This document shows positions 1 through 64,000 of a stretch of 64,000 nt of DNA, piece by piece. This DNA is from Bacteroidia bacterium (lineage in GTDB: Bacteria; Bacteroidota; Bacteroidia; J057). Below the pieces are notes generated by a model. It did not search any database, was not told the DNA's origin, and was given only the letters and a program-made list of their open reading frames with translations. A program made the position numbers and the translations under genes. Where the stretch lies: the NCBI GenBank assembly GCA_022760475.1, contig JALEFZ010000069.1, positions 62,001 to 126,000 on the forward strand. The letters are read 5' to 3'. The first letter of the stretch is position 1; each line of letters starts with the position of its first letter.

Positions 1-1
1 G

Positions 2-466
2 GCAGAAAGCTGGAAAAATGACTTGAAAGCGATTAAAGATAAGTATAAACCAGAGGGTGCTGAGGATCGTCAAGGGAGACAAGGAAAAAAAGGCATGGGG
101 CACAAGCAAGGAAAAGGAATGAGAGGAGGAAATCCAGTTGAGCGCTTAATTCACAGCCCTGTTCAGTTTCTACTATGGGATGGGTCAACTGAGTTGCCCC
201 AGGTAAACGAAGGATCTCAGCCAACTGTTTTCCCCAATCCTAGCCAAGGAAACCAAACTTTGACATACAAAGTAAAAACTGCAGGAGATGTAAAGATTGA
301 GTTGGTAGATGCAGAAGGAAATGTGGTAAGAACCGTTGAAAGGTCTCAGGTAGAAAAAGGTGAGCAAAGTATCGATTTCAGTACACAAGGGCTAAAATCA
401 GGGGTTTACATTTATCGAATTACAACAGCTGACGGAACAAAAACCAAAAAAATTCAGATAAACTAA
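2..466 (+). CDS. T9SS type A sorting-domain protein, C-terminal fragment
   Basis: The reading frame is open from the left edge, where AESWKND precedes the first possible TTG start, so this is the 3' end of a longer gene. The visible part starts with a basic, Gly/Lys/Gln-rich linker (about residues 10-45). It ends in a beta-sandwich of about 80 residues with the marks of a T9SS type A sorting domain: FPNPSQG near the start, a VKIELVDAEGNVV strand, LKSGVYIYRI and a final KKIQIN. By family knowledge such domains direct export through the type IX system and are then cleaved. The function of the missing N-terminal part cannot be told. A hairpin with a T-rich tail follows the stop. Confidence 0.8.
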   Translation, partial: AESWKNDLKAIKDKYKPEGAEDRQGRQGKKGMGHKQGKGMRGGNPVERLIHSPVQFLLWDGSTELPQVNEGSQPTVFPNPSQGNQTLTYKVKTAGDVKIELVDAEGNVVRTVERSQVEKGEQSIDFSTQGLKSGVYIYRITTADGTKTKKIQIN

Positions 467-504
467 ATCTGTAAAAACAAAGTAGTGTAATTCATATTAG
501 CAGG

Positions 505-540
505 AAGGGCCAGTAGAATATTCTACTAGCCCTTATTTTT
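505..540 (+). terminator. Rho-independent terminator after the T9SS fragment
   Basis: AAGGGC and GCCCTT arms (505-510 and 529-534) enclose a near-perfect palindrome centred on AGAATATTCT, followed by a T-rich stretch. It lies between convergent genes; the T tract fits the plus strand best. Confidence 0.7.
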
Positions 541-559
541 TGTCATTTTGGCAATCTCT

Positions 560-1705
560 TTAGCTAATCTCATTTTTCTTGGGGAGGCAAAGAAAATCCA
601 TGATATACTCCATATTTACATGTTCTTTGAATAGATCAACTGCTTTTTTCACCTTCCATGGAGTGCGGGTGTTTATCTTAACCTCGATCTGACTGATCTT
701 AATTACGGCCTCATAGGTATCAATCTTAGCCCTTAAAACAGGAATCTTGTGCTCCACAAAATACTGTTTTGGTTCAGGGTCAATTTCTCCTGTACCTGTT
801 AACAATACCCCCGACAAGGTAGAGCCTTCTTGATCTACTATCCTTGCCACCTGATTTAATTTTTTCATGGCTTCTTTCAATCGATTGATGGAAACAACCA
901 ACAGCTGATTCGTAAAATCAGCTTTGACTTCTTTAAGATCTATCAGGGAGCCAGCGATTATGCCCTTTACCTTATTATTGAGCATGTCCTCATTCAGCTC
1001 TACCTGTGCATTGACAGCCCTCACAATGGTATGGATTACAGGAAGTCCAAGTTCTTCTTCGAAGGGTAAGATTCCTAACAACTTAATCCCGCGTTTTTCA
1101 AGGACACCTCCTACATAATGCTTGATCTTATCTATTTTCCTTGGAAGGCATTTATTGATGATTACACCAACAATTGGGATATTTTTCTGATCAAAGACAG
1201 AAAGGGATAAATCCAGTTTATCTATACAATTTCCTATACCAGCTTCTACAACCATGATAAGGCCAGCATCAAGAATTTGTGCAACACGGGCATTGGATAG
1301 ATTTACCACTGAGCCAACACCAGGGTGACCAGTTCCCTCATATACAACAACATCATGCTTTTGCTCCAGGATTTTCGAAGACTTCAGAATCTTGTTGTGA
1401 AAATTAAACTGTTCAGGATTGTCCAGGAAGGCAGTGGTAGCTCCTTTCCCAAGAATTACCGGAGAGTGAAGTTCAGGAACCAGATCAAACTTCATGGAAG
1501 AGGCAAACAAGAGCGCATCCTTATCGGCCCTGCTTAAGCCTACTTCGATGAACTCCTGTCCTACAGGCTTGCTATAGCCTACATTGACGCCAAGGTCTCT
1601 CAAAGCATGAATAAGTCCAAGAGTGGAGGTCGTTTTCCCAACATGCTGGCTGGTAGCTGCTACATACAGCTTTTTACAGGTATTACTTACTTTGTTTGCG
1701 CTCAT
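560..1705 (-). CDS. BioD-like P-loop ATPase with DRTGG domain
   Basis: 381 residues in two parts. Residues 12-200 form a P-loop fold of the dethiobiotin synthetase/cobyrinate synthase type: ATSQHVGKTT at 17-26 is the phosphate-binding loop, and EGTGHPGVGSV near 120 is the switch region. Residues from about 215 to 320 match a DRTGG domain, with LLTGTGEIDP as a late landmark. The same pair of domains forms the N-terminal regulatory half of long phosphate acetyltransferases, but the catalytic Pta domain is absent here, so the protein may be a stand-alone nucleotide-sensing regulator. It is a single gene: the upstream neighbour is separated by a terminator. The precise ligand is unknown. Confidence 0.75.
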   Translation of the reverse strand: MSANKVSNTCKKLYVAATSQHVGKTTSTLGLIHALRDLGVNVGYSKPVGQEFIEVGLSRADKDALLFASSMKFDLVPELHSPVILGKGATTAFLDNPEQFNFHNKILKSSKILEQKHDVVVYEGTGHPGVGSVVNLSNARVAQILDAGLIMVVEAGIGNCIDKLDLSLSVFDQKNIPIVGVIINKCLPRKIDKIKHYVGGVLEKRGIKLLGILPFEEELGLPVIHTIVRAVNAQVELNEDMLNNKVKGIIAGSLIDLKEVKADFTNQLLVVSINRLKEAMKKLNQVARIVDQEGSTLSGVLLTGTGEIDPEPKQYFVEHKIPVLRAKIDTYEAVIKISQIEVKINTRTPWKVKKAVDLFKEHVNMEYIMDFLCLPKKNEIS

Positions 1706-1775
1706 TTCTCAAATCTCGTATGCAAAATCAGTGTTTTTACAATTTAACTGATTAATAATTCTCAACAAAAAAACA

Positions 1776-1802
1776 GTCCAGAAGCCGTAAGACTTTCTGG
1801 AC
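1776..1802 (-). terminator. Terminator of the fatty-acid hydroxylase gene
   Basis: GTCCAGAAG (1776-1784) pairs with CTTTCTGGAC (1793-1802) apart from one bulge. Read on the minus strand, it is followed by a run of seven T, just past the stop at 1832. Confidence 0.75.
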
Positions 1803-1831
1803 CATCTGTAAATATTTGTATTTCAATCAAC

Positions 1832-3112
1832 TTAAGCTACGGATATAGCTTTATTCGTATTGATATTGAAGTGCTTTCTAAGGCGTACTATCCATACCGC
1901 CAATCCTGCTAGTAATGTTAAAAATACAGGGATAGTAATGGCAAAGTAAGGGAACTGAAGCAAGACAAATGGAATGGCCAATCCAAGGACTGCAATCCTG
2001 AATAATTCAAACCTTACTGCAGTATGCTTTAAATCTAAAATGAGTCCCAATGACCAAATTGATAGAATCAATACAGCCGTAAGGGGCAAAGTCGCAGGGT
2101 TAGAGATAATTTCCATGAATGTCGGTTCACCATCATAGGTTCTCTTGATAAGCAAAAGAGAAATAAAGGCTGATAGGAGAAGCGCTGTATTGGATAGGAT
2201 GTATGCAGTAAGTGCTCTAGGAATAGGATTGGAATATTTTTTCCTTTCGCCCTTGTCATCTACCTTAAATTCAGGCTCCTGATGCTCTACACCTTCAGGA
2301 TTCCATACAGGTGGTTTTACAAATACAAGAACTTTCTCTTTAAAGGTTTTTGCTCCTCTGGCTCTACGGATTAGGTCTTTCCAGTAGAAGAAATAAGCTC
2401 TGTATGGGTTTGAACTTTCAAAACCTGTTGTAATGCCGTAATCCGGCTCTTCTTCTTCCTCCACAAAGGTTCCAAATAGCTTGTCCCAAATGATGAAGAC
2501 ATGGCCATAGTTTCTATCGATATATTTATCATTCCTTGCGTGGTGGACGCGGTGGTGGGAAGGGGTTACGAAAAATTTCTCGTACCAACCCAATTTACCT
2601 ACCAGACGTGTGTGAGTTACAAACTGGAACAGACCAATGAACATGATCACCGAAGTAGTGGTAGCAGGATCAAAGCCAATGATTGGCATCCAGATCCAGA
2701 AGAAGGAGCGATTGATTACTGCGAATGCAGACACCCTGAATACGGTCGTAAGGTTCAACTCTTCGCTCTGATGATGAACAATATGAGCTGCCCACATAAA
2801 ATTAATTTCATGGCTTAGACGGTGGTGCCAATATGCCAGGAAATCACCGATAAAAAGTCCTATGACCCATGTGGCTGGATGAATAGGAATTTTCCATAAA
2901 CTAACATTCTCATATAAGTAATGGAAGATAAAATACATCATGATGACCCAGAAGAGGTCGAAAAGTCTTTCCAAAACCCCACAGCTGATGTTTACAATGG
3001 AATCAGCCAAGCTGTAGCTGTCAACGTTTTTTCTTTTCGAAATCACATATTCCAAAAATACCAGAAGCAGCAGGATTGGAATAATAAATGCTGCATATTG
3101 CATTCCGCCCAT
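1832..3112 (-). CDS. Sterol desaturase/fatty acid hydroxylase family membrane protein
   Basis: 426 residues, polytopic membrane protein of the fatty acid hydroxylase superfamily, which uses a di-iron centre held by histidine clusters. The clusters are all visible: HHRLSH at 96-101, HIVHH at 110-114, and HHRVHH at 186-191, followed by NYGHVFIIWDKLFGTF, typical of the sterol desaturase/alkylglycerol monooxygenase branch. Hydrophobic segments lie at about 5-22, 50-66, 82-95, 125-165, and there are four more after residue 300, so the C-terminal 120 residues form an extra membrane domain. The substrate (a lipid alkyl chain or ether lipid) is inferred from the family only. It is transcribed alone, with its own terminator. 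Confidence 0.85.
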   Translation of the reverse strand: MGGMQYAAFIIPILLLLVFLEYVISKRKNVDSYSLADSIVNISCGVLERLFDLFWVIMMYFIFHYLYENVSLWKIPIHPATWVIGLFIGDFLAYWHHRLSHEINFMWAAHIVHHQSEELNLTTVFRVSAFAVINRSFFWIWMPIIGFDPATTTSVIMFIGLFQFVTHTRLVGKLGWYEKFFVTPSHHRVHHARNDKYIDRNYGHVFIIWDKLFGTFVEEEEEPDYGITTGFESSNPYRAYFFYWKDLIRRARGAKTFKEKVLVFVKPPVWNPEGVEHQEPEFKVDDKGERKKYSNPIPRALTAYILSNTALLLSAFISLLLIKRTYDGEPTFMEIISNPATLPLTAVLILSIWSLGLILDLKHTAVRFELFRIAVLGLAIPFVLLQFPYFAITIPVFLTLLAGLAVWIVRLRKHFNINTNKAISVA

Positions 3113-3258
3113 AGCAAGTCGTTTTAGGTTGAGTAATTCTCTTGATTAGATAAGGCATAAACCAATAGACCTATATGAATTGTTTTATACCATCCCAATT
3201 TTGTTTCGAAATTATTGAAAATTCAGAACAATACCAGTTCCAATGATAAAAATCAGGC

Positions 3259-3963
3259 TTATGTTGATGGCTGTGGAGACGATTGATTAGTTTCTTTTAT
3301 AATTCCTCTGACGCCAAGAAACATAATAAAGATGCTTATCATGGTCATTATGTGGCTTACGTCATGATAATTGAACCATTTGTGAAGACCAATTTTGTTG
3401 TTGTATAGTAAGGCAGTAAGTACTCCAAAAAGAATTCCTCCAATGACTCGCCTCCTGCCATTTACACGATCACGGAGATACATAAATGACTGACTGATTA
3501 ATACAATTACGCCAAGTCCAAGGGCAGAATTGATCTTTACATAATCAAAGGTAGAAGCATCAGGATTACGGACCATGAAGAAAAACAGGGCTAATTTGAG
3601 AATGTTTAAAGCCAGCAAAAAATCTACCCAGGCTTTAGGTAGGTGCTTGCGTAATCCATAAATGGATCCTCGTTCCATACAAAAGATTCCAATAGCACTA
3701 CCCGACCAACCAATAGTCTTCCAGTTCCAGTTGTGGTCAAGGGCATAAAAGAATGCATGACCGAAGAATCCTGCACATATGAGGCCAACACCCAGAAAAA
3801 AGAAATAAGCACTGAGCCATCTATTTTCTCTTGTATTAGGAGAAAGTCTGGACAAAACAACAAAAGAAATCAGACCCGTTAGACCAGCCATCACATCTGT
3901 AAGGCAAGTTACCGGTTCCTCTATAAGGACACCTCCAAGGTATATCCTAGTCATCTCTTCCAT
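3259..3963 (-). CDS. Polytopic membrane protein, DUF6962-like
   Basis: 234 residues with about seven hydrophobic segments and short loops. Conserved-looking polar residues lie in membrane surroundings: EPVTCLTD at about 16-23, FFGHAF near 65, and HDVSH near 200. The spread of His, Asp and Cys over the first, third and last helices resembles small membrane hydrolases of the CREST type, but I cannot prove this. It ends in a short Ser/Pro-rich tail. It lies 73 bases downstream of the class V aminotransferase, in the same direction, so it may be the last gene of that operon. The function is unknown. Confidence 0.65.
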   Translation of the reverse strand: MEEMTRIYLGGVLIEEPVTCLTDVMAGLTGLISFVVLSRLSPNTRENRWLSAYFFFLGVGLICAGFFGHAFFYALDHNWNWKTIGWSGSAIGIFCMERGSIYGLRKHLPKAWVDFLLALNILKLALFFFMVRNPDASTFDYVKINSALGLGVIVLISQSFMYLRDRVNGRRRVIGGILFGVLTALLYNNKIGLHKWFNYHDVSHIMTMISIFIMFLGVRGIIKETNQSSPQPST

Positions 3964-4036
3964 ACCAAGATAATTTGGACGACAAAGTAATAACTTTAGC
4001 TACTGACAATCAATCCAAATTTTCAATTGAATAAAT

Positions 4037-5227
4037 TTAACCGATCGACTGAACTCGTTTTACCAATAAATCCATTTCCTCCACAGTATTAAAATAATGG
4101 ACCGATACCCTAATTAGGTCTTCCAAGCCCCTTTTTTCCATGTCTATTCGTGTACTCCAGATTCCGCTTACCGAAACATTGATTTGAGAATTTCTTAAAT
4201 ATCCCTGGACCTCGTAGGAGCCTTTATCCTTGACCAAAAAGGTAACCAAGCCGGACTTGAGTAAGCCTTGGTCTGTTAGTTGAACATGCTCAATTCCCCC
4301 CAACTGTTCTCTAAGGTATGACGCATTAGTTTGTACCTGCGCCCAGATTCTACCAATGCCTAACTCGTTGATATACCTGGCTGCTTCACCAAGTCCAATC
4401 AATCCTGCACGGCTATATTCAAAATTTTCAAACTTCTTCGCTGTAGCTCTGGCTTGATACTCAAAAATACTGGTCCAATCTCCGCCTAACATATCTGGGA
4501 AAACGGATTCAGCCCTAGTAATCTGATCTTTATTGATATACAAAAAGCCTGTTCCTCTAGGAGCTCGCATGTATTTTCTGCCGGTGGCGGCCAGGAAAGT
4601 ACATTTGAGCTTTTTTACATCAACCGGATACTGACCGACCGCTTGGCAAGCGTCCAGCAAATAGGGAACTCCATGCTTCTCTGCTATTTTTCCTACCTCT
4701 TCGGCTGGATTTACAAGTCCGCCATTAGTTGGAATGTGTGTGAGGATAATGAGCTTGACTTTATGGTCTATCATTTGTTCCAATGCCCCAAGATCAACTT
4801 CCCCTGTTTCAGTTGAAGGGACAATTCCTATTTCTATGCCTTTTTGCTTTTGAGCTTGGAGAAGACCTATAAAATTACTCCCATACTCTGACTCACAGCA
4901 GAGTATTTTATCTCCCTGCTCAAAAGTCATTGAATGGAAAGCCTTATACCATGCGGCTGTCGCACTCTCAACCATTGCGATTTCATCTCTATCGGCATTA
5001 ATCAGATCAGCGATCGCATCGTAACAACTCGCCAAGCGTTTTTCCCATTTGGCAGCCGTTTCATAACCTCCTAGGTATAGCTCATCTCTCAGATAGTCAT
5101 TCACAGCTTCAAATACTGAAGTGGGCATTAAGGAAGAGCCAGCATTATTAAAATGTATCACCGCTGAAGTGCCTGGAGTTTTTCTCCGTATTTCTTCGAG
5201 TTCTTCCTTGCTGAAGTGCTTATTCAT
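4037..5227 (-). CDS. PLP-dependent aminotransferase, class V fold
   Basis: 396 residues with the architecture of the NifS/isopenicillin-N-epimerase-like group. FNNAGSS at 26-32 is the N-terminal substrate/PLP phosphate loop, D192 and Q195 in LLDACQAVGQ hold the pyridine ring, and K218 in AATGRKYMRAPRGTGF is the expected Schiff-base lysine. The usual S-x-HK is replaced by T-G-R-K, typical of non-desulfurase members, and no desulfurase-type active-site Cys loop is apparent in the C-terminal part. It starts 14 bases after the FAD oxidoreductase and follows gamma-glutamyltransferase in the same operon, which suggests a role in amino acid breakdown or rearrangement. The substrate is not known. Confidence 0.85.
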   Translation of the reverse strand: MNKHFSKEELEEIRRKTPGTSAVIHFNNAGSSLMPTSVFEAVNDYLRDELYLGGYETAAKWEKRLASCYDAIADLINADRDEIAMVESATAAWYKAFHSMTFEQGDKILCCESEYGSNFIGLLQAQKQKGIEIGIVPSTETGEVDLGALEQMIDHKVKLIILTHIPTNGGLVNPAEEVGKIAEKHGVPYLLDACQAVGQYPVDVKKLKCTFLAATGRKYMRAPRGTGFLYINKDQITRAESVFPDMLGGDWTSIFEYQARATAKKFENFEYSRAGLIGLGEAARYINELGIGRIWAQVQTNASYLREQLGGIEHVQLTDQGLLKSGLVTFLVKDKGSYEVQGYLRNSQINVSVSGIWSTRIDMEKRGLEDLIRVSVHYFNTVEEMDLLVKRVQSIG

Positions 5228-5241
5228 TATTTTTGTTAAAA

Positions 5242-6375
5242 TTATAAATCTATCAATCTGGCTGCCCTCTGCCCTACTGAGCTGCCTATGGCAATCCCCA
5301 TTCCTCCCAACCTGATGGCCACTACCATGTGCTCCCCTATTCTTTTAATGATGGGATGTTTGTGGGTACCCGTACCCAGTATGCCGCTCCACCGATGCGC
5401 TACCTGAAATTCCTTCCCTTTAATTATGTATTCATTCAGCCATCTCATTAGTTCAGCCTGAATTAGTGGTGTATGGCCGAATTCCTCTGTATTCTCTGTT
5501 TCTTTTTCCAAATGTCTCCAGCCGCCAATCAAAACCCTATTGCCCACATTTCTGAGATAGCCATAGCCTTTGTGGTAATGGAAACAACCCTTTAACCTAA
5601 GGTCACTGATGGGAGAAGTAAGAATCACCTGATTTCTTGACGCTTTGATGTCCAACTCAGGCATAAATTTCCCAGAAAATGCATTGGTAGCGAGGATTAA
5701 CTTCTTTACAGTAAAATCAAATTCTTTTCCAGCAATCCTCACCCCCTTTACTTCCTGATAAACAGAATCAACATCCACTCCATTCCAGATTTCAATTCCC
5801 AAGTCTTGAGCTACCTGCATCAAAGCCTTCATCATTTTTCCTGGATTTAGTTGCCCCTCTAAATGATTATGGATCAAATGTGAAATGCCACTAAGTCCCA
5901 GTTTCTTTGAATCCTTGATTACAGAAAAGATATTTTCATGGCCAAGATAGTTCTTAAGGTGTTCATTTAGTGTCACAATGGATGATTCTGCCTTGTCAAA
6001 GGCTTCCTTATCCTTTGCGGTAAACATTTCATAGCTGCCAAAATGCTCATAGTCTATAAGTTTATCCCCTAAAATTGAGCGTAGCAATTTTAAACCTTCC
6101 CACCGCATCCTAACAGTTTCAAAAACCTCCTCTTCACTTCGGTGTTCAAGATCGTCAAGGAGTTCTGTGACTGACCCAAAACAAGCAAAACCAGCATTTC
6201 TGGTGCTCGCCCCCATTGGAAGCATGCCTCTTTCTAGCACCACTACCCTATTTTCAGGAAATTTCCTTTTAGCTTCAATGGCTGCATTTAACCCAACTAT
6301 CCCCGAACCAATAATGCATAGGTCTATGTCCTTAAACCATGTTTGACTTTCCCAATAACTTGAAGAAAAACCCAT
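5242..6375 (-). CDS. FAD-dependent oxidoreductase, DAO family
   Basis: 377 residues from the chosen ATG at 6375. A longer frame opens at 6441, but it would overlap the stop of the upstream gene and adds 22 residues with no Rossmann character. LCIIGSGIVGLNAA close to the N-terminus is the FAD-binding GxGxxG turn, ERG ends the second strand, and STRNAGFACFG is the glycine-oxidase-like motif that follows it in this family. The C-terminal GGMGIAIGSSVG is the last FAD contact. By family it oxidises an amino acid or a secondary amine. It is 22 bases from gamma-glutamyltransferase and 14 from the aminotransferase, so the three genes probably act together on amino acids. Confidence 0.85.
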   Translation of the reverse strand: MGFSSSYWESQTWFKDIDLCIIGSGIVGLNAAIEAKRKFPENRVVVLERGMLPMGASTRNAGFACFGSVTELLDDLEHRSEEEVFETVRMRWEGLKLLRSILGDKLIDYEHFGSYEMFTAKDKEAFDKAESSIVTLNEHLKNYLGHENIFSVIKDSKKLGLSGISHLIHNHLEGQLNPGKMMKALMQVAQDLGIEIWNGVDVDSVYQEVKGVRIAGKEFDFTVKKLILATNAFSGKFMPELDIKASRNQVILTSPISDLRLKGCFHYHKGYGYLRNVGNRVLIGGWRHLEKETENTEEFGHTPLIQAELMRWLNEYIIKGKEFQVAHRWSGILGTGTHKHPIIKRIGEHMVVAIRLGGMGIAIGSSVGQRAARLIDL

Positions 6376-6397
6376 AACACTGTTAGATTTTATTTCA

Positions 6398-8098
6398 TTA
6401 ATACCCAGCAGCTTGACCATCTTTCCTGGATTCGGATGCACCTACAAAAACCTTGTTCTTAGAATCCCACATAATGGCTTGATAGCCTCCATACCCCCCA
6501 ATGGAAGTACCTACCTTATGCCCCATTTCACTCAGCTGTCTCAACACCTCATGAGAAAAGCCAGACTCCAATTGCAGCTCTCCCCCATTGGACATAATTT
6601 CCCCAGTAGGCTGTGAGGAGCCAACATGGCGAATCCTTGGAGCATCCCCCGCTTCTTGCAGGTTCATGCCAAAATCAATCATGTTGACAATGATCTGGAC
6701 GTGTCCTTGAGGTTGCATAGCTCCTCCCATGACTCCAAAACTCATGAAAGGCTCTCCGTCTTTGGTCACAAAGGCAGGAATAATCGTATGAAAGGGTCTC
6801 TTTCCAGGCTCATACATATTGAAGTGCCCCTCCTTTAGGGTAAATAATTCCCCCCTATCCTGTAGCATAAAACCCAAATCAGAAGGAATTACTCCCGACC
6901 CCATGCCACGATAATTTGACTGTATCAATGAAATCATGTTTCCATCCTTATCCGCAACAGTCATGTATATGGTCTCCCCAGTTTCCAACTCTCCAGGAGA
7001 ATATGATTTGGCAGCTCGTTCCAGATTGATCAATTCTCCTCTCTTCTTTGCATATTCTTCAGAAATCAATTTGTCTACCGGAACGTCATTAAATGCAGGA
7101 TCTGCATAATATTTAGCTCTATCCTCAAAAGCTAATTTCTTCGCCTCAGTGAATACATGTATATATTCAGTACTTCCAAAGCCCATGGAGGCAAGATCAT
7201 AGGGTTCCAGAAGATTCAACATCTGTAGGGCTGCTATTCCTTGTCCATTTGGGGGTAATTCCCAGACATCATATCCCCTATAATTTACAGATACAGGCTC
7301 CAACCATTCTGATTTGTGATTTTTGAGGTCTTCTCGGCTGATGAATCCCCCAATTTCTTTCATGTGAGCTTCTATCTTATCAGCAATCTCTCCCCTGTAA
7401 AATGCTTTTCGTCCCCCATTGGCTATCAACTCTAGGGTATAGGCCAATTTGGGATTTTTGAAAACCTCCCCTTTCCTTGGAGCGTGTCCATCTGGCAAAT
7501 AGGTACTTGCAAAATAAGGCATGTCCTTAAACACCCGTGAAGACCTTTCCAAATAGTAGGATATCAATTCCGTTACAGGAAAACCTTCTTTAGCATAATC
7601 AATAGCTGGAGCCAATACAACTTTCATAGGTAGTTTCCCAAACTTCTTATGAAGTTCAAACCATCCATCTACAGCTCCCGGAACACTTACTGGCAATGGG
7701 CCATGTGCTGGAATTTTACTGTATCCATTCTCTATGAAATACTCCCTACTCAAAGACTGAGGTGAACGTCCACTTCCATTTAATCCATGAAGTTTCTTTT
7801 CCTTGGCATCCCAAACTATGGCAAAAATATCTCCACCAACTCCACAACCTGTAGGTTCCATCAGTCCAAGTGTAGCATTTGCAGCGATTGCAGCGTCTAT
7901 TGCAGAGCCTCCCCTTTTCAGGATATCCAAAGCAACCTGAGTTGCCAGAGGATGCGAAGTGGCTGCCATGCCATTACGAGCAATGACTTCGGATCTCGTG
8001 GCAAAGTTATGGCCTGTTATTCGATCTTGGGCCTGAATTGAAGGAATATAAATGAGCCCAAACAACAAAATGGGGAGAATTAGATATAAATTTCGCAT
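6398..8098 (-). CDS. ggt: Gamma-glutamyltransferase (glutathione hydrolase)
   Basis: 566 residues with a cleavable signal peptide (about 1-23, ending IQAQ), so it is periplasmic. The N-terminal domain shows GMAATSHPLATQVALDIL and MEPTGCGVGGD, both standard in the family. The autoproteolysis site that creates the small subunit should be T376 in GETIYMTVADKDGN: this T is the N-terminal nucleophile after cleavage. FGVMGGAMQPQGHVQ near residue 455 is the small-subunit core. The enzyme removes gamma-glutamyl groups from glutathione or gamma-glutamyl peptides. It is the first gene of an operon with an FAD oxidoreductase and a class V aminotransferase, which suggests use of the released amino acids. 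Confidence 0.93.
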   Translation of the reverse strand: MRNLYLILPILLFGLIYIPSIQAQDRITGHNFATRSEVIARNGMAATSHPLATQVALDILKRGGSAIDAAIAANATLGLMEPTGCGVGGDIFAIVWDAKEKKLHGLNGSGRSPQSLSREYFIENGYSKIPAHGPLPVSVPGAVDGWFELHKKFGKLPMKVVLAPAIDYAKEGFPVTELISYYLERSSRVFKDMPYFASTYLPDGHAPRKGEVFKNPKLAYTLELIANGGRKAFYRGEIADKIEAHMKEIGGFISREDLKNHKSEWLEPVSVNYRGYDVWELPPNGQGIAALQMLNLLEPYDLASMGFGSTEYIHVFTEAKKLAFEDRAKYYADPAFNDVPVDKLISEEYAKKRGELINLERAAKSYSPGELETGETIYMTVADKDGNMISLIQSNYRGMGSGVIPSDLGFMLQDRGELFTLKEGHFNMYEPGKRPFHTIIPAFVTKDGEPFMSFGVMGGAMQPQGHVQIIVNMIDFGMNLQEAGDAPRIRHVGSSQPTGEIMSNGGELQLESGFSHEVLRQLSEMGHKVGTSIGGYGGYQAIMWDSKNKVFVGASESRKDGQAAGY

Positions 8099-8187
8099 AG
8101 GATTGAAGGAATTAGTTTTTTGGAATAGGAAATATCTAGGGAAAATAAAAGATTTGCAAATAGGACATCTAGCGTGAAATTTACTTT

Positions 8188-8793
8188 ATGATCAGATTCA
8201 CCCCTACCCTTTTCGGATTTTTACTTTGTTTGGCTTTCGTTGCCTGTGATACAGTTTTAACAGACGATGAAATAGAAAAGCAAGACCTTAAAACAATTGA
8301 AGATTATGTGGCGACTAACCAACTGGAAGGGGAGTTTACCAGTACTGATTTGTTCGTTTCCTACATAGATAGCGGCGAACTCAGTCTTAGGGTGGATACC
8401 TTAATTCAAATTGATACCCTCTTTGACAGTACCTTTGTTGACACCTTGAGGATAGATACAACCCTCTTGGAAAGCAAGGTACTTGATAGCACATTCTTTT
8501 TTGAAAACCCTTCAAGTTCAGATACAATAGTAATTAATTTTACCATTTCCGACCTGAATGATGTTATCCTTTTCTCTACAAATGGAAATCCATATGTAAG
8601 GCCATCCGGTTTATATCCTAGAATGACGCAGCTCATCGATGGATTTGGTCAAGGGCTTCAATACTTTGCCAAAGGTGGAGAAGGAATATTATTATTGCCC
8701 TCAGACTTAGCTTATGGCAGGACAGGCAATGGAGACGACCTGGCTCCAAATACTCCTGTTAGAATTGATTTTGAACTCATAGACTTCTTCTGA
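8188..8793 (+). CDS. FKBP-type peptidyl-prolyl isomerase lipoprotein
   Basis: 201 residues. A lipoprotein signal ends at C20 (AFVAC). The C-terminal 100 residues fit an FKBP domain: a TIVINFTISDLND strand, TQLIDGFGQGLQ (the usual IPGW turn, with F in place of W), GEGILLLPSDLAYG and the closing strand of the fold. Between the anchor and this domain lies a stretch of about 45 residues (about 63-108) rich in Asp-Thr and Asp-Ser pairs, which looks like a spacer or an inserted loop. By family it helps fold exported proteins at the periplasmic face of a membrane. Isomerase activity may be weak given the W-to-F change; this is an inference. Confidence 0.8.
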   Translation: MIRFTPTLFGFLLCLAFVACDTVLTDDEIEKQDLKTIEDYVATNQLEGEFTSTDLFVSYIDSGELSLRVDTLIQIDTLFDSTFVDTLRIDTTLLESKVLDSTFFFENPSSSDTIVINFTISDLNDVILFSTNGNPYVRPSGLYPRMTQLIDGFGQGLQYFAKGGEGILLLPSDLAYGRTGNGDDLAPNTPVRIDFELIDFF

Positions 8794-8836
8794 TAAATGA
8801 CAATCAAATACAATAACACCGTTAGATAATATACAC

Positions 8837-9820
8837 ATGAATTACAACTGGGGTATCATGGCCTGTGGCCATATTGCTAGCAGGTTCGCAGAAGGCTTAG
8901 CCTCTACCGGAAAAGAATTCATCAAGGCAGTTGCGTCAAGGAGTGAAAATAAGGCCAAAGCATTCGCAGCAAAGTTTGACATTAAGAAAGCCTATGGAGA
9001 CTACCAAAGTCTAGCGAATGACCCTGAAATCGATATTGTATATATCGCCTCTCCGCATCCGATGCATCATGAAAATGCCTTGTTGTGCCTAAGGAATGGA
9101 AAACATGTCCTCTGTGAAAAACCGCTTACCGTTAATGCCAAACAGGCAAAAGAACTGATTGATACTGCCAGAGAAAAACAGCTTTTCTTAATGGAAGCCA
9201 TATGGACAAGGTTTTTACCAGTGATGGTTCAAGTAAGATCCTGGCTCACAGATGGAATCATTGGAGAACCTCGTCTGATCAGGGCGGGTTTTAATTTTAG
9301 GGCCAATGAATTGGATCCAAATTCTCGTCTCTTCAATCCCTCTCTAGGTGGAGGTGCCTTGCTGGACGTAGGGATCTACCCCATCATGTTTGCTTCCATG
9401 GTATTTGGAGATTCACCTACCGAAATCCAATCGCTTGCCTCAAAGGCTCCCACTGGAGTTGACTATCAGTCTGCCTACCTATTTCAATATAAAAATGGAG
9501 CCATTGCCAGCCTTTCATCTGGATTTGAGTCTTCTGGAACCATGGACGCCATGATTGTTGGGACTGAGGGAGAAATCCGAATCCCAGTTTTCTGGAAAGG
9601 AAGCAAGGCCATTATCACAAAGCCCGGAGGAGATTTTGAGGAATATGCCTTCCCTTATCGAAGCTCAGGACTTCAATACCAAGCTGTACATATGATGGAA
9701 TGTCTTGAACAAGGCTTACTCGAAAGCCCTGTCATGCCGCTTGATGAAAGCCTTTCCCTTCAACAGACAATGGATACAATCAGAGATAAATGGGGCTTAA
9801 AGTATCCTTTTGAAGATTAA
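8837..9820 (+). CDS. Gfo/Idh/MocA family oxidoreductase
   Basis: 327 residues. The N-terminal Rossmann domain starts at YNWGIMACGHIASRFAEGL (binding turn with A-C-G-H-I-A in place of the usual G-x-G). The signature region is ASPHPMHHENALLCLRNGKHVLCEKP, in which the K of EKP is the conserved catalytic-site lysine. The C-terminal alpha/beta domain includes GGALLDVGIYPI. Members oxidise or reduce sugars and related polyols with NAD(P); the closest general resemblance is to trans-1,2-dihydrobenzene-1,2-diol/xylose dehydrogenases, judging by the MEAIWTRFLP motif. It lies 43 bases after the FKBP gene and ends tail-to-tail with threonine aldolase. Confidence 0.88.
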   Translation: MNYNWGIMACGHIASRFAEGLASTGKEFIKAVASRSENKAKAFAAKFDIKKAYGDYQSLANDPEIDIVYIASPHPMHHENALLCLRNGKHVLCEKPLTVNAKQAKELIDTAREKQLFLMEAIWTRFLPVMVQVRSWLTDGIIGEPRLIRAGFNFRANELDPNSRLFNPSLGGGALLDVGIYPIMFASMVFGDSPTEIQSLASKAPTGVDYQSAYLFQYKNGAIASLSSGFESSGTMDAMIVGTEGEIRIPVFWKGSKAIITKPGGDFEEYAFPYRSSGLQYQAVHMMECLEQGLLESPVMPLDESLSLQQTMDTIRDKWGLKYPFED

Positions 9821-10833
9821 ATGTTATCTAATTCGGATAGGACATGTCTGATATCTTCGTCGGTTAGCTGGAGATGTGTAACCATCCGGATATAGCCTTT
9901 TCCGAACCTTGAGACAGCTATGCCTTTTTCCTTCAGGTATTCGAATACCCTCTCGGATGAAACAAGGTCCTGGCGTGGATGAAATACAACAATGTTGGTT
10001 TGGACAGGCATCAGTTCATCTACCCAATCCAACTTGGTAAGGCCATATGAGAGATTCGTTGCTCTCCTGTGATCATCCTTTAGCCTTTCAATGTTGTTTT
10101 TAAGCGCATATAATCCTGCAGCAGCCAGGTATCCAGCCTGCCTCATGCCTCCACCCATCATCTTTCTTACCCTGAGCGCTTCTTTTATGTGCTTTTTAGT
10201 GCCGATCAATACTGACCCTACAGGCGCTCCCAAGCCTTTGGAAAGGCACAATGATATGGTATCAAAATGTTGCCCCATTTCCTCCGCACTGTAATCACTC
10301 CCTACCACTGCATTCATCGCTCTGGCTCCATCCAGGTGCAAAGCAAGTCCATGCTCATCAGCAACCCTTTTGATGCTTTCAATTTGTGCCAATGGATATA
10401 TGCTTCCACCTCCCTTATTGGAAGTATTTTCCAGGGCAATAAGGCTGGTCCTTGGGAAATGCGGATCATCAGGATTGATGTTATCCAATACTTGCTCAGC
10501 AGTAATCCGTCCGTGATCACCATCTAGTAACTTAACCGAGACCATAGAATTGGCCATCATGCCTCCACCTTCGTATAGGTAAATATGAGCCCTTTTGTCA
10601 CAAATCACCTCATCCTGTGGTCTGGTATGAATTCTGATGGCAATTTGATTGCACATGGTACCCGAAGGACAAAAGAGAGCAGCTTCTTTGCCAAAAAGTT
10701 TTGCAGCATGCTCCTGAAGGGCACTTATACTTGGATCTTCCCCATACACGTCGTCGCCAACCTCTGCCTTCATCATGTATTCCAACATCTCGGGACTAGG
10801 TTTGGTAACAGTATCGCTCCTAAGATCAATCAT
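9817..10833 (-). CDS. ltaE: Low-specificity L-threonine aldolase
   Basis: 338 residues, fold type I PLP enzyme. The opening [16 protein letters not shown] is characteristic of the family. H83 in [13 protein letters not shown] stacks on the cofactor, D168 in LHLDGAR contacts the pyridine nitrogen, and K199 in [14 protein letters not shown] is the Schiff-base lysine. It splits L-threonine or allo-threonine to glycine and acetaldehyde. It is transcribed alone. Its stop codon shares the palindromic TTAA (9817-9820) with the stop of the convergent dehydrogenase. Confidence 0.92.
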
Positions 10834-11007
10834 TCTTTATCATTTTATGCGGTAAATCTAGGGAAAGATGGCAAAATAGCACTCCCAATTTTAAAAAATT
10901 TGCTACTGAAGCCAATACTTAGCTAATTATAAATGCGAGATGAAATTACTTATCTCACAACAGACGTCTTAACGAATAAACCATTAAATCAAACTTAAAA
11001 TAAACCC

Positions 11008-11577
11008 ATGAGAATCGAACAAATAATGCTCCTGGCTGCAGGCTTGATGATAGCGGGAGCTTTTTTCCTTCCATTCCTCACCTATGAATTTCCAGTTATT
11101 GGAGAGACTCAACTGAGTGGCTATTCCATTACCAGAACCATTCTGGATGAAGCAGGAGTAAGTCCTTATGAGGATAAAAAATTAACCTCTGATTTTTTTA
11201 CTGATTTAATCAAGGAAAATACTACCTGGAAAGAGTACCTGAGCATTTTTGGAATGTTGTTCACCATTCTTGGACCATTCTTTTACCTTCTTTTTGGCTT
11301 GGGCTATCTATTTAAGTCCTTTTTGGGTAAATCCTATAAAAGAGGTATCTGGTTTAACCTCCTATTCCTAGCTATTGGATGGGCAAGTTTTTGGTGGACA
11401 AGTCAATTGATCACAGAAAAGATCAATAACTCAGTTGCAAACATTAAGATTCTGGACAAACTGATAAACCCAGAGGTAAGCGTGAATTTTTTCCAAGCAG
11501 CGGGAGTTGGATTTTGGCTTTGCTTTGCCGCCATTTTCATAGCAGGATTTTCATTAATCTTCGAAAAGCAGAAATAA
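11008..11577 (+). CDS. Small integral membrane protein of unknown function
   Basis: 189 residues with four hydrophobic segments at about 5-27, 73-97, 108-127 and 163-186. Between segments one and two lies a mostly hydrophilic loop of about 45 residues (LSGYSITRTILDEAGVSPYE onward), probably outside the cytoplasm. I recognise no catalytic motif or family. A terminator follows directly. The 174 bases upstream hold the divergent start region shared with threonine aldolase and nothing else I can name. Confidence 0.6.
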   Translation: MRIEQIMLLAAGLMIAGAFFLPFLTYEFPVIGETQLSGYSITRTILDEAGVSPYEDKKLTSDFFTDLIKENTTWKEYLSIFGMLFTILGPFFYLLFGLGYLFKSFLGKSYKRGIWFNLLFLAIGWASFWWTSQLITEKINNSVANIKILDKLINPEVSVNFFQAAGVGFWLCFAAIFIAGFSLIFEKQK

Positions 11578-11580
11578 AAA

Positions 11581-11607
11581 AAGGGCTGGCATAATTGCCA
11601 GCCCCTT
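11581..11607 (-). terminator. Shared terminator between convergent genes
   Basis: GGGCTGGC and GCCAGCCC arms around an ATAATT loop. On the minus strand it is followed by a run of eight T, so it terminates the GIN-domain gene most clearly; it may also serve the membrane protein gene on the plus strand. Confidence 0.75.
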
Positions 11608-11624
11608 ATGATTCTCATTCGATT

Positions 11625-12350
11625 TTATTTTTCGTGGATGCTGCCCGCCCCAGAGACATCTGACTTCACCGTGCTAGGGTTCCCTTTATATGAGATATTT
11701 CCAGCTCCTGATATTTTGGCATGTAAAGACTTTGAAGCATAAACTTCAGCATTTCCTGTCCCACTGATTTTCGCGCTTACATGCTTGGCTTTGAAATCAT
11801 CAGCATCAATGTTTCCAATGCCTGAAATCTTAAAATTGGCATTGTCAGTGTTTCCCTCAATATCAAGGTTTCCTGTACCAGAAAGCTGAGCGGTAAATAC
11901 ACCCACTCTCGCATCAATATCCAGATCACCAGCTCCAGAAATTTTCACGAACAACTCTTCTCCCACAATTGGGTCTTCAGTATCCAATTCGGCGGCTCCA
12001 CTGACGTTTATCCAACGAATTTCAGGGGCTGTTACATCAAGTTTAATATTCTTGGTAAAGGCCCAACTCTTTTTGTCATACTTAACATGGAGGATTCCAT
12101 TTTTCACTTCTGTACGAATGTGTGGCAACCACTTTTCATTTTCAGAGGTAATGCTCACATCGTACTCCTTACCCTTGTGAAGAACAATTTTAAACGCGCC
12201 CCCTACTTCTAATCCATGGAATTCGTCCGTATTGTAGCCAGTTTGGCCTGGAGTAGCGTTTTTTGAGGAATAATGGTTCCAAAAGAAACTGGCAGCAATT
12301 GCGATAATTGCACTGTAAAAAATTATGCTGATTAACCTTTTCATAGCCAA
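11625..12350 (-). CDS. GIN-domain (DUF2807) putative adhesin
   Basis: 241 residues. An N-terminal hydrophobic segment (about 4-22) is a signal or anchor. The rest is a right-handed beta-helix of short repeats: SGAAELDTED, SGAGDLDIDA, SGTGNLDIEG, SGIGNIDADD, SGTGNAEVYA, SGAGNISYKG and SGAGSIHEK, each with the small-residue S-G-x-G turn typical of the GIN family. The head of the domain is FHGLEVGGAFKIVLHKG. In Bacteroidota such proteins are exported and thought to act as surface adhesins or envelope structure; their function is not established. It has its own terminator and a weak promoter-like TATCTTTT (12380-12387, minus strand). Confidence 0.85.
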   Translation of the reverse strand: MAMKRLISIIFYSAIIAIAASFFWNHYSSKNATPGQTGYNTDEFHGLEVGGAFKIVLHKGKEYDVSITSENEKWLPHIRTEVKNGILHVKYDKKSWAFTKNIKLDVTAPEIRWINVSGAAELDTEDPIVGEELFVKISGAGDLDIDARVGVFTAQLSGTGNLDIEGNTDNANFKISGIGNIDADDFKAKHVSAKISGTGNAEVYASKSLHAKISGAGNISYKGNPSTVKSDVSGAGSIHEK

Positions 12351-12476
12351 AAGCTCTTTAAATTGGTTGTATTCTAGCTAAAAGATACAACGAAAAACAC
12401 TTTAGTCGAAAATACAGTTAAAAAATCTTATATAAATAGTGATAATTGCTAGTTCCAATTTTAAAGACAATTCAAT

Positions 12477-13379
12477 TTGTTGAAAATCAGTTGGTCTCCC
12501 TTATACGAATATCCCCTTCCAGAAGGACACAGATTTCCGATGGAAAAGTACTCGTTGATTCCAGAGCAACTGCTTTATGAAGGCAGTATTTCTGAAAGCA
12601 ATCTTTATACTCCCGGATTGCTTTCTGAAGAGGTACTCTTACTGACTCATACAAAAACCTATTGGAACAAACTCAAGCAAGGACAACTTTCCAAAAAAGA
12701 GATTCGGAAAACAGGCTTCCCATTTTCCCCCCTTCTTGTCGAACGTGGCAGAACCATCGCACAGGGGACCATTGAAAATTCTCTTTATGCAATGGCAAAC
12801 GGAGTGGCGATTAATGGAGCTGGAGGAACCCATCATGCATTCACCGACCGAGGAGAAGGATTTTGCTTGATTAATGACATCGCCATAGCTGCCAATTATC
12901 TCCTGAATAAAGGACTGATTTCGAAAGCACTGGTTGTTGACCTGGACGTCCACCAAGGCAATGGTACAGCGGAAATATTTCAGGGAAATAATGCTGTATA
13001 TACCTTCAGCATGCACTGTGAAGCCAATTATCCCCTGAAAAAGGAACAATCAGACCTGGATATCAGCCTGCCTATCGCATGTAATGACGAGTCTTATCTA
13101 GAGGAATTATACAATATCCTGCCCCGCTTAATCGACAATGAGGAGCCTGACATTATTTTTTATCTTTCCGGGGTTGATGTGCTCGCGACAGATAAACTTG
13201 GGAAGTTGGCTCTTTCAAAAGAGGCTTGCAAAAGGAGAGATGCTTTTGTTTTAGAGGAATGTAAAAAGAATAATATTCCTGTTTCTGTTTCATTAGGAGG
13301 GGGCTATTCCCATCACATCAGGGACATCATAGAGGCACATTGTAATACCTTTCGAATGGCACAAGAGATCTTCTTTTAA
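12477..13379 (+). CDS. Histone deacetylase family zinc hydrolase
   Basis: 300 residues from a TTG start; homologues typically begin at this point with a similar LKISWSPLY-PLPEGHRFP opening, and the next ATG would cut it off. Zinc-hydrolase motifs are present: GGTHHAFTDRGEGFCLINDIA (the paired active-site His), VVDLDVHQGNGT (D and H metal ligands) and FYLSGVDVLATDKLG (the third ligand D). Bacterial members act on acetylated amines or polyamines such as acetylpolyamines rather than histones; the true substrate is not known here. The gene is monocistronic. A 187-bp stretch follows on both sides without other genes. Confidence 0.88.
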   Translation: MLKISWSPLYEYPLPEGHRFPMEKYSLIPEQLLYEGSISESNLYTPGLLSEEVLLLTHTKTYWNKLKQGQLSKKEIRKTGFPFSPLLVERGRTIAQGTIENSLYAMANGVAINGAGGTHHAFTDRGEGFCLINDIAIAANYLLNKGLISKALVVDLDVHQGNGTAEIFQGNNAVYTFSMHCEANYPLKKEQSDLDISLPIACNDESYLEELYNILPRLIDNEEPDIIFYLSGVDVLATDKLGKLALSKEACKRRDAFVLEECKKNNIPVSVSLGGGYSHHIRDIIEAHCNTFRMAQEIFF

Positions 13380-13474
13380 GGTACCTAATAGTCAAGCAGA
13401 AAATTGGGAAGCTAATTTATTGATAAAGACTTCCCTCTTTTCGTAATTTTATTTCTAAATCTAGCAAAAACTTT

Positions 13475-14068
13475 ATGGGACGCATATTCATTATTATTTT
13501 GGTTTTGGCTGCCGTTGTTGGTGGCTGCTCGTACTTTGGTTCTTACAACAACATGGTTGATATGGAACAAAAGGTCGAAGCCCAGTGGTCGAATGTTGAA
13601 GTTCAGTACCAACGAAGGGCAGACCTCATTCCAAACCTAGTTCAGACTGCCAAGGCTGCTGCAGAAGTTGAGAAACAGATATTCACAGATATTGCCGCTG
13701 CTCGTTCAAATGTAGCCAACTTTACAGTTGACAAATCTATCCTAGATAATCCAGAAAGGTTAAAGCAGTTCCAGCAACTTCAAGGAGAGTTAAGTGGGGC
13801 TTTATCCAGGCTGATCGCGGTTCAGGAAAGGTATCCAGACCTCAAATCAAATGCCCAGTTTACACAATTGGCCAATAGCCTTGAAAGGACTGAAAACAGA
13901 ATCAGCCAGGAAAGGAGAAAGTTCAATGGAACTGTTCAGGAGTACAATTCCTACATCAAAAAATTGCCCAATAACATATGGGCTGGTTTTGGAGGCTTCC
14001 AGGAAAAAGCCTTCTTCGAAGCTACTCAAGGGACTGAAACAGCCCCAAAGGTCAATTTCGATAACTAA
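13475..14068 (+). CDS. LemA family protein
   Basis: 197 residues. A hydrophobic N-terminal segment (about 3-17) anchors it or acts as a signal; C18 in VVGGC could be lipidated. The family core follows: YNNMVDMEQKVEAQWSNVEVQYQRRADLIPNLVQT, and then a helical bundle with LVAVQERYPDLK-like RLIAVQERYPDLKSNAQF. The end NIWAGFGGFQEKAFFEAT is standard. LemA proteins are widespread and of uncertain role, often next to TPM-domain genes, as here. A weak -33/-7 pair (TTG at 13420, TAATTTTA at 13444) lies upstream. Confidence 0.92.
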   Translation: MGRIFIIILVLAAVVGGCSYFGSYNNMVDMEQKVEAQWSNVEVQYQRRADLIPNLVQTAKAAAEVEKQIFTDIAAARSNVANFTVDKSILDNPERLKQFQQLQGELSGALSRLIAVQERYPDLKSNAQFTQLANSLERTENRISQERRKFNGTVQEYNSYIKKLPNNIWAGFGGFQEKAFFEATQGTETAPKVNFDN

Positions 14069-14078
14069 ATAAAAATCG

Positions 14079-14100
14079 ATGGGGACCTTGTCCCCATTTT
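14079..14100 (+). terminator. Intercistronic hairpin between LemA and TPM genes
   Basis: Perfect 8-bp stem ATGGGGAC/GTCCCCAT with loop CTT and a short TTTT tail. The tail is too short for a strong terminator, so it probably attenuates or protects the upstream message inside the operon. Confidence 0.5.
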
Positions 14101-14114
14101 AAAGCCACAAATAC

Positions 14115-14570
14115 ATGGCATTTAACTTTTTTAAACCCCTTTCGGAGACATTCTTTAGCAAGGAAGAAGACCGGGACATCGTTGAGGCCATTCAAAAGGC
14201 AGAAAAGCAAACCTCAGGTGAAATTCGCATTCACCTGGAGTCTCGCGCCAAAATGGAGGTAGAAAAACGAGCCTGGAAGGTATTCCACCAGTTGGAGATG
14301 CATAAAACTGCTCTTCGAAATGGTGTCCTCATTTACATGGCCATTAAGGACCATAAATTTGCCATAATCGGGGACGAAGGCATCAACAAATTAGTAGGAG
14401 AAGGATTTTGGGAGGATACTGCAAAAATCCTTTCAAAGGCCTTTAAGGAAGAGGCTTTTGTGAAAGGCTTGACAGATGCAGTTTTATCTATTGGGGAAAA
14501 GCTCAAGGAGCATTTTCCATATGAGGAGAATGACGAAAATGAATTACCGAATGAAATATCTTTTGGCTAG
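14115..14570 (+). CDS. TPM-domain protein, cytoplasmic-type
   Basis: 151 residues without signal peptide or membrane segment. The TPM (TLP18.3/Psb32/MOLO-1) fold is visible: IVEAIQKAEKQTSGEIRIHLE in the first part, then MHKTALRNGVLIYMAIKDHKFAIIGDEGINKLV and a final helix with FVKGLTDAVLSIGEKLKEHF. The acidic tail (ENDENELPNE) follows. The protein sits between LemA and the secreted TPM protein and its end overlaps the latter's start. In other bacteria such LemA-TPM-TPM sets behave as one operon, of unclear role in envelope stress or protein quality control. Confidence 0.85.
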   Translation: MAFNFFKPLSETFFSKEEDRDIVEAIQKAEKQTSGEIRIHLESRAKMEVEKRAWKVFHQLEMHKTALRNGVLIYMAIKDHKFAIIGDEGINKLVGEGFWEDTAKILSKAFKEEAFVKGLTDAVLSIGEKLKEHFPYEENDENELPNEISFG

Positions 14571-15360
14571 AATTAGCCTAATAATTATACTGGTCAGCCC
14601 GGCTTTTATAATGGCACAATCTGTGCCTGCATATCAGGGTTTTGTCAATGACTACAAGGGCCTGCTTTCCAAGCCTGAGAAAATACAACTGGAAAGGTAT
14701 CTGACCAATTTTGCTGAGCAAACCTCTAATGAGATTGTGGTGGCGATCATGGATCTACCTGAAGGAGCAGTCCCTCAAGACTATGCAATTGACATCGCCC
14801 GTAGCTGGGGAGTGGGTGGTGCGGAAAAGAATAATGGTGTTCTGATGGCAATTTACATGAATACCCGCCAGGTGGACATAGAGGTTGGCTATGGCTTGGA
14901 ACCAGTCATTACAGATATTCTTTCATACAATGTGATAGCTCAACATCTTAGGCCTGCTTTTCGAGAAGGAAGGTATTTTGATGGGATAAACCAAGGGGTT
15001 CAGGTATTGGCTGCTGCTGCTAAAGAAGAATTTGACGATGCCCAAATGAAACGCTATTACACGGATCAAAGAGGTGTCGAGAGTGAGTCCGATCCCGTGG
15101 GAAATATTGTTGTAATTGCCCTGATAATTTTCTTCATCTTTTTCATCATGAGAAGAAACAACAATGGAGGTCGAGGCAGAGGAGGCGGTTACGGTGGTGG
15201 CGGATGGTACTGGGGAGGTGGTCCCATTATCTTTGGTGGAGGAGGCTCCTCTTTTGGAGGTGGTGATTCCGGAGGTGGATTTGGTGGCTTCGGAGGTGGA
15301 GACTTTGGCGGATTTGGAGGAGGAGATTTTGGAGGCGGAGGCGCATTCGGAGATTGGTAA
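14539..15360 (+). CDS. TPM-domain membrane protein with Gly-rich tail (YgcG type)
   Basis: 273 residues from ATG 14539; the ATG at 14551 is equally possible. The frame opens earlier at 14476, but that would overlap the upstream gene by 95 bases. A signal peptide (KYLLARISLIIILVSPAFIMA) leads into a TPM domain with VNDYKGLLSKPEK, NEIVVAIMDLPEG, RSWGVGGAEKNNGVLMAIYM and VEVGYGLE-like EVGYGLEPVITD. A membrane helix (about 195-212, VVIALIIFFIFFIM) is followed by RR and a tail made almost wholly of Gly, Phe, Asp and Ser. The tail is the mark of the YgcG group. The tail DNA is GGN-rich and low in complexity. Confidence 0.85.
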   Translation: MNYRMKYLLARISLIIILVSPAFIMAQSVPAYQGFVNDYKGLLSKPEKIQLERYLTNFAEQTSNEIVVAIMDLPEGAVPQDYAIDIARSWGVGGAEKNNGVLMAIYMNTRQVDIEVGYGLEPVITDILSYNVIAQHLRPAFREGRYFDGINQGVQVLAAAAKEEFDDAQMKRYYTDQRGVESESDPVGNIVVIALIIFFIFFIMRRNNNGGRGRGGGYGGGGWYWGGGPIIFGGGGSSFGGGDSGGGFGGFGGGDFGGFGGGDFGGGGAFGDW

Positions 15361-15365
15361 AATAG

Positions 15366-15396
15366 AAGGGTGGAACAGATAGCATGTTCCACCCTT
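15366..15396 (+). terminator. Strong bidirectional terminator
   Basis: A 12-bp stem AAGGGTGGAACA/TGTTCCACCCTT with a seven-base loop; TTTTGTTTTATTTTTT follows on the plus strand. It ends the LemA-TPM operon and faces the end of the convergent T9SS gene. Confidence 0.85.
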
Positions 15397-15401
15397 TTGT
15401 T

Positions 15402-16748
15402 TTATTTTTTAATCAGTTTTTGATAACCTACAAAATTTAGCTGTTTGACTTCCAGGGTATAAACCCCTTTGGGCAATTGGGAAAGATCCAGGAACATGGT
15501 ATTCTTACCGGGAACAACTTCGTACTCCTCTCGAATAAGCTCCTTTCCTTTCACATCATAGATTTTGACATCGAGAGGCCCCGCCTTGTCCGAGACCATT
15601 CTAATGCTTGTGGAGTTGGTTGTGGGATTGGGATAAATACCAAAATTTATTCCCGCAGAGAAATTAACTTCCACTATGGATGAATAAGAGTAAGTCCCAT
15701 CAATTTCCACCTTCTTGAGTCGATAATAGGATAAACCAGGAAAGGGATCGTTGTCCAACATTTGGTATTTCTGCTTTTTTTGCCCCCGATTTTGAGGAAA
15801 CTCCCTGCCCAACTGGATAAATGAATTTCCATCAGTTGATTTTTCGACCTCATAATATTGGATTCCTAATTCATACTCGAGTTCCCACTCGCACTTTACC
15901 TTATCTGAAACAGGGTAAGCATTGAAAACAAGGCCTTCAACAGGCAAAATTTGAAAGCTTGCCAAGGTAAATCGTGAGTCCAGGATTGAATTTAGACTGC
16001 CTGATTCGATATAATTATTGCTGGTATCAATGCTTGTTAATCCTTTTGGACTCCAAAGTCCACTGCTATCGGGACTCTGAAAGACCAATAGATCCTGTTC
16101 GGGCAATCCATTCAATTCTGCATTCATATAATTCATCCCAATAGTAGAATTAGGCGGGATAGCATTTTTTGTAACCAACTGATAATACCTTTTGATGCCA
16201 TCTCCTCCTGGAAAACTTTGAGGGTCATGGCCCCTGAGTATCCAACAAGTATCCAGGTTTGAGCTTGCACTTATGCTAAGTCCCAGATTCCCTGGATTGG
16301 TCGATGTGGGATTGTTGAGGATAGAGAATCGGGTGATTGTACCCCCTGGAATACTGCTATAAAGCCTTGAATTTTCAATTTCGGTTGCTAAACTTCCTTG
16401 ATTGCTGAGGTCAATGTTTTTCCCTGCCAAGTCAAATAATCCAGAAGAAAAAAACAGGCTATCCAACACTCGAATTGAATCTGACAACATGAGTTCTGAA
16501 GTATTTTTATTGACCTCTATTTGGTAGAATGACAAAGAATCGCCCATGATGCTGTTATTGTTCATTCCCTTGAAGATTACCCTGCCATTCCCTGGACTAA
16601 AGGCTCCATCTTGCTTCCAATCCATGTCATCCAGAACAAGCCTCACGGGACCATTTGCGAGTACTTCTACCCCAGCCTCAATGTTAACCTGAGCCCAAAT
16701 ACTTAGGCTTATCAGGTTGTATATGATTAAAAAGAATAATGATTTCAT
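15402..16748 (-). CDS. Secreted protein with T9SS type A sorting domain
   Basis: 448 residues with a signal peptide (1-19, SIWAQ). Residues 25-270 hold a beta-rich region with repeated short motifs such as KNIDLSNQGSLATEIE and an ISRF-like ITRFSILNNPT; I do not recognise a named family. Around 285-355 is a fibronectin-like module ending YYRLKKVEIDGTYSYSS, often seen before sorting domains. Residues about 365-448 are the T9SS type A domain: GIYPNPTTNSTSIRM, VKIYDVKGKEL, LPKGVYTLEVKQ. It lies 69 bases downstream of the giant head-repeat gene and is probably in the same operon. By family it is surface-exposed or released. Confidence 0.8.
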   Translation of the reverse strand: MKSLFFLIIYNLISLSIWAQVNIEAGVEVLANGPVRLVLDDMDWKQDGAFSPGNGRVIFKGMNNNSIMGDSLSFYQIEVNKNTSELMLSDSIRVLDSLFFSSGLFDLAGKNIDLSNQGSLATEIENSRLYSSIPGGTITRFSILNNPTSTNPGNLGLSISASSNLDTCWILRGHDPQSFPGGDGIKRYYQLVTKNAIPPNSTIGMNYMNAELNGLPEQDLLVFQSPDSSGLWSPKGLTSIDTSNNYIESGSLNSILDSRFTLASFQILPVEGLVFNAYPVSDKVKCEWELEYELGIQYYEVEKSTDGNSFIQLGREFPQNRGQKKQKYQMLDNDPFPGLSYYRLKKVEIDGTYSYSSIVEVNFSAGINFGIYPNPTTNSTSIRMVSDKAGPLDVKIYDVKGKELIREEYEVVPGKNTMFLDLSQLPKGVYTLEVKQLNFVGYQKLIKK

Positions 16749-16817
16749 TTTATTATGATGTTAAGGGCAGAAAGAACAGGCAATTGGTGCCCATTCTTCT
16801 GCAGTCATAAACGAACA

Positions 16818-19800
16818 TTAAAGTTTGATCCAAGCTCCTTCCTCGTATCCCCAGAATCCTCTGGAAGTAAAGGTTGGATTGGTTGAGGTCAGGTAAATCA
16901 TCATTCCATTTTCAGGAGTCAAGGCGCTTGCATCGGCTGCCGACATGCGCGTCAACACAAAGCCTCCATTATTGCTATTGAGCTTAAGGCTACCATTGAT
17001 TTCCACCTTGTCATTGTCGAATTCTCCGTAAATAAGGGGAGCATTTGAGTCAGAGTTTTCGATGTAAAGAGTTTGGGAACGCGTGGCTGCCGTCCCGGAA
17101 TTGTAGCCAATGAATACAGAAGAGTCTACATTGGCCGCCCCTGCTCCAGAGAAAGTACCGAGGAAGGTATTGTAGCTACCATTATTGCTGCTTCCTGCAG
17201 AAGATCCCAGGAATACTGAGGCAGCACCATTGATATTGGATCCACCGGAGAAGTTGCCGATGAAGACATTGTCTCCAAGACCCGTGTTGAAGGCTCCTAC
17301 CCCATTTCCAAGGAAGAGGTTGAAAGAGCTTTCGGCAAACTGTCCTGCACCATTACCAAGGAAGATATTTTGTCCGCTGTAAGCAAGGTTTTCCCCTGCA
17401 TAGGGTCCAATGAAGATGTTTGACCCATCCTGGACATTGGTTAGGAAGCCAGCCCTATATCCAATGTACATGTTATTGAAACCAGTAGTATCATTAAAGC
17501 CAGCTTCATGTCCGATATAGACTGACCCTTGCCCAAATTGGTTATGGAAGCCTGACTGAGATCCAAGGGCTACATTTGCGGAGCCTCCAAAGTTGTTGAA
17601 TAAGGCGAAATCACCCAAAGCCGTGTTGTAACTCCCGTCATTTTTCAAGGCCATGGCTTTGAATCCCACAGCAGTATTCGAATGTCCAGTTGTATTTATT
17701 TTTAACGCCTTTGAACCGATGGCGAGATTATTCCTGGCTTTATTATTCAACGCAAGGGCACTATCGCCTATGGCTATGGAATAACTGGAAGAGTCGGTAT
17801 CTACCATGGCGTTATGTCCAATAGCAATGTTGAAGGAATTCTTCAATCCATTCATTGATCTACTCCCAATGGCTATATTTTTATTCGCAAGGGTATCAAA
17901 ATAGAGACTTGAAAAACCTAGGGCTACATTTTCGTTTCCCTTTTCATTACCGGACAGAGAATAGGCACCCACTGCGACATTTTGACCAGCTGTAGTTGCA
18001 TAAAGTTGTGAAGCCGCCCCAATACCTACATTATCAGAACCGTAGGTAAGGTAGGAAAGGCTTTCAGATCCAACAGCTGTATTTGCTCCAACTCCTCCAC
18101 CGACAACACGCTTCAAGGCTTTAGAGCCTACGGCTGTGCTATTAATTTCTGCCGTAGAGGAGGCCATTGCACTGTCTCCGATAGCCACATTGAATGCACC
18201 TCCATTATTCAATTTCAAGGCATGGTAACCCACAGCAGTCAATTGGCCGCCACTTGTAGTTTTTGACAAGGCCTTTGAGCCTATCGCTGTATTATGTGTT
18301 TCTCCCGCATTTGAGGCTAAAGCACTATCGCCGATTGCGACTATGTAGGCTGAAGAATCAGCACCCATCATCGCCCTGGAACCAATGGCTATATTTGATC
18401 GATTTCTATTCCCTCCCATCGTATTTAAACCTAAAGCAACATTCAGGTTGGCAAGTGTATCACTCCATAAACTCAAATCTCCAATTGACACATTGCTACT
18501 TCCCGTTCTATTGCTTAATAGTGCATTAGCCCCTACAGAAGTATTGGATAGACCACTTATATTTGAGAATTGAGATTTAAACCCAAGTCCAACATTATTG
18601 CTACCTACAATTAAATTTTCTAATACAGATGCTCCGACTGCCGTATTTGCTCCCCCAGCACCTTCAAACTTTTTAAGTGTCTTGGAACCAATAGCAGTTG
18701 AACCATCTGTAAATTTTACTGATGTCAGGGTACTATCTCCCAAAGCAACGGTGGAAGTAGAAGAATCTGCATTCTTCATTGAGTGGTAGCCTATGGCTAT
18801 GGATCGTTCCACAGCGGTACTCTTCGAAAGCACCTTTGAACCGATCGCAATAATTCCATCTGCACTATCATTCAATGCCAGAGCAGAATCTCCAATAGCG
18901 ATGATAAAGTCACTTTTCCGGGTAGCTAAAGCTGCTCTATAGCCAATGGCTATAGATGTCTTTACAGAATCGCTTCTAGACATTGCAAAGGCTCCAATAG
19001 CTGTATTCTGATGATTGCCTACTCCCCTAAAGACTTGAATTCCAAAGCCGGAATTATCCTGAGCTATGGAGTCAAACACTAGCACCTCGTACCCCATAAT
19101 GGTATTTCCAGACCCCTGTTTAAGGGAAGAAGCTCCAAAGTCTCCAAGGATGGAATTTCCAAGTCCTGATTCTAATGAGGACAAGGCAGAAGTTCCAATC
19201 ACATTATTAAAGCTTGCATTTTTTGCCTTGGAAAGAACACCATTTCCGATTCCAATATTAGAGCTACCGATGTCCAAGAATTCCATTACATTTTGACCGA
19301 TGGCAATATTATGATAGATCTCATTTGTTCTGCCTAATTTCAAAGTATTCTTTCCTATGGCTATGGATTTTGCTGATTGACTAAATGCCATGGAACTATC
19401 TCCTATTGCGATGGATTGTGGATTGTTCGCATCCAACATAGAATTATGCCCCACTGAAATACTGTTCAAAGGAGCGCTAACTTTTTGACTATTATTTCCA
19501 ATGGCAATGACTTTGTTTCCCGCCAAAAAACCCATACCAGCTTTTGTTCCAATGGCAAGAATATCCTCACCATCCAATAAATTGTACAAAGTGGAATCTC
19601 CTATTCCGACTACACCTGAAAGGGTATCGCTTTCATGCAAGGCCATCCTCCCAATTGCCACATTTCCTTCACCACTGATGTTGCCAAACATACTTTCATA
19701 ACCAAGGGCGGTATTGCCATCCGAATCAAAATTTTTATGCAAGGATCTATAGCCAAGGGCTGTATTCCCTTTTCCTCTTCGGTTGGTTCTTAAAGAACTG

Positions 19801-20963
19801 GAACCAACAGCTGTATTGTATTTGGAATCTTGGGCAAACTCCACATCACTTCCATTATTGAATAAGGCTGAATCTCCAATAGCCACCAGATGAGAGGTTG
19901 TGTCATTGCTGAATAAGGCCAAAGCTCCGACAGCAGTATTGAAGTTGCCGCTCAAGGCATTAAAGGAGGCCCTGTCTCCCAAGGCGACATTTTCAGAACC
20001 AGAGAGGTTTGAGCCTAAGGAAAAGACTCCCATGGCTGTATTGGCATTTCCGCTTGTGTTCGAAGAAAGGGAAAGGTAGCCATTGGCGGTATTTGCAAAT
20101 GCATCCACATTGGATCTCAGCGAGAGGAAGCCGGTGGCAGTATTGTAGTAACCTCTGTCATTGAGGGCGAGGCTGCGTGAACCTAGTGCCGTGTTTCCGG
20201 TTGCTTCTACTGGAGAAAAGGCATTGCTGCCATTGGTGGCCAGGGCTGAGTCTCCCAGTGCAACGAGATAAGAGCGGTCAGAATTCTTATTCAGAGCGGC
20301 TAGCCCAATGGCTGTATTCTGAAACCCAATGGTGTTACTAGAGAGTGCAGTAGCACCCACAGCTGTATTGGACGAGCCAATGGTATTGGCTTTTAAGGCA
20401 GAGGCTCCAATACTGGTATTCAATAATCCAGAGGTATTTTCTTCAAGTGCAGAATCTCCAATTCCTACATTGAACAGGCCGGAACTAACTTTCAAACCAG
20501 CCCCTTGACCGATGTATACCGATCCGGAATTATTCTGGGGTTCAAGGGTATTTTTTTTCATCAGCCATTTCAGGCTTCCATCAGTCTCAAAACGGATAAC
20601 ATCGTCCCCAGGAGCGGTGGAATCTTCTACACAGACTTTGGTATCTCCATCGGAGTCTTCCAGGCAGAATGCCATGCTGGCCCCACTTCCTATATTTTGC
20701 CAAGCCATAATTCCAAATGAGAAAAACTGGAAATTGGAAGAATCAGAATTGTAGATCAAAAGTCCATCAGCTGGTGAAAGAATGTTGTTGCGCTGCAGGG
20801 TCGACATACGGGGGATTAGCAATCCTTTCTCAGTAGAAGATACATCAAGGATGGAAGAAGCATCAGGATTGTTACCCGTGGAATTGATGCCCACTGATTG
20901 GGCACTTAATCCTATCAATTGAAGGATAAGGCCAAATAGTAAAATAATTCGTTTTTCGTTCAT
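16818..20963 (-). CDS. Giant YadA-head-like repeat protein
   Basis: 1381 residues. A signal peptide (1-21, GLSAQ) is followed by a tail-fibre-like cap (SSILDVSSTEKGLLIPRMST, then DGLLIYNSDSSNFQFF), common in Bacteroidota surface proteins. From about residue 150 to 1290 the protein is an array of about 20-residue units with the pattern NTAxGxxALxxNxxG, which is the left-handed beta-roll of YadA/Hep-Hag heads. The end repeats the cap (GGFVLTRMSAADAS, NGMMIYLTSTN, GFWGYEEGAWIKL). There is no YadA barrel, no coiled-coil stalk and no T9SS sorting domain, so its export and anchoring route are unclear. Its length and repeat count suggest a long filament or sheath. Confidence 0.85.
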   Translation of the reverse strand: MNEKRIILLFGLILQLIGLSAQSVGINSTGNNPDASSILDVSSTEKGLLIPRMSTLQRNNILSPADGLLIYNSDSSNFQFFSFGIMAWQNIGSGASMAFCLEDSDGDTKVCVEDSTAPGDDVIRFETDGSLKWLMKKNTLEPQNNSGSVYIGQGAGLKVSSGLFNVGIGDSALEENTSGLLNTSIGASALKANTIGSSNTAVGATALSSNTIGFQNTAIGLAALNKNSDRSYLVALGDSALATNGSNAFSPVEATGNTALGSRSLALNDRGYYNTATGFLSLRSNVDAFANTANGYLSLSSNTSGNANTAMGVFSLGSNLSGSENVALGDRASFNALSGNFNTAVGALALFSNDTTSHLVAIGDSALFNNGSDVEFAQDSKYNTAVGSSSLRTNRRGKGNTALGYRSLHKNFDSDGNTALGYESMFGNISGEGNVAIGRMALHESDTLSGVVGIGDSTLYNLLDGEDILAIGTKAGMGFLAGNKVIAIGNNSQKVSAPLNSISVGHNSMLDANNPQSIAIGDSSMAFSQSAKSIAIGKNTLKLGRTNEIYHNIAIGQNVMEFLDIGSSNIGIGNGVLSKAKNASFNNVIGTSALSSLESGLGNSILGDFGASSLKQGSGNTIMGYEVLVFDSIAQDNSGFGIQVFRGVGNHQNTAIGAFAMSRSDSVKTSIAIGYRAALATRKSDFIIAIGDSALALNDSADGIIAIGSKVLSKSTAVERSIAIGYHSMKNADSSTSTVALGDSTLTSVKFTDGSTAIGSKTLKKFEGAGGANTAVGASVLENLIVGSNNVGLGFKSQFSNISGLSNTSVGANALLSNRTGSSNVSIGDLSLWSDTLANLNVALGLNTMGGNRNRSNIAIGSRAMMGADSSAYIVAIGDSALASNAGETHNTAIGSKALSKTTSGGQLTAVGYHALKLNNGGAFNVAIGDSAMASSTAEINSTAVGSKALKRVVGGGVGANTAVGSESLSYLTYGSDNVGIGAASQLYATTAGQNVAVGAYSLSGNEKGNENVALGFSSLYFDTLANKNIAIGSRSMNGLKNSFNIAIGHNAMVDTDSSSYSIAIGDSALALNNKARNNLAIGSKALKINTTGHSNTAVGFKAMALKNDGSYNTALGDFALFNNFGGSANVALGSQSGFHNQFGQGSVYIGHEAGFNDTTGFNNMYIGYRAGFLTNVQDGSNIFIGPYAGENLAYSGQNIFLGNGAGQFAESSFNLFLGNGVGAFNTGLGDNVFIGNFSGGSNINGAASVFLGSSAGSSNNGSYNTFLGTFSGAGAANVDSSVFIGYNSGTAATRSQTLYIENSDSNAPLIYGEFDNDKVEINGSLKLNSNNGGFVLTRMSAADASALTPENGMMIYLTSTNPTFTSRGFWGYEEGAWIKL

Positions 20964-21428
20964 GACTAAAAAATTGTAGTAAAGGCATTAAAAATTCTAT
21001 CCCATGGAGTTTGTTTGGGTAGCGAATCATTGAGATTCATAAAATCAGGAAATACGCCAGGAGATATTTTCTTCTGACACAAACATGAGGTTTATATGAT
21101 GTCTTTGAGGGTTCATTTCGGACAGATAATTGCCCATTTAAACTTACACTTGATTATCAAGCAATTACCTCACAGCTTCCCCAAAAAGCAGCTTTTTTAA
21201 TGCTTCTGCCCATATCGGACTTTTTTTTGTCCATTTTGGCAAAACAACTGGGAATCAGTTAGTTGAATTCGCCTCTTCAATAGACAAATTTTCAAGACTA
21301 TTTGACAGATATATGGCAAGGCAAGAAATCTTAATGCGCTCAGAATTGTCTTTTGCCTTCGAATTGTTATAAGTATATTCGTTATGGTACTCGCTTTCGC
21401 ATTATTTTAAAGATAATAGCCCCTTTTC
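20964..21428. other. Divergent intergenic region of 465 bases
   Basis: Separates the giant head-repeat gene (minus) and the hybrid sensor gene (plus). It is A/T-rich. I see no open reading frame of note, tRNA or strong terminator; a short GGAC/GTCC arm pair around a T run lies at about 21216-21232. TTG at about 21364 and TATAAG/TATATTCG around 21370-21380 could be part of the sensor promoter, but the match is poor. Confidence 0.4.
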
Positions 21429-24311
21429 ATGAATCGCTTTTGTTTCAGAATAATAAGTCTGCACATTTTTCTTTTTGTGTTTGGCAACTCTTTTGCCCAG
21501 GATAGACTCCCCGGCATTGATAGCCTCTATCAAGCCCTGGAAAAAACTAATTCGCCTGAAGAAAAGCTCGAAACAATGAAAAAACTGATGATGAAATTGG
21601 AGTCAGTTGACATTGCTGAAGGGCTCAAGGTATACAAAGAGGCGATAGAATTACTACCTCAGATCAAAGATCCCAAGGAGCAATTTTACATCACAGAGAT
21701 GACCATCAATTATTGCATGGCATATCAAATAGATTTGCCTTATGCAAGGAGTTTGATACCGAAAGCCAAAGAGATGGCAACAACTTATTATGAGGATAAA
21801 GAAAACCTTGCCTCTCTAATGATCAGTGAGGCAAGTTTTTATCTGATGGAAGGGAATCTTGAAGCTTATGTCGAAATCACCAAGGAAATACTTGAAATAG
21901 CTAATTCCGAAGACAATAAACTTGTAGAAGGGGTTACCTTATTCAACCTGGCCTATGTTTATTCGCAATATTACAATTATGAAGAGGCCTTATTTTATGC
22001 AAGGAAGGCTTTGGTGCAAATTAAAAAGATCCGTCCAATTACCAGAAATTCAAAAGACCATGAAGCAAGAATTCATCAGTTTATTGGCCTAAATCTACAG
22101 TATGCAGAGCCAGAGAAGGTAGATTCTTCCTTATTCTTCAGCAAAAAGGGTTATGCCATTTGGGACAGTTTATCCATGATTCCATTACAAAAAGCCCAAG
22201 CAGCATTTTATTTAGGCAATGCATACTTGAAAGCAAGAGATTACACCAATGCCCAAAAATACCTGTATGAAGGGATAGATGCTTCAAGATCAGTTGGCAT
22301 GCAAGAGGGAATTGTACTATCAGGTATATCCCTGGCAAGGATTTTCAGCGATCTGGGAGAAAAAGACAGCTTGAAGAAATACATTAAACTTATAGATCAA
22401 CCTTTTTCAGGATTTCAAATAAGCGGGATGCAGGAGTTTGAATTGATCTCCTTAAAAGCCAGTTTAATGTACTGGGAAGGAGATTTTAGCAACGCTTATA
22501 TCACTTTGATTCGGGGAGGCTTGAAAAAGGACTCAGTAAATTCAGAAGAACGCCAAGCCTTATTGAGTTCCAATCTCGTAAAGTTTCAAGTAGCAGAAAA
22601 GGAGAAAGAATTGGCCCAGCAAGAACTGGCAGCCTCACAGGCAAGGAACTCCAGAAATCAAATCCTGTTAATAGGGGGTACTTTGATTATGATCCTTGCG
22701 GTGTTGTTTCAATGGAGAATTAACCACCAAAGTAAACAAAGGCAGAAAGCCAAGCTGGCTCAGCAAATGGCACAGGCAGAAAGCAATCGCTTGAAAGAAC
22801 TGGACCAGTTGAAAAACGATTTCTTCACCAATATTTCCCATGAACTAAGAACTCCTCTTACCTTGATTCTTAGCCCTGTTTCTGATGCATTAGAACAAGT
22901 TCAATCCAGGGTAATGAGGGACAAACTTGAAACCATCCAACAGAATGGCGAACGACTTCTAAACTTGGTCAATGAAATCATGGACCTTTCAAAAGTCGAG
23001 GCCGGCAAAATGGAATTACACCTATCGGTAATGAATCTGGGTGAGTTTCTCAAGCGGGTGTTTTATTCTTTCGAATCCTTGGCACAATTACGTAGAATAT
23101 CTTATAAGGCAAATATTGATATTTCAGAAGTTTTTGTAGAGGGAGATAGAGATAAGTTGGAAAAAATCCTTAACAACCTGCTTTCTAATGCCATAAAATT
23201 CAGCCCGGCAGGAGGAAAAGTATCCTTATTGGCTTCGCGAATGAATGGAAATTTTTCCATTAGGATAGAAGATTCAGGTCAGGGAATTGATGTTGAAGAT
23301 CAGGAGAAGGTTTTTGACAGGTTTTATCAATCAAAAAACGTAAATGGGAGCCTTCAGGGTGGAACTGGTGTTGGACTTGCACTTTCAAAGGAATTAGCGG
23401 AATTGATGGATGGAAGTATTCAACTGGAAAGTGAGATTGGAGTTGGAAGCAGTTTTACCTTAAGCCTTCCATTGAAGGAAGTTCAGCAACCCGACCAAAT
23501 TGCGTTAGAAGAGGAATACGAATCTTCCAGTCAAACTCTCGCTTTTGCCCCCATCATGATAAATGGTAAAAAACCAAGGTTACTGATCGTTGAGGACAAT
23601 CCCGCCCTGGGGAAATATCTCATTCAGTTGCTCAATGAAGATTATCAATGTATTCTGGCTCAAGATGGAATGGAGGCGCTGAAACAATTGAAGATTAACC
23701 ACTTTGATTTAATCCTATCGGATGTGATGATGCCGAATATGGATGGCTTTGAACTCCGAAGAAAGATAAATGAAAGAAGGGATTGGAAAATAATCCCCTT
23801 CGTTTTACTGACTGCGAGACATCTTGAAGAAGACCGAATTACAGGTTTTCAGTTGGGAATCGATGACTACCTGACCAAACCATTTAGTAAACTGGAGCTT
23901 CAGGCACGAATTCACAACCTCATTCACAACAAATTGGAACGAGATGAATTCAAGCATTCGAATGAAGCAAAAGGAAATGTAAGCAATGTCGATCAGGAAA
24001 TGCTCCGGAAAATGGAGCATGTTGTCCTGGAACACATGACCGATCCCCAGTTTGGAGTGGAAAGCCTGGCCTCAGAAATCAATTATAGCAGCAAGCAAGC
24101 CCGAAGAATCTTGAAGGAATTGACTGGCATGACGACAGTAAACTTCATTTTGGAAGTCAGGCTTCAAAAAGCCAGGGAATTGCTGGAAAGGAGGCAGGTG
24201 GCCTCTGTAACAGAAGCACAGGTAGCTGTGGGGATTGATAGCGCTTCTTATTTTACCAGAAAATTTACAGAGCGATTTGGGATAAATCCCAAGAATGTAG
24301 GAAGGCTATAA
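21429..24311 (+). CDS. Hybrid two-component sensor: TPR, histidine kinase, receiver, AraC HTH
   Basis: 960 residues. A signal peptide (1-24, NSFAQ) and helical TPR-like repeats (about 30-395) sit outside the cytoplasm. One membrane helix (about 412-430, QILLIGGTLIMILAVLFQW) follows. Inside are a HisKA domain with H471 in ISHELRTPLT, an HATPase with NLLSNAIKF, DSGQGID, FDRFYQ and GGTGVGLAL, a receiver with D765 in LSDVMMPNMDG and K in LTKPF, and a C-terminal AraC HTH (YFTRKFTERFGINP). It senses with the TPR part and binds DNA directly, as the HTCS family does. It is divergent to the head-repeat/T9SS pair, a likely but unproven target. Confidence 0.92.
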   Translation: MNRFCFRIISLHIFLFVFGNSFAQDRLPGIDSLYQALEKTNSPEEKLETMKKLMMKLESVDIAEGLKVYKEAIELLPQIKDPKEQFYITEMTINYCMAYQIDLPYARSLIPKAKEMATTYYEDKENLASLMISEASFYLMEGNLEAYVEITKEILEIANSEDNKLVEGVTLFNLAYVYSQYYNYEEALFYARKALVQIKKIRPITRNSKDHEARIHQFIGLNLQYAEPEKVDSSLFFSKKGYAIWDSLSMIPLQKAQAAFYLGNAYLKARDYTNAQKYLYEGIDASRSVGMQEGIVLSGISLARIFSDLGEKDSLKKYIKLIDQPFSGFQISGMQEFELISLKASLMYWEGDFSNAYITLIRGGLKKDSVNSEERQALLSSNLVKFQVAEKEKELAQQELAASQARNSRNQILLIGGTLIMILAVLFQWRINHQSKQRQKAKLAQQMAQAESNRLKELDQLKNDFFTNISHELRTPLTLILSPVSDALEQVQSRVMRDKLETIQQNGERLLNLVNEIMDLSKVEAGKMELHLSVMNLGEFLKRVFYSFESLAQLRRISYKANIDISEVFVEGDRDKLEKILNNLLSNAIKFSPAGGKVSLLASRMNGNFSIRIEDSGQGIDVEDQEKVFDRFYQSKNVNGSLQGGTGVGLALSKELAELMDGSIQLESEIGVGSSFTLSLPLKEVQQPDQIALEEEYESSSQTLAFAPIMINGKKPRLLIVEDNPALGKYLIQLLNEDYQCILAQDGMEALKQLKINHFDLILSDVMMPNMDGFELRRKINERRDWKIIPFVLLTARHLEEDRITGFQLGIDDYLTKPFSKLELQARIHNLIHNKLERDEFKHSNEAKGNVSNVDQEMLRKMEHVVLEHMTDPQFGVESLASEINYSSKQARRILKELTGMTTVNFILEVRLQKARELLERRQVASVTEAQVAVGIDSASYFTRKFTERFGINPKNVGRL

Positions 24312-24314
24312 AAA

Positions 24315-24342
24315 AAGGCAGTTGAGAAAACTCAACTGCCTT
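24315..24342 (-). terminator. Terminator between ffh and the hybrid sensor gene
   Basis: A 12-bp stem AAGGCAGTTGAG/CTCAACTGCCTT with a four-base A loop. The minus-strand side continues into TTTTTTT, so it primarily ends ffh; it also faces the sensor gene. Confidence 0.85.
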
Positions 24343-24360
24343 AATATGTTGGCTTTAGGT

Positions 24361-25719
24361 TTATCTTCTTGCACCTCTGGCTCTTCTTCCAGCCAATCTT
24401 TTAGGAAGTTTGCCCTTTTTCCCACCAGCACCAGCGCCATTCATTTTCTTCATCATTTTCTTCATCTGAGAAAACTGCTTGATCAGCTCATTGACCTCTC
24501 TGACAGTCCTCCCACTTCCGTTTGCAATTCTTTTTTTCCTGGAACCATCAAGAATAGCTGGCTTAGAACGTTCCTCTTTGGTCATAGAATAGATAATCGC
24601 TTCGATGTGCTTAAAAGCATCGTCTTCAATATCCACTCCCTTCATCATCTTACCCATACCCGGAATCATAGAAATCAGATCCTTCAGGTTACCCATTTTC
24701 TTGATGGTTTGGATCTGTGAAAGGAAGTCATCAAAGTCCAGACCTCCCTTGCGCATTTTGCCTTCCCACTCCTTGGCTTTGCGCTCATCAAACTGCTGCT
24801 GGGCCCTTTCTACCAGGGTAAGGACGTCTCCCATCCCCAGAATCCTGGAAGCCATACGATCAGGGAAAAAGAGATCCAAATCACTCATTTTCTCCCCAGT
24901 ACTCACAAACTTAATGGGTTTTTCAACCACAGATCGAATTGAAATAGCCGCACCACCGCGGGTATCACCGTCAAGTTTTGTAAGTACAACACCATCGAAG
25001 TCCAGACGATCGTTGAAGGCCTTGGCAGTATTTACTGCATCCTGACCTGTCATGGCATCCACCACAAAGAGGATCTCTGAAGGATTGATGTTCTCCTTAA
25101 TGGCCTGAATCTCGTCCATCATCTGCTCATCCACAGCAAGGCGACCAGCGGTATCGACTATCACAAGGTCTTTGCCACGAGACTTGGCATACTTGATGCC
25201 GTTTTCAGCGATCTCAACCGGATTTTTATTTTCAATCTCTTTGTATACCTCAACCTCGGTCTGCTCAGCAAGAACGCTCAGCTGGTTGATCGCCGCAGGA
25301 CGATAAACATCACATGCAACCAACAATGGGTTCTTTCCCTTGCCCTTCATGTATTGGGCAAGTTTACCCGTAAAGGTAGTTTTACCCGAACCCTGCAAAC
25401 CAGCAATCAATACTACCGTAGGTGGGTTTTTGGATATTTTAACACCTTCGTTCTCCCCTCCCATCAAAGCTGTTAGCTCCTCATGGACGATTTTGGTCAT
25501 CAATTCGCCCGGCTTTACAGCAATCAGGATTTCACGCCCCAAGGCTTCATCCTTTACCTTTTTCGTAAATTCTTTGGCTACCTTATAGTTAACGTCCGCA
25601 TCAATCAGCGCCCTCCTGATCTCCTTTAAAGTCTCGGCAACGTTAATCTCTGTGATACGGCCTTGACCTTTCAGTTTACGAAACGCCGTATCTATATTAG
25701 CAGATAAATTCTCAAACAT
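24361..25719 (-). CDS. ffh: Signal recognition particle protein Ffh
   Basis: 452 residues, the normal length. The N domain (1-90) is followed by the G domain: GLQGSGKTTFTGKLA (P-loop), ACDVYRPAAINQL, DTAGRLAVD and TKLDGDTRGGAA. The C-terminal M domain is rich in Met and Lys with QMKKMMKKMNGAG and a basic tail. It binds 4.5S RNA and signal peptides of nascent membrane proteins and docks with FtsY. It stands alone between strong terminators on the downstream side and a good promoter upstream (TATATTTG at 25751-25758, minus strand). Confidence 0.97.
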   Translation of the reverse strand: MFENLSANIDTAFRKLKGQGRITEINVAETLKEIRRALIDADVNYKVAKEFTKKVKDEALGREILIAVKPGELMTKIVHEELTALMGGENEGVKISKNPPTVVLIAGLQGSGKTTFTGKLAQYMKGKGKNPLLVACDVYRPAAINQLSVLAEQTEVEVYKEIENKNPVEIAENGIKYAKSRGKDLVIVDTAGRLAVDEQMMDEIQAIKENINPSEILFVVDAMTGQDAVNTAKAFNDRLDFDGVVLTKLDGDTRGGAAISIRSVVEKPIKFVSTGEKMSDLDLFFPDRMASRILGMGDVLTLVERAQQQFDERKAKEWEGKMRKGGLDFDDFLSQIQTIKKMGNLKDLISMIPGMGKMMKGVDIEDDAFKHIEAIIYSMTKEERSKPAILDGSRKKRIANGSGRTVREVNELIKQFSQMKKMMKKMNGAGAGGKKGKLPKRLAGRRARGARR

Positions 25720-25750
25720 ACTTCTAAGCCTTCATTCTAGTCTTAAGAAA

Positions 25751-25783
25751 CAAATATAAATGTTTTTGATGGCAGGGAACAAA
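25751..25783 (-). promoter_or_regulatory. Predicted ffh promoter
   Basis: On the minus strand TATATTTG matches the Bacteroidota -7 consensus TAnnTTTG exactly, with TTTG 21 bases upstream as the -33 element. It lies 32 bases from the ffh start codon. Confidence 0.5.
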
Positions 25784-25876
25784 TTTATCAGCCATCGAAG
25801 AAGCCAGAATCAAATTATTATTTAGGTTTGACGAATTATTCTAAAAAATATTGGCTAATAATTATGATTTAGGCTC

Positions 25877-28800
25877 CTACCTTACAAGGGTTACTGTCCC
25901 CACCTCATCGTAGGTATTTCCATTTTGTCCGATTGCACGAATCTTATAAACATAAACCCCTTCAGCTGCAAAACCCCCATTTCTCGTTCTACCATCCCAC
26001 CTGAAATCTATCTGGTCAGCCTCATAAACCAGTTGGCCCCATCTGGTAAAGATTTGAACCTGGAGGCTAGCCATACCGAAGGAAACCACAAAAAAGTTAT
26101 CATTGGTTTGGTCGTCATTTGGGGTAAATGCATTTGGAACTTGAATCCAGACATCATCACCACGTACAAATTGCGATGCGGAGTCTATACATCCGAAAAC
26201 CGACTCTACCACCAATGTAATTTGGTGCTCCCCCGGATCAGGAATTGAAAATAATGGATCTTCTTCTCTAATATCTGCAGTAAAAGGGTTTTTCCATGTA
26301 AATGAAACCGCATTCTGAGATAAGTTGATCGCTTGTACTTCATATGGAACAAAGCCGTCGAGAACATCTAGCTCAAAAGCTGCTATTGGGTTTAAGCCTG
26401 CGGGATCCAGTGTAAGCTCAACTGTATTTCCTTGACAATTTCCGTTAAATGATGTTACAGAATAAGTAGAAATGCTATCTGGAGATACGTAAATGAAGGG
26501 GCGGTTCTCGCCATTGCTCCAAAGAAATCTTTCTCCACCTGTTGCATTTAAGGCAAATGTTTTATCCGGACAAACAGGCTCCCAATCTAATACAGTCCTT
26601 GGGATTGGGACAGTAGTTATTTGTACTGAGTCTATTCCTTCACAACCGAAAGAATCCAACCCAGTAACCACGTAGGTGATAATGGTATCTTCAGGAGTTG
26701 CCAGGGGATTTGCTAAACTTGTACTGGAAAGGAAGATTGGAGGTTCCCATGTATAGGAAACTGCACCTGTGGTACTCAACTCAACTCCTTCACCCTCGCA
26801 AATTTCCTGGTCCCCAATAGTTTGGATTACAGGTGGAGATAAGACCTCCACCCTGAGCTCTGCTGAATCAAAACAACCAGCAGCATTTGTTATTCTCAAA
26901 GTATAGGTCTGGCTTTGTGTAGGAAATGCTAATGGAGTGAAAGAATCTACTGAATCCAATGAATTGGCTGGACTCCAAAGGGGTACTCCATCGCCAGAAC
27001 CTAAAATCTGGACTGAATCTCCTAAACAAATAGAAAGATCAGACCCAACGGAAACCGCAGGTGGAGAATCAGCATTCAATCGCCACTCCGCAATAATGAA
27101 ACAACCCTCTGGAGTAGCAGAAGCACCTATATAGGTAATCGGCCCAGAGGGAGTTGCAATTGGAGTTCTGGAGGTCGGATCATCAAGACCTGTTCCAGGA
27201 AACCAATTATACCCCTGCCCTTCAGGAATACTCAGTTGAACAGATTCCCCAGGACAAAATGAGCTCTCAGAAAATACCGAGTCTCCAGAATTAATCACCC
27301 TGAAGGTTTCAGTCTCAATGCATCCAATAGAATTGGCCACTTCGATTAAAAATACAACCTCCTGCTTAAGGTTCCTTACCAAGGCAGAAGGGTTATTTGG
27401 ATTCTGAATGGTGATCAAGGGACTTGAAGACCAGCTGTAGCTGCTGCCCCAAGTGGTACTGGCCTCAAGGGCAAAGTCGGTTCCATAACAGGCTACGGTA
27501 TCCGGATAAGTATTGATAGGGCCTGTTGGGACTACTGTTACAAGTAGCCCCTCTTGAGTAGTACATGCGTTTGTGTCAATTAGCTGTACATAAAAGGAAT
27601 CGGTTTGTTGGACGCTTATCGAAACCGTTTCTTGATCGGCTAATCCTATCACTGCCGACACGGGTGTCCAACTATATGTTCCGGGAGGACCAAAAGCGGA
27701 TAGGTTAACTGTATCTCCCTCACATATGGATTGATCGCCAGAAACTGTAATGGTGGGTACTTCAAACACTTGTATTTGCTGGAAAGCTGTATCAGGATCG
27801 CGGCAACTCACCGTATCCGTAACAATCAACCTAACAGTAAAAATTCCTGCTGTATCATAAATAAAAGTAGGTTCAAACTCATTAGAACCCGCCCCTCCCA
27901 AACCAAAATCCCATTCATAGGCAAAACCCGCCTGAGAAGAAGTTGTAGTTGTTAAATTCTCAAACTCAACTACCAGGGGTGCGCAGCCTACATTCGATAA
28001 GGGTACCCCACTGGTATCCTGGGTTTCAAAGCTGGCATCTATTGTGAATGTTTCCAGATTAATCTTCAAAATGGCAAGGTTGCAACCTGAGAGGCCTGTT
28101 GCTGCCGAATTCGGACTATGGCTTCCAGGGGTACCAGGAAATGAATTATTCTGATTACAATTGGAGCATATCGCTTGGTAAATGACCCCTTTTTTGTCAA
28201 AGCGGGAGGTTCCACCGTCCACATGCTCAGGGTCAGCATTGCCACCAAAATAAGTTCCAAAAGAAAGCGCCTGCATGTTTTCATCAAATACGGCGATATA
28301 GAAATCTTCATCATCTGTGGTACTTTGAAGGGCATCTAAGGTAATGGGCCAATTATTGGTTTCTCCCCAACCACTGAAATAGATCCGACCACAGTCATCG
28401 ACCAGGAAGGCAGATGGTGAAAGGGGCTTGGTCGTAGACAAAGCTTCACCAAACACAGTAGAAAATTCTGCTGATTGAAGATTAAAGGGAAGTTTTACCA
28501 CGAATTGTCTTGCACCCGGATCGCTGTAAATGGTGCTTGAAGCAGGAGAAAAAATCGGCCAGTTAGTGCCAAATGTTTGTCCTGTAACATATATATCACC
28601 TGCCTGGTCAAAATCCAGCAGAAAGGCCTGATCCGCTGAACTGGAACCCAAATGAGTGGAACCCAACAAAGTAGTTCCGCTTGGATTGAAGGTTGCCACA
28701 AAACCATCTGTAGCCCCACCTTGGAAAGTTGCTTGGTAAGAGTTAGTCCCTACAGGAATATCCAGTGATTCTGTGCCCCCACAAACGATGACGTTGTCAT

Positions 28801-30316
28801 TGGGTAAAATTCGCACAGAATAAATCGCATCGTCTTCCCCACCTCCAAAGTAAGTGGCAAAAAGCAGACTGGAACAGTCAGGAGTAAGTTTAACCACAAC
28901 CCCATCTGAGTTTCCCCCACCAAAAAATGTCCTATATGCACCAGTAGTAACGGGAAAATCTATAGAACTGGTAACTGAGCCAATCAATATGTTGTCATTG
29001 TCATCTACTACTACTTCCCCTCGAAATCTATTGCCAAGGGTATCAAAATTAGTCGGAAAGAATCTACCGGCAGTAATTAGAGGGACAGAATTCATCCCAT
29101 CAATGGAACTTCCTCCAAGAAAGGTGCTACTTAAAAGTTGTGTCCCGTCATTAGATAACTTCGCCACAAACATGTCAGAAGAACCACTAAGGGTATTGTC
29201 ATGTGCGTTGGTTGAAATCGGAAAATTCGTTGAGGAGGTAGAGCCAAATATGACCAATTCATTTAGGCTATTCACTACAATGCTATGAGGAAAGTCCTCA
29301 CCTGTCCCACCCAAATAGGTTGCGTAGACCAGGTTGGTACCCGTCGGATCAAATTTAGCAACGGTTACTTCATCCTCACCTGCAGAAACAGCATCATATG
29401 CTCCTGGAGTAGTAGGGTAAGCCGTACTCCCTACCGATGAATCCCATTCAATCCCCCCTCCATATGCATTACCAAGTGTGTCATAGGTTGCAGTAAATCC
29501 GAAATCTCCTGCAGTACTCCCCGAGTGGGTAGCAAAAACAAGTACTGGATCGATTAACAGAGCTTTGTTCCGATCATATCCATTAGGGAATGAAAATGTT
29601 ACCCTGTTACCCTCTAAGACAAATCTTATGTCGACTTCTTTTTTCCTACCATTTATCCATTGGTACGCAATGGGTTTTTCTTCAATTACTTCACCTAAAG
29701 AAGTTCTGAGATGCAGGTTTCCTCCCTTGAGGTAAATTTCATCTGCGCCCTCGTAACGTAGACTAATTTTATTCACATCTGCTCCAGCATCCAGGAGGAA
29801 ATCATATTTTAACACATCACCATCTCCATAAAATCTTAGGTCGATGCCTGGATATACATCTTGGTACTGAATTTCTTCAAATAGGCCTACCCTACTCACC
29901 CATTTCTCTGGTTCATTCCCAAGGAAATAATTGTGATAAACTTCCTTCTTCTTTTTTGAGATCAGTTGGGATCGTGGATTTAGGCCTTCCAATTGAACAA
30001 AAACTGCATGAAACTGAGTCCTATCCTCAAACTTGGAATATATTCCGAATCCATGGGCATGATTATGACCATGGTGAAAATCCGCTGACTTGGGCATACG
30101 ATAGAAATCGTAAATTATCTTTCCCTGCTCAAAAAGCGCTGCCCCCCCTTCAAACTTGAGCATATATTTGAGCCTCTCGTTCCATTGGCCTTTATTTTCA
30201 ATAAAATTTAGGTGAGAATTTGATGCCTCCTGATTAAATAAAGGATTGTCCTGGGCAAGGCTATTTGCGTACATAGCCATACCTGCGATAAGCGCGACCA
30301 AGTAAGTGTGCTTCAT
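25877..30316 (-). CDS. Giant secreted protein with DUF7948, SBBP repeats, PKD and T9SS type B domain
   Basis: 1479 residues with a signal peptide (1-21, NSLAQ). Residues 38-250 are a DUF7948-like head (FIENKGQWNERLKYML; YPGIDLRFYGDGDVLKYDF). Residues 255-700 carry SBBP-type beta-propeller repeats of the form YATYLGGTGEDFPHSI/STFLGGSSIDGMN. A PKD domain (YEWDFGLGGAGS) is at about 800-870, and several more Ig-like or PKD-like modules follow. The last 90 residues are a gliding-motility-associated C-terminal, T9SS type B domain: VPNAFTPNDDQTNDNF, FTRWGQLVYE, EGVYVYKIRAIGQNG. It is a likely surface protein or adhesin. It lies 68 bases downstream of a shorter paralogue, so a tandem duplication and a shared transcript are likely. 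Confidence 0.88.
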   Translation of the reverse strand: MKHTYLVALIAGMAMYANSLAQDNPLFNQEASNSHLNFIENKGQWNERLKYMLKFEGGAALFEQGKIIYDFYRMPKSADFHHGHNHAHGFGIYSKFEDRTQFHAVFVQLEGLNPRSQLISKKKKEVYHNYFLGNEPEKWVSRVGLFEEIQYQDVYPGIDLRFYGDGDVLKYDFLLDAGADVNKISLRYEGADEIYLKGGNLHLRTSLGEVIEEKPIAYQWINGRKKEVDIRFVLEGNRVTFSFPNGYDRNKALLIDPVLVFATHSGSTAGDFGFTATYDTLGNAYGGGIEWDSSVGSTAYPTTPGAYDAVSAGEDEVTVAKFDPTGTNLVYATYLGGTGEDFPHSIVVNSLNELVIFGSTSSTNFPISTNAHDNTLSGSSDMFVAKLSNDGTQLLSSTFLGGSSIDGMNSVPLITAGRFFPTNFDTLGNRFRGEVVVDDNDNILIGSVTSSIDFPVTTGAYRTFFGGGNSDGVVVKLTPDCSSLLFATYFGGGEDDAIYSVRILPNDNVIVCGGTESLDIPVGTNSYQATFQGGATDGFVATFNPSGTTLLGSTHLGSSSADQAFLLDFDQAGDIYVTGQTFGTNWPIFSPASSTIYSDPGARQFVVKLPFNLQSAEFSTVFGEALSTTKPLSPSAFLVDDCGRIYFSGWGETNNWPITLDALQSTTDDEDFYIAVFDENMQALSFGTYFGGNADPEHVDGGTSRFDKKGVIYQAICSNCNQNNSFPGTPGSHSPNSAATGLSGCNLAILKINLETFTIDASFETQDTSGVPLSNVGCAPLVVEFENLTTTTSSQAGFAYEWDFGLGGAGSNEFEPTFIYDTAGIFTVRLIVTDTVSCRDPDTAFQQIQVFEVPTITVSGDQSICEGDTVNLSAFGPPGTYSWTPVSAVIGLADQETVSISVQQTDSFYVQLIDTNACTTQEGLLVTVVPTGPINTYPDTVACYGTDFALEASTTWGSSYSWSSSPLITIQNPNNPSALVRNLKQEVVFLIEVANSIGCIETETFRVINSGDSVFSESSFCPGESVQLSIPEGQGYNWFPGTGLDDPTSRTPIATPSGPITYIGASATPEGCFIIAEWRLNADSPPAVSVGSDLSICLGDSVQILGSGDGVPLWSPANSLDSVDSFTPLAFPTQSQTYTLRITNAAGCFDSAELRVEVLSPPVIQTIGDQEICEGEGVELSTTGAVSYTWEPPIFLSSTSLANPLATPEDTIITYVVTGLDSFGCEGIDSVQITTVPIPRTVLDWEPVCPDKTFALNATGGERFLWSNGENRPFIYVSPDSISTYSVTSFNGNCQGNTVELTLDPAGLNPIAAFELDVLDGFVPYEVQAINLSQNAVSFTWKNPFTADIREEDPLFSIPDPGEHQITLVVESVFGCIDSASQFVRGDDVWIQVPNAFTPNDDQTNDNFFVVSFGMASLQVQIFTRWGQLVYEADQIDFRWDGRTRNGGFAAEGVYVYKIRAIGQNGNTYDEVGTVTLVR

Positions 30317-30384
30317 TTCAATGGAGTTGGTTTTATAGATGTAGATGTCAGGGAAAGCAGGAAAGCCTGAGGCTTCCTAATAAA

Positions 30385-33300
30385 CTATCTAATAATGGAA
30401 ACGGTTCCTTTGGAAGGATATTTTCTTCCATTTTGTCCGATGGCGTCCACTGTCCAAATGTAAACGCCTTCAGGAACTGCATTTCCCTTGAAGGTTCCAT
30501 CCCAGGTAAAATCAGGTGAAGTATTTTCATAAACCAGTATTCCCCATCTATTGAATACCTTGATATTCAAAAACTCGATTCCTTGATAGGTAATGTAAAA
30601 CTCATCGTTAATTCCATCTCCATTGGGAGTAAATGCCGTTGGGACAAGAAGATTGGTTGACAAAATTTCTATCATTTCGGAGATAGTATCTGCACAGCCA
30701 AATTCTGTTTGCGCAATTAAAATCACTTCGTATGTACCCTCAAAAGGATAAGTAAATACGGGGCTCTCTTCAAAACTTTGCTGTTGTCCCAGCCCGAAAT
30801 TCCATTCATAAGAAAAAGCTCCTTGGCTAGTATTCTGAAAGTTTATGGTTGATGGAGCAAAGCCCGTTCTTATGTCAGGAATAAAGGAGGCTTCGGGAAA
30901 ATCAAACTTTTCATCTACCACCACTGTATCAGGGATTCCCTCACAGGTGCCAATAAAGGCCGTAGCAATGTATGTCACCTGTCCTACAGGTTTTGGAACT
31001 TCAAGGACTGCAGCTGTGTCACCAGTGCTCCACACGTACCAGTCTCCTCCTGAAGCGCTCAATTCGATCAAACCTCCACTACAGGTTTTATTGACCCCAT
31101 CTATGACGGTCTGAGGTACAGGCAAAATTTCAACCCTTACCGTATCTTTGATCTCACAACCCTGAACATCAATTGCGGTAACCATATAATCTGTCGTCAC
31201 CTCTGGACTAGCCATGGTTGTACCCATACCAGGATCGCTCAAGCCCGTAGAAGGAGACCAGAAATAGGAAACGATATTGCCAGTGTTGCTCCAGGCTTGT
31301 AAAAGCACTGGAACTCCCACGCAGGTTCTTTTATCCTCCACCACATTAATAGGATTGGCCTCTTTGAGGCTGATTTCTACCTCATCTGTGGCCACACAAC
31401 CCGATTCATTTGTGGCGGTAAGGGTATAAGTTATGGGCTGTCTTGCTGTAAATATCGGATTGGGAATATTCGGATCAGAAAGGCCAGAAGCAGGGCTCCA
31501 GGTGTAAGCTACTCCACCTGAACCATTCAACTGAGCCAACTCGTTGGGACAAAGGTTCTGGTCCTCACCAGCATCCACATTGGGAAGGGGAAGGACTGAC
31601 AATGTCCTGTAGGCAGTATCTGCCAGATTACAAGCCTGTGGATCACGAATGATTAGCCTTACTTCAAAAACACCCGCTTCGGTATATTCATAAGTGGGTT
31701 CAAAGTCAGATGAACTTGCACCATTTATTCCGAAATCCCATTCATAGGTTAAATTAGTTCCCGGATTGGCCCCTAGAAAACTTCTGTTGTCAAAGGAGGC
31801 CAAAAATGGAACACAGCCAAAGATGGTATCACCCATATTCTCAATCGAAAAATCAGCCCTTACTCCTTCCAGGTCAAAAGCTAATTTAAATAAAGCAAGA
31901 TTACAGTTGGTAGGATACCCATTATTAGGACTGTAGGCAGAAGGAGTTGTTGGGAAATCAGCGGAAGATCCACATTGGGCGCAAACCGCATGATACACCA
32001 CCCCATTCTTATCAAAGCGGCAAGTGCCTCCATCGACATGCTCACCAAGCTGACCATTTGAGGTGCCAATACCTCCCAGGTAAGAAGCATAAGTCAAAGC
32101 CTGAGCATCTCTGGACAAAACAAATATGTACAAATCACTGCTATCGGTAGTTGACTGGTCAGCATTTTCAAGAGGCATTCCTCCAGTATTACCTTGGATG
32201 TTTGAAGCACCTCCCCATCCAGTAACATAAACATTTTCACAAATGTCCACCAACATCGCTGTAGGTGATATATTTGGCGTTGGAGAATTGGGGCTACCAA
32301 TAGTGGTGGAGAACATGATCTGATTGAGGTCAGGATCGAGTTTAGTCACAAACTGTTTTGCACCATTATTTACATATACATTGCCAATTGGCGGATTTAC
32401 AATGGGAAAAGCTCCTTCTGTTTGCCCAGTCACATAGACATTATCGTCCTTGTCAACATCCATAAGGTAGACCTGGTCATAGGCATTTGTTCCCAGATAA
32501 GTAGCACTCAAAAGACTACCACCATCGGAGGAAAGTTTTCCGATATATCCATCCGTAATTCCCTGACGGTATGTTTTGAATACGCCCGTAGCAGGTAAGT
32601 TTCTACTGGAAGTCCCACCTGCAAACAGGACGTTGTTGCTTTGATCTACCTTTATGGTGTAAATGGCATCCACACCGCTTCCACTGATACTCGTAGCCCA
32701 AATTCGCCTTCTAAGATCGGAAGAAAACTTGGCCACAATTCCACTTTGACCTCCACTTACAGTTTGGGAGTAACTATTTGGAGAAAAGGGGAAATTGGTA
32801 GATCGGGTAGGCCCTGCTACCAAGATATTACCCTCGTTATCCAAAAATACTTCGCCTCTTGCATCATCGCCATAATTATATTTGGTTGGTCCTGAAGAAT
32901 CCGTCGCGGATCCATTCACCCCATCATCTCCATCTCCCCCCAGATAAGTAGATGCCTGAAGCTGGAGTCCATCATAGGATAATTTTGCGATGAACATGTC
33001 AAATCCATCAATATCGTTATAAGAGTCATCAAATGAGTTCAAGGTTGGAAAATTAGGAGAATTGGTGCGGCCAAAGATTATAAGCTCTCCATTGGAGTTC
33101 GCGATCAGGCTGTGAGGCTGATCTTCTCTATTGCCCCCAAGATAGGTGGCATAAAGCAAATTCAATCCCTGAGGGTCAAACTTTGAAATGGTGATTTCCC
33201 TGTCTCCTCCTCTATTGGATCGCTGATAAGCCCCAAAAGTTGTAGGATAGCCATTTTGCAGCGCGTTTCCAGTACTTACTTCTACACCGCCAGCATAAGA

Positions 33301-34170
33301 ATTCCCATCCTCATCATATGTCGCTGTAAAACCCCAATTGTCCGAACGGGAACCTGAATAGGTGGAAAAGACCATGGTTGGATCAATCACCAAAGGCAAT
33401 TTATTGTTGTAGCCATCGGGGAATTTATACCTTACCGTATTCCCACTCAATTGGTACTTACTTCTTACAGGAATGCTACGGTCAGCCTTAAGTTGATAAC
33501 TTACAGGTGCATCCTCCACAACATCACGAAGGTTCGTCTTCCACAATAATTTCCCTTCTTCCAAATATATGTCATCGACCCCTTCGTATCGCAAACGGAT
33601 GGATCGTGGGTCTGCTCCGGGTTCAACTATAAAATCATATTTCAGGCTATTTCCAAATCCATAAATTCTAAGGTCTACTCCTGGATAAATGCCTTCATAA
33701 ATAATTTTTTCAAAAACCGGAACATTGGAAGCCCATTTACTTGAATCATTTCCCAGGTAATAGTTATGATAGTATGGACTTTTGACTTCCCCAGCAAGGG
33801 AACTATTAATATTGGAATTCTCAAAATGAACTCCTACCACATGCCCTTTAAGGTTAATATTGGGATCTGTAGAGTAATGGTGAGGATGGTCATCGATGGG
33901 AGGAAGTTCAAAGAAGTGCCACGTTATTCTATTTTGTTCAAAAAAGATTTCTCCTCCGTTCATTTTTGCCTTGAACAAAATCCTTTCATCCCACTGCCCC
34001 TTATTTTTGATAAACCGTAAGGAACTTTCCTTCACTGATTTAGAATCACGGGCAGTTTGCTGGTCTTCGCTTGCATCTATGCTACAAGAAATGACCGTCA
34101 GTATGAGGAATAGAAAGGATAAAAAGAGTAACTGTGTTCTTTTCCAGGAATGTTTGCGTGTAAATATCAC
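30385..34170 (-). CDS. Giant secreted protein paralogue with DUF7948, SBBP, PKD and T9SS type B domain
   Basis: 1261 residues from a GTG start at 34170; no ATG lies near and the signal follows directly. The hydrophobic segment ends VISC, so C29 may be a lipid attachment site. Domains follow the same order as in its downstream paralogue: FIKNKGQWDERILF head, YPGVDLRIYGFGNSLKYDF, SBBP-type repeats with YATYLGGNREDQPHSL and STYLGGDGDDGVNG, PKD modules with TYEWDFGINGASS and YEWNFGLGQ, and a type B sorting domain (VPTAFTPNGDGINDEFY, FNRWGILVYE, EGVYIWTVDAIGQNG). A lipobox on a T9SS substrate would be unusual. The leader contains a terminator-like hairpin. Confidence 0.88.
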   Translation of the reverse strand: MIFTRKHSWKRTQLLFLSFLFLILTVISCSIDASEDQQTARDSKSVKESSLRFIKNKGQWDERILFKAKMNGGEIFFEQNRITWHFFELPPIDDHPHHYSTDPNINLKGHVVGVHFENSNINSSLAGEVKSPYYHNYYLGNDSSKWASNVPVFEKIIYEGIYPGVDLRIYGFGNSLKYDFIVEPGADPRSIRLRYEGVDDIYLEEGKLLWKTNLRDVVEDAPVSYQLKADRSIPVRSKYQLSGNTVRYKFPDGYNNKLPLVIDPTMVFSTYSGSRSDNWGFTATYDEDGNSYAGGVEVSTGNALQNGYPTTFGAYQRSNRGGDREITISKFDPQGLNLLYATYLGGNREDQPHSLIANSNGELIIFGRTNSPNFPTLNSFDDSYNDIDGFDMFIAKLSYDGLQLQASTYLGGDGDDGVNGSATDSSGPTKYNYGDDARGEVFLDNEGNILVAGPTRSTNFPFSPNSYSQTVSGGQSGIVAKFSSDLRRRIWATSISGSGVDAIYTIKVDQSNNVLFAGGTSSRNLPATGVFKTYRQGITDGYIGKLSSDGGSLLSATYLGTNAYDQVYLMDVDKDDNVYVTGQTEGAFPIVNPPIGNVYVNNGAKQFVTKLDPDLNQIMFSTTIGSPNSPTPNISPTAMLVDICENVYVTGWGGASNIQGNTGGMPLENADQSTTDSSDLYIFVLSRDAQALTYASYLGGIGTSNGQLGEHVDGGTCRFDKNGVVYHAVCAQCGSSADFPTTPSAYSPNNGYPTNCNLALFKLAFDLEGVRADFSIENMGDTIFGCVPFLASFDNRSFLGANPGTNLTYEWDFGINGASSSDFEPTYEYTEAGVFEVRLIIRDPQACNLADTAYRTLSVLPLPNVDAGEDQNLCPNELAQLNGSGGVAYTWSPASGLSDPNIPNPIFTARQPITYTLTATNESGCVATDEVEISLKEANPINVVEDKRTCVGVPVLLQAWSNTGNIVSYFWSPSTGLSDPGMGTTMASPEVTTDYMVTAIDVQGCEIKDTVRVEILPVPQTVIDGVNKTCSGGLIELSASGGDWYVWSTGDTAAVLEVPKPVGQVTYIATAFIGTCEGIPDTVVVDEKFDFPEASFIPDIRTGFAPSTINFQNTSQGAFSYEWNFGLGQQQSFEESPVFTYPFEGTYEVILIAQTEFGCADTISEMIEILSTNLLVPTAFTPNGDGINDEFYITYQGIEFLNIKVFNRWGILVYENTSPDFTWDGTFKGNAVPEGVYIWTVDAIGQNGRKYPSKGTVSIIR

Positions 34171-34270
34171 AATTGCATAAGTTTTGATGTTGTCAAGGCG
34201 GGGCGTTTGTGTACTTGTGTGTAGTGTATTATACTCATTAATGTATTAAACGAAAAATATCCTACCTACG

Positions 34271-34302
34271 TAAAAAAAAATCCCTTAAACTTGTTTAAGG
34301 AA
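34271..34302 (-). terminator. Terminator-like hairpin in the leader of the T9SS type B pair
   Basis: On the minus strand CCTTAAA/TTTAAGG arms with a four-base CAAG loop (34283-34300 on the plus strand) are followed by a GA and nine T. It lies 100 bases upstream of the GTG start of the 1261-residue gene and downstream of no visible minus-strand gene, so it could be an attenuator or end an antisense RNA against smpB. Confidence 0.5.
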
Positions 34303-34359
34303 TTAATGGAACTAAATTTAAGCATACACGTTTGTTATCCCTACGATTGAAAAGCATTC

Positions 34360-34827
34360 ATGGCAGAAAAGAAGAAAAAGCTCCCGGTTATTCAGAATAA
34401 AAAAGCAAAATTCGAATACACTTTCCTGGAAACTTTCCAGGCTGGGATTGCTTTAACCGGGACGGAAGTCAAATCTTTGAGAGAAGGCAAAGCCAACCTC
34501 CAGGAGGCTTATTGCTATATCAACAGGGGTGAGTTATTTATCAAAGGAATGAATATCTCGGAATATGACAAAGGCAGTTACAACAATCATGAACCTACAC
34601 GTGAACGTAAATTATTGTTAAAAAAAAGAGAAATAGAAAAACTAAGGAAGGGGCTTGAACAGGAAGGAGCTACAATTGTGCCCTATCGAGTCTTTTTTAA
34701 TGAAAGAAATCTCGTAAAGGTAGACTTAGCACTTGGAAAGGGTAAAAAAATTCACGACAAGAGGGAATCCCTCAAAGAAAAAGACAGCAAAAAGGAGATG
34801 GATCGCCAGATGAAAAAATATATTTAG
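34360..34827 (+). CDS. smpB: SsrA-binding protein SmpB
   Basis: 155 residues, typical for the family. IQNKKAKFEYTFLETFQAGIALTGTEVKSLREGKANLQ is too long to quote as one run but contains the core FLETFQAGIALTGTEVKS and REGKANLQEAY. SEYDKGSYNNHEPTRERKLL marks the tmRNA-binding OB fold. LVKVDLALGKGKKIHDKRES leads into the basic tail that reaches the ribosome decoding site. It partners with tmRNA to rescue stalled ribosomes. No tmRNA gene is visible in the window. Confidence 0.97.
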   Translation: MAEKKKKLPVIQNKKAKFEYTFLETFQAGIALTGTEVKSLREGKANLQEAYCYINRGELFIKGMNISEYDKGSYNNHEPTRERKLLLKKREIEKLRKGLEQEGATIVPYRVFFNERNLVKVDLALGKGKKIHDKRESLKEKDSKKEMDRQMKKYI

Positions 34828-34967
34828 AAGCTAATGATTATCACAAAATAAATGTCCGTTTGCTTCATTTCATAAATAATTTTTAGCCCTCGTATTGGTT
34901 TTAGTAGGTGTAAGTGGGAAAAGCCTAAAAATTAGCCTAATTTCACTTACAGCAAGGCTAACTATTT

Positions 34968-35960
34968 ATGAACTTCACCCTAGACGCAACTCAGATTGGC
35001 GAAATCCAATCCTACCTTCAATCACATAAATGGATCGCACCTGACGAGAAAGTCATCTCAGCGAAGATACCCGGAGAGGGCAATATGAACTACACACTTC
35101 GAATTCGCACCAATTTTCGGACTTTCATTCTCAAACAATCCAGAGACTATGTAGAAAAATACCCTTCTATTCCTGCTCCAAAGGAAAGGGCGATTATTGA
35201 AGGCAAATTTTATGAACTGATACAGGCTAAAGAAAGCTTAAAGGCCTTTACCCCTGAAATCAACTACATGGATGAAGAGAATAGCGTCATCATGTTAGAA
35301 GATCTTGGTGAGTCCAACGACTTCTTGCAGATTTACAACAAGGGAGAAGTGATTGGGCTAGAAGATTTCCGGGAAATCATGGGATTCATTGGCATCCTCC
35401 ATCAGAATTTTAAAAGTACTGAAGGCCTTTCTCCCCTTCCCAATAGGGAAATGCGTAAGCTAAACGCAGAACACATTTTTAATTATCCTTTCATGGAAGA
35501 AAATGGCTTTGACCTGGATACAATTACTCCTGGATTACAGGCTTTAGCTATGAAATACAAGCTGGATTCAGAATTAAAGGCCAAGGTAGAAAAGCTCAGC
35601 AAATATTATACTGAGGATGGGAATACCCTACTACATGGGGATTATTATCCTGGAAGTTGGCTAAAAACTACAGAAGGTGTCAGGGTCATCGATCCTGAAT
35701 TTTGTTTTTATGGCCCAGCAGAATTTGACATCTCGGTTACACTAGCCCACCTCACCCTGGCTGAGCAAGGTGAAGAAATTAAAAATAAACTATGGGAGCT
35801 TTACCCACCAACAAATAACTTCTCTCAAAAACTGGCTATCTCACTTGCTGGTGTTGAAATCATGCGGAGGTTGATAGGACTTGCACAGTTGCCATTAACG
35901 CTTGATTTGGATGAAAAAGCAGTCCTCTTGGACATGGCTTACCACATGATCAGGGATTAA
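34968..35960 (+). CDS. Aminoglycoside phosphotransferase family kinase, MtnK-like
   Basis: 330 residues with the APH/choline-kinase fold. KIPGEGNMNYTLRIRT is the N-lobe loop, FILKQSRDYVEKYP follows with the ATP-binding Lys, and MLEDLGESNDF is the hinge. In the C-lobe, H223 and D225 of LLHGDYYPGSW are the catalytic loop and D242 of VIDPEFCFYGPAEFD is the metal ligand. The IDPEF-FYGP pattern is shared with methylthioribose kinase, but no other methionine salvage gene is near, so the substrate stays open. It starts 140 bases after smpB. Confidence 0.75.
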   Translation: MNFTLDATQIGEIQSYLQSHKWIAPDEKVISAKIPGEGNMNYTLRIRTNFRTFILKQSRDYVEKYPSIPAPKERAIIEGKFYELIQAKESLKAFTPEINYMDEENSVIMLEDLGESNDFLQIYNKGEVIGLEDFREIMGFIGILHQNFKSTEGLSPLPNREMRKLNAEHIFNYPFMEENGFDLDTITPGLQALAMKYKLDSELKAKVEKLSKYYTEDGNTLLHGDYYPGSWLKTTEGVRVIDPEFCFYGPAEFDISVTLAHLTLAEQGEEIKNKLWELYPPTNNFSQKLAISLAGVEIMRRLIGLAQLPLTLDLDEKAVLLDMAYHMIRD

Positions 35961-36022
35961 TCAATAGATTAAACTTTTTCCAAATAGCTATTTTCTCTCG
36001 GTAGAGAACAACAATCAAGACA

Positions 36023-36904
36023 ATGGTGTACAGTACCCACAATTTACAGGAGCTCATTGAAGCCATAAGAAAAAGAAATGTAATTCTTTTTGTTGGAGGT
36101 GGGGTATCGATGAATCTGGGACTTCCCTCCTGGGACAAATTGATCGATCGATTGGCCAAAGATCTTGGTTTTGACAACGAGGTATTTCGGTCGTATGGAG
36201 ACCATTTGATCCTGGCCGAATACTATAAAATGAATAAGGGCATTGGGCCTCTTAGGAGTTGGATGGACAGGAAGTGGCACAACACAGACAAGGTCAATAT
36301 CCGTGAATCCAGGATACATCAATTAATAGTAGAACTAGACTTTTCATTAATATATACCACCAATTACGATAGATGGATTGAATTTGCCTTTGACGAGTAT
36401 GAAAAGCCGTATGTCAAAATTGCTGACGTAACGGATATCAAGCGGAGCAGAGAGGGGGTTACGCAAATCGTAAAGTTTCATGGAGACTTTGACAATGATT
36501 CTTCTATTGTCCTTACGGAGAGTTCCTATTTTGACCGCCTGGATTTTGAAACACCTTTGGACATCAAATTAAGGGCAGATGTCCTTGGAAAATCAATCCT
36601 TTTTATCGGCTATAGCCTTTCAGATATCAATATCAGGTACCTGCTCTATAAATTGAATAAGATGTGGCAATCCGCCAAGAATAACGAAGCCAAGCCCAAG
36701 TCATTCATTTTACTCATGCAGCCCAATCCAGTCCAGGAACTGGTCTTGGAAAAACGAGGCATAGTTACCATAATATCTCAAAATGAGGATTTTGGTAAAG
36801 GCCTGGAAGAATTTTTGGAAACCCTTTATAAGGAAACCTATCAACAAGATGTACCTGCACCAATCATTTCGATGAAAAAGAAAAAGAAGAAAAACAAAAA
36901 CTGA
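36023..36904 (+). CDS. SIR2-family protein, stand-alone
   Basis: 293 residues, a single SIR2_2-type domain. The NAD-binding marks are [13 protein letters not shown] at 25-37 (in place of the usual GAG-S), TTNYD at 112-116, KFHGDF with H153 in the place of the catalytic His, and [15 protein letters not shown] at 195-209. The C-terminus ends in an unusual run of Lys and Asn. In many bacteria similar SIR2 domains are the NAD-cleaving part of abortive-infection systems fused to or encoded next to a sensor; here there is no obvious partner. It follows the kinase gene by 62 bases. The role is unknown; deacylase or NADase activity are alternatives. Confidence 0.75.
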
Positions 36905-36908
36905 TCAT

Positions 36909-37613
36909 CTACGCCTTATTAGGTCTAAGTCTCTCTATCCGAAAACTATCCTCCAGCCATCTTGAGATCTCCAGAGCGACAGCTTCTGCTTGTTGGTAAA
37001 GCATAAAGTGTCCTGCGCCTGGGATAAAAACAGCATTTTCTATAAGTTTCACTGGGAATACCCTGTCGTCTTTTCCATGAATGTGAATAAAAGGCACATT
37101 GATTTCCTGCCCCTCCCAGGAAACAATCTTATCAGCCCCCCATACCCTGTGATTGGTAGAAGCATTCATGAACATATCTTGCAAAAGTTTCTGTTCTTCA
37201 ATATCGGTTATTCCTGCAAAGGGAGCCCAATATGGCAATAATTTGTAGCGCAATTTTCCTTTAAACAATTGATAAATAGGCAATCTCTCAGCCAAGGGAA
37301 AAAACCATGGCCTTTGGTCATTTTTCTTTAAAGTTGAAAGAAGTATGAGCCCATGACACTTAGCTGGAAGTTGGGGGATAATTTCCTGCATGATAATCCC
37401 TCCGAAAGAGGTTCCCATCAGGATGAATTCATCATCATAGGCTTCAATGGGGGCTGCCATTCGTTTGGCATAGGCCTCTATGGCTTCATGGGGATAGGGT
37501 TCCAGCCATTCTATAAGCTCAAAATCAGAGAAATATTGGCGAAGCCTATTATAAATCCTTCCATCTACCCCAAGACCTGGAATTGCAAATATTCTACATG
37601 TATTCAACTGCAT
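36909..37613 (-). CDS. Alpha/beta hydrolase
   Basis: 234 residues from ATG 37613; an ATG at 37652 would overlap the divergent gene. The opening CRIFAIPGLGVDGRIY is the oxyanion loop, S69 in LMGTSFGGIIM is the nucleophile, and HIHGKDDRVFPV and GAGHFMLYQQ hold the acid and the His of the triad. It is a general hydrolase (esterase, lipase or thioesterase); no substrate can be inferred. The gene ends four bases after the convergent SIR2 gene and no terminator is visible between them. Confidence 0.82.
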   Translation of the reverse strand: MQLNTCRIFAIPGLGVDGRIYNRLRQYFSDFELIEWLEPYPHEAIEAYAKRMAAPIEAYDDEFILMGTSFGGIIMQEIIPQLPAKCHGLILLSTLKKNDQRPWFFPLAERLPIYQLFKGKLRYKLLPYWAPFAGITDIEEQKLLQDMFMNASTNHRVWGADKIVSWEGQEINVPFIHIHGKDDRVFPVKLIENAVFIPGAGHFMLYQQAEAVALEISRWLEDSFRIERLRPNKA

Positions 37614-37650
37614 GATGCTTCTTTTTTGGCTATCATCTATATTTACCCCC

Positions 37651-38265
37651 ATGGATACAATTTACTTTATCCCAATAGCAGTCTTATTGATTGGGGGTGC
37701 CTTTGTAATTGGGATGCTACGAAATCGGAAGTTCGATCAAATACAAAAACTGCATAAACAGCTATCTGTTCAATTAGGGCTATCACTTTCTTACCTTAAT
37801 CATAGAGATTTCACCATTTTTGGTAAATACCAATCTTACCAGCTAAGGATCGAAACAGTTGAATTGCCATCTTCAGATGGTAGCTCAAAATTAACCGCTG
37901 TAAAGTGTAGCATTCCAATGGTCAATCCCCAACTCAAAGTATTAAGAATTGAAAAAAAGGAAGAATCGTTTGAGTATTTCAATCACATCGCCGCCATTAC
38001 CCGCCCCATTTCCATGCCGCACAATATTGGTGAATGGTTAAATATCACTACAAATGACATGATGTTTGCCAGTATTCTTTTATCAGATGACCTGAAAATC
38101 AGCATATTTGAAAACTTAAACCCTCTGAAAAATAGCATAGTCTTTATTGAAGGAGAAGAGTTGGCCTTTATTGGATTGGAGTTGATTGAGGATGAGTCCC
38201 GAATCGAGCTATATAAAAAGGGAGTAGAGCTATTGGTAGAAATCAAAAATGAGTTGAACCCTTGA
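37651..38265 (+). CDS. Hypothetical protein with N-terminal membrane anchor
   Basis: 204 residues from ATG 37651; an earlier start at 37612 would overlap the hydrolase start. One membrane helix (about 5-22) is followed by a short basic stretch (RNRKFDQIQK) and a soluble beta-rich domain with VKCSIPMVNPQLKVLRIE and FIEGEELAFIGLELI. I recognise no family. It ends two bases before a convergent methyltransferase gene and is head-to-head with the hydrolase. Confidence 0.55.
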   Translation: MDTIYFIPIAVLLIGGAFVIGMLRNRKFDQIQKLHKQLSVQLGLSLSYLNHRDFTIFGKYQSYQLRIETVELPSSDGSSKLTAVKCSIPMVNPQLKVLRIEKKEESFEYFNHIAAITRPISMPHNIGEWLNITTNDMMFASILLSDDLKISIFENLNPLKNSIVFIEGEELAFIGLELIEDESRIELYKKGVELLVEIKNELNP

Positions 38266-38267
38266 AA

Positions 38268-38921
38268 TCATTTAATTTTATACCATGCTGTGCCACGAAT
38301 AAAATTTTGGAAATAGAAAGACTCACTGGCAAGTTTAAATCCCTGATTTGAAAATATCTCATCAAAAGGCGCTAAAGACTGGTTTGCTAAGCCACTTACC
38401 CATCTAAAAAACAAATACATAGCGTCTAAAAGTGGTTTCCTCCAACTTGGTTTCTCTTTCAGAAAGAAATCGGCTACCAATAGTTTGCCCCTTGTTTTCA
38501 AATTCCTTTGAAGCCTATTTAGTAGTTTAACAAGCATCCTCGATTCGAATAAATCAAAGAAAAAAAAACCCAAAATAGCGTCAAATTCTTCGTTCAACTG
38601 AAGGTTCTCTGCCCTATCATGAACTAAATTCACCTTTAATCTTTGTACAGGACTCAGGTTATTGATCCTTTGTTTACTTTTTTCCATCATTACTTGAGAA
38701 GGCTCTACATAAACCAACAATTCAGGCTCCACGATTTTAAAAATCTCAGAGATTATCCAACCTGTTCCCCCTCCAAGAATTAAGAGTTTATCTCCATTTC
38801 TTAAATATTGGAGTAAATCTACTTGTACCATGCGGATTGCCTTCCCATAGATCCATGTGGCTAAGGAATCATAAACTGGGGCTATGAAATCGAAATTATT
38901 TTTTGTTTTCTCCTGCTTCAT
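38268..38921 (-). CDS. SAM-dependent methyltransferase, class I
   Basis: 217 residues. FDFIAPVYDSLATWIYG near the N-terminus resembles the UbiE/COQ5-like group, LLILGGGTGWIISEIF is motif I (SAM-binding), VYVEPSQVMMEKSKQ is the acidic strand end, and AILGFFFFDLFES is motif II. The start overlaps the stop of the UbiA-like gene by four bases (ATGA), so they are translationally coupled. Together they may modify and transfer a prenyl or aromatic group, such as a quinone-like compound. Confidence 0.82.
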   Translation of the reverse strand: MKQEKTKNNFDFIAPVYDSLATWIYGKAIRMVQVDLLQYLRNGDKLLILGGGTGWIISEIFKIVEPELLVYVEPSQVMMEKSKQRINNLSPVQRLKVNLVHDRAENLQLNEEFDAILGFFFFDLFESRMLVKLLNRLQRNLKTRGKLLVADFFLKEKPSWRKPLLDAMYLFFRWVSGLANQSLAPFDEIFSNQGFKLASESFYFQNFIRGTAWYKIK

Positions 38922-39760
38922 GGAAGAAAAAGTAGTGTAAAAGGAATGAAAAATACCCCATCCCCAAGAAAGCGGTATCTTTCATTGATTCGGAAGAACT
39001 CGGGTTTTTCATTGATCCACAAAAGCAAACAGCCCATAGCCAAAAAGACTAACTGTATGGCTATGGTATCCAGTTTGTTTTGCCATATCAGCAGGCAGAT
39101 ACCTGTTAGGATGATGATTCCCAATAAAGCCCTAACCAATATATGTATACGTTTTTTTCCCATTGCCAAGGCCAGAGAAGTGTGGCCATCCAATTCATCT
39201 GTGTTGGCTTCATAGCTCGAAAATATCAGCAGGTTCATCATAGCAAGCAGAAAGAATTGGCCAAAAATCAGCCATACTGAAATTCCAGGCCATATTTGGT
39301 GGTAAGCAAAAGGGCCTCCCCATATTCCTAGGCTATAAATCAAGCCTACTCCAAGTTCTTTTTGAAGAAATATCGAGGTTTTGTTTCCTACCATCCAAAC
39401 CAATCCAAGATGTATCAGAACAAGCAGCCCCATGCCCATACCAAAAAGGATTATCGATACAGGCAGATAAAGAATTACCAAGCCAATCACAGCAAGGATT
39501 AGGAAGATCCAGGAAAAGCCAATGAAATTAAAATTTTGATGATGAAAAAGGTGCCTGCGGGTATGTGCATTTTCCTTAAGCCTATAGGCATCCATCAAAT
39601 GGTCGGTTGTATAAATTACCCAAACACTTATGGCCAACACTACCCACCATGCCCACGGCATTTCCAGCTCACTTGCTAGCAAAACCAGGATTGCAGAAGC
39701 CAGAGATCCTACTACAACGTCCAGACTTAATAGACTGATGATCTGGAAAATCCGCTTCAT
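38918..39760 (-). CDS. UbiA-like prenyltransferase family membrane protein
   Basis: 280 residues from ATG 39760; the frame opens earlier but would overlap folK. About eight hydrophobic helices. The first Asp-rich loop is YTTDHLMDAYRLKENAH, equivalent to the NDxxDxxxD of UbiA enzymes, and the second is YEANTDELDGHTSLALAMG, in the place of the DxExDxxxG motif. The order and spacing support the family, while several residues differ, so the substrate is uncertain. It lies between folK and a methyltransferase, with overlaps or short gaps on both sides. Confidence 0.7.
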   Translation of the reverse strand: MKRIFQIISLLSLDVVVGSLASAILVLLASELEMPWAWWVVLAISVWVIYTTDHLMDAYRLKENAHTRRHLFHHQNFNFIGFSWIFLILAVIGLVILYLPVSIILFGMGMGLLVLIHLGLVWMVGNKTSIFLQKELGVGLIYSLGIWGGPFAYHQIWPGISVWLIFGQFFLLAMMNLLIFSSYEANTDELDGHTSLALAMGKKRIHILVRALLGIIILTGICLLIWQNKLDTIAIQLVFLAMGCLLLWINEKPEFFRINERYRFLGDGVFFIPFTLLFLP

Positions 39761-39770
39761 ATAATGATGG

Positions 39771-40259
39771 CTAAAGAGCCAGAGGCTCAGAGATCCTTTC
39801 GGGAAGTTCTCCCCTGATTTGGTCAATATACTCTCCTATGCTTTTCGAATCTCCTGAAGGAATCCAATTGGGCTCCAGGTCTTTGAAAGGTAACAGGACA
39901 AAGCCCCTCTGGGTATACAAAGGATGGGGAAGCACGAGGGTCTCGCTTTCAAGCACTTGACCATTAAACTCAATGATGTCCAAATCAATGGTCCTTGGAC
40001 CCCATTTCAATGTCCTAACCCTGCCCATATCTCCTTCGACACCATTTAAGACCGCCAGTAAATGATGCGCCGAACCCGAAAAGGAAACTTCAGCTACTGC
40101 ATTTAAAAAATCTTCCTGCTCTGTAAATCCCCACGCCTTGCTTTTGTATACAGGCGATAGCCTGCTTACCTGGATTCCCGCCTGACTCATTTTCTGGAGG
40201 GAAATGTTCAGGTTATCCATCCTATTTCCCAAATTTGACCCTAATCCAATAAAAATCAT
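39771..40259 (-). CDS. folK: HPPK, 2-amino-4-hydroxy-6-hydroxymethyldihydropteridine diphosphokinase
   Basis: 162 residues, normal length. MIFIGLGSNLGNRMDNL is the opening, VSRLSPVYKSKAWGFTEQEDFLNAVAEV the pterin pocket region, and WGPRTIDLDIIEFNG the Mg/ATP-binding DxD region with HPLYTQRGFVLLPFKDLEP after it. It pyrophosphorylates the pterin for folate synthesis. Its end is 10 bases from the UbiA-like gene, so the three minus-strand genes form one operon. Confidence 0.96.
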   Translation of the reverse strand: MIFIGLGSNLGNRMDNLNISLQKMSQAGIQVSRLSPVYKSKAWGFTEQEDFLNAVAEVSFSGSAHHLLAVLNGVEGDMGRVRTLKWGPRTIDLDIIEFNGQVLESETLVLPHPLYTQRGFVLLPFKDLEPNWIPSGDSKSIGEYIDQIRGELPERISEPLAL

Positions 40260-40306
40260 CGATTATAATGCTCGTTTGATCTATATCTTATGAACGAAGC
40301 CTTTCG

Positions 40307-40337
40307 TTTCCGTAAGTTAAAGGTATCAATATATTTG
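40307..40337 (+). promoter_or_regulatory. Predicted sppA promoter
   Basis: TATATTTG (40330-40337) is an exact match to the -7 TAnnTTTG element, and TTTC starts exactly 19 bases upstream in the -33 position. The ATG of sppA lies 42 bases downstream. Confidence 0.55.
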
Positions 40338-40378
40338 AAAACTCAAGACACTAGGATTCACATAAATTTAATGCTTAC

Positions 40379-42166
40379 ATGAATTTTCTAAGATCATTTT
40401 TAGCGAGTTTGCTCGCAATTGTTGTAGGCTTTTTAGTAGCTATCCCCCTGATGTTCATTGTCATAGGCGGAATAATTGCAAGCGCTGGAAAGCAGGAAGC
40501 GGTAGTAGTTTCTCCCGGAACTGTGTTGGAAATCAAATTGAATAAACCAATAGTTGAAAATGCGGAAGATTCTCCCTTCGACTTTGACTTTGACGAATTA
40601 GGGGCCTTTGGATCTTCATCTTCAAATATGGGGCTTTGGCAAATTGTTCAAAACATTGACAAGGCCAAAAATGATCCCAACATCAACGGAATCTACCTGA
40701 ACCTTCAAGGAAGCGTGCCTACAGGATGGGCAAACATGACCACTATTAGGGAAGCACTGATAGATTTCAAGACTTCAGGCAAGTTTATCTACTCTTACGG
40801 GGAAGTCTATGGTGAGGGAGCTTACTATTTGGCCTCAGTTGCTGACTCTGTATTTATGGCTCCTGAAGGAATTTTTGAATTCAACGGACTGGCATCCAAC
40901 CCGGTATTCTTGACGGGCATGTTTGAAAAGCTGGATATCGAGCCCAGAATCTTTAGGGTAGGAACCTTCAAATCTGCTGTTGAGCCCTACTTCAGAAAGG
41001 ACATGAGTGAGCCCAGCCGCCTTCAGACTGAGAAGTATCTTGGGGTAATGTGGGAGTCATTCATTGAGGGTGTTTCTGTTTCAAGAAAAATCTCCAAAGA
41101 ACAACTGAATCAGACTGCTGAGACCTTCATGTTTGGACGTGGACAGGATGCACTTAACGCAGGACTGATCGACGGAACTACTTTTGATTCCGAAATGCTG
41201 AACAAAATTAAAGCTGCAGCAGGAAAAGATAAGTCCGAAAAGGTAAAATTCATAGGCCTAGGAAAATATATGAAAACTGCTGCTTCAAAAAGCAGGGTTT
41301 CCAAAAACAAAATTGCGGTAGTATTCGCTGAAGGAACCATCAACTCCGGCAAAAGCTCTGACGGAACTGTAGGTTCTGAGTCCATTGTTAAGGCACTACG
41401 CAAGGCCAGACTGGATGACAACGTAAAAGGCATAGTCCTTAGGGTAAACAGCCCAGGTGGCTCTGCATTGGCCTCTGACATGATTGCAGAGGAAATAAGG
41501 CTTTGTAGTGAAGCTAAGCCGATCGTCGCTTCTATGGGTAATGTAGCCGCTTCTGGGGGATACTACATCTCGGCACCCTGTGATAAAATATTTGCTCAAG
41601 AAAACACCATTACGGGTTCTATCGGGATTTTTGGAATTCTATGGGAGGCAGAAAAAGCCCTGGAGAAAAACATTGGGTTAACATTTGATGAGGTGGAAAC
41701 TCATAGCCATGCCAACATTGGTAACCCTACTTTCCCCATTGACAATGTCGAATCTGCCTTTATTCAGGCAAATGTCGAACACGGATATGGCAGGTTCATA
41801 CAAGTAGTGAAAGATGGAAGAAACTTTGCGGACTCTCTGGCAGTAGATAAAATCGCTCAAGGGCGTGTTTGGGCAGGCAAAGATGCCAAAGATATCAATC
41901 TTATTGACGAATTTGGGGACCTCTCTGACGCCATCGCTTATGTAAGTGAGCAGGTTGGGATCTCTGACGATCACAGGGTAATCCGTCTACCAAAGGTAAA
42001 AAATCCATTCGAGAAGTTGATCGAAGACATGACTCAGTCTTACCAGAACAAAGTAATCGAAGATCACCCAATGGGCAAAGAGCTTAAGAAAATTGAAGAA
42101 ATGAAAAGAATGATCCCGGAAAGCGGCCTTCACATGTTGATGCCTTATTACGACCAGATTCAGTAA
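40379..42166 (+). CDS. sppA: Signal peptide peptidase SppA, 67K type
   Basis: 595 residues, two tandem S49 domains with an N-terminal membrane anchor (about 8-31). The Ser/Lys dyad is split between domains as in E. coli: K198 in GTFKSAVEPYFR and S392 in MGNVAASGGYYIS. VNSPGGSALASDMIAEEI is the usual S49 loop, and VWAGKDAKDINLIDEFGDL marks the end. It degrades signal peptides after cleavage. A promoter with good spacing lies upstream and a terminator downstream. Confidence 0.95.
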   Translation: MNFLRSFLASLLAIVVGFLVAIPLMFIVIGGIIASAGKQEAVVVSPGTVLEIKLNKPIVENAEDSPFDFDFDELGAFGSSSSNMGLWQIVQNIDKAKNDPNINGIYLNLQGSVPTGWANMTTIREALIDFKTSGKFIYSYGEVYGEGAYYLASVADSVFMAPEGIFEFNGLASNPVFLTGMFEKLDIEPRIFRVGTFKSAVEPYFRKDMSEPSRLQTEKYLGVMWESFIEGVSVSRKISKEQLNQTAETFMFGRGQDALNAGLIDGTTFDSEMLNKIKAAAGKDKSEKVKFIGLGKYMKTAASKSRVSKNKIAVVFAEGTINSGKSSDGTVGSESIVKALRKARLDDNVKGIVLRVNSPGGSALASDMIAEEIRLCSEAKPIVASMGNVAASGGYYISAPCDKIFAQENTITGSIGIFGILWEAEKALEKNIGLTFDEVETHSHANIGNPTFPIDNVESAFIQANVEHGYGRFIQVVKDGRNFADSLAVDKIAQGRVWAGKDAKDINLIDEFGDLSDAIAYVSEQVGISDDHRVIRLPKVKNPFEKLIEDMTQSYQNKVIEDHPMGKELKKIEEMKRMIPESGLHMLMPYYDQIQ

Positions 42167-42190
42167 TTACAGGATTATTTCTTTTTTACT

Positions 42191-42226
42191 AATAGGGAGT
42201 TGTTTCAAGGAACAGCTCCCTATTTT
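42191..42226 (+). terminator. Terminator after sppA
   Basis: AATAGGGAGTTGTT pairs with AACAGCTCCCTATT (one G-T pair) around a TCAAGG loop and is followed by TTTCATTTT. Confidence 0.75.
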
Positions 42227-42260
42227 CATTTTCAAAGAATCTTGAGTAGGCACATAAAAA

Positions 42261-42285
42261 AAGGCTGCCTTTAACAGACAGCCTT
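42261..42285 (-). terminator. Terminator of tRNA-Gly
   Basis: AAGGCTG and CAGCCTT arms (42261-42267 and 42279-42285). Read on the minus strand, seven T follow. It lies directly after the 3' end of the tRNA. Confidence 0.8.
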
Positions 42286-42292
42286 AGTTTTG

Positions 42293-42365
42293 AGCGAGAG
42301 ACGGGATTCGAACCCGCGACCCCAACCTTGGCAAGGTTGTGCTCTACCAACTGAGCTACTCTCGC
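42293..42365 (-). tRNA. tRNA-Gly (anticodon GCC)
   Basis: Read on the minus strand: acceptor GCGAGAG/CTCTCGC, D arm with GCTCAGTTGGTAGAGC, anticodon stem CAACC/GGTTG holding loop TTGCCAA with anticodon GCC, and T arm GCGGG-TTCGAAT-CCCGT. The discriminator base is T and CCA is not encoded. 73 bases in all. Confidence 0.97.
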
Positions 42366-42375
42366 GATTGGGCTA

Positions 42376-42406
42376 CAAATGAAGATGATTATTTTATATT
42401 TTCAAA
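42376..42406 (-). promoter_or_regulatory. Predicted tRNA-Gly promoter
   Basis: On the minus strand TTTG is followed after exactly 19 bases by TTCATTTG, which has one mismatch to TAnnTTTG. The tRNA 5' end lies ten bases further on. Confidence 0.45.
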
Positions 42407-42430
42407 AAAAAAATGAAAAAAGATTTAGAT

Positions 42431-42832
42431 CTAGCCTGAAATATGTTGGACCTTCTTTCTCCAGTGGATAAATGATGCAATCCAAAAAACTAAGTACACC
42501 AAACTAAACATCCAATTGAGTTGGGTAAGGACGACTGTAAGGCCTGCACCGAACCCAAGAACCTGTAAGAAGAAAAAAGGATCCAAGGGCTTTTTAATTG
42601 AAATCGCCTTGATGGTGAGTTCCAACATGATCCATATCCTTTCAGTGAGGAAGGCGACAATCAGTAATATCCAGGATTGAAAATAGAGAGAGGAAGAGAT
42701 TAATAAGGTCGGGATGATTCCTTGAAGTAGATTGGGAAGGGTCATGAGTTTTCTAACCCGGAACAGTCCCTGGAAGAATATTGCTTGATGAATCAACAAT
42801 ACTGATGCTATAAATAGTAAAAGTAAGTCCAT
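42431..42832 (-). CDS. Small integral membrane protein
   Basis: 133 residues with four hydrophobic segments (about 2-20, 30-46, 52-70 and 90-125). MDLLLLFIASVLLIHQA is the opening and the C-terminus is basic (HWRKKVQHISG). I recognise no family or catalytic residue. It lies between the tRNA and rpe on the minus strand. The 213 bases between it and rpe hold only a short shadow frame. Confidence 0.5.
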   Translation of the reverse strand: MDLLLLFIASVLLIHQAIFFQGLFRVRKLMTLPNLLQGIIPTLLISSSLYFQSWILLIVAFLTERIWIMLELTIKAISIKKPLDPFFFLQVLGFGAGLTVVLTQLNWMFSLVYLVFWIASFIHWRKKVQHISG

Positions 42833-43045
42833 TATTGATAAAGACTATTTTAAACCGCTTCCATCTACATAATTTCCGATCTCCTGGTATTATAAGCGAC
42901 ATTAATTGAACCAATAAACGTAAGATATGTTCATTTAGATGCTTCAACAACTATGAAAATAATGGATTTATGGATTTTTTTGGTTCAAAAGATTCCATAT
43001 ACCAACTGGGTTAGCGGCCAAAAACACTGTTTACTGGGCTTCGGC

Positions 43046-43705
43046 CTAATTTCCTAAAAGCTGATTCAGCTTGGCTATATTTTTTTCCGGATTATCGGCT
43101 TTGAACACATAACTGCCAGCGACCAATACATCTGCACCTGCTTCCACCAAGGCTGGTGCAGTATTATGGTCTACCCCACCGTCTATTTCAATCAAAGCAC
43201 TGCTCCCTGTTCTCTCAATCATTTCTTTAAGATCTCTTACCTTTTGAATTGAGTATGGAATAAATTTTTGCCCCCCAAATCCAGGGTTAACCGTCATTAG
43301 ACATACCTGCTCTAATTCTGGTAAGATATACGCCAAACCATCAAGTGAGCTTGAGGGATTAACGGCTACCCCTGGTCTCATTCCAGCTTCCCGAATGGCA
43401 TGAATGACCCTGTCTAAATGTACCAAAGCTTCCAAATGCACTGTCAGGTTGTCAGCGCCTGCATCCTTAAAGGCCTGAATGTAGCGTGATGGCTTCTCAA
43501 TCATCAAATGAACGTCTAGAGGTTTTTTTGAAACTTCCTTTACCGCTTTTAGCACCGGAATTCCAAAGGATATATTTGGAACAAAATTACCATCCATGAT
43601 ATCACAGTGTATCCAGCCTGCCTCTGAACGATTAATCATTTCAATTTCTTCATCCAATTTGCCAAAATTAGATGCAAGGATAGAAGGGGCTACAATTTTC
43701 TTCAT
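43046..43705 (-). CDS. rpe: Ribulose-phosphate 3-epimerase
   Basis: 219 residues, a full-length TIM barrel. APSILASNFGKLDEEI is the start, HCDIMDGNFVPNISFG has the metal ligands H and D, HLMIEKP and MTVNPGFGGQKFI follow, and EIDGGVDHNTAPALVEAG has the second Asp. It interconverts ribulose-5-P and xylulose-5-P in the pentose phosphate path. It is preceded by a small membrane protein gene, 21 bases upstream, so the two are likely co-transcribed. Confidence 0.97.
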   Translation of the reverse strand: MKKIVAPSILASNFGKLDEEIEMINRSEAGWIHCDIMDGNFVPNISFGIPVLKAVKEVSKKPLDVHLMIEKPSRYIQAFKDAGADNLTVHLEALVHLDRVIHAIREAGMRPGVAVNPSSSLDGLAYILPELEQVCLMTVNPGFGGQKFIPYSIQKVRDLKEMIERTGSSALIEIDGGVDHNTAPALVEAGADVLVAGSYVFKADNPEKNIAKLNQLLGN

Positions 43706-43726
43706 TTCTATGAAGCCTTTTTTTTG

Positions 43727-44206
43727 TTAAAAATAAAGTTTTCGGGTAGAGGGTAAACTTAGGTAAATAAGGAAAAAAACACCTATCAGGGCAAAAAGGG
43801 AATTAATCGCTATCGACTCTGAGATGGGATGTGGGTTCATTACAGATCCAATTTCCCTATTTAAAAGAATCCCAGCATCAGTACTCAACAAATAACTGAA
43901 GTAAGCAAATCCAAAGGTGAGTACGCCTGTAAGGATCATGGTGGTATACCAACCCAAGGCAGAGTACAACCTTAGGCCTATTCCAATGATAATAAGTGCC
44001 AGAGGTAGATTAAAAAGTGCTAGCTCTTTCCTGATGAATTTGAAATTCGCAAAGATAGGAATGAATAGTTCTCGACTTTCTCCTCGTTCTATGAGCATAA
44101 AGAGCAACACAAAAAACAAGGTCGAAAAGCCTGTAACGAGAAGTATTCCCGAGAAAAATTGAATGAAGTTTTTTTCCGTCCTGAATATTTTCAGCTCACT
44201 GCTCAT
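43727..44206 (-). CDS. Membrane protein of unknown function
   Basis: 159 residues with four hydrophobic segments: about 13-35, 57-70, 75-95 and 130-150. The loop between the third and fourth contains REIGSVMNPHPISESIAIN. No motif is recognised. It lies just upstream of rpe in the same direction. Confidence 0.55.
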   Translation of the reverse strand: MSSELKIFRTEKNFIQFFSGILLVTGFSTLFFVLLFMLIERGESRELFIPIFANFKFIRKELALFNLPLALIIIGIGLRLYSALGWYTTMILTGVLTFGFAYFSYLLSTDAGILLNREIGSVMNPHPISESIAINSLFALIGVFFLIYLSLPSTRKLYF

Positions 44207-44274
44207 GAGGATGGATTGAAATTCGAGCTTTGAAGCTAAATAAATATTCCAACCGATCCAATTTGATTAATCCA

Positions 44275-46278
44275 TCATCGCAAGATCATGAAGCCACCTG
44301 CTCTTTCAAGCACAAAACCCGATAGAAAAACCACCCTCATTTTGTAGGCATACATACCTGGACGGACAATTTTTCCTTTTTCATCCCTTCCATCCCATGA
44401 GTCAGCAATTGAAGACTGTTCGTGAACCTTCTCTCCCCATCTGTTGAAAAAACTCATTTCGAATCTCTCTACACCCGAGCCAACAGCAATGAAATTGTCA
44501 TTTACCCCATCTCCATTTGGAGAAAAGGCATCGGGTACTTGAACCCATTCATCCTCCTGTATGGTAATACTCTGGACGAAGCTGTCCACACATAAACCCT
44601 GGGCATCACTTGCAACTAAGGTAATGTCATAAGTTCCAGCTTCGGTGAAGGTGTATATAGGATTTGCCAGATTGGAAACACCTTGACCATCTCCAAAATC
44701 CCACTGATAATTTTCAGCGCCTTTGGATCGGTTCAACAATCGAAGCTCTCCTTGTGCTGCAACATGTCTGGAATCCAGGTCTGGAAAACTTTCAAAAGCA
44801 GCTATTACATTTCCACCAGAAGTGATATCAAACTCAATGCTAGCAGAGCAGGCCTTTTCATCTGTCACTTGCAAGGCATAAGTTCCAGGGGTTAAGCTGT
44901 TGGCTGTGCTTATCTGAAGGGAAGGGTCGTGAGACCAATTATATGCAAGTAGCCCAGTACCATGGCTAATCTTGACCTTTGCCATTCCATTATCCAGGCT
45001 ACAGAAGCTGGATTCCAACTCAATTAAATCAATCCGAATCGTTGAGTCTGGCTCGATAATGTTGATAAAAGTGGTTTCACTGCATCCATTTGCATCCTCC
45101 ACTACTGCATAGTGAAGTCCTGATCCAAGATTATCCAGCGAATTGGCATTTAGGTTTTGATTGTCATTCCAAGAAATAGTATAAGGCATCAGACCGCCAG
45201 TAACTGTCAGATCTGCCCTGGCATCCTGATCGCCTTTACAGGACAATTCTGTTGCGGTAATGCTGGCTTGTAAAAGCTCTGGCTCAGTAATGGATATTGT
45301 ATCTGTACGGGAAAGGCATCCACGGATATCCATCACCTTGAGAAAATACATACCTGGGTTCAGTTGATTTACTTCAGGTGCAAAAGAAAAATTGGTATCC
45401 TGAATGCTGTAAAAATAGGGAGCTAATCCGCCTGAAGCAGAAATAGAAATTCTACCATCCCCTACCCCATGGCAGGAAACATCCTCTTTTTCGAAAGAAA
45501 ACTGTAAGGAATCCGGCTCCTCAATATTAAAAATATCCTGAACCTGGCAACCTGAAGAGTCAAGGGTGGTAATGGTATAGGATCCAGGTCCAAGATCAGT
45601 AAGAAGATTTTGAGTAAAAAATGTTGTGCTGTCCAAGCTGTATTGAAAATCCCCTGTTCCGCCAAAACTCCTCAATTCCAACCTACCATCTTGACTTCCA
45701 AAACAGGAAACATCTGTTTTCTCAAAACTTATGGTTTGGATTTGCTGATTGGAACTGAGAAAAATGAGGCTATCATCTTCACATTGATTTTGATCCCTCA
45801 CCCTGAACTGATAAGCACCTGCGGCGAGGAACTTGAAATTGGGACTTGACGAAAAGGCATTTTGATTAACGGCAAATTCATAGGTTCCCGAGCCTCCATT
45901 TGCTACAAGGCTTACCTCTCCGGTATTGTCTCCATAACAAATGACATTTTGGATTTGTGCCATCCCCAAAGAAAGCGGCATGGGCTCGTCTATGGTGAAA
46001 GTGAGGTCAAAAGAATTAAAAGAGACGTCCCTGATTGTAACAGTATGGACCCCCGGTGGCAATTGGTTAATGGTACGATTAGGCAGGGCTTGGCCACTGC
46101 CATTCAACTCGTAAGAATATGGTCCGGTACCGCCTGAGGCATCAATGGTTATGTAGCCATCATTCAGTCCGAAACAACTGACATCACCCAAGTCTTCTAC
46201 TTGAGCGGTAAGAGGTTGTGCATGCAGAAGAAATGGGAAATAAAAAGCCGTGATGACTAATACAATTCGCAAGTTCAT
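44275..46278 (-). CDS. SprB-repeat surface protein with T9SS type B domain
   Basis: 667 residues from ATG 46278; the ATG at 46311 adds 11 residues without signal character. A signal peptide (about 1-19, FPFLLHAQ) is followed by six or so SprB-type repeats, each starting with a variant of VSCFGxxDGxIxIxASGGTGPYxYSLN (for example DVSCFGLNDGYITIDASGG, DVSCFGSQDGRLELRSFGG, DVSCHGVGDGRISISASGG). A PKD module (YQWDFGDGQGVSN) and a type B sorting domain (VPDAFSPNGDGVNDNFIAV, FNRWGEKVHEQ, PGMYAYKMRVV) follow. It is a surface adhesin of the gliding type by family; motility here is not shown. Confidence 0.88.
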   Translation of the reverse strand: MNLRIVLVITAFYFPFLLHAQPLTAQVEDLGDVSCFGLNDGYITIDASGGTGPYSYELNGSGQALPNRTINQLPPGVHTVTIRDVSFNSFDLTFTIDEPMPLSLGMAQIQNVICYGDNTGEVSLVANGGSGTYEFAVNQNAFSSSPNFKFLAAGAYQFRVRDQNQCEDDSLIFLSSNQQIQTISFEKTDVSCFGSQDGRLELRSFGGTGDFQYSLDSTTFFTQNLLTDLGPGSYTITTLDSSGCQVQDIFNIEEPDSLQFSFEKEDVSCHGVGDGRISISASGGLAPYFYSIQDTNFSFAPEVNQLNPGMYFLKVMDIRGCLSRTDTISITEPELLQASITATELSCKGDQDARADLTVTGGLMPYTISWNDNQNLNANSLDNLGSGLHYAVVEDANGCSETTFINIIEPDSTIRIDLIELESSFCSLDNGMAKVKISHGTGLLAYNWSHDPSLQISTANSLTPGTYALQVTDEKACSASIEFDITSGGNVIAAFESFPDLDSRHVAAQGELRLLNRSKGAENYQWDFGDGQGVSNLANPIYTFTEAGTYDITLVASDAQGLCVDSFVQSITIQEDEWVQVPDAFSPNGDGVNDNFIAVGSGVERFEMSFFNRWGEKVHEQSSIADSWDGRDEKGKIVRPGMYAYKMRVVFLSGFVLERAGGFMILR

Positions 46279-46486
46279 GGAATATTTTGTATTTACTTCA
46301 CAATAAGGCAATATTCAACGAAATTGAAAAAACGATTTTCACAAAGTCCTAACTCAAAAATCAACTCGATAGCAGTGGAGTTTCCTTGATAAATGTGCGG
46401 GAATTGGCAGCTTTTTCAGAAAACTTTATTTGGATTAAATCTAAATAACCGTTAAAATTGTTGAAGGCCACATAAGGATCCAGAGG

Positions 46487-47122
46487 ATGAATTCGATAAA
46501 GGTATTTATTGCTGATGCAGCATTTCTTGTCAGAGAGGGCATCAAATCTGTAGCGGCTGCCTATGATCACATAGAGGTTATCGGGGAATCAGCTCGTGCA
46601 GACGAGTTGCGTGCAAAATTAAAGAGATATTCACCTGATTTATTGATCATTGACTATAGCTCACCCAATTTTTTCAGTATTGAGGACATCAAGTATGTGG
46701 CCAAACACTACCCCAGCATAAATTTCTTGGTTATCACTTCGGATATTAAAAAAGAAGACGTCTTGACAGTTTTGGAACAAGGGGTAACAGGCTTCTTATT
46801 AAAGGAATGTGATAAATCAGAGATCATCAGCGCCATCAATGCCTCTTCTAAAAATGAAAAATTCTTCTGTGGCAAGGTACTGGATATCATCCTAGATAGA
46901 GATCAAACCCCTTCTTGTGCTCCTGCAAACCTAACCGAACGGGAAACTGAAATTGTAAAATTGATGGCAGGAGGCAAAGGAACCAACGAAATGGCTGAAG
47001 AACTTTCACTCAGTGTCCATACCATTTACACCCACAGGAAAAATATCATGAAAAAACTTGGAGTAACCCGAGCTGCGGAGGTTATCCTATATGCCATTAA
47101 TTCCTCTTTAATTGAGGGCTAG
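46487..47122 (+). CDS. LuxR/NarL-family response regulator
   Basis: 211 residues. Residues 1-120 are a receiver-like domain: IKVFIAD ends the first strand with D10 but the expected second acidic residue is A11, D56 in LLIIDYSSP is in the phosphoacceptor position, S85 and K106 (FLLKE) keep the switch and the Lys. Residues 149-206 are a LuxR HTH (LTERETEIVKLMAGGKGTNEMAEELSLSVHTIYTHRKNIMKKLG is the whole motif; its key parts are the TERE opening and HTIYTHRKNI). No kinase gene is beside it. It is divergent to the SprB-repeat gene and could control it. Confidence 0.85.
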   Translation: MNSIKVFIADAAFLVREGIKSVAAAYDHIEVIGESARADELRAKLKRYSPDLLIIDYSSPNFFSIEDIKYVAKHYPSINFLVITSDIKKEDVLTVLEQGVTGFLLKECDKSEIISAINASSKNEKFFCGKVLDIILDRDQTPSCAPANLTERETEIVKLMAGGKGTNEMAEELSLSVHTIYTHRKNIMKKLGVTRAAEVILYAINSSLIEG

Positions 47123-47183
47123 GCATTTTTTTAACTACTTAGAATTTTCGTAACATTGCCAATTCTTTTAAAAAGGAAACTGA

Positions 47184-48176
47184 ATGGCAAAGATATTTGT
47201 AACTGGTGCTGATGGAATGTTGGGTTCCAACCTGGTGAGAGAATTGCTGGGGAGAGAATACCAAGTCAAAGCATTTATCCTGGAAGGGAAATCAAGTCCT
47301 ACTCTTGAAGGCCTACCCATTGAATATGCTGAAGGAAACCTGCTTGATAAGCATAGCGTTTTGGCGGGTATGGAAGGTTGCGATTATGCGATTCATGTCG
47401 CTGCGGTTACAAGCGTCTGGCCCTCTAAAGGCTCTATCTACCATAGGGTCAATGTAGAAGGGACTGAAAACATCATTGAAGCTGCACTTGAAACGAAAAT
47501 CAAAAGGCTCATTCATGTGGGAAGTGCCAGCTCTTTTGGTTTTGGTCACCAGCATGAGCCTGGAAACGAAGAAACTCCTTACAAATCTGGTAAATATGGC
47601 CTTGATTACATTGATACCAAGAGAGAAGGCCAGTTTAGGGTCGAAAAAGCGGTAAGAGAAAGGGGCCTGGATGCGGTCATTGTCAATCCTACTTTTATGA
47701 TAGGCCCGTACGATTCTCAACCAAATGCTGGGAAAGTAATCCTGGGCGTGTATGAGAAACAGACGCCTGGCTATAGCCCAGGAGGAAAAAACTGGGTCTA
47801 TGTCAAAGACGTGGCAGTTGGCATTGCCAATGCCATTGAAAAAGGTAAAACTGGAGAGTCTTACATCCTTGGCCATGAAAATCTTAGCTTCAAAGAAGCT
47901 TTTAAAATCATAGCTGAAGTAGTAGATAGGCCATTTCCATCATTTGCAGCCCCTGCACCTTTAGTTAAGTTGGCTGGAAGATTTGGAAGCCTAGCCTCTT
48001 CGATTACAGGCAAAGCACCCACAGTCTCCTACAAAATGGCATGGATTTCTTGTGATGGTCATTATTTTTCACCTAAAAAAGCCGTTGAAGAACTTGATTT
48101 GCCACAAACTCCGATTCGCGTAGCCATAAAAGAGGCATTTGATTGGTTCAAGGAAAATGGATATCTGAAATCATGA
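47184..48176 (+). CDS. NAD-dependent epimerase/dehydratase, extended SDR
   Basis: 330 residues. FVTGADGMLGSNLVREL is the nucleotide-binding motif (G-x-x-G-x-x-G), YAEGNLLDKHS the following strand, HVAAVTSVWPSKGSIYHRVNVEGT the typical region of the dihydroflavonol reductase-like group, and YIDTKREGQF has Y and K as catalytic pair. NPTFMIGPYDSQPNAG is the substrate strand. It overlaps the next SDR gene by four bases (ATGA), so the pair is co-translated. Substrate not known. Confidence 0.88.
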   Translation: MAKIFVTGADGMLGSNLVRELLGREYQVKAFILEGKSSPTLEGLPIEYAEGNLLDKHSVLAGMEGCDYAIHVAAVTSVWPSKGSIYHRVNVEGTENIIEAALETKIKRLIHVGSASSFGFGHQHEPGNEETPYKSGKYGLDYIDTKREGQFRVEKAVRERGLDAVIVNPTFMIGPYDSQPNAGKVILGVYEKQTPGYSPGGKNWVYVKDVAVGIANAIEKGKTGESYILGHENLSFKEAFKIIAEVVDRPFPSFAAPAPLVKLAGRFGSLASSITGKAPTVSYKMAWISCDGHYFSPKKAVEELDLPQTPIRVAIKEAFDWFKENGYLKS

Positions 48177-49024
48177 AAAAAGAATTTCAAGACAAAGTAG
48201 TTTTGATTACTGGCTCCAGCATGGGCATAGGCAAAGCCATGGCCAGTCATTTTGCCATGAGGGGAGCTAAGGTAGCCATCAATGCCAGAAACGCAGAGAA
48301 GTTGGGTAGAACTGCTAAAGAATTGCGTCAAGAAGGTTTTGAAATCCTCGAAGTTCCTGCGGATGTCAGTGTATGGGAACAAGTAGAAGGAATGATCACT
48401 TCCGTTGTGACACATTTTGGACAACTTGATATCTTGATCAACAATGCCGGAATTGCAACTAGAGGGAGTGTCGAAAACGTGAGTCCTGAGGTTTTTCAAA
48501 AAATGGTTAATGTCAACATTCTCGGATCAGTATTTCCTTCTAAGGCTGCTATGCCATATATATCCAAACAAAGTGGAAGCATCATATTTGTATCGAGCAT
48601 TGCGGCTTTTTACGGTTTGCCGTACAATGGCATTTATAGCAGCACGAAAAAGGCGTTGACCGCTTTCTCGGAATCATTAAGACTAGAGACTAAGGAGAAA
48701 GGAATTCACGTTGGGATAGCCTATGTAAGCTTCACTGAAAATGATCCCCAAAAGATCATCTTGGATTCTGATGGCAACCGAATTTATCTAGAAAACCGAA
48801 AAGGCATTAAAAAACAAAGCCCGGAAACAGTTTCTTCGATCATTTCAAATATGGTTTTAATGAGAAGGAACAGCGTTTCGCTAAGTTTTATGGGAAAAGC
48901 GCTTAACTTCATTCATAGGATATTCCCTGGCATCATAAAAATGATCTATACGAGAAACATGGCCACCATCAAGGCCCAATCTGAAGGGAAGCCCAGATAT
49001 GTAGAGGCTGAAAAAAATAAATGA
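48173..49024 (+). CDS. Short-chain dehydrogenase/reductase
   Basis: 283 residues from ATG 48173, in the ATGA overlap with the upstream gene. FQDKVVLITGSSMGIGKAMA is the TGxxxGIG cofactor motif, INNAGIA the NNAG motif, and SIIFVSSIAAFYGLPYNGIYSSTKKAL holds the catalytic S, Y and K. The C-terminal part includes an extra amphipathic/hydrophobic stretch (ALNFIHRIFPGIIKMIY). It likely oxidises or reduces a carbonyl of a lipid-like or polyketide-like substrate; this is inference. It forms a two-gene unit with the epimerase-like gene. Confidence 0.88.
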   Translation: MKKEFQDKVVLITGSSMGIGKAMASHFAMRGAKVAINARNAEKLGRTAKELRQEGFEILEVPADVSVWEQVEGMITSVVTHFGQLDILINNAGIATRGSVENVSPEVFQKMVNVNILGSVFPSKAAMPYISKQSGSIIFVSSIAAFYGLPYNGIYSSTKKALTAFSESLRLETKEKGIHVGIAYVSFTENDPQKIILDSDGNRIYLENRKGIKKQSPETVSSIISNMVLMRRNSVSLSFMGKALNFIHRIFPGIIKMIYTRNMATIKAQSEGKPRYVEAEKNK

Positions 49025-49031
49025 AGAATTG

Positions 49032-50264
49032 TCAGGTTCTTAGGCCAGAAGCTGCTTCAATTTTGGATGCTTGGTGTGCTGGATAAAGTGAGGCAATTGC
49101 TGCAAGGAGGAGTACGGTTATCCCCACAAGCAAAAAGTCGCCCAATTGCAGTTCCACAGGGAAGGCCTTCACCCTGAAGCTGTCCCCACCCTGTAGCTGG
49201 ACAAAGCCCCAGTACTTTTGTCCAAGGCCCAATACCAGGGCGGACAGTACTCCAATGCCACTACCAATGGTACCTACAAAGAGACCGGTTCGAAAGAAAG
49301 TATTTCGTATAAAGGAACTTGAAGCCCCAAAAGATTTCATGACTGCAATATCCCTGCTTTTTTCCAGGACAATCATCGAAAGGCTTCCTACGATATTTAT
49401 TGCAGTTAGCGCATTCATCAGTACCAGAATAAGATAACTGATGTACTTCTCATTTTTCATGACTCGATAGAGTGTCTTATGCTGCTCATACCAGGTGAGA
49501 ACTTCATATTTATCCCCTAGCCTATCTTCTATCCTGTTTTTGAATGCCTCGGCTTTTTTTAGGTCAGTCAATTTGACCTCGTAGGCTGAGATTTGTTTTT
49601 CAGCTTTGAAGACCCTTCTGACAAAGCCCAGGTCTCCAAAAATATATTTTTCGTTGTACTCTTTTTGAACATCAAAATGACCTGAGGGAAGGATGTAAGT
49701 TGGCTGTATGGCACTTGCTATCTCAAAAGCCTTCACATCCTTTGGCACGTAAAACATGCTAATGGGATTCCGTTCATTTTCATAATCTGTATTAAGCCTG
49801 CTGGTGATAAGGCTTCCCATGATAACCTGTGGATAGCCATTTCTGGTAAAGGGGGTAAATCTGCCCCGATAAATAAAAGTATCCAAAGGATTTACATCAT
49901 TGAAATCAGCTTCGATTCCTTTAAGAACCGCCAGGCTTTGGTTATCCACATACTTTAGCCAAACCCTGTCTTCGAGGGTCTTGGTAACATAGACCACCTC
50001 AGGGTCAGCCATCAAATCAGCATAAAGTTGGTCATCTGCCTCAAAAAATTTACCCTCTGCTGCAACAATCTTTATATCCGGATCAATGGCAGCAAACAAA
50101 TCTTCAATAAAGCCAGTGAGTCCGTTGAATACAGATAGTACCAGAATAAGGGCGGCAGTTCCCACTGCGATACCGCTGATACTCACCCAGATGATGATGT
50201 TGATGGCGTTGGAAGACTTCTTCGAAAAGAGGTATCTCCGGGCTATTTTATTTGAGACATTCAT
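49032..50264 (-). CDS. FtsX-like ABC permease, LolC/E type
   Basis: 410 residues. NKIARRYLFSKKSSNAINIIIWVSI is the start of the first membrane helix, followed by a large periplasmic domain (about 50-260). Three further helices come at about 265-290, 315-345 and 370-395, the classical FtsX-like permease layout with the conserved VGSLSMIVLEKSRDIAVMKSFGAS loop. It belongs to the lipoprotein-release type of exporter; the ATPase partner is not in the window. Its start overlaps the rbfA stop by four bases. Confidence 0.87.
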   Translation of the reverse strand: MNVSNKIARRYLFSKKSSNAINIIIWVSISGIAVGTAALILVLSVFNGLTGFIEDLFAAIDPDIKIVAAEGKFFEADDQLYADLMADPEVVYVTKTLEDRVWLKYVDNQSLAVLKGIEADFNDVNPLDTFIYRGRFTPFTRNGYPQVIMGSLITSRLNTDYENERNPISMFYVPKDVKAFEIASAIQPTYILPSGHFDVQKEYNEKYIFGDLGFVRRVFKAEKQISAYEVKLTDLKKAEAFKNRIEDRLGDKYEVLTWYEQHKTLYRVMKNEKYISYLILVLMNALTAINIVGSLSMIVLEKSRDIAVMKSFGASSSFIRNTFFRTGLFVGTIGSGIGVLSALVLGLGQKYWGFVQLQGGDSFRVKAFPVELQLGDFLLVGITVLLLAAIASLYPAHQASKIEAASGLRT

Positions 50265-50656
50265 ATATCCTTGCTCTCGGGATCTTCACTTGCTCCCTTG
50301 CTTTCGTCCTCCTCAACCAATGTATCCAATAACCTACTTATTCGATCTGCTTCTTTAAAAGAGTCATCTTCATAAAATTGCAGTTCAGGAATCTTGCGAA
50401 TCTTATTTTTGATTCTTGCAGCGAGACTTTTTCTGATCTCCCATGAGTTTTCATTCAAAATACCCACCAATTCTTCTAATTTAGAGTCGGGTAAAACAGA
50501 GACATAAACTTTGGACAAACTAAAGTCTGCAGGTACTTTTACCTGACTCACTGTGACCATCACCCCATTCATATATACCTGTTTCAACTGCAAGATTTCT
50601 GATAATTCTTGCTGGATCAGTTTGCTAACTTTTTTTTGGACTTTGGTTTCAGCCAT
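50261..50656 (-). CDS. rbfA: Ribosome-binding factor A
   Basis: 131 residues, normal length. KVSKLIQQELSEILQLKQ is the N-terminal helix, VTVSQVKVPADFSLSKVYVSVL the KH-like strands, and LAARIKNKIRKIPELQFYEDDSFKEADRISRLLDTL the C-terminal helix pair with the RIPELxFxxD signature. It helps mature the 30S subunit. The gene is coupled to the downstream permease by an ATGA-type overlap, and it faces the ABC exporter gene. Confidence 0.96.
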   Translation of the reverse strand: MAETKVQKKVSKLIQQELSEILQLKQVYMNGVMVTVSQVKVPADFSLSKVYVSVLPDSKLEELVGILNENSWEIRKSLAARIKNKIRKIPELQFYEDDSFKEADRISRLLDTLVEEDESKGASEDPESKDI

Positions 50657-50662
50657 TTAAGG

Positions 50663-50692
50663 TTTGGAAGCTTAAAAAAATTTATACCTTCG
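50663..50692 (+). promoter_or_regulatory. Predicted promoter of the ABC exporter gene
   Basis: TTTG at 50663-50666 and TACCTTCG at 50685-50692 (one mismatch to TAnnTTTG) with an 18-base spacer. The ATG lies 41 bases further on. Confidence 0.45.
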
Positions 50693-50733
50693 TTGATCTG
50701 GATTATTTCCAATATAATGAACGAAGGTACGAA

Positions 50734-52554
50734 ATGGAATCATATTTCCGAATCATAAGCTACGGAAAACCCTTTTATGGGCAAGGGATGCTTGCCTCAA
50801 TTTTCCTTTTGATCTACACCCTTTCCAATACGATTTCCCTGGTTGCCATCATCCCCTTTCTGGAAATCTTGTTCAGCCAAAATGCTTTTCCGCAGCCTGA
50901 GGAAGCCTTGATATGGTATAATGCCTCCTCGTTAAAGGCTCATGGCTACTTCCACCTGGGAGAAGCCATCCAAAATTATGGGCCTAGACAAATGTTGCTG
51001 TATTTCAGTATTTTCTTAACAAGTAGCATCCTTATAAAAAATATTTCCAAATACCTGAGTTCATACTTCATGGCGCCTTTTGAACAAGGAATCATGCAAG
51101 AGCTAAGAAATCACATTTTCAAGCATTTAATGATTCAAGATCTCTCATTCTTTACCAGCAGAAAGAAGGGAGACCTGATTAATGTTATCCTAAGCGATGT
51201 AAATGTAGTTAGGGAGGCGATCATTGGCACCTTGCTTGCGCTTTTTCGGGAGCCCATTACCATGGTAATTTTTATATTGACCCTCTTATTCATATCCTGG
51301 AAACTAACATTGTTTACACTACTGGTACTACCGCTTACAGCACTCGTAATCGCACGGATACGGACACCTCTTAGACGTAAGACAAAGGAAGGACAAAAAG
51401 CCCTTGGCAAACTTGTAGCTTTGATTGATGAACAGCTCGGTGGGATAAAAATCATCAAGACATTCCAAAAAGAATCTTTTGCAGTAGATTCTTTTGAAAA
51501 GGAGAACCAGAATTACACAGATTTCCAAATTGGAATTCGCAGGCAATCAGAACTTGCTTCTCCCCTAACTGAGGTCTTGAGTATACTGGTAATCTGTGCG
51601 GTCATATATTTTGCAGGCACTTTGATTTTGGAGGAAAATTCTGGTTTGAAGCGGTCAGAATTTCTCGGCTTTATTGCTGTTTTCAGTCAGTTTATATCCC
51701 CCATAAAGGTATTCGCCAATGCCATGACCAAGGTTCAAAGAGCAATCGCTGCTTTCGAGAGAATTACTGGTCTCCTGGACCACCAACCACAAATTGCGAA
51801 TCGCGAACAGACAATCCCTTTAGCAAACTTCAGTGATCAAATAAGCTTTGAAAACCTAAATTTTGCCTACAAAGAGACTCTTGTACTTCAAGACATCAAT
51901 TTCACCTTAAAAAAGGGAGAAAGTCTTGCCCTTGTGGGTCCTTCTGGAAGTGGGAAAAGCACCCTGGCTCACTTAATGGCCAGGTTTTATGATCCACAAG
52001 CAGGTGCAATATTCCTTGATGGCCATGACATAAGAAATTACGAAATCGAGGAACTTAGGAGCCTTATTGGGATGGTAGATCAGGAGGGGATTTTATTCCA
52101 TAGCTCAGTAAAGGAAAATATTGCCTTTGGGGTACAAAATCCCAACATGAATTTGGTGATGGAAGCGGCTAAAAATGCCTATGCCCATGAATTCATCATG
52201 GAATTACCGGAGGCTTACGACACCCTCATAGGAGATCGAGGAATTCAGCTCTCAGGCGGACAAAGACAACGTCTTTCCATTGCCAGGGCACTACTCAGAA
52301 ACCCTGAAATACTAATCCTTGATGAAGCTACTTCCAACCTGGATACCCAGTCAGAAAAAGAAGTTCAGCACGCATTGAGCAACTTGCTAAAAGACAGAAC
52401 CTCTATCATCATTGCACATAGACTTTCTACCATTGTTCATGCAAATAAAATCATCGTGTTAAAGCAAGGAAAGATTGTAGAACAAGGAACCCATCAGGAA
52501 TTGCTGGCAATGGGAGGCTTGTATCAGGAGTTGTATCAGGTACAAACTACCTAA
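50734..52554 (+). CDS. MsbA-like ABC exporter, permease and ATPase
   Basis: 606 residues. The N-terminal 330 residues form six membrane helices (for example LASIFLLIYTLSNTISLVAI and LFREPITMVIFILTLLFI). The ATPase domain has Walker A GPSGSGKST, Q loop VDQEGILF, signature LSGGQRQRLSIARALL, Walker B ILILDEATSNLD and the switch His in IIAHRLST. It is a half-size exporter that works as a homodimer, most likely for lipid A or another lipid. It is monocistronic and convergent with a lipoprotein gene, with only one base between stops. Confidence 0.95.
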   Translation: MESYFRIISYGKPFYGQGMLASIFLLIYTLSNTISLVAIIPFLEILFSQNAFPQPEEALIWYNASSLKAHGYFHLGEAIQNYGPRQMLLYFSIFLTSSILIKNISKYLSSYFMAPFEQGIMQELRNHIFKHLMIQDLSFFTSRKKGDLINVILSDVNVVREAIIGTLLALFREPITMVIFILTLLFISWKLTLFTLLVLPLTALVIARIRTPLRRKTKEGQKALGKLVALIDEQLGGIKIIKTFQKESFAVDSFEKENQNYTDFQIGIRRQSELASPLTEVLSILVICAVIYFAGTLILEENSGLKRSEFLGFIAVFSQFISPIKVFANAMTKVQRAIAAFERITGLLDHQPQIANREQTIPLANFSDQISFENLNFAYKETLVLQDINFTLKKGESLALVGPSGSGKSTLAHLMARFYDPQAGAIFLDGHDIRNYEIEELRSLIGMVDQEGILFHSSVKENIAFGVQNPNMNLVMEAAKNAYAHEFIMELPEAYDTLIGDRGIQLSGGQRQRLSIARALLRNPEILILDEATSNLDTQSEKEVQHALSNLLKDRTSIIIAHRLSTIVHANKIIVLKQGKIVEQGTHQELLAMGGLYQELYQVQTT

Positions 52555-52555
52555 A

Positions 52556-53035
52556 TCACCTTTCAAGGTTGAGGTAAGAAACAAGCAGGTTAAATTCTTC
52601 TTCCCAGCCTACATTGTATTTGATTCTATTCCTGGTAGTGGGAATTAAGGTACTCAACTTATTGGAGGAGGGATCTTCCTTGATGGCAACCAGGAAGTTG
52701 GTGATATCCTCCTGAGTTGCATATTGATACCAACCATTTATTTCCCTGCCGATTTGCTTGAGGGCATATTTATCATCCTCATAAAACCTCCTCAATCTGT
52801 CCATGGCCATGTCATCCTCTGGTATGTCTCTCACTTCTTCTAGCAGGAGAACCATATTCTGCATCAATTTGATATATTTTTTTTCTATGGAGACAGACTT
52901 TGCAGCAAAATTCTTGAGTTCAGTTCGGTTCTTTTCACTCAAAGCTCCTTCATCAGGGGCGTAGCAAGATTGGAAAAAGCCAGCAATTGTCAATAGAAGT
53001 AAAATAAACAGGATATTTTTCTTAACACTCACCAT
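52556..53035 (-). CDS. Hypothetical lipoprotein
   Basis: 159 residues. The signal ends FFQSC with C24 as lipid site. The mature part is mostly helical and charged (LSEKNRTELKNFAAKSVSIEKKYIKLMQN) and ends in a compact domain with WEEEFNLLVSYLNLER. No family recognised. It is divergent to the cyclophilin gene and overlaps nothing. Confidence 0.6.
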   Translation of the reverse strand: MVSVKKNILFILLLLTIAGFFQSCYAPDEGALSEKNRTELKNFAAKSVSIEKKYIKLMQNMVLLLEEVRDIPEDDMAMDRLRRFYEDDKYALKQIGREINGWYQYATQEDITNFLVAIKEDPSSNKLSTLIPTTRNRIKYNVGWEEEFNLLVSYLNLER

Positions 53036-53115
53036 AAACCAAAGATAAAGGATTTTTTTTTACCTGTAAGATCTTCATATTCACAAACAAATTAACTTTA
53101 TAATATACCATTAAG

Positions 53116-53868
53116 ATGCAAATAAGCAGGTACACACTGATTTTCAGCATTTTCCTACTTTGTTTCTGCGCTGTGGGTTTTAGCCAAAAGAAAAAAATCC
53201 CAAAGAAAGACAGCCTTGTACAAATAACTACTCCTCATGGCAACATGATTGTCAGGCTTTATACTGAAACCCCTGCCCACCGAGCAAATTTCCTGAAATT
53301 AGCGGGAGAGGGATATTATAACGGAACTACCTTTCACCGAGTGATCAAAGAGTTTATGATTCAGGGTGGAGATCCATATAGCAAGGATCCCAAAAAGAAG
53401 AACCTTGCAGGTCAAGGGGGCCCGGGCTATACCATTCCCGCAGAGATTAATACAAAATTTATCCATACCAAAGGGGTGCTTGCAGCAGCTAGAACAGGAG
53501 ACAGGGTAAACCCTAAAAGAGAATCCTCAGGATCACAGTTTTATATTGTACAAGGCAAAAAATATACTGAGCAGGAAATTCAGAGAATCACTAATGGAAT
53601 GATGCAGCAAAACCCTGACTTCAAATTTACTGAAGCACAGAAAACTGCATATATGGAGATAGGCGGAAGCCCATGGCTGGATGGGGCATATACAGCTTTT
53701 GGGGAGGTAATCTCAGGATTGGAAGTCATTGACAAGATCGCAGCTCAAAAGGTGGTTCCCAGGGTAAATCGCCCAGTTAAAGACATCAGCATGAGCATGG
53801 AGGTCATTGTAATGAAGAAGAAAAAAATCACCAAAACCTACGGTTTTGAATACCCTAATAAAAAATAA
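53116..53868 (+). CDS. Cyclophilin-type peptidyl-prolyl isomerase, secreted
   Basis: 250 residues. A signal peptide (about 1-24) gives way to a Lys-rich linker and a cyclophilin fold with TTFHRVIKEFMIQGGDP: R75, F80 and Q83 are the active-site residues. GQGGPGYTIPAEI and SGSQFYIVQGK follow. An insert of about 40 residues (TEQEIQRITNGMMQQNPD) lies between the two last strands, as in other Bacteroidota homologues. It acts on exported proteins. A promoter-like TAACTTTA lies about 25 bases upstream. Confidence 0.95.
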   Translation: MQISRYTLIFSIFLLCFCAVGFSQKKKIPKKDSLVQITTPHGNMIVRLYTETPAHRANFLKLAGEGYYNGTTFHRVIKEFMIQGGDPYSKDPKKKNLAGQGGPGYTIPAEINTKFIHTKGVLAAARTGDRVNPKRESSGSQFYIVQGKKYTEQEIQRITNGMMQQNPDFKFTEAQKTAYMEIGGSPWLDGAYTAFGEVISGLEVIDKIAAQKVVPRVNRPVKDISMSMEVIVMKKKKITKTYGFEYPNKK

Positions 53869-53882
53869 CTGTCTTAAATTGG

Positions 53883-53914
53883 AAAAAAGCCCCTGTTTGT
53901 ATAGGGGCTTTTTT
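53883..53914. terminator. Bidirectional terminator between cyclophilin and helicase genes
   Basis: A perfect 12-bp stem, AAAAAAGCCCCT/AGGGGCTTTTTT, with an eight-base loop; both sides end in T or A runs, so it works on either strand. It overlaps the helicase stop codon by two bases. Confidence 0.85.
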
Positions 53915-56771
53915 ATGCGAGTAATTCTTCCAAGTCCGTTACATCCAGGGATTTGTAAATATCATCTTCTACTGATATGATATCATCTGAAAGTTTGGCT
54001 TTCTTCCTTTGGAGGCTCAGAATTTTTTCTTCGATGCTATCTTTGGTGATGAATTTATAGTAGAAAACCGTCTTCTTTTGTCCGATCCTGTGGGAGCGAT
54101 CTATCGCTTGATTTTCTACCGCTGGATTCCACCATGGGTCAAGGATAAAAACATAATCAGCGGCTGTAAGATTTAAGCCAACTCCTCCTGCTTTCAAACT
54201 GATCAAAAACACCTTGATGCCTTTATCCTTTTGAAAGGTATCCACCTGGTTTTGACGATCTTTCGTCATTCCGTCAAGGTAGTTGTACCTGATACCTTCT
54301 TCGTCAAGGTCATTTTTCAAGAGTTGGAGCATCTTAACAAACTGGCTGAATATCAAAACCTTAGAGCCATCACTTTCAATCACTTGTTTAAGTAACCTTT
54401 TCAATTCCTTATACTTCCCAGAGTCTTTCAATTCAAATTTTTCTGGCTCCACCATTTTCGGATGAATCGCTATTTGGCGAAGTTTCTGTAGTCCTGTAAG
54501 GATGTTGAGTTTGTTCTTCTTCCAAGCGTTCTGGGTAATCAACTCCATCAGGTAGTTCCTGTAGGTATTCTTGATATCCTCATAGAACTTCTCCTGCCCT
54601 TCTTGCATTTCACAGTACTGGAGTTTTTCAATCTTGGGTGGCAAGTCCTTTTCAACCTGGTTCTTTTTTCTTCTTAATATAAATGGAGAAATGATTCGTC
54701 TCAATTTCGCCGAGCGATTTGCGTCCTTGTTCTTTTCAATGGGAGTTACATAAAAACGCTTGAAGAAAGCCTCATTGCCTAATAAACCAGGATTGAGAAA
54801 TGCCATTTGTGACCAAATGTCCATGACGGTATTCTCTATAGGTGTACCAGTGAGAGAAAGTCTGTGCTTGGAAACCAATTTCCTTATGGCTTTTGCCGTC
54901 TTGGACTCAGGATTTTTGATCATCTGGCTTTCATCCAGAATGACATAGTGGAAAGGAAAAGCCTTTAATTCCTTGATATCCTGCCTTACTATCCCATAAG
55001 TCGTCAGGATCAAGTCAAATTTTGCAAAATAGTCCAGATCCTTCCGCCTGCCAACTCCAGTATGAACCAGTACCTTGAGGGCTGGAGTAAATTTTCGGGC
55101 TTCATTGCACCAGTTGTGAACCAGCGAAGTGGGCAAAACAACCAATGAAGCCGTTTCATTGCCTTCCTCCTTCTCTTTCAGCAAGAAGCTCAAGGTCTGA
55201 ACGGTTTTACCCAAGCCCATGTCATCTGCCAGAATTCCTGCCATTCCATGGTTTTTCAGGAAATAAAGCCAGTTAAATCCCTCCTGCTGATAGTTTCGTA
55301 AAGTAGCATTCAATCCATCAGGAGGCATGATTTGTGGGATTGTCTCCAGATTTTTAATTGACTCTAACCAATCTGAGCCTTTTTTATTCTTACTTGGGAA
55401 GTTCAATAATGGAGCCTGATATTTTTTTATTCCAAGAGAACCGTCTTCCTTCTCCTTGGAAACCTCCATGAGGTGCCGGTAGTCAGAGAACCATTCTTCA
55501 GGAAGAATAGCAATGCTTCCATCCGGGAGGACATATTCTCTTTGATTTTTCAGGATGTGGGTCCTGAATTTTATGAATGGAATGACAAATTTTCCGATCC
55601 TTACTACGGCCTTGATGTCAAACCAGTCACCTTCCTCCGTTGTCGTCAACTCGATCTCAGGACGATTGAGGTTCAAATGATAGTGCTGGTCTTTCTGAAC
55701 AATGTCAATGTCATGCTCTACCAGCAGATCTCTATATTTTGACAACCAACCCAAGCCAGATTCCTTTTCGACATATTGCCAAGGTGTAAGGCTATTGGGA
55801 TTAGGTTGAATCTCGTCTAGCAGTTGTCTGACGGAGCTTTCTTTCTCCTGGTCTCTGATTATCCTAAAGAAGGTAATATCAGGATCATTTTTAACCATCT
55901 GAGCCTTTACCTTATGCTCATCTTCAAGGGGTATGCTAAATTCACCATAATTAACTTCCCGAATAAAGGAGAAGCTGTCTCCATTATTCTCTTTGACCTG
56001 GATTGAAAAAACAGGATTCTTTTTTATGTCCTGAATATGAAAACCCTTTGCTGAGATATCATATTTCTCGACTATTTGACTGATAAATTTTTTGTAGTAA
56101 ACATCTTCCTTCTCCTTAGGAATTGAAATATTCCTTTTCTTAAGGAATGGCCTAAGTTTGGCTCCCTCTACATCTTGTTCAAAAGAAAATACCTCGCCAT
56201 TAAGAAGCATCCATGCAGGTTCAAGGGCTAGAAGTATGGCATTCTTAAACTGGAAGTCAATTTTTGTTCCCCTTAGTTTGATTGTAGGGAAATAGACTGT
56301 GAAGTCTTCATGCCTCCTAAAATGGAATAGCACGGTAGCCTTTTCCGGCAGAACTTCCAAGGGGGTATGGGCAGGATAACTGTCATTCCCCATACTGAAG
56401 ACCAGTTTGCCAATAAGTAGCGGAAGAATTTGGGCCATCTTCCTTTGGATAAAGCTGGCGGCCAATTTTTCGATTTCACCGTTAAACTTCTTATTGAAAA
56501 ATTCAAAGTCCTTCCTGGGATTACCGCCGAAACGTTTTACGATCTCACGAGGCGTTATGTCTCCCGCGAGTTTTATCAATTCCCTGTCAGTATCGTCCAT
56601 GCCATCTGCAAACTGTGCCATATTTTCAGGATAGGCATGCTGATGGACAAGGCTCAATGACCTATTGGGCAACAATTGGACATAGTGAGAAGAGATCAGG
56701 TAACCAAGGTACTCATGGTGATAAGTGGAATAAACAACCCTAAATGGTAATGCCGGATCTACGAGACGCAT
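53913..56771 (-). CDS. SNF2-family DNA-dependent ATPase (helicase-like)
   Basis: 952 residues. The C-terminal half has the SNF2 motor: LADDMGLGKTVQTL with K522 (motif I), VVLPTSLVHNW (Ia), ILDESQMIKN (II), SLTGTPIENTVMD (III), LIFSQFVKMLQLLK, FLISLKAGGVGLNLTAADYV (V) and QAIDRSHRIGQKKTVF (VI). The N-terminal half (1-470) has no recognised enzymatic motif. Its closest overall type is the bacterial SNF2 proteins with a long N-terminal region, thought to remodel nucleic acid-protein complexes. It stands alone, with a 441-base leader region upstream and a terminator downstream. Confidence 0.92.
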   Translation of the reverse strand: MRLVDPALPFRVVYSTYHHEYLGYLISSHYVQLLPNRSLSLVHQHAYPENMAQFADGMDDTDRELIKLAGDITPREIVKRFGGNPRKDFEFFNKKFNGEIEKLAASFIQRKMAQILPLLIGKLVFSMGNDSYPAHTPLEVLPEKATVLFHFRRHEDFTVYFPTIKLRGTKIDFQFKNAILLALEPAWMLLNGEVFSFEQDVEGAKLRPFLKKRNISIPKEKEDVYYKKFISQIVEKYDISAKGFHIQDIKKNPVFSIQVKENNGDSFSFIREVNYGEFSIPLEDEHKVKAQMVKNDPDITFFRIIRDQEKESSVRQLLDEIQPNPNSLTPWQYVEKESGLGWLSKYRDLLVEHDIDIVQKDQHYHLNLNRPEIELTTTEEGDWFDIKAVVRIGKFVIPFIKFRTHILKNQREYVLPDGSIAILPEEWFSDYRHLMEVSKEKEDGSLGIKKYQAPLLNFPSKNKKGSDWLESIKNLETIPQIMPPDGLNATLRNYQQEGFNWLYFLKNHGMAGILADDMGLGKTVQTLSFLLKEKEEGNETASLVVLPTSLVHNWCNEARKFTPALKVLVHTGVGRRKDLDYFAKFDLILTTYGIVRQDIKELKAFPFHYVILDESQMIKNPESKTAKAIRKLVSKHRLSLTGTPIENTVMDIWSQMAFLNPGLLGNEAFFKRFYVTPIEKNKDANRSAKLRRIISPFILRRKKNQVEKDLPPKIEKLQYCEMQEGQEKFYEDIKNTYRNYLMELITQNAWKKNKLNILTGLQKLRQIAIHPKMVEPEKFELKDSGKYKELKRLLKQVIESDGSKVLIFSQFVKMLQLLKNDLDEEGIRYNYLDGMTKDRQNQVDTFQKDKGIKVFLISLKAGGVGLNLTAADYVFILDPWWNPAVENQAIDRSHRIGQKKTVFYYKFITKDSIEEKILSLQRKKAKLSDDIISVEDDIYKSLDVTDLEELLA

Positions 56772-57212
56772 AAAAACAACGTACTGTTGTGTGTGTGAAA
56801 AAGAAAAAGAAAATGCCTAAATGAAAAGGACAATCACCAAATATAAGCAAGCAATGTTAACTTAATTTCAACTTAATGCGCCCAATTTTTCCTGACCTGT
56901 TTCTGGCTTATTCATGTAATATATTGAGTTTTTTTTATTTCCTGCAAATATTTATTTCAATTCTCCTAAAACATGTAGATAGCAATTAAAAATTCAATAG
57001 TTGGAGATATTCAAAAGCACTATTTCACCATATATGTAACAAGCGGATCCCCGTTCCCTGCACTCGCTTATTGGCATAATTTCACGAATTTCTCATATAA
57101 ATGGTTTTCTCATATATCTTGCGCACTATAACTTTGTAGCATAACTTTCAGAAATAGCTTTCGTATTAGAATAAAGTTTCTGAAATTTCTGAAAATTTTC
57201 TCAACTTGCGAT
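56772..57212. other. Divergent regulatory region of 441 bases
   Basis: It separates the SNF2 gene and the mqnE operon. At about 56768-56782 lies ACAAC-GTACT-GTTGT, an inverted repeat touching the SNF2 start. Two TTTCTCATATA copies are at 57089-57099 and 57106-57116. TTTCAGAAA at 57146-57154 and two tandem TTTCTGAAA at 57177-57194 are copies of one 9-base element. The rest is A/T-rich with no reading frame. Confidence 0.5.
57106..57136 (+). promoter_or_regulatory. Predicted promoter of the mqnE operon
   Basis: TAACTTTG (57129-57136) matches the -7 element TAnnTTTG exactly; T-rich TTTC sits 19 bases upstream. The start codon is 76 bases further on, leaving a leader that holds three copies of TTTCTGAAA or its inverse. 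Confidence 0.5.
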
Positions 57213-58391
57213 ATGCAACAACATTTCATCGAGCAAATTCAACACCTGAGGGGACTGAAAGAGGAAGAAAAGAGCATTGCCCAAAAGGTACTGAACGGTC
57301 AAAGAATAAATCAGGAAGAAGGGCTGTTTCTTTTTGAACACTCAGACTTGCCTTTCATCGGCTTATTGGCTAATCACATTCGCCAAAAGAAGCACGATAA
57401 AAGGACCTACTTCAATCGAAATTTCCACCTTGAGCCTACCAACGTTTGCATTTACACCTGTAAGTTTTGCTCCTACTCCAGAAGGATCAAAAAGCGTGAG
57501 GATGGTTGGGAACTGGATTTGGACCAAATGATGGATCAGATCAAACTTTATGATGGAAAACCAGTAACTGAGGTTCACATTGTCGGTGGGGTACTGCCTC
57601 AATATAATTTCCAATTCTACATAGACCTTTTCAAAGCCATAAAGGCTCATAGGCCAGAGTTGCATATCAAGGCTCTGACTCCAGTGGAATACCACTACAT
57701 TTTCAAGAAGGCCAAGGTGTCATACAGGGAAGGCCTACAAGCCATGATAGATGCAGGACTTGATTCCATGCCGGGTGGCGGTGCAGAAATCTTCGATGAG
57801 GAGATTAGGGAAGACATCGCAGGGGGTAAATGTACGTCTGCAGAGTGGCTGGAAATGCATGAGATCCTTCACGAGTTGGGCCTGCGCTCAAATGCTACGA
57901 TGCTGTATGGCCATGTTGAAAATTACTCCCATAGGCTTGACCATATGGAAAGACTTAGACAACTACAAGATCGAACGGGTGGCTTCCAAACTTTCATCCC
58001 ATTGAAGTTTAGAAACCAGAACAATGAAATGTCTCATCTTCCAGAAAGCACAGTAATTGAAGACTTGAAGAATTATGCCATCTCAAGGATCTACATGGAC
58101 AACTTTGATCATATCAAGGCTTACTGGCCTATGATTGGCAAGGATACTGCCCAGCTTTCTCTTTCTTATGGAGTAAATGACATCGACGGAACTATTGACG
58201 ATACCACAAAAATCTACTCTATGGCAGGAGCAGAGGACAAAAATCCGGCTATGTCTACTTCTCAATTGATCGACATGATTGAATCTGCAGGAATGATAGC
58301 GATTGAAAGGGACACGCTATACAATGTAATCCATGACTACAGCAAGGAAGAATTCAGTGGGGAAGAAGTTTTGGTTAATAGTGGAAAATAA
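57213..58391 (+). CDS. mqnE: Aminodeoxyfutalosine synthase MqnE
   Basis: 392 residues, radical SAM. The cluster is C79-x3-C83-x2-C86 in TNVCIYTCKFCSYSRR. Family marks are FNRNFHLEPTN before the cluster, HIVGGVLP (MqnE-type), ALTPVEYHY, GLDSMPGGGAEIFD and IPLKFRNQNNEM. It joins 3-[(1-carboxyvinyl)oxy]benzoate to the S-adenosylmethionine-derived adenosine part in the futalosine route to menaquinone. MqnC also has CX3CX2C, but the HIVGGVLP form and this length fit MqnE. It is the first gene of an operon with a phosphatase and mqnA. Confidence 0.93.
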   Translation: MQQHFIEQIQHLRGLKEEEKSIAQKVLNGQRINQEEGLFLFEHSDLPFIGLLANHIRQKKHDKRTYFNRNFHLEPTNVCIYTCKFCSYSRRIKKREDGWELDLDQMMDQIKLYDGKPVTEVHIVGGVLPQYNFQFYIDLFKAIKAHRPELHIKALTPVEYHYIFKKAKVSYREGLQAMIDAGLDSMPGGGAEIFDEEIREDIAGGKCTSAEWLEMHEILHELGLRSNATMLYGHVENYSHRLDHMERLRQLQDRTGGFQTFIPLKFRNQNNEMSHLPESTVIEDLKNYAISRIYMDNFDHIKAYWPMIGKDTAQLSLSYGVNDIDGTIDDTTKIYSMAGAEDKNPAMSTSQLIDMIESAGMIAIERDTLYNVIHDYSKEEFSGEEVLVNSGK

Positions 58392-58399
58392 AGCTGGAA

Positions 58400-59023
58400 A
58401 TGATTGAAATATACTTTGTCAGACACGGTGAAACAGACTACAACCGTAAAGGAATTGTCCAGGGTAGTGGCATAGACTCAGACCTGAATGATACTGGTAG
58501 GCAGCAGGCTCAGTCTTTCTTTGAGTCATACAAAGGGATTGAATTCGATAAAGTCTTTGTAAGTGAATTGAAAAGAACCCATCAAACCATGGCTCCATGG
58601 TTGGAGTTGGGTTATCAATTCGAGCTAAGTCCAGGATTAAATGAATTCAGTTGGGGCATCCATGAAGGTGTAGTTCCTACTCCTGAGCAAAGGGCAGATT
58701 TTCAGCAATTGCTAGTCGAATGGTCGGCAGGCAACCTTAGCCATAAGGTAGAGAGAGGGGAATCCCCTATCCAAGCCTGGGACAGAGCAAAATCATTTTT
58801 TTCTGAGATTCAAAACGCTTCTCAGGGGCGCTACCTGATGTGCTCGCATGGAAGACAATTAAGAATCATCATTGCCAACCTGCTAGGGGAAGACATGAAG
58901 TACATGGAGAAATATAAACATTCCAATACCGGATTGTCCATACTCCAATTGGAAAAAGATCAGACCGGAAAATTACACTTGCTCAATAACCTTGAGCATC
59001 TCCAAAAAGCTGAAAAAGTTTAA
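58400..59023 (+). CDS. Histidine phosphatase family protein
   Basis: 207 residues, phosphoglycerate-mutase-like fold. VRHGETDYNRKGIVQG holds R8 and H9 of the catalytic RHG, VFVSELKRTHQT the second Arg region, EFSWGIHEGV the acid, and MCSHGRQLRIII the second His. It is 8 bases after mqnE and its stop overlaps the mqnA start (ATGA-type). Nothing in the futalosine route obviously needs this enzyme, so it may work on a side compound, or merely share the transcript. Confidence 0.88.
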   Translation: MIEIYFVRHGETDYNRKGIVQGSGIDSDLNDTGRQQAQSFFESYKGIEFDKVFVSELKRTHQTMAPWLELGYQFELSPGLNEFSWGIHEGVVPTPEQRADFQQLLVEWSAGNLSHKVERGESPIQAWDRAKSFFSEIQNASQGRYLMCSHGRQLRIIIANLLGEDMKYMEKYKHSNTGLSILQLEKDQTGKLHLLNNLEHLQKAEKV

Positions 59024-59796
59024 TGATTAAGATTGCACTGGTTTCTTATATCAATACTCGACCTTTCATTGACGGGCTTGAACGTTTTTTTGATGAGCAT
59101 GAAGTCCAATTACATATCCTTCCTCCATCTGCATGTGCAAGGGCATTAAAGGAAGGCAGGGTCGATATGGCACTCATGCCTGTAGGAGCATTGGTGAATT
59201 TCCAGCACATTTCATTGTTAAGTAATTTTTGTATCGGGGGAAATGGGCCAGTCAATTCTGTTTTCATTTTTTCTGAAGTCCCCATTTCCAGTATAGATTT
59301 CCTTTACCTTGATCCCCATTCCAGGAGCAGCAATGGATTGGCCAGGGTTTTATTGAAGCATCATTGGAAAAAAGATGTACCCTTTCAAATGCTCCCTGAA
59401 AGGCCCTTTGATGTCATTAAAGGAAGGCATGCAGGTGTCATCATTGGTGATCAGGCAATCAAATGCAGGGGAAATTATGCCTATGAATATGACCTTTCTG
59501 AGCATTGGAAAAAAATGACTTCGCTCTCCTTTCCATTTGCTGTATGGGGCTATGATGCTGCAAAGTTAAATCCCGTCTTTTTATCCAAAATAGAAGAAGC
59601 ACTCGAATGGGGTGTGGCGCAGCGTAGGGAAAGTGCCATCAAGTGGGCTGCACATTATGGCATACCCGAAGATTTTGCCATCCCTTATTTGATGAGAGAT
59701 ATCGATTTCAAATTCGATTATCCCAAGCACAAGGCACTTCATTTATACCAACACGCCTTAACTTCCTTACCCCAACTTCAATTACAGACTGTCTAA
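59023..59796 (+). CDS. mqnA: Chorismate dehydratase MqnA
   Basis: 257 residues, periplasmic-binding-protein-like fold used as an enzyme. VSYINTRPFIDGLERFF is the typical opening. PPSACARALKEGRVDMALMPVGAL, CIGGNGPVNSVFIFSE, YLDPHSRSSNGLARVLLKHH and VIIGDQAIK follow. It removes water from chorismate to give 3-[(1-carboxyvinyl)oxy]benzoate, the substrate of MqnE, encoded upstream in the same operon. MqnB, C and D genes are not in the window. Confidence 0.95.
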   Translation: MIKIALVSYINTRPFIDGLERFFDEHEVQLHILPPSACARALKEGRVDMALMPVGALVNFQHISLLSNFCIGGNGPVNSVFIFSEVPISSIDFLYLDPHSRSSNGLARVLLKHHWKKDVPFQMLPERPFDVIKGRHAGVIIGDQAIKCRGNYAYEYDLSEHWKKMTSLSFPFAVWGYDAAKLNPVFLSKIEEALEWGVAQRRESAIKWAAHYGIPEDFAIPYLMRDIDFKFDYPKHKALHLYQHALTSLPQLQLQTV

Positions 59797-59861
59797 AGTC
59801 ATCCACCTTTTTTAGCAGTAATTCGTATATTTTATCAAGGTCATCTTGATAAAATACAGCC

Positions 59862-60311
59862 ATGAATTTTTTTTACTCACTTTCCATAGTAACCCTAATC
59901 GGAGTCACTCTATACCTATTTCAGGTCAATCGAGCTTAACAGTATACCTACCAGCCTTCCATATCTATTAGAAAAAGCAGCAATGTCAAATTAAGTCCAA
60001 GCCCAGAAGACCTGGTAGGAAAAATGCTTTTTGAAGAAAACTGTGTAATATGCCACAAAAATTCTGGACGAATTTCGGCAGGCTACCTATATGAATCTAT
60101 TGATAAATATGAAGGCAAAGAAGAATGGCTTATAAGTTACATACTAGATGCTAGAGGAATGGCAGCAAAAGGAGATCCTGAGGCAATCGCCCTTTATGAG
60201 AGTTACAACAAGCAGAATAAACCTTCATTCCCCCAATTATCTAGAAGAAAAGTAAGCCTGATCGTTGGCTATCTAAAATTCCTTTCAGAAGATTCCAAAA
60301 GAGGTGATTAG
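59862..60311 (+). pseudogene. Cytochrome c gene interrupted by an in-frame TAA
   Basis: ATG 59862 opens a 25-residue signal peptide (MNFFYSLSIVTLIGVTLYLF, then QVNRA), and codon 26 (59937-59939) is TAA. The same frame then runs on without a break for 123 more codons to TGA-free end at 60311, with CVICH (codons 61-65) as haem site. The apparent small ORF from ATG 60024 (95 residues) has the haem motif but no signal, so it could not reach the periplasm for haem attachment. Its tail aligns with the next gene: EGKEEWLISYILDARGM versus KGQKEWLHSWIKNSRKM, and GDPEAIAL versus GDPQAVAL. The likely axial Met of the neighbour is Lys here and GPPL is AGYL. A decayed duplicate is the simplest reading; a sequencing error is possible. 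Confidence 0.75.
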
Positions 60312-60398
60312 AATTTTTTTACTCTCCTGCCCTACGGGATAACTTAGGTCATTTCAAATATCCTTTAATTCATTTTTATAACTAAAAATCTAGTTTCA

Positions 60399-60878
60399 AT
60401 GAGCAGGTCCTTCAAGTTTATAAGCCTAACAGCCTTTCTGGTAATTGTTTATTACTTCAGTATCGTTGCTAATGGAATGATTAATCCTCCTATTTCAATT
60501 TTTGCAGACTCGAATGCAGGCGTTGCTTTCTGTGGAACTGTTGACATGAGTCCAGCAAATGACCCAGCAAATGACCACCCTGGCAGAGCCCTATTCAGGA
60601 CATCCTGTACAGCTTGCCACAAAATGCAGGGCAAGTTAGTCGGTCCACCCTTAATGGGTGTAGTAGAAAAGTATAAAGGACAGAAGGAATGGCTTCATTC
60701 CTGGATAAAAAACTCAAGAAAAATGATTGAAGAAGGAGATCCTCAGGCCGTTGCTTTATTTAAAGAATACAATGAATTGTCCATGCAAACCTTCACAAAT
60801 TTATCTGATGAGGACATCTCGGGTATAATTTCCTACATGGAAGCCTATACCCGAGAAGCTAAGGAGATGGGCTATTAA
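60399..60878 (+). CDS. Small c-type cytochrome
   Basis: 159 residues. An N-terminal hydrophobic segment (about 5-24) acts as signal or anchor, followed by a flexible region and a class I cytochrome domain. The haem site is C70-x2-C73-H74 (CTACHKMQGK), GPPLMGV is the Pro-rich loop, and M129 in ELSMQTF is the probable axial Met. YMEAYTREAKEM is the closing helix. It carries electrons in the periplasm. It lies 87 bases after the broken duplicate and ends two bases before the convergent thrA stop. Confidence 0.9.
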   Translation: MSRSFKFISLTAFLVIVYYFSIVANGMINPPISIFADSNAGVAFCGTVDMSPANDPANDHPGRALFRTSCTACHKMQGKLVGPPLMGVVEKYKGQKEWLHSWIKNSRKMIEEGDPQAVALFKEYNELSMQTFTNLSDEDISGIISYMEAYTREAKEMGY

Positions 60879-60880
60879 AA

Positions 60881-63346
60881 TCAGGAAAGAAAATACCCAA
60901 TCCTAAGGATTTCTGCGAAAACACCTCCAGCGGTAACAATATTTCCTGCGCCTGGACCTTTGATCACCAAGGGTCTATCCTTGTAGCGTTCTGTGGTGAA
61001 CACAATCATGTTGTCACTTCCAGACAGTTGACGAAATGGATTTTCAGCTGTCACACTCTGCAAAGAGATATAAGCCTTCTCTCCTTCCAGGGTAGCAATA
61101 TACCTGAGTACCTTCCCTTCTGCCTTAACCCTATCCCTCTGATCTTCGAAGAATTGTTCATGTTTCTCCAACTCTTCCAGGAATGAAGCCACATCCGGTG
61201 CCTTTATACAAGCCTCTGGTAATATTTGTTCTACATCCAGATCTTCGGGTTCAAGTTTAAGTCCTGACTCTCTGGCCAAGATCAATAGTTTTCTAGCCAC
61301 ATCTTTTCCTGAAAGATCTGTACGAGGATCTGGTTCAGTATATCCTTTCTCCATGGCTTCTTTGACAATCTCATGGAATGGCCTATTTGTCTCTCCAAAT
61401 GAATTGAAAATGAAAGAAAGGGTACCTGAAAGGACTCCTTCAATCTGAAGTATCCTATCACCACTGGTAATCAAGTCGTTAAGTGTGGTAAGAACAGGTA
61501 ATCCTGCACCCACATTGGTCTCATAGAAAAACTTCACGCTGTTTTTCTCTGCCAGTTTTTTAAGGTAGGTGTATTGTTCGTATGGCCCAGAGACGGCGAC
61601 TTTATTGGGTGTTGATATTGAGATGGAATTTACCAGAATATGTTCGTAGAAAGGAATGGGCAATTCACTTGCAGTGTTGTCAATGAATACACTGTTTGGA
61701 AGATTCAAGGATATCATCCTTTCCACAAATAGTCCCAAATCACTCTGTTGGGTCGCATTTTCAAGTTTTTTCTCCCAAGCATCCAATTCAATTCCTTCTT
61801 TATTGAAAAGCATCTTTCTGGAATTGGCAAGGGCGACGACCCGAATATCAACAAAGAGGTTTTCCATCAGGTATTCTCTTTGCTCCAAGATTTGGTTGAT
61901 CAATGTACCTCCTACATTCCCTACTCCTACGATAAACAGGTTTAGTGTATAGTAATTAGAAAGAAAGAATACATCATGGACAGCATTTAAAGCCTTGCCT
62001 TCATCTTCCTTTCTAATAACAACCGAAATATTTCTTTCTGAGGAACCCTGAGCGGTAGCGATGATGTTGACCCCGTTTCTTCCCAATCCTGAGAAAAATT
62101 TCCCCGAGATGCCAGGCTGAGACTTCATGTTATCACCAATCGCAGCCACTACGGAAAGGCCATTCTCCACTTGAACGGAATTGATCATTTTTGCATTTCT
62201 TTCCAGGGCAAATTCTTCTTGTAGGGCATTCCTGGCACTTTCTGCGTCTTCAGGTTTGATGGCCAGAGATATCGCATGCTCAGAAGAGCCCTGGGTAATC
62301 AGGATCGCGTTGATATTCTCTCTGGATAATACATCAAACAGCCTTGCAGCCACATTGGAAGCTCCAAACAAAGCACTTCCAGCCAGTGTCAAGAGGGAGA
62401 TGTCCTTGATGGAAGTAATTCCTTTTACTGTATGCGGATAGGGTTCAGGCTTATCACTGATCAGGGTTCCAGAAGCATCGGGATTGAAAGAGTTTTTGAT
62501 CCTGACGGGAATCCTGTTTTCCAGTGCAGGAATGATGGTAGGTGGGTAAATTACCTTGGCACCAAAATGAGACATTTCAAGCGCTTCTTCGTAGGACATA
62601 CTACTTACAGGAAAAGCCTGTTCCACCTTCCTTGGATCGGCAGTAAGTACCCCGTCGACATCAGTCCAAATCTGGATCTCCTCTGCCTTAATAGCCGCAG
62701 CAACCAAAGAGGCTGTATAATCAGATCCTCCACGACCCAGGGTAGTAGTTACTCCATGCATATCTGAAGCAATGAAGCCTGTTATAATGGAAACTTTTCC
62801 CTGTGTTTCTTGAAAATGTTGCCTGATATTCTCGTAGGTTTTCTCTCGAAATACCTTTGCATGTCCATGAGAAGAATTTGTCCGAATCAAGTTCCTTGCA
62901 TCTACAAACATGGCAGAATAGCCTCTGCAAATTAAGATTTCGCTCAAGGTATATGCAGACATTCTTTCTCCAAATGAAAGAATAATATCCTCAGTCCTCC
63001 TGGTAAGGTCCCTGGTAAGGGATAAGCCATGGAGAAGACTCCCAAGGTTTTCTTTTGTTTCGATCAGTTCCTGAAGGATTCCAGGCCTTCTTTTTTCATC
63101 AAAAATATGTTGATGAATGGTTTGAATATGTTTGGCAGAAAATAGTTCCAGATAGCCTTTGTATTCCGGAGACCCTTTGGATGCCATGACACACATTTTC
63201 AACAACAAATCCGTCATTCCACCCATGGCTGACACTACAACACTTACCTCTTCTCCCCTTTCCAAACTGGATATGATGATTTTTGCAACAGCATCCATCC
63301 TGTCTGGATCTTTTACTGAAGAACCTCCAAACTTGAGTACTTTCAT
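60881..63346 (-). CDS. thrA: Bifunctional aspartate kinase/homoserine dehydrogenase
   Basis: 821 residues from ATG 63346, where MKVLKFGGSSVKDP is the standard start; the frame extends 38 more codons upstream without homology. The aspartokinase domain (1-290) has KFGGSSV and GRGGSDYTASL. Two ACT-type regions follow (about 300-455, with GVNIIATAQGSSERNIS). The homoserine dehydrogenase domain (about 465-815) has VGVGNVGGTLI, TPNKVAVSG, NVGAGLPVLTTL and GTLSFIFN. It makes homoserine for threonine and methionine, with feedback through the ACT part. The downstream threonine genes are not in this window. Confidence 0.95.
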   Translation of the reverse strand: MKVLKFGGSSVKDPDRMDAVAKIIISSLERGEEVSVVVSAMGGMTDLLLKMCVMASKGSPEYKGYLELFSAKHIQTIHQHIFDEKRRPGILQELIETKENLGSLLHGLSLTRDLTRRTEDIILSFGERMSAYTLSEILICRGYSAMFVDARNLIRTNSSHGHAKVFREKTYENIRQHFQETQGKVSIITGFIASDMHGVTTTLGRGGSDYTASLVAAAIKAEEIQIWTDVDGVLTADPRKVEQAFPVSSMSYEEALEMSHFGAKVIYPPTIIPALENRIPVRIKNSFNPDASGTLISDKPEPYPHTVKGITSIKDISLLTLAGSALFGASNVAARLFDVLSRENINAILITQGSSEHAISLAIKPEDAESARNALQEEFALERNAKMINSVQVENGLSVVAAIGDNMKSQPGISGKFFSGLGRNGVNIIATAQGSSERNISVVIRKEDEGKALNAVHDVFFLSNYYTLNLFIVGVGNVGGTLINQILEQREYLMENLFVDIRVVALANSRKMLFNKEGIELDAWEKKLENATQQSDLGLFVERMISLNLPNSVFIDNTASELPIPFYEHILVNSISISTPNKVAVSGPYEQYTYLKKLAEKNSVKFFYETNVGAGLPVLTTLNDLITSGDRILQIEGVLSGTLSFIFNSFGETNRPFHEIVKEAMEKGYTEPDPRTDLSGKDVARKLLILARESGLKLEPEDLDVEQILPEACIKAPDVASFLEELEKHEQFFEDQRDRVKAEGKVLRYIATLEGEKAYISLQSVTAENPFRQLSGSDNMIVFTTERYKDRPLVIKGPGAGNIVTAGGVFAEILRIGYFLS

Positions 63347-63491
63347 TTTGTAAAACCGTTTTCCTCGGCAACTATGCCTGCCTACGCAGTTGATTAAATT
63401 TCTATACGAACAAAGGCAAAAGATTGAAAACAAAAAAAAATTGAGGGTTAATTTTATCAAAATTTCAATTATGCCCTTATAAAAAACAAAA

Positions 63492-63528
63492 AGTCCCTTG
63501 CTATCTAATATAGAAGGGACTCCTTTTT
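63492..63528 (-). terminator. Terminator after carA
   Basis: AGTCCCTT (63492-63499) and AAGGGACT (63514-63521) with a 14-base loop. On the minus strand five T follow; on the plus strand CCTTTTTTG follows. It lies 16 bases beyond the carA stop and separates it from thrA. Confidence 0.75.
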
Positions 63529-63543
63529 TGTTTAAAAATTATT

Positions 63544-64000
63544 CTATACTGCCAACTCTTTACTTTCTTCCATCATTCTGATGAAGTCGTCGAAAAGGTA
63601 ATGGCTGTCGTGTGGTCCAGGAGAGGCTTCAGGGTGAAACTGAACAGAGAACGCCTGCTTGTTGCGAATTCTGATTCCTTCAATGCTGTTGTCATTCAGG
63701 TTAACGTGAGTAACAACTACCCTATCAGAATTTTCGATTTCCTCTTTGTTTACACCAAAACCATGATTTTGAGAAGTGATTTCACTTTTACCTGTTAACA
63801 GGTTTTTTACTGGATGGTTTGCTCCTCTGTGGCCATGGTGCATTTTGTAGGTAGAAACTCCATTGGCTAGGGCAAGAATTTGGTGGCCAAGGCAGATTCC
63901 AAATAGAGGCGTATCCGCTTCGAGGATTTGTTTAACAGTCTTTACTGCATAAGGCATAGCGGCTGGATCACCAGGTCCATTGGAGATGAAATAACCGTGT
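63544..64000 (-). CDS. carA: Carbamoyl-phosphate synthase small subunit, C-terminal part
   Basis: The minus-strand frame is open to the right edge (HGYFISNGPGDPAA before MPYAVKT), so the gene continues outside the window. The 152 visible residues are the end of the class I amidotransferase domain: SNGPGDP, GICLGHQILALA (nucleophile C), a HHGHRGANHPVKN loop specific for CarA, SQNHGFGV and FHPEASPGPHDSHYLFDDF (H and E of the triad). It supplies ammonia from glutamine for carbamoyl phosphate. It ends 198 bases before the thrA start. Confidence 0.96.
   Translation of the reverse strand, partial: HGYFISNGPGDPAAMPYAVKTVKQILEADTPLFGICLGHQILALANGVSTYKMHHGHRGANHPVKNLLTGKSEITSQNHGFGVNKEEIENSDRVVVTHVNLNDNSIEGIRIRNKQAFSVQFHPEASPGPHDSHYLFDDFIRMMEESKELAV

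Follow-up and report, generated by a model that had tools for sequence, protein, structure and literature searches.

How could a fibre-like protein without a recognisable anchor of its own be exported from a Bacteroidia cell and held at its surface? The question is raised by P0005, encoded on the 64,000-nucleotide stretch of DNA analysed here (the window). An earlier note on this DNA had described an open reading frame of 1381 residues at positions 16818–20963, and this frame is present on the minus strand with an ATG start (Table 1). Its product begins with a Sec signal peptide that, as read from the sequence, has LSAQ at its end. Between the N-terminal cap and the rungs lies a short 'DGDTKVCVEDS' module, and the protein's just two cysteines, residues 100 and 111, both fall within the linker module. 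A Pfam search of P0005 with E-values up to 1 gave zero matches, among them none to the YadA barrel or to PF13884 (Peptidase_S74); a type IX secretion system (T9SS) C-terminal sorting domain was found neither with Pfam nor with curated HMMs nor with a C-terminal domain (CTD) model of our own, and NF053851, the model of the MAT N-terminal domain, did not match. The absence of both a YadA barrel and a T9SS domain, as claimed in the earlier note, is thus borne out by the HMM searches, and these searches likewise revealed no hidden C-terminal sorting or barrel domain, which it had named beforehand as counterevidence to its reading. No full-length close orthologue occurs among 60 relatives, the best showing 40% identity over part of the protein. 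No relatives in the PDB were found for P0005 by sequence, and the three matches of the A3 profile to the PDB (E 0.15–0.54) were judged to be due to chance.

Table 1. Positions of the P0005 and P0004 genes and their parts in the window
Feature	Position	Strand	Details and basis
P0005 fibre protein, 1381 aa	16818..20963	minus	ATG at 20963, stop ending at 16818
P0005 signal peptide, ~residues 1-21, MNEKRIILLFGLILQLIGLSA / Q	20901..20963	minus	translation reading; no lipobox Cys
P0005 N-terminal 'LIPRM' cap, residues 22-90	20694..20900	minus	cap HMM, 92 bits
P0005 linker module 'DSDGDTKVCVEDS...', residues 96-142	20538..20678	minus	alignment A3, composition
P0005 array, ~67 rungs, residues 143-1297	17073..20537	minus	repeat analysis and AlphaFold2 solenoid (residues 22-420)
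P0005 transition 'LYIENSDSNAPLIYGEFDNDKVEINGS', residues 1298-1324	16992..17072	minus	recurs among fibre relatives
P0005 C-terminal shortened cap, residues 1325-1381	16821..16991	minus	cap HMM positions 17-67, 22 bits
P0005-P0004 intergenic gap, 69 nt	16749..16817	minus	
P0004 partner, 448 aa	15402..16748	minus	signal peptide and type A T9SS sorting domain
P0004 'BODY' module, residues 18-268	15945..16697	minus	alignment A1; pairs with capped fibres
P0004 T9SS C-terminal domain, residues 368-448	15405..15647	minus	TIGR04183, E 6e-13
Terminator-like stem-loop 3' of P0004	15366..15396	minus	such sites no commoner than chance regionally

The rungs follow the consensus NTAIGxxALxxNxxGxx, are mostly 17 residues long and carry one invariant glycine each. 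Their spacing is exactly 17 in 46 of 66 cases, and the self-identity of P0005 at period 17 (0.270) lies about 22 s.d. above that of 500 shuffles (0.0875 +/- 0.008), so that the nearly 1150 residues of rungs reported earlier are confirmed. A 188-residue higher-order repeat within the array suggests that part of it has grown by block duplication. The description of the array as YadA-head-type fits only loosely. YadA-type rolls consist of 14-residue layers with one fully conserved glycine and insertions between layers (PMC9543794). P0005 shares the one invariant glycine per layer with these heads of trimeric autotransporters (type Vc), which form a left-handed parallel beta-roll (PMC9543794), whereas it has no barrel anchor, its layers have 17 rather than 14 residues, and at 16.4 bits it falls short of the cut-off of 25 bits set for the YadA_head Pfam model. 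Conceivably, the 17-residue rung may represent a 14-residue YadA-type layer plus a 3-residue insertion. Together with its neighbours, an S74 paralogue on C52 exceeds the YadA_head cut-off (27.9). PHROG fibre and virion families match the rungs of P0005 with E-values down to 8e-110, and such rungs also turn up in 75 phage records, several with the annotation tail fibre, tail spike or intramolecular chaperone; identities to the listed phages amount to 26–35% over 44–88% of P0005. Judged by sequence, the rungs are thus of the phage tail-fibre kind, fitting phage-fibre families far better than YadA_head. Similar rungs are found in the S74 tail fibres of cyanophages, pelagiphages and SPO1-like phages, and many Bacteroidota relatives of P0005 carry S74 as these do; P0005 differs from phage tail fibres in having a signal peptide and no S74, in being chromosomal and in adjoining a T9SS gene.

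An AlphaFold2 monomer, the structure prediction that the earlier note had proposed, was obtained for residues 22–420 and is a solenoid over this part (mean pLDDT 76, pTM 0.63). When compared with viral models it matches adhesion and fibre proteins, among others, and its rungs superimpose on phage beta-helices with Z up to 17.7 (rmsd 3.5 over 271). The VIA matches, to tailspikes and lyases, span the rungs and indicate a solenoid, no more; YadA heads are absent among them, which excludes nothing. A Foldseek search of the PDB with the N-terminal model returned no match below E 0.001. The earlier view of P0005 as a long roll, here a beta-roll or solenoid fibre, is supported. The fibre is probably trimeric, as suggested by the rungs of relatives, which often precede an S74 intramolecular chaperone (33 of 59 rung-rich cap proteins); S74 accompanies trimeric fibres in phages and Bdellovibrio (PMC10769870). 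If the rungs rise as in known beta-rolls, by about 4.8 A each, 67 of them would make a shaft of about 32 nm.

In all likelihood P0005 is a surface fibre akin to phage tail fibres and MATs. The MAT fibres of Bdellovibrio bacteriovorus (NF053851) are trimeric surface adhesins with a conserved N-terminal domain, a beta-helical shaft and an S74 or variable tip at the C-end (PMC10769870). A signal peptide, an N-terminal domain and, in P0005 as predicted, a phage-like shaft are common to both, and the SDxxxK motif in the S74 domain of MATs occurs likewise in the Bacteroidota S74 fibres examined. Unlike MATs, P0005 has a different N-terminal domain, a cap at its C end and an adjacent gene for a type A T9SS (T9SS-A) partner; only paralogues with an alternative N-terminal domain, termed QA ('YQAVARD') and present in many S74 fibres, resemble NF053851, at 35–38 bits and thus below its cut-off of 60.

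The adjacent gene encodes P0004, which qualifies as a type A T9SS substrate: apart from TIGR04183, its sorting domain matches PF18962 (E 1.7e-12), is preceded by an FNIII-like domain and resembles in fold the CTD of NucA in the T9SS complex 8glk_D (Z 11.7, rmsd 1.8 over 75). P0005 departs from such substrates in that it has no CTD, the signal residing on a separate polypeptide. The short gap on the same strand and the stem-loop after P0004, of a type no commoner than chance in the region, make it likely that the genes form a two-gene operon; a terminator scan of the gap itself found nothing. The genome also encodes the T9SS translocon SprA (SprA_N, E 3.5e-140, contig C49). Type A substrates pass the outer membrane via the T9SS and are commonly fixed at the surface. 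The statement that the protein has no known anchor holds for P0005 itself; a partner in trans, probably the adjoining P0004, would be the simplest explanation of this lack.

The pairing recurs beyond this locus. Open reading frames were called mechanically, the locus sets came from different searches, and the cap, body, QA, TVGE, S74 and T9SS models were all built from these same loci; the loci also share descent, so the p-values overstate independence and support. The P0004 search yielded 18 proteins with a strong P0004 body, the window genome's own three included, and 12 of them are immediate neighbours of a capped or S74 fibre, as against 5 of 211 control genes. In the window genome all three P0004-body proteins adjoin cap genes, and two further strong-body proteins adjoin other fibre-like 'GIGTTxP' proteins (L098, L101). 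Capped fibres were sought on contigs with a consensus cap sequence as query. At 78 named loci selected by the cap alone, T9SS-A genes make up 27 of 94 same-strand neighbours versus 21 of 377 controls (p 3e-9), an about fivefold enrichment, with paired loci in Saprospiraceae, Flavitalea and Hymenobacter among others. Nevertheless, 63 of 86 cap clusters in the named set lack an adjacent T9SS-A gene, so that pairing is not universal unless the partner genes sit elsewhere. Among neighbours of S74 fibres in the window's own family, 29 of 77 carry T9SS-A versus 17 of 320 controls (p 2e-12), a few of the S74 loci in this count having been gathered for other reasons. Of these S74 fibres, 16 are fused to a T9SS-A domain, 24 adjoin a T9SS-A gene and 26 do neither, five of the last lying at a contig edge. 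One relative from this family, some 78 rungs long, has a T9SS domain following S74 in a single chain, which means that rung fibres sometimes carry T9SS signals themselves.

Which partner a fibre has appears to follow a rule. Neighbours of QA fibres are small T9SS-A proteins of about 160–260 aa with a 'TVGE...LTQGFQQ' domain, and in the window genome all seven TVGE genes adjoin a fibre-type gene. Cap fibres have a P0004-type partner in 36 cases and a TVGE partner in none; QA fibres have a TVGE partner in 19 cases and a P0004-type partner in none. Other kinds of T9SS-A gene adjoin 20 cap fibres. The cap fibres with a P0004-type partner have varied bodies (rungs with S74, Kelch propellers, others), and on these comparisons it is the N-terminal domain, not the fibre body, that predicts the type of partner. 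In addition, of 157 complete fibres that begin with a cap or QA, not one has a fused T9SS signal, as against 14 of 26 that have neither (p 3e-14). Restricted to the set from the window's family, the two proportions become 0 of 36 and 11 of 20. Most simply, this mutual exclusion would mean that the N-terminal domain replaces the T9SS signal by recruiting a partner that bears one.

We therefore lean, with some reserve, towards a model in which P0005 is a probably trimeric secreted fibre that is exported or tethered in trans. Its N-terminal cap would dock to P0004; P0004 would carry P0005 out through the T9SS or tether it at the surface; and the shaft and the C-terminal cap would have an adhesive role. 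T9SS export and tethering after separate export both seem compatible with the comparative data. The general form of the model is more tentative: Bacteroidota might display phage-like fibres as split T9SS cargo, with at least two orthogonal docking pairs, the LIPRM cap with P0004-type proteins and QA with TVGE-type proteins. A search of an open-access library turned up no relevant report on CTD-less T9SS cargo or on Bacteroidota S74 fibres, and no precedent for sorting in trans by a T9SS partner. One published control, Sec-exported mCherry without a CTD, is a single protein and not a complex (PMC10994853).

A different division of labour, unlikely in our view but deserving serious attention, would have the fibre exported independently of the T9SS, P0004 being merely a surface receptor that grips the cap after separate export of both proteins. 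It draws support from the MAT fibres of Bdellovibrio, which are surface-exposed and have an N-terminal domain distantly related to that of the QA paralogues, not to that of P0005. To our knowledge Bdellovibrio has no T9SS, and hence fibres of this sort must have some way out that does not involve it. The authors of the MAT work also expect the N-terminal domain to bind some surface element (PMC10769870). An export signal provided by the partner, however, accounts more directly for the finding that N-terminal domains and fused signals exclude each other, and no other outer-membrane exporter was recognised adjoining the P0005/P0004 pair. Docking might also be dispensed with altogether if the two proteins cooperate at the surface, for example as two subunits of one adhesive appendage, and the matching merely reflects co-inherited operon families. 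Two such families could produce the 36:0 and 19:0 partition without physical specificity, and the tight spacing of paired genes (17 nt in the median, with the partner gene downstream in most cases) is expected of any co-inherited operon. We nonetheless consider this explanation improbable, as bodies swap freely while N-terminal domain and partner type remain matched.

The earlier note had instead envisaged a fibre or sheath whose like caps act as trimerisation or self-association modules; on this view the two caps might join molecules end to end into a filament or sheath. Two homologous caps do occur within the chain: the cap HMM, whose seed alignment included P0005's own N-terminal cap, matches residues 22–90 (92 bits) and residues 1325–1380 (22 bits; E 2.8e-8 in a search of 5 proteins), and direct alignment of the two caps scores 56 compared with 25.9 +/- 4.8, maximum 53, for shuffles. 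The C-terminal copy is shortened, however, covering model positions 17–67 alone and lacking the first 16. P0005 is the sole cap-ended protein among 59 complete rung-rich cap proteins, and the trait is not a property of the family; the shortened cap occupies the position of the S74 chaperone or tip. Since the N-terminal cap is paired with a T9SS-A partner and in the sample never co-occurs with a fused T9SS signal, this comparative evidence favours a role in docking over one in self-association, and a filament built through the caps seems very improbable. Least credible of all is that P0005 belongs to a phage or prophage. Although its rungs match the phage records and PHROG tail families cited above, it has a signal peptide and a T9SS partner and lies in a housekeeping chromosomal neighbourhood, and the translated window yielded no recognisable genes for phage structural proteins. 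A prophage fibre was accordingly rejected.

The more interesting point lies outside the coordinates of P0005: the fibre seems to have a T9SS-sorted partner of its own, chosen by what looks like a docking rule. The T9SS is described as reading each cargo's own C-terminal signal. If the proposed docking of P0005 to P0004 is true, the T9SS would gain sorting in trans, and under the split-cargo reading multi-subunit fibres would cross the outer membrane, or stay held at it, by piggyback on the T9SS. The work on MATs leaves open which surface element their invariant N-terminal domain binds (PMC10769870); the present loci offer a candidate in another phylum, namely a neighbouring T9SS-sorted protein whose type is matched to the N-terminal domain of the fibre. 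There would then also be a genome-based rule by which partners could be named for the numerous Bacteroidota 'tail fiber domain' proteins that still lack an explanation.

A hybrid histidine kinase / response regulator / AraC-type regulator adjoins the fibre gene in three of the six cap fibre loci of the window's genome (identified from partial translations in loci L081 and L083), and these regulators might control fibre expression. The window also holds, side by side, two paralogues, both of which combine DUF7948 and PKD domains with a T9SS signal of the CHU_C type. Capped fibre genes stand in tandem in loci L155, L136 and L172, with at least four per run, as in an expanding adhesin repertoire.

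Coordinates of the fibre relatives, regulators and paralogues (window or within each comparison locus)
Feature	Locus	Position	Strand	Remark
Rung-array relative	L110	6698-12013	+	1771 aa
Hybrid regulator	window	21429-24311	+	divergent from fibre gene P0005
Hybrid regulator	L081	3894-7979		partial translation
Hybrid regulator	L083	12496-15654		partial translation
Fused S74 + T9SS-A fibre	L232	6468-7550		
Fused S74 + T9SS-A fibre	L233	5015-6256		
Fused S74 + T9SS-A fibre	L234	2313-3587		
Fused S74 + T9SS-A fibre	L084	1021-2532		
DUF7948 + PKD + CHU_C paralogue 1	window	25877-30316	-	
DUF7948 + PKD + CHU_C paralogue 2	window	30385-34170	-	

Array, chaperone and sorting signal are united on a single chain in the L110 relative, whose T9SS-A domain is fused to about 78 rungs, a cap at an internal position and S74. 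The fused S74 + T9SS-A fibres of four further loci (L232, L233, L234 and L084) retain the SDxxxK catalytic motif; any self-cleavage in them would part the fibre from its sorting domain.
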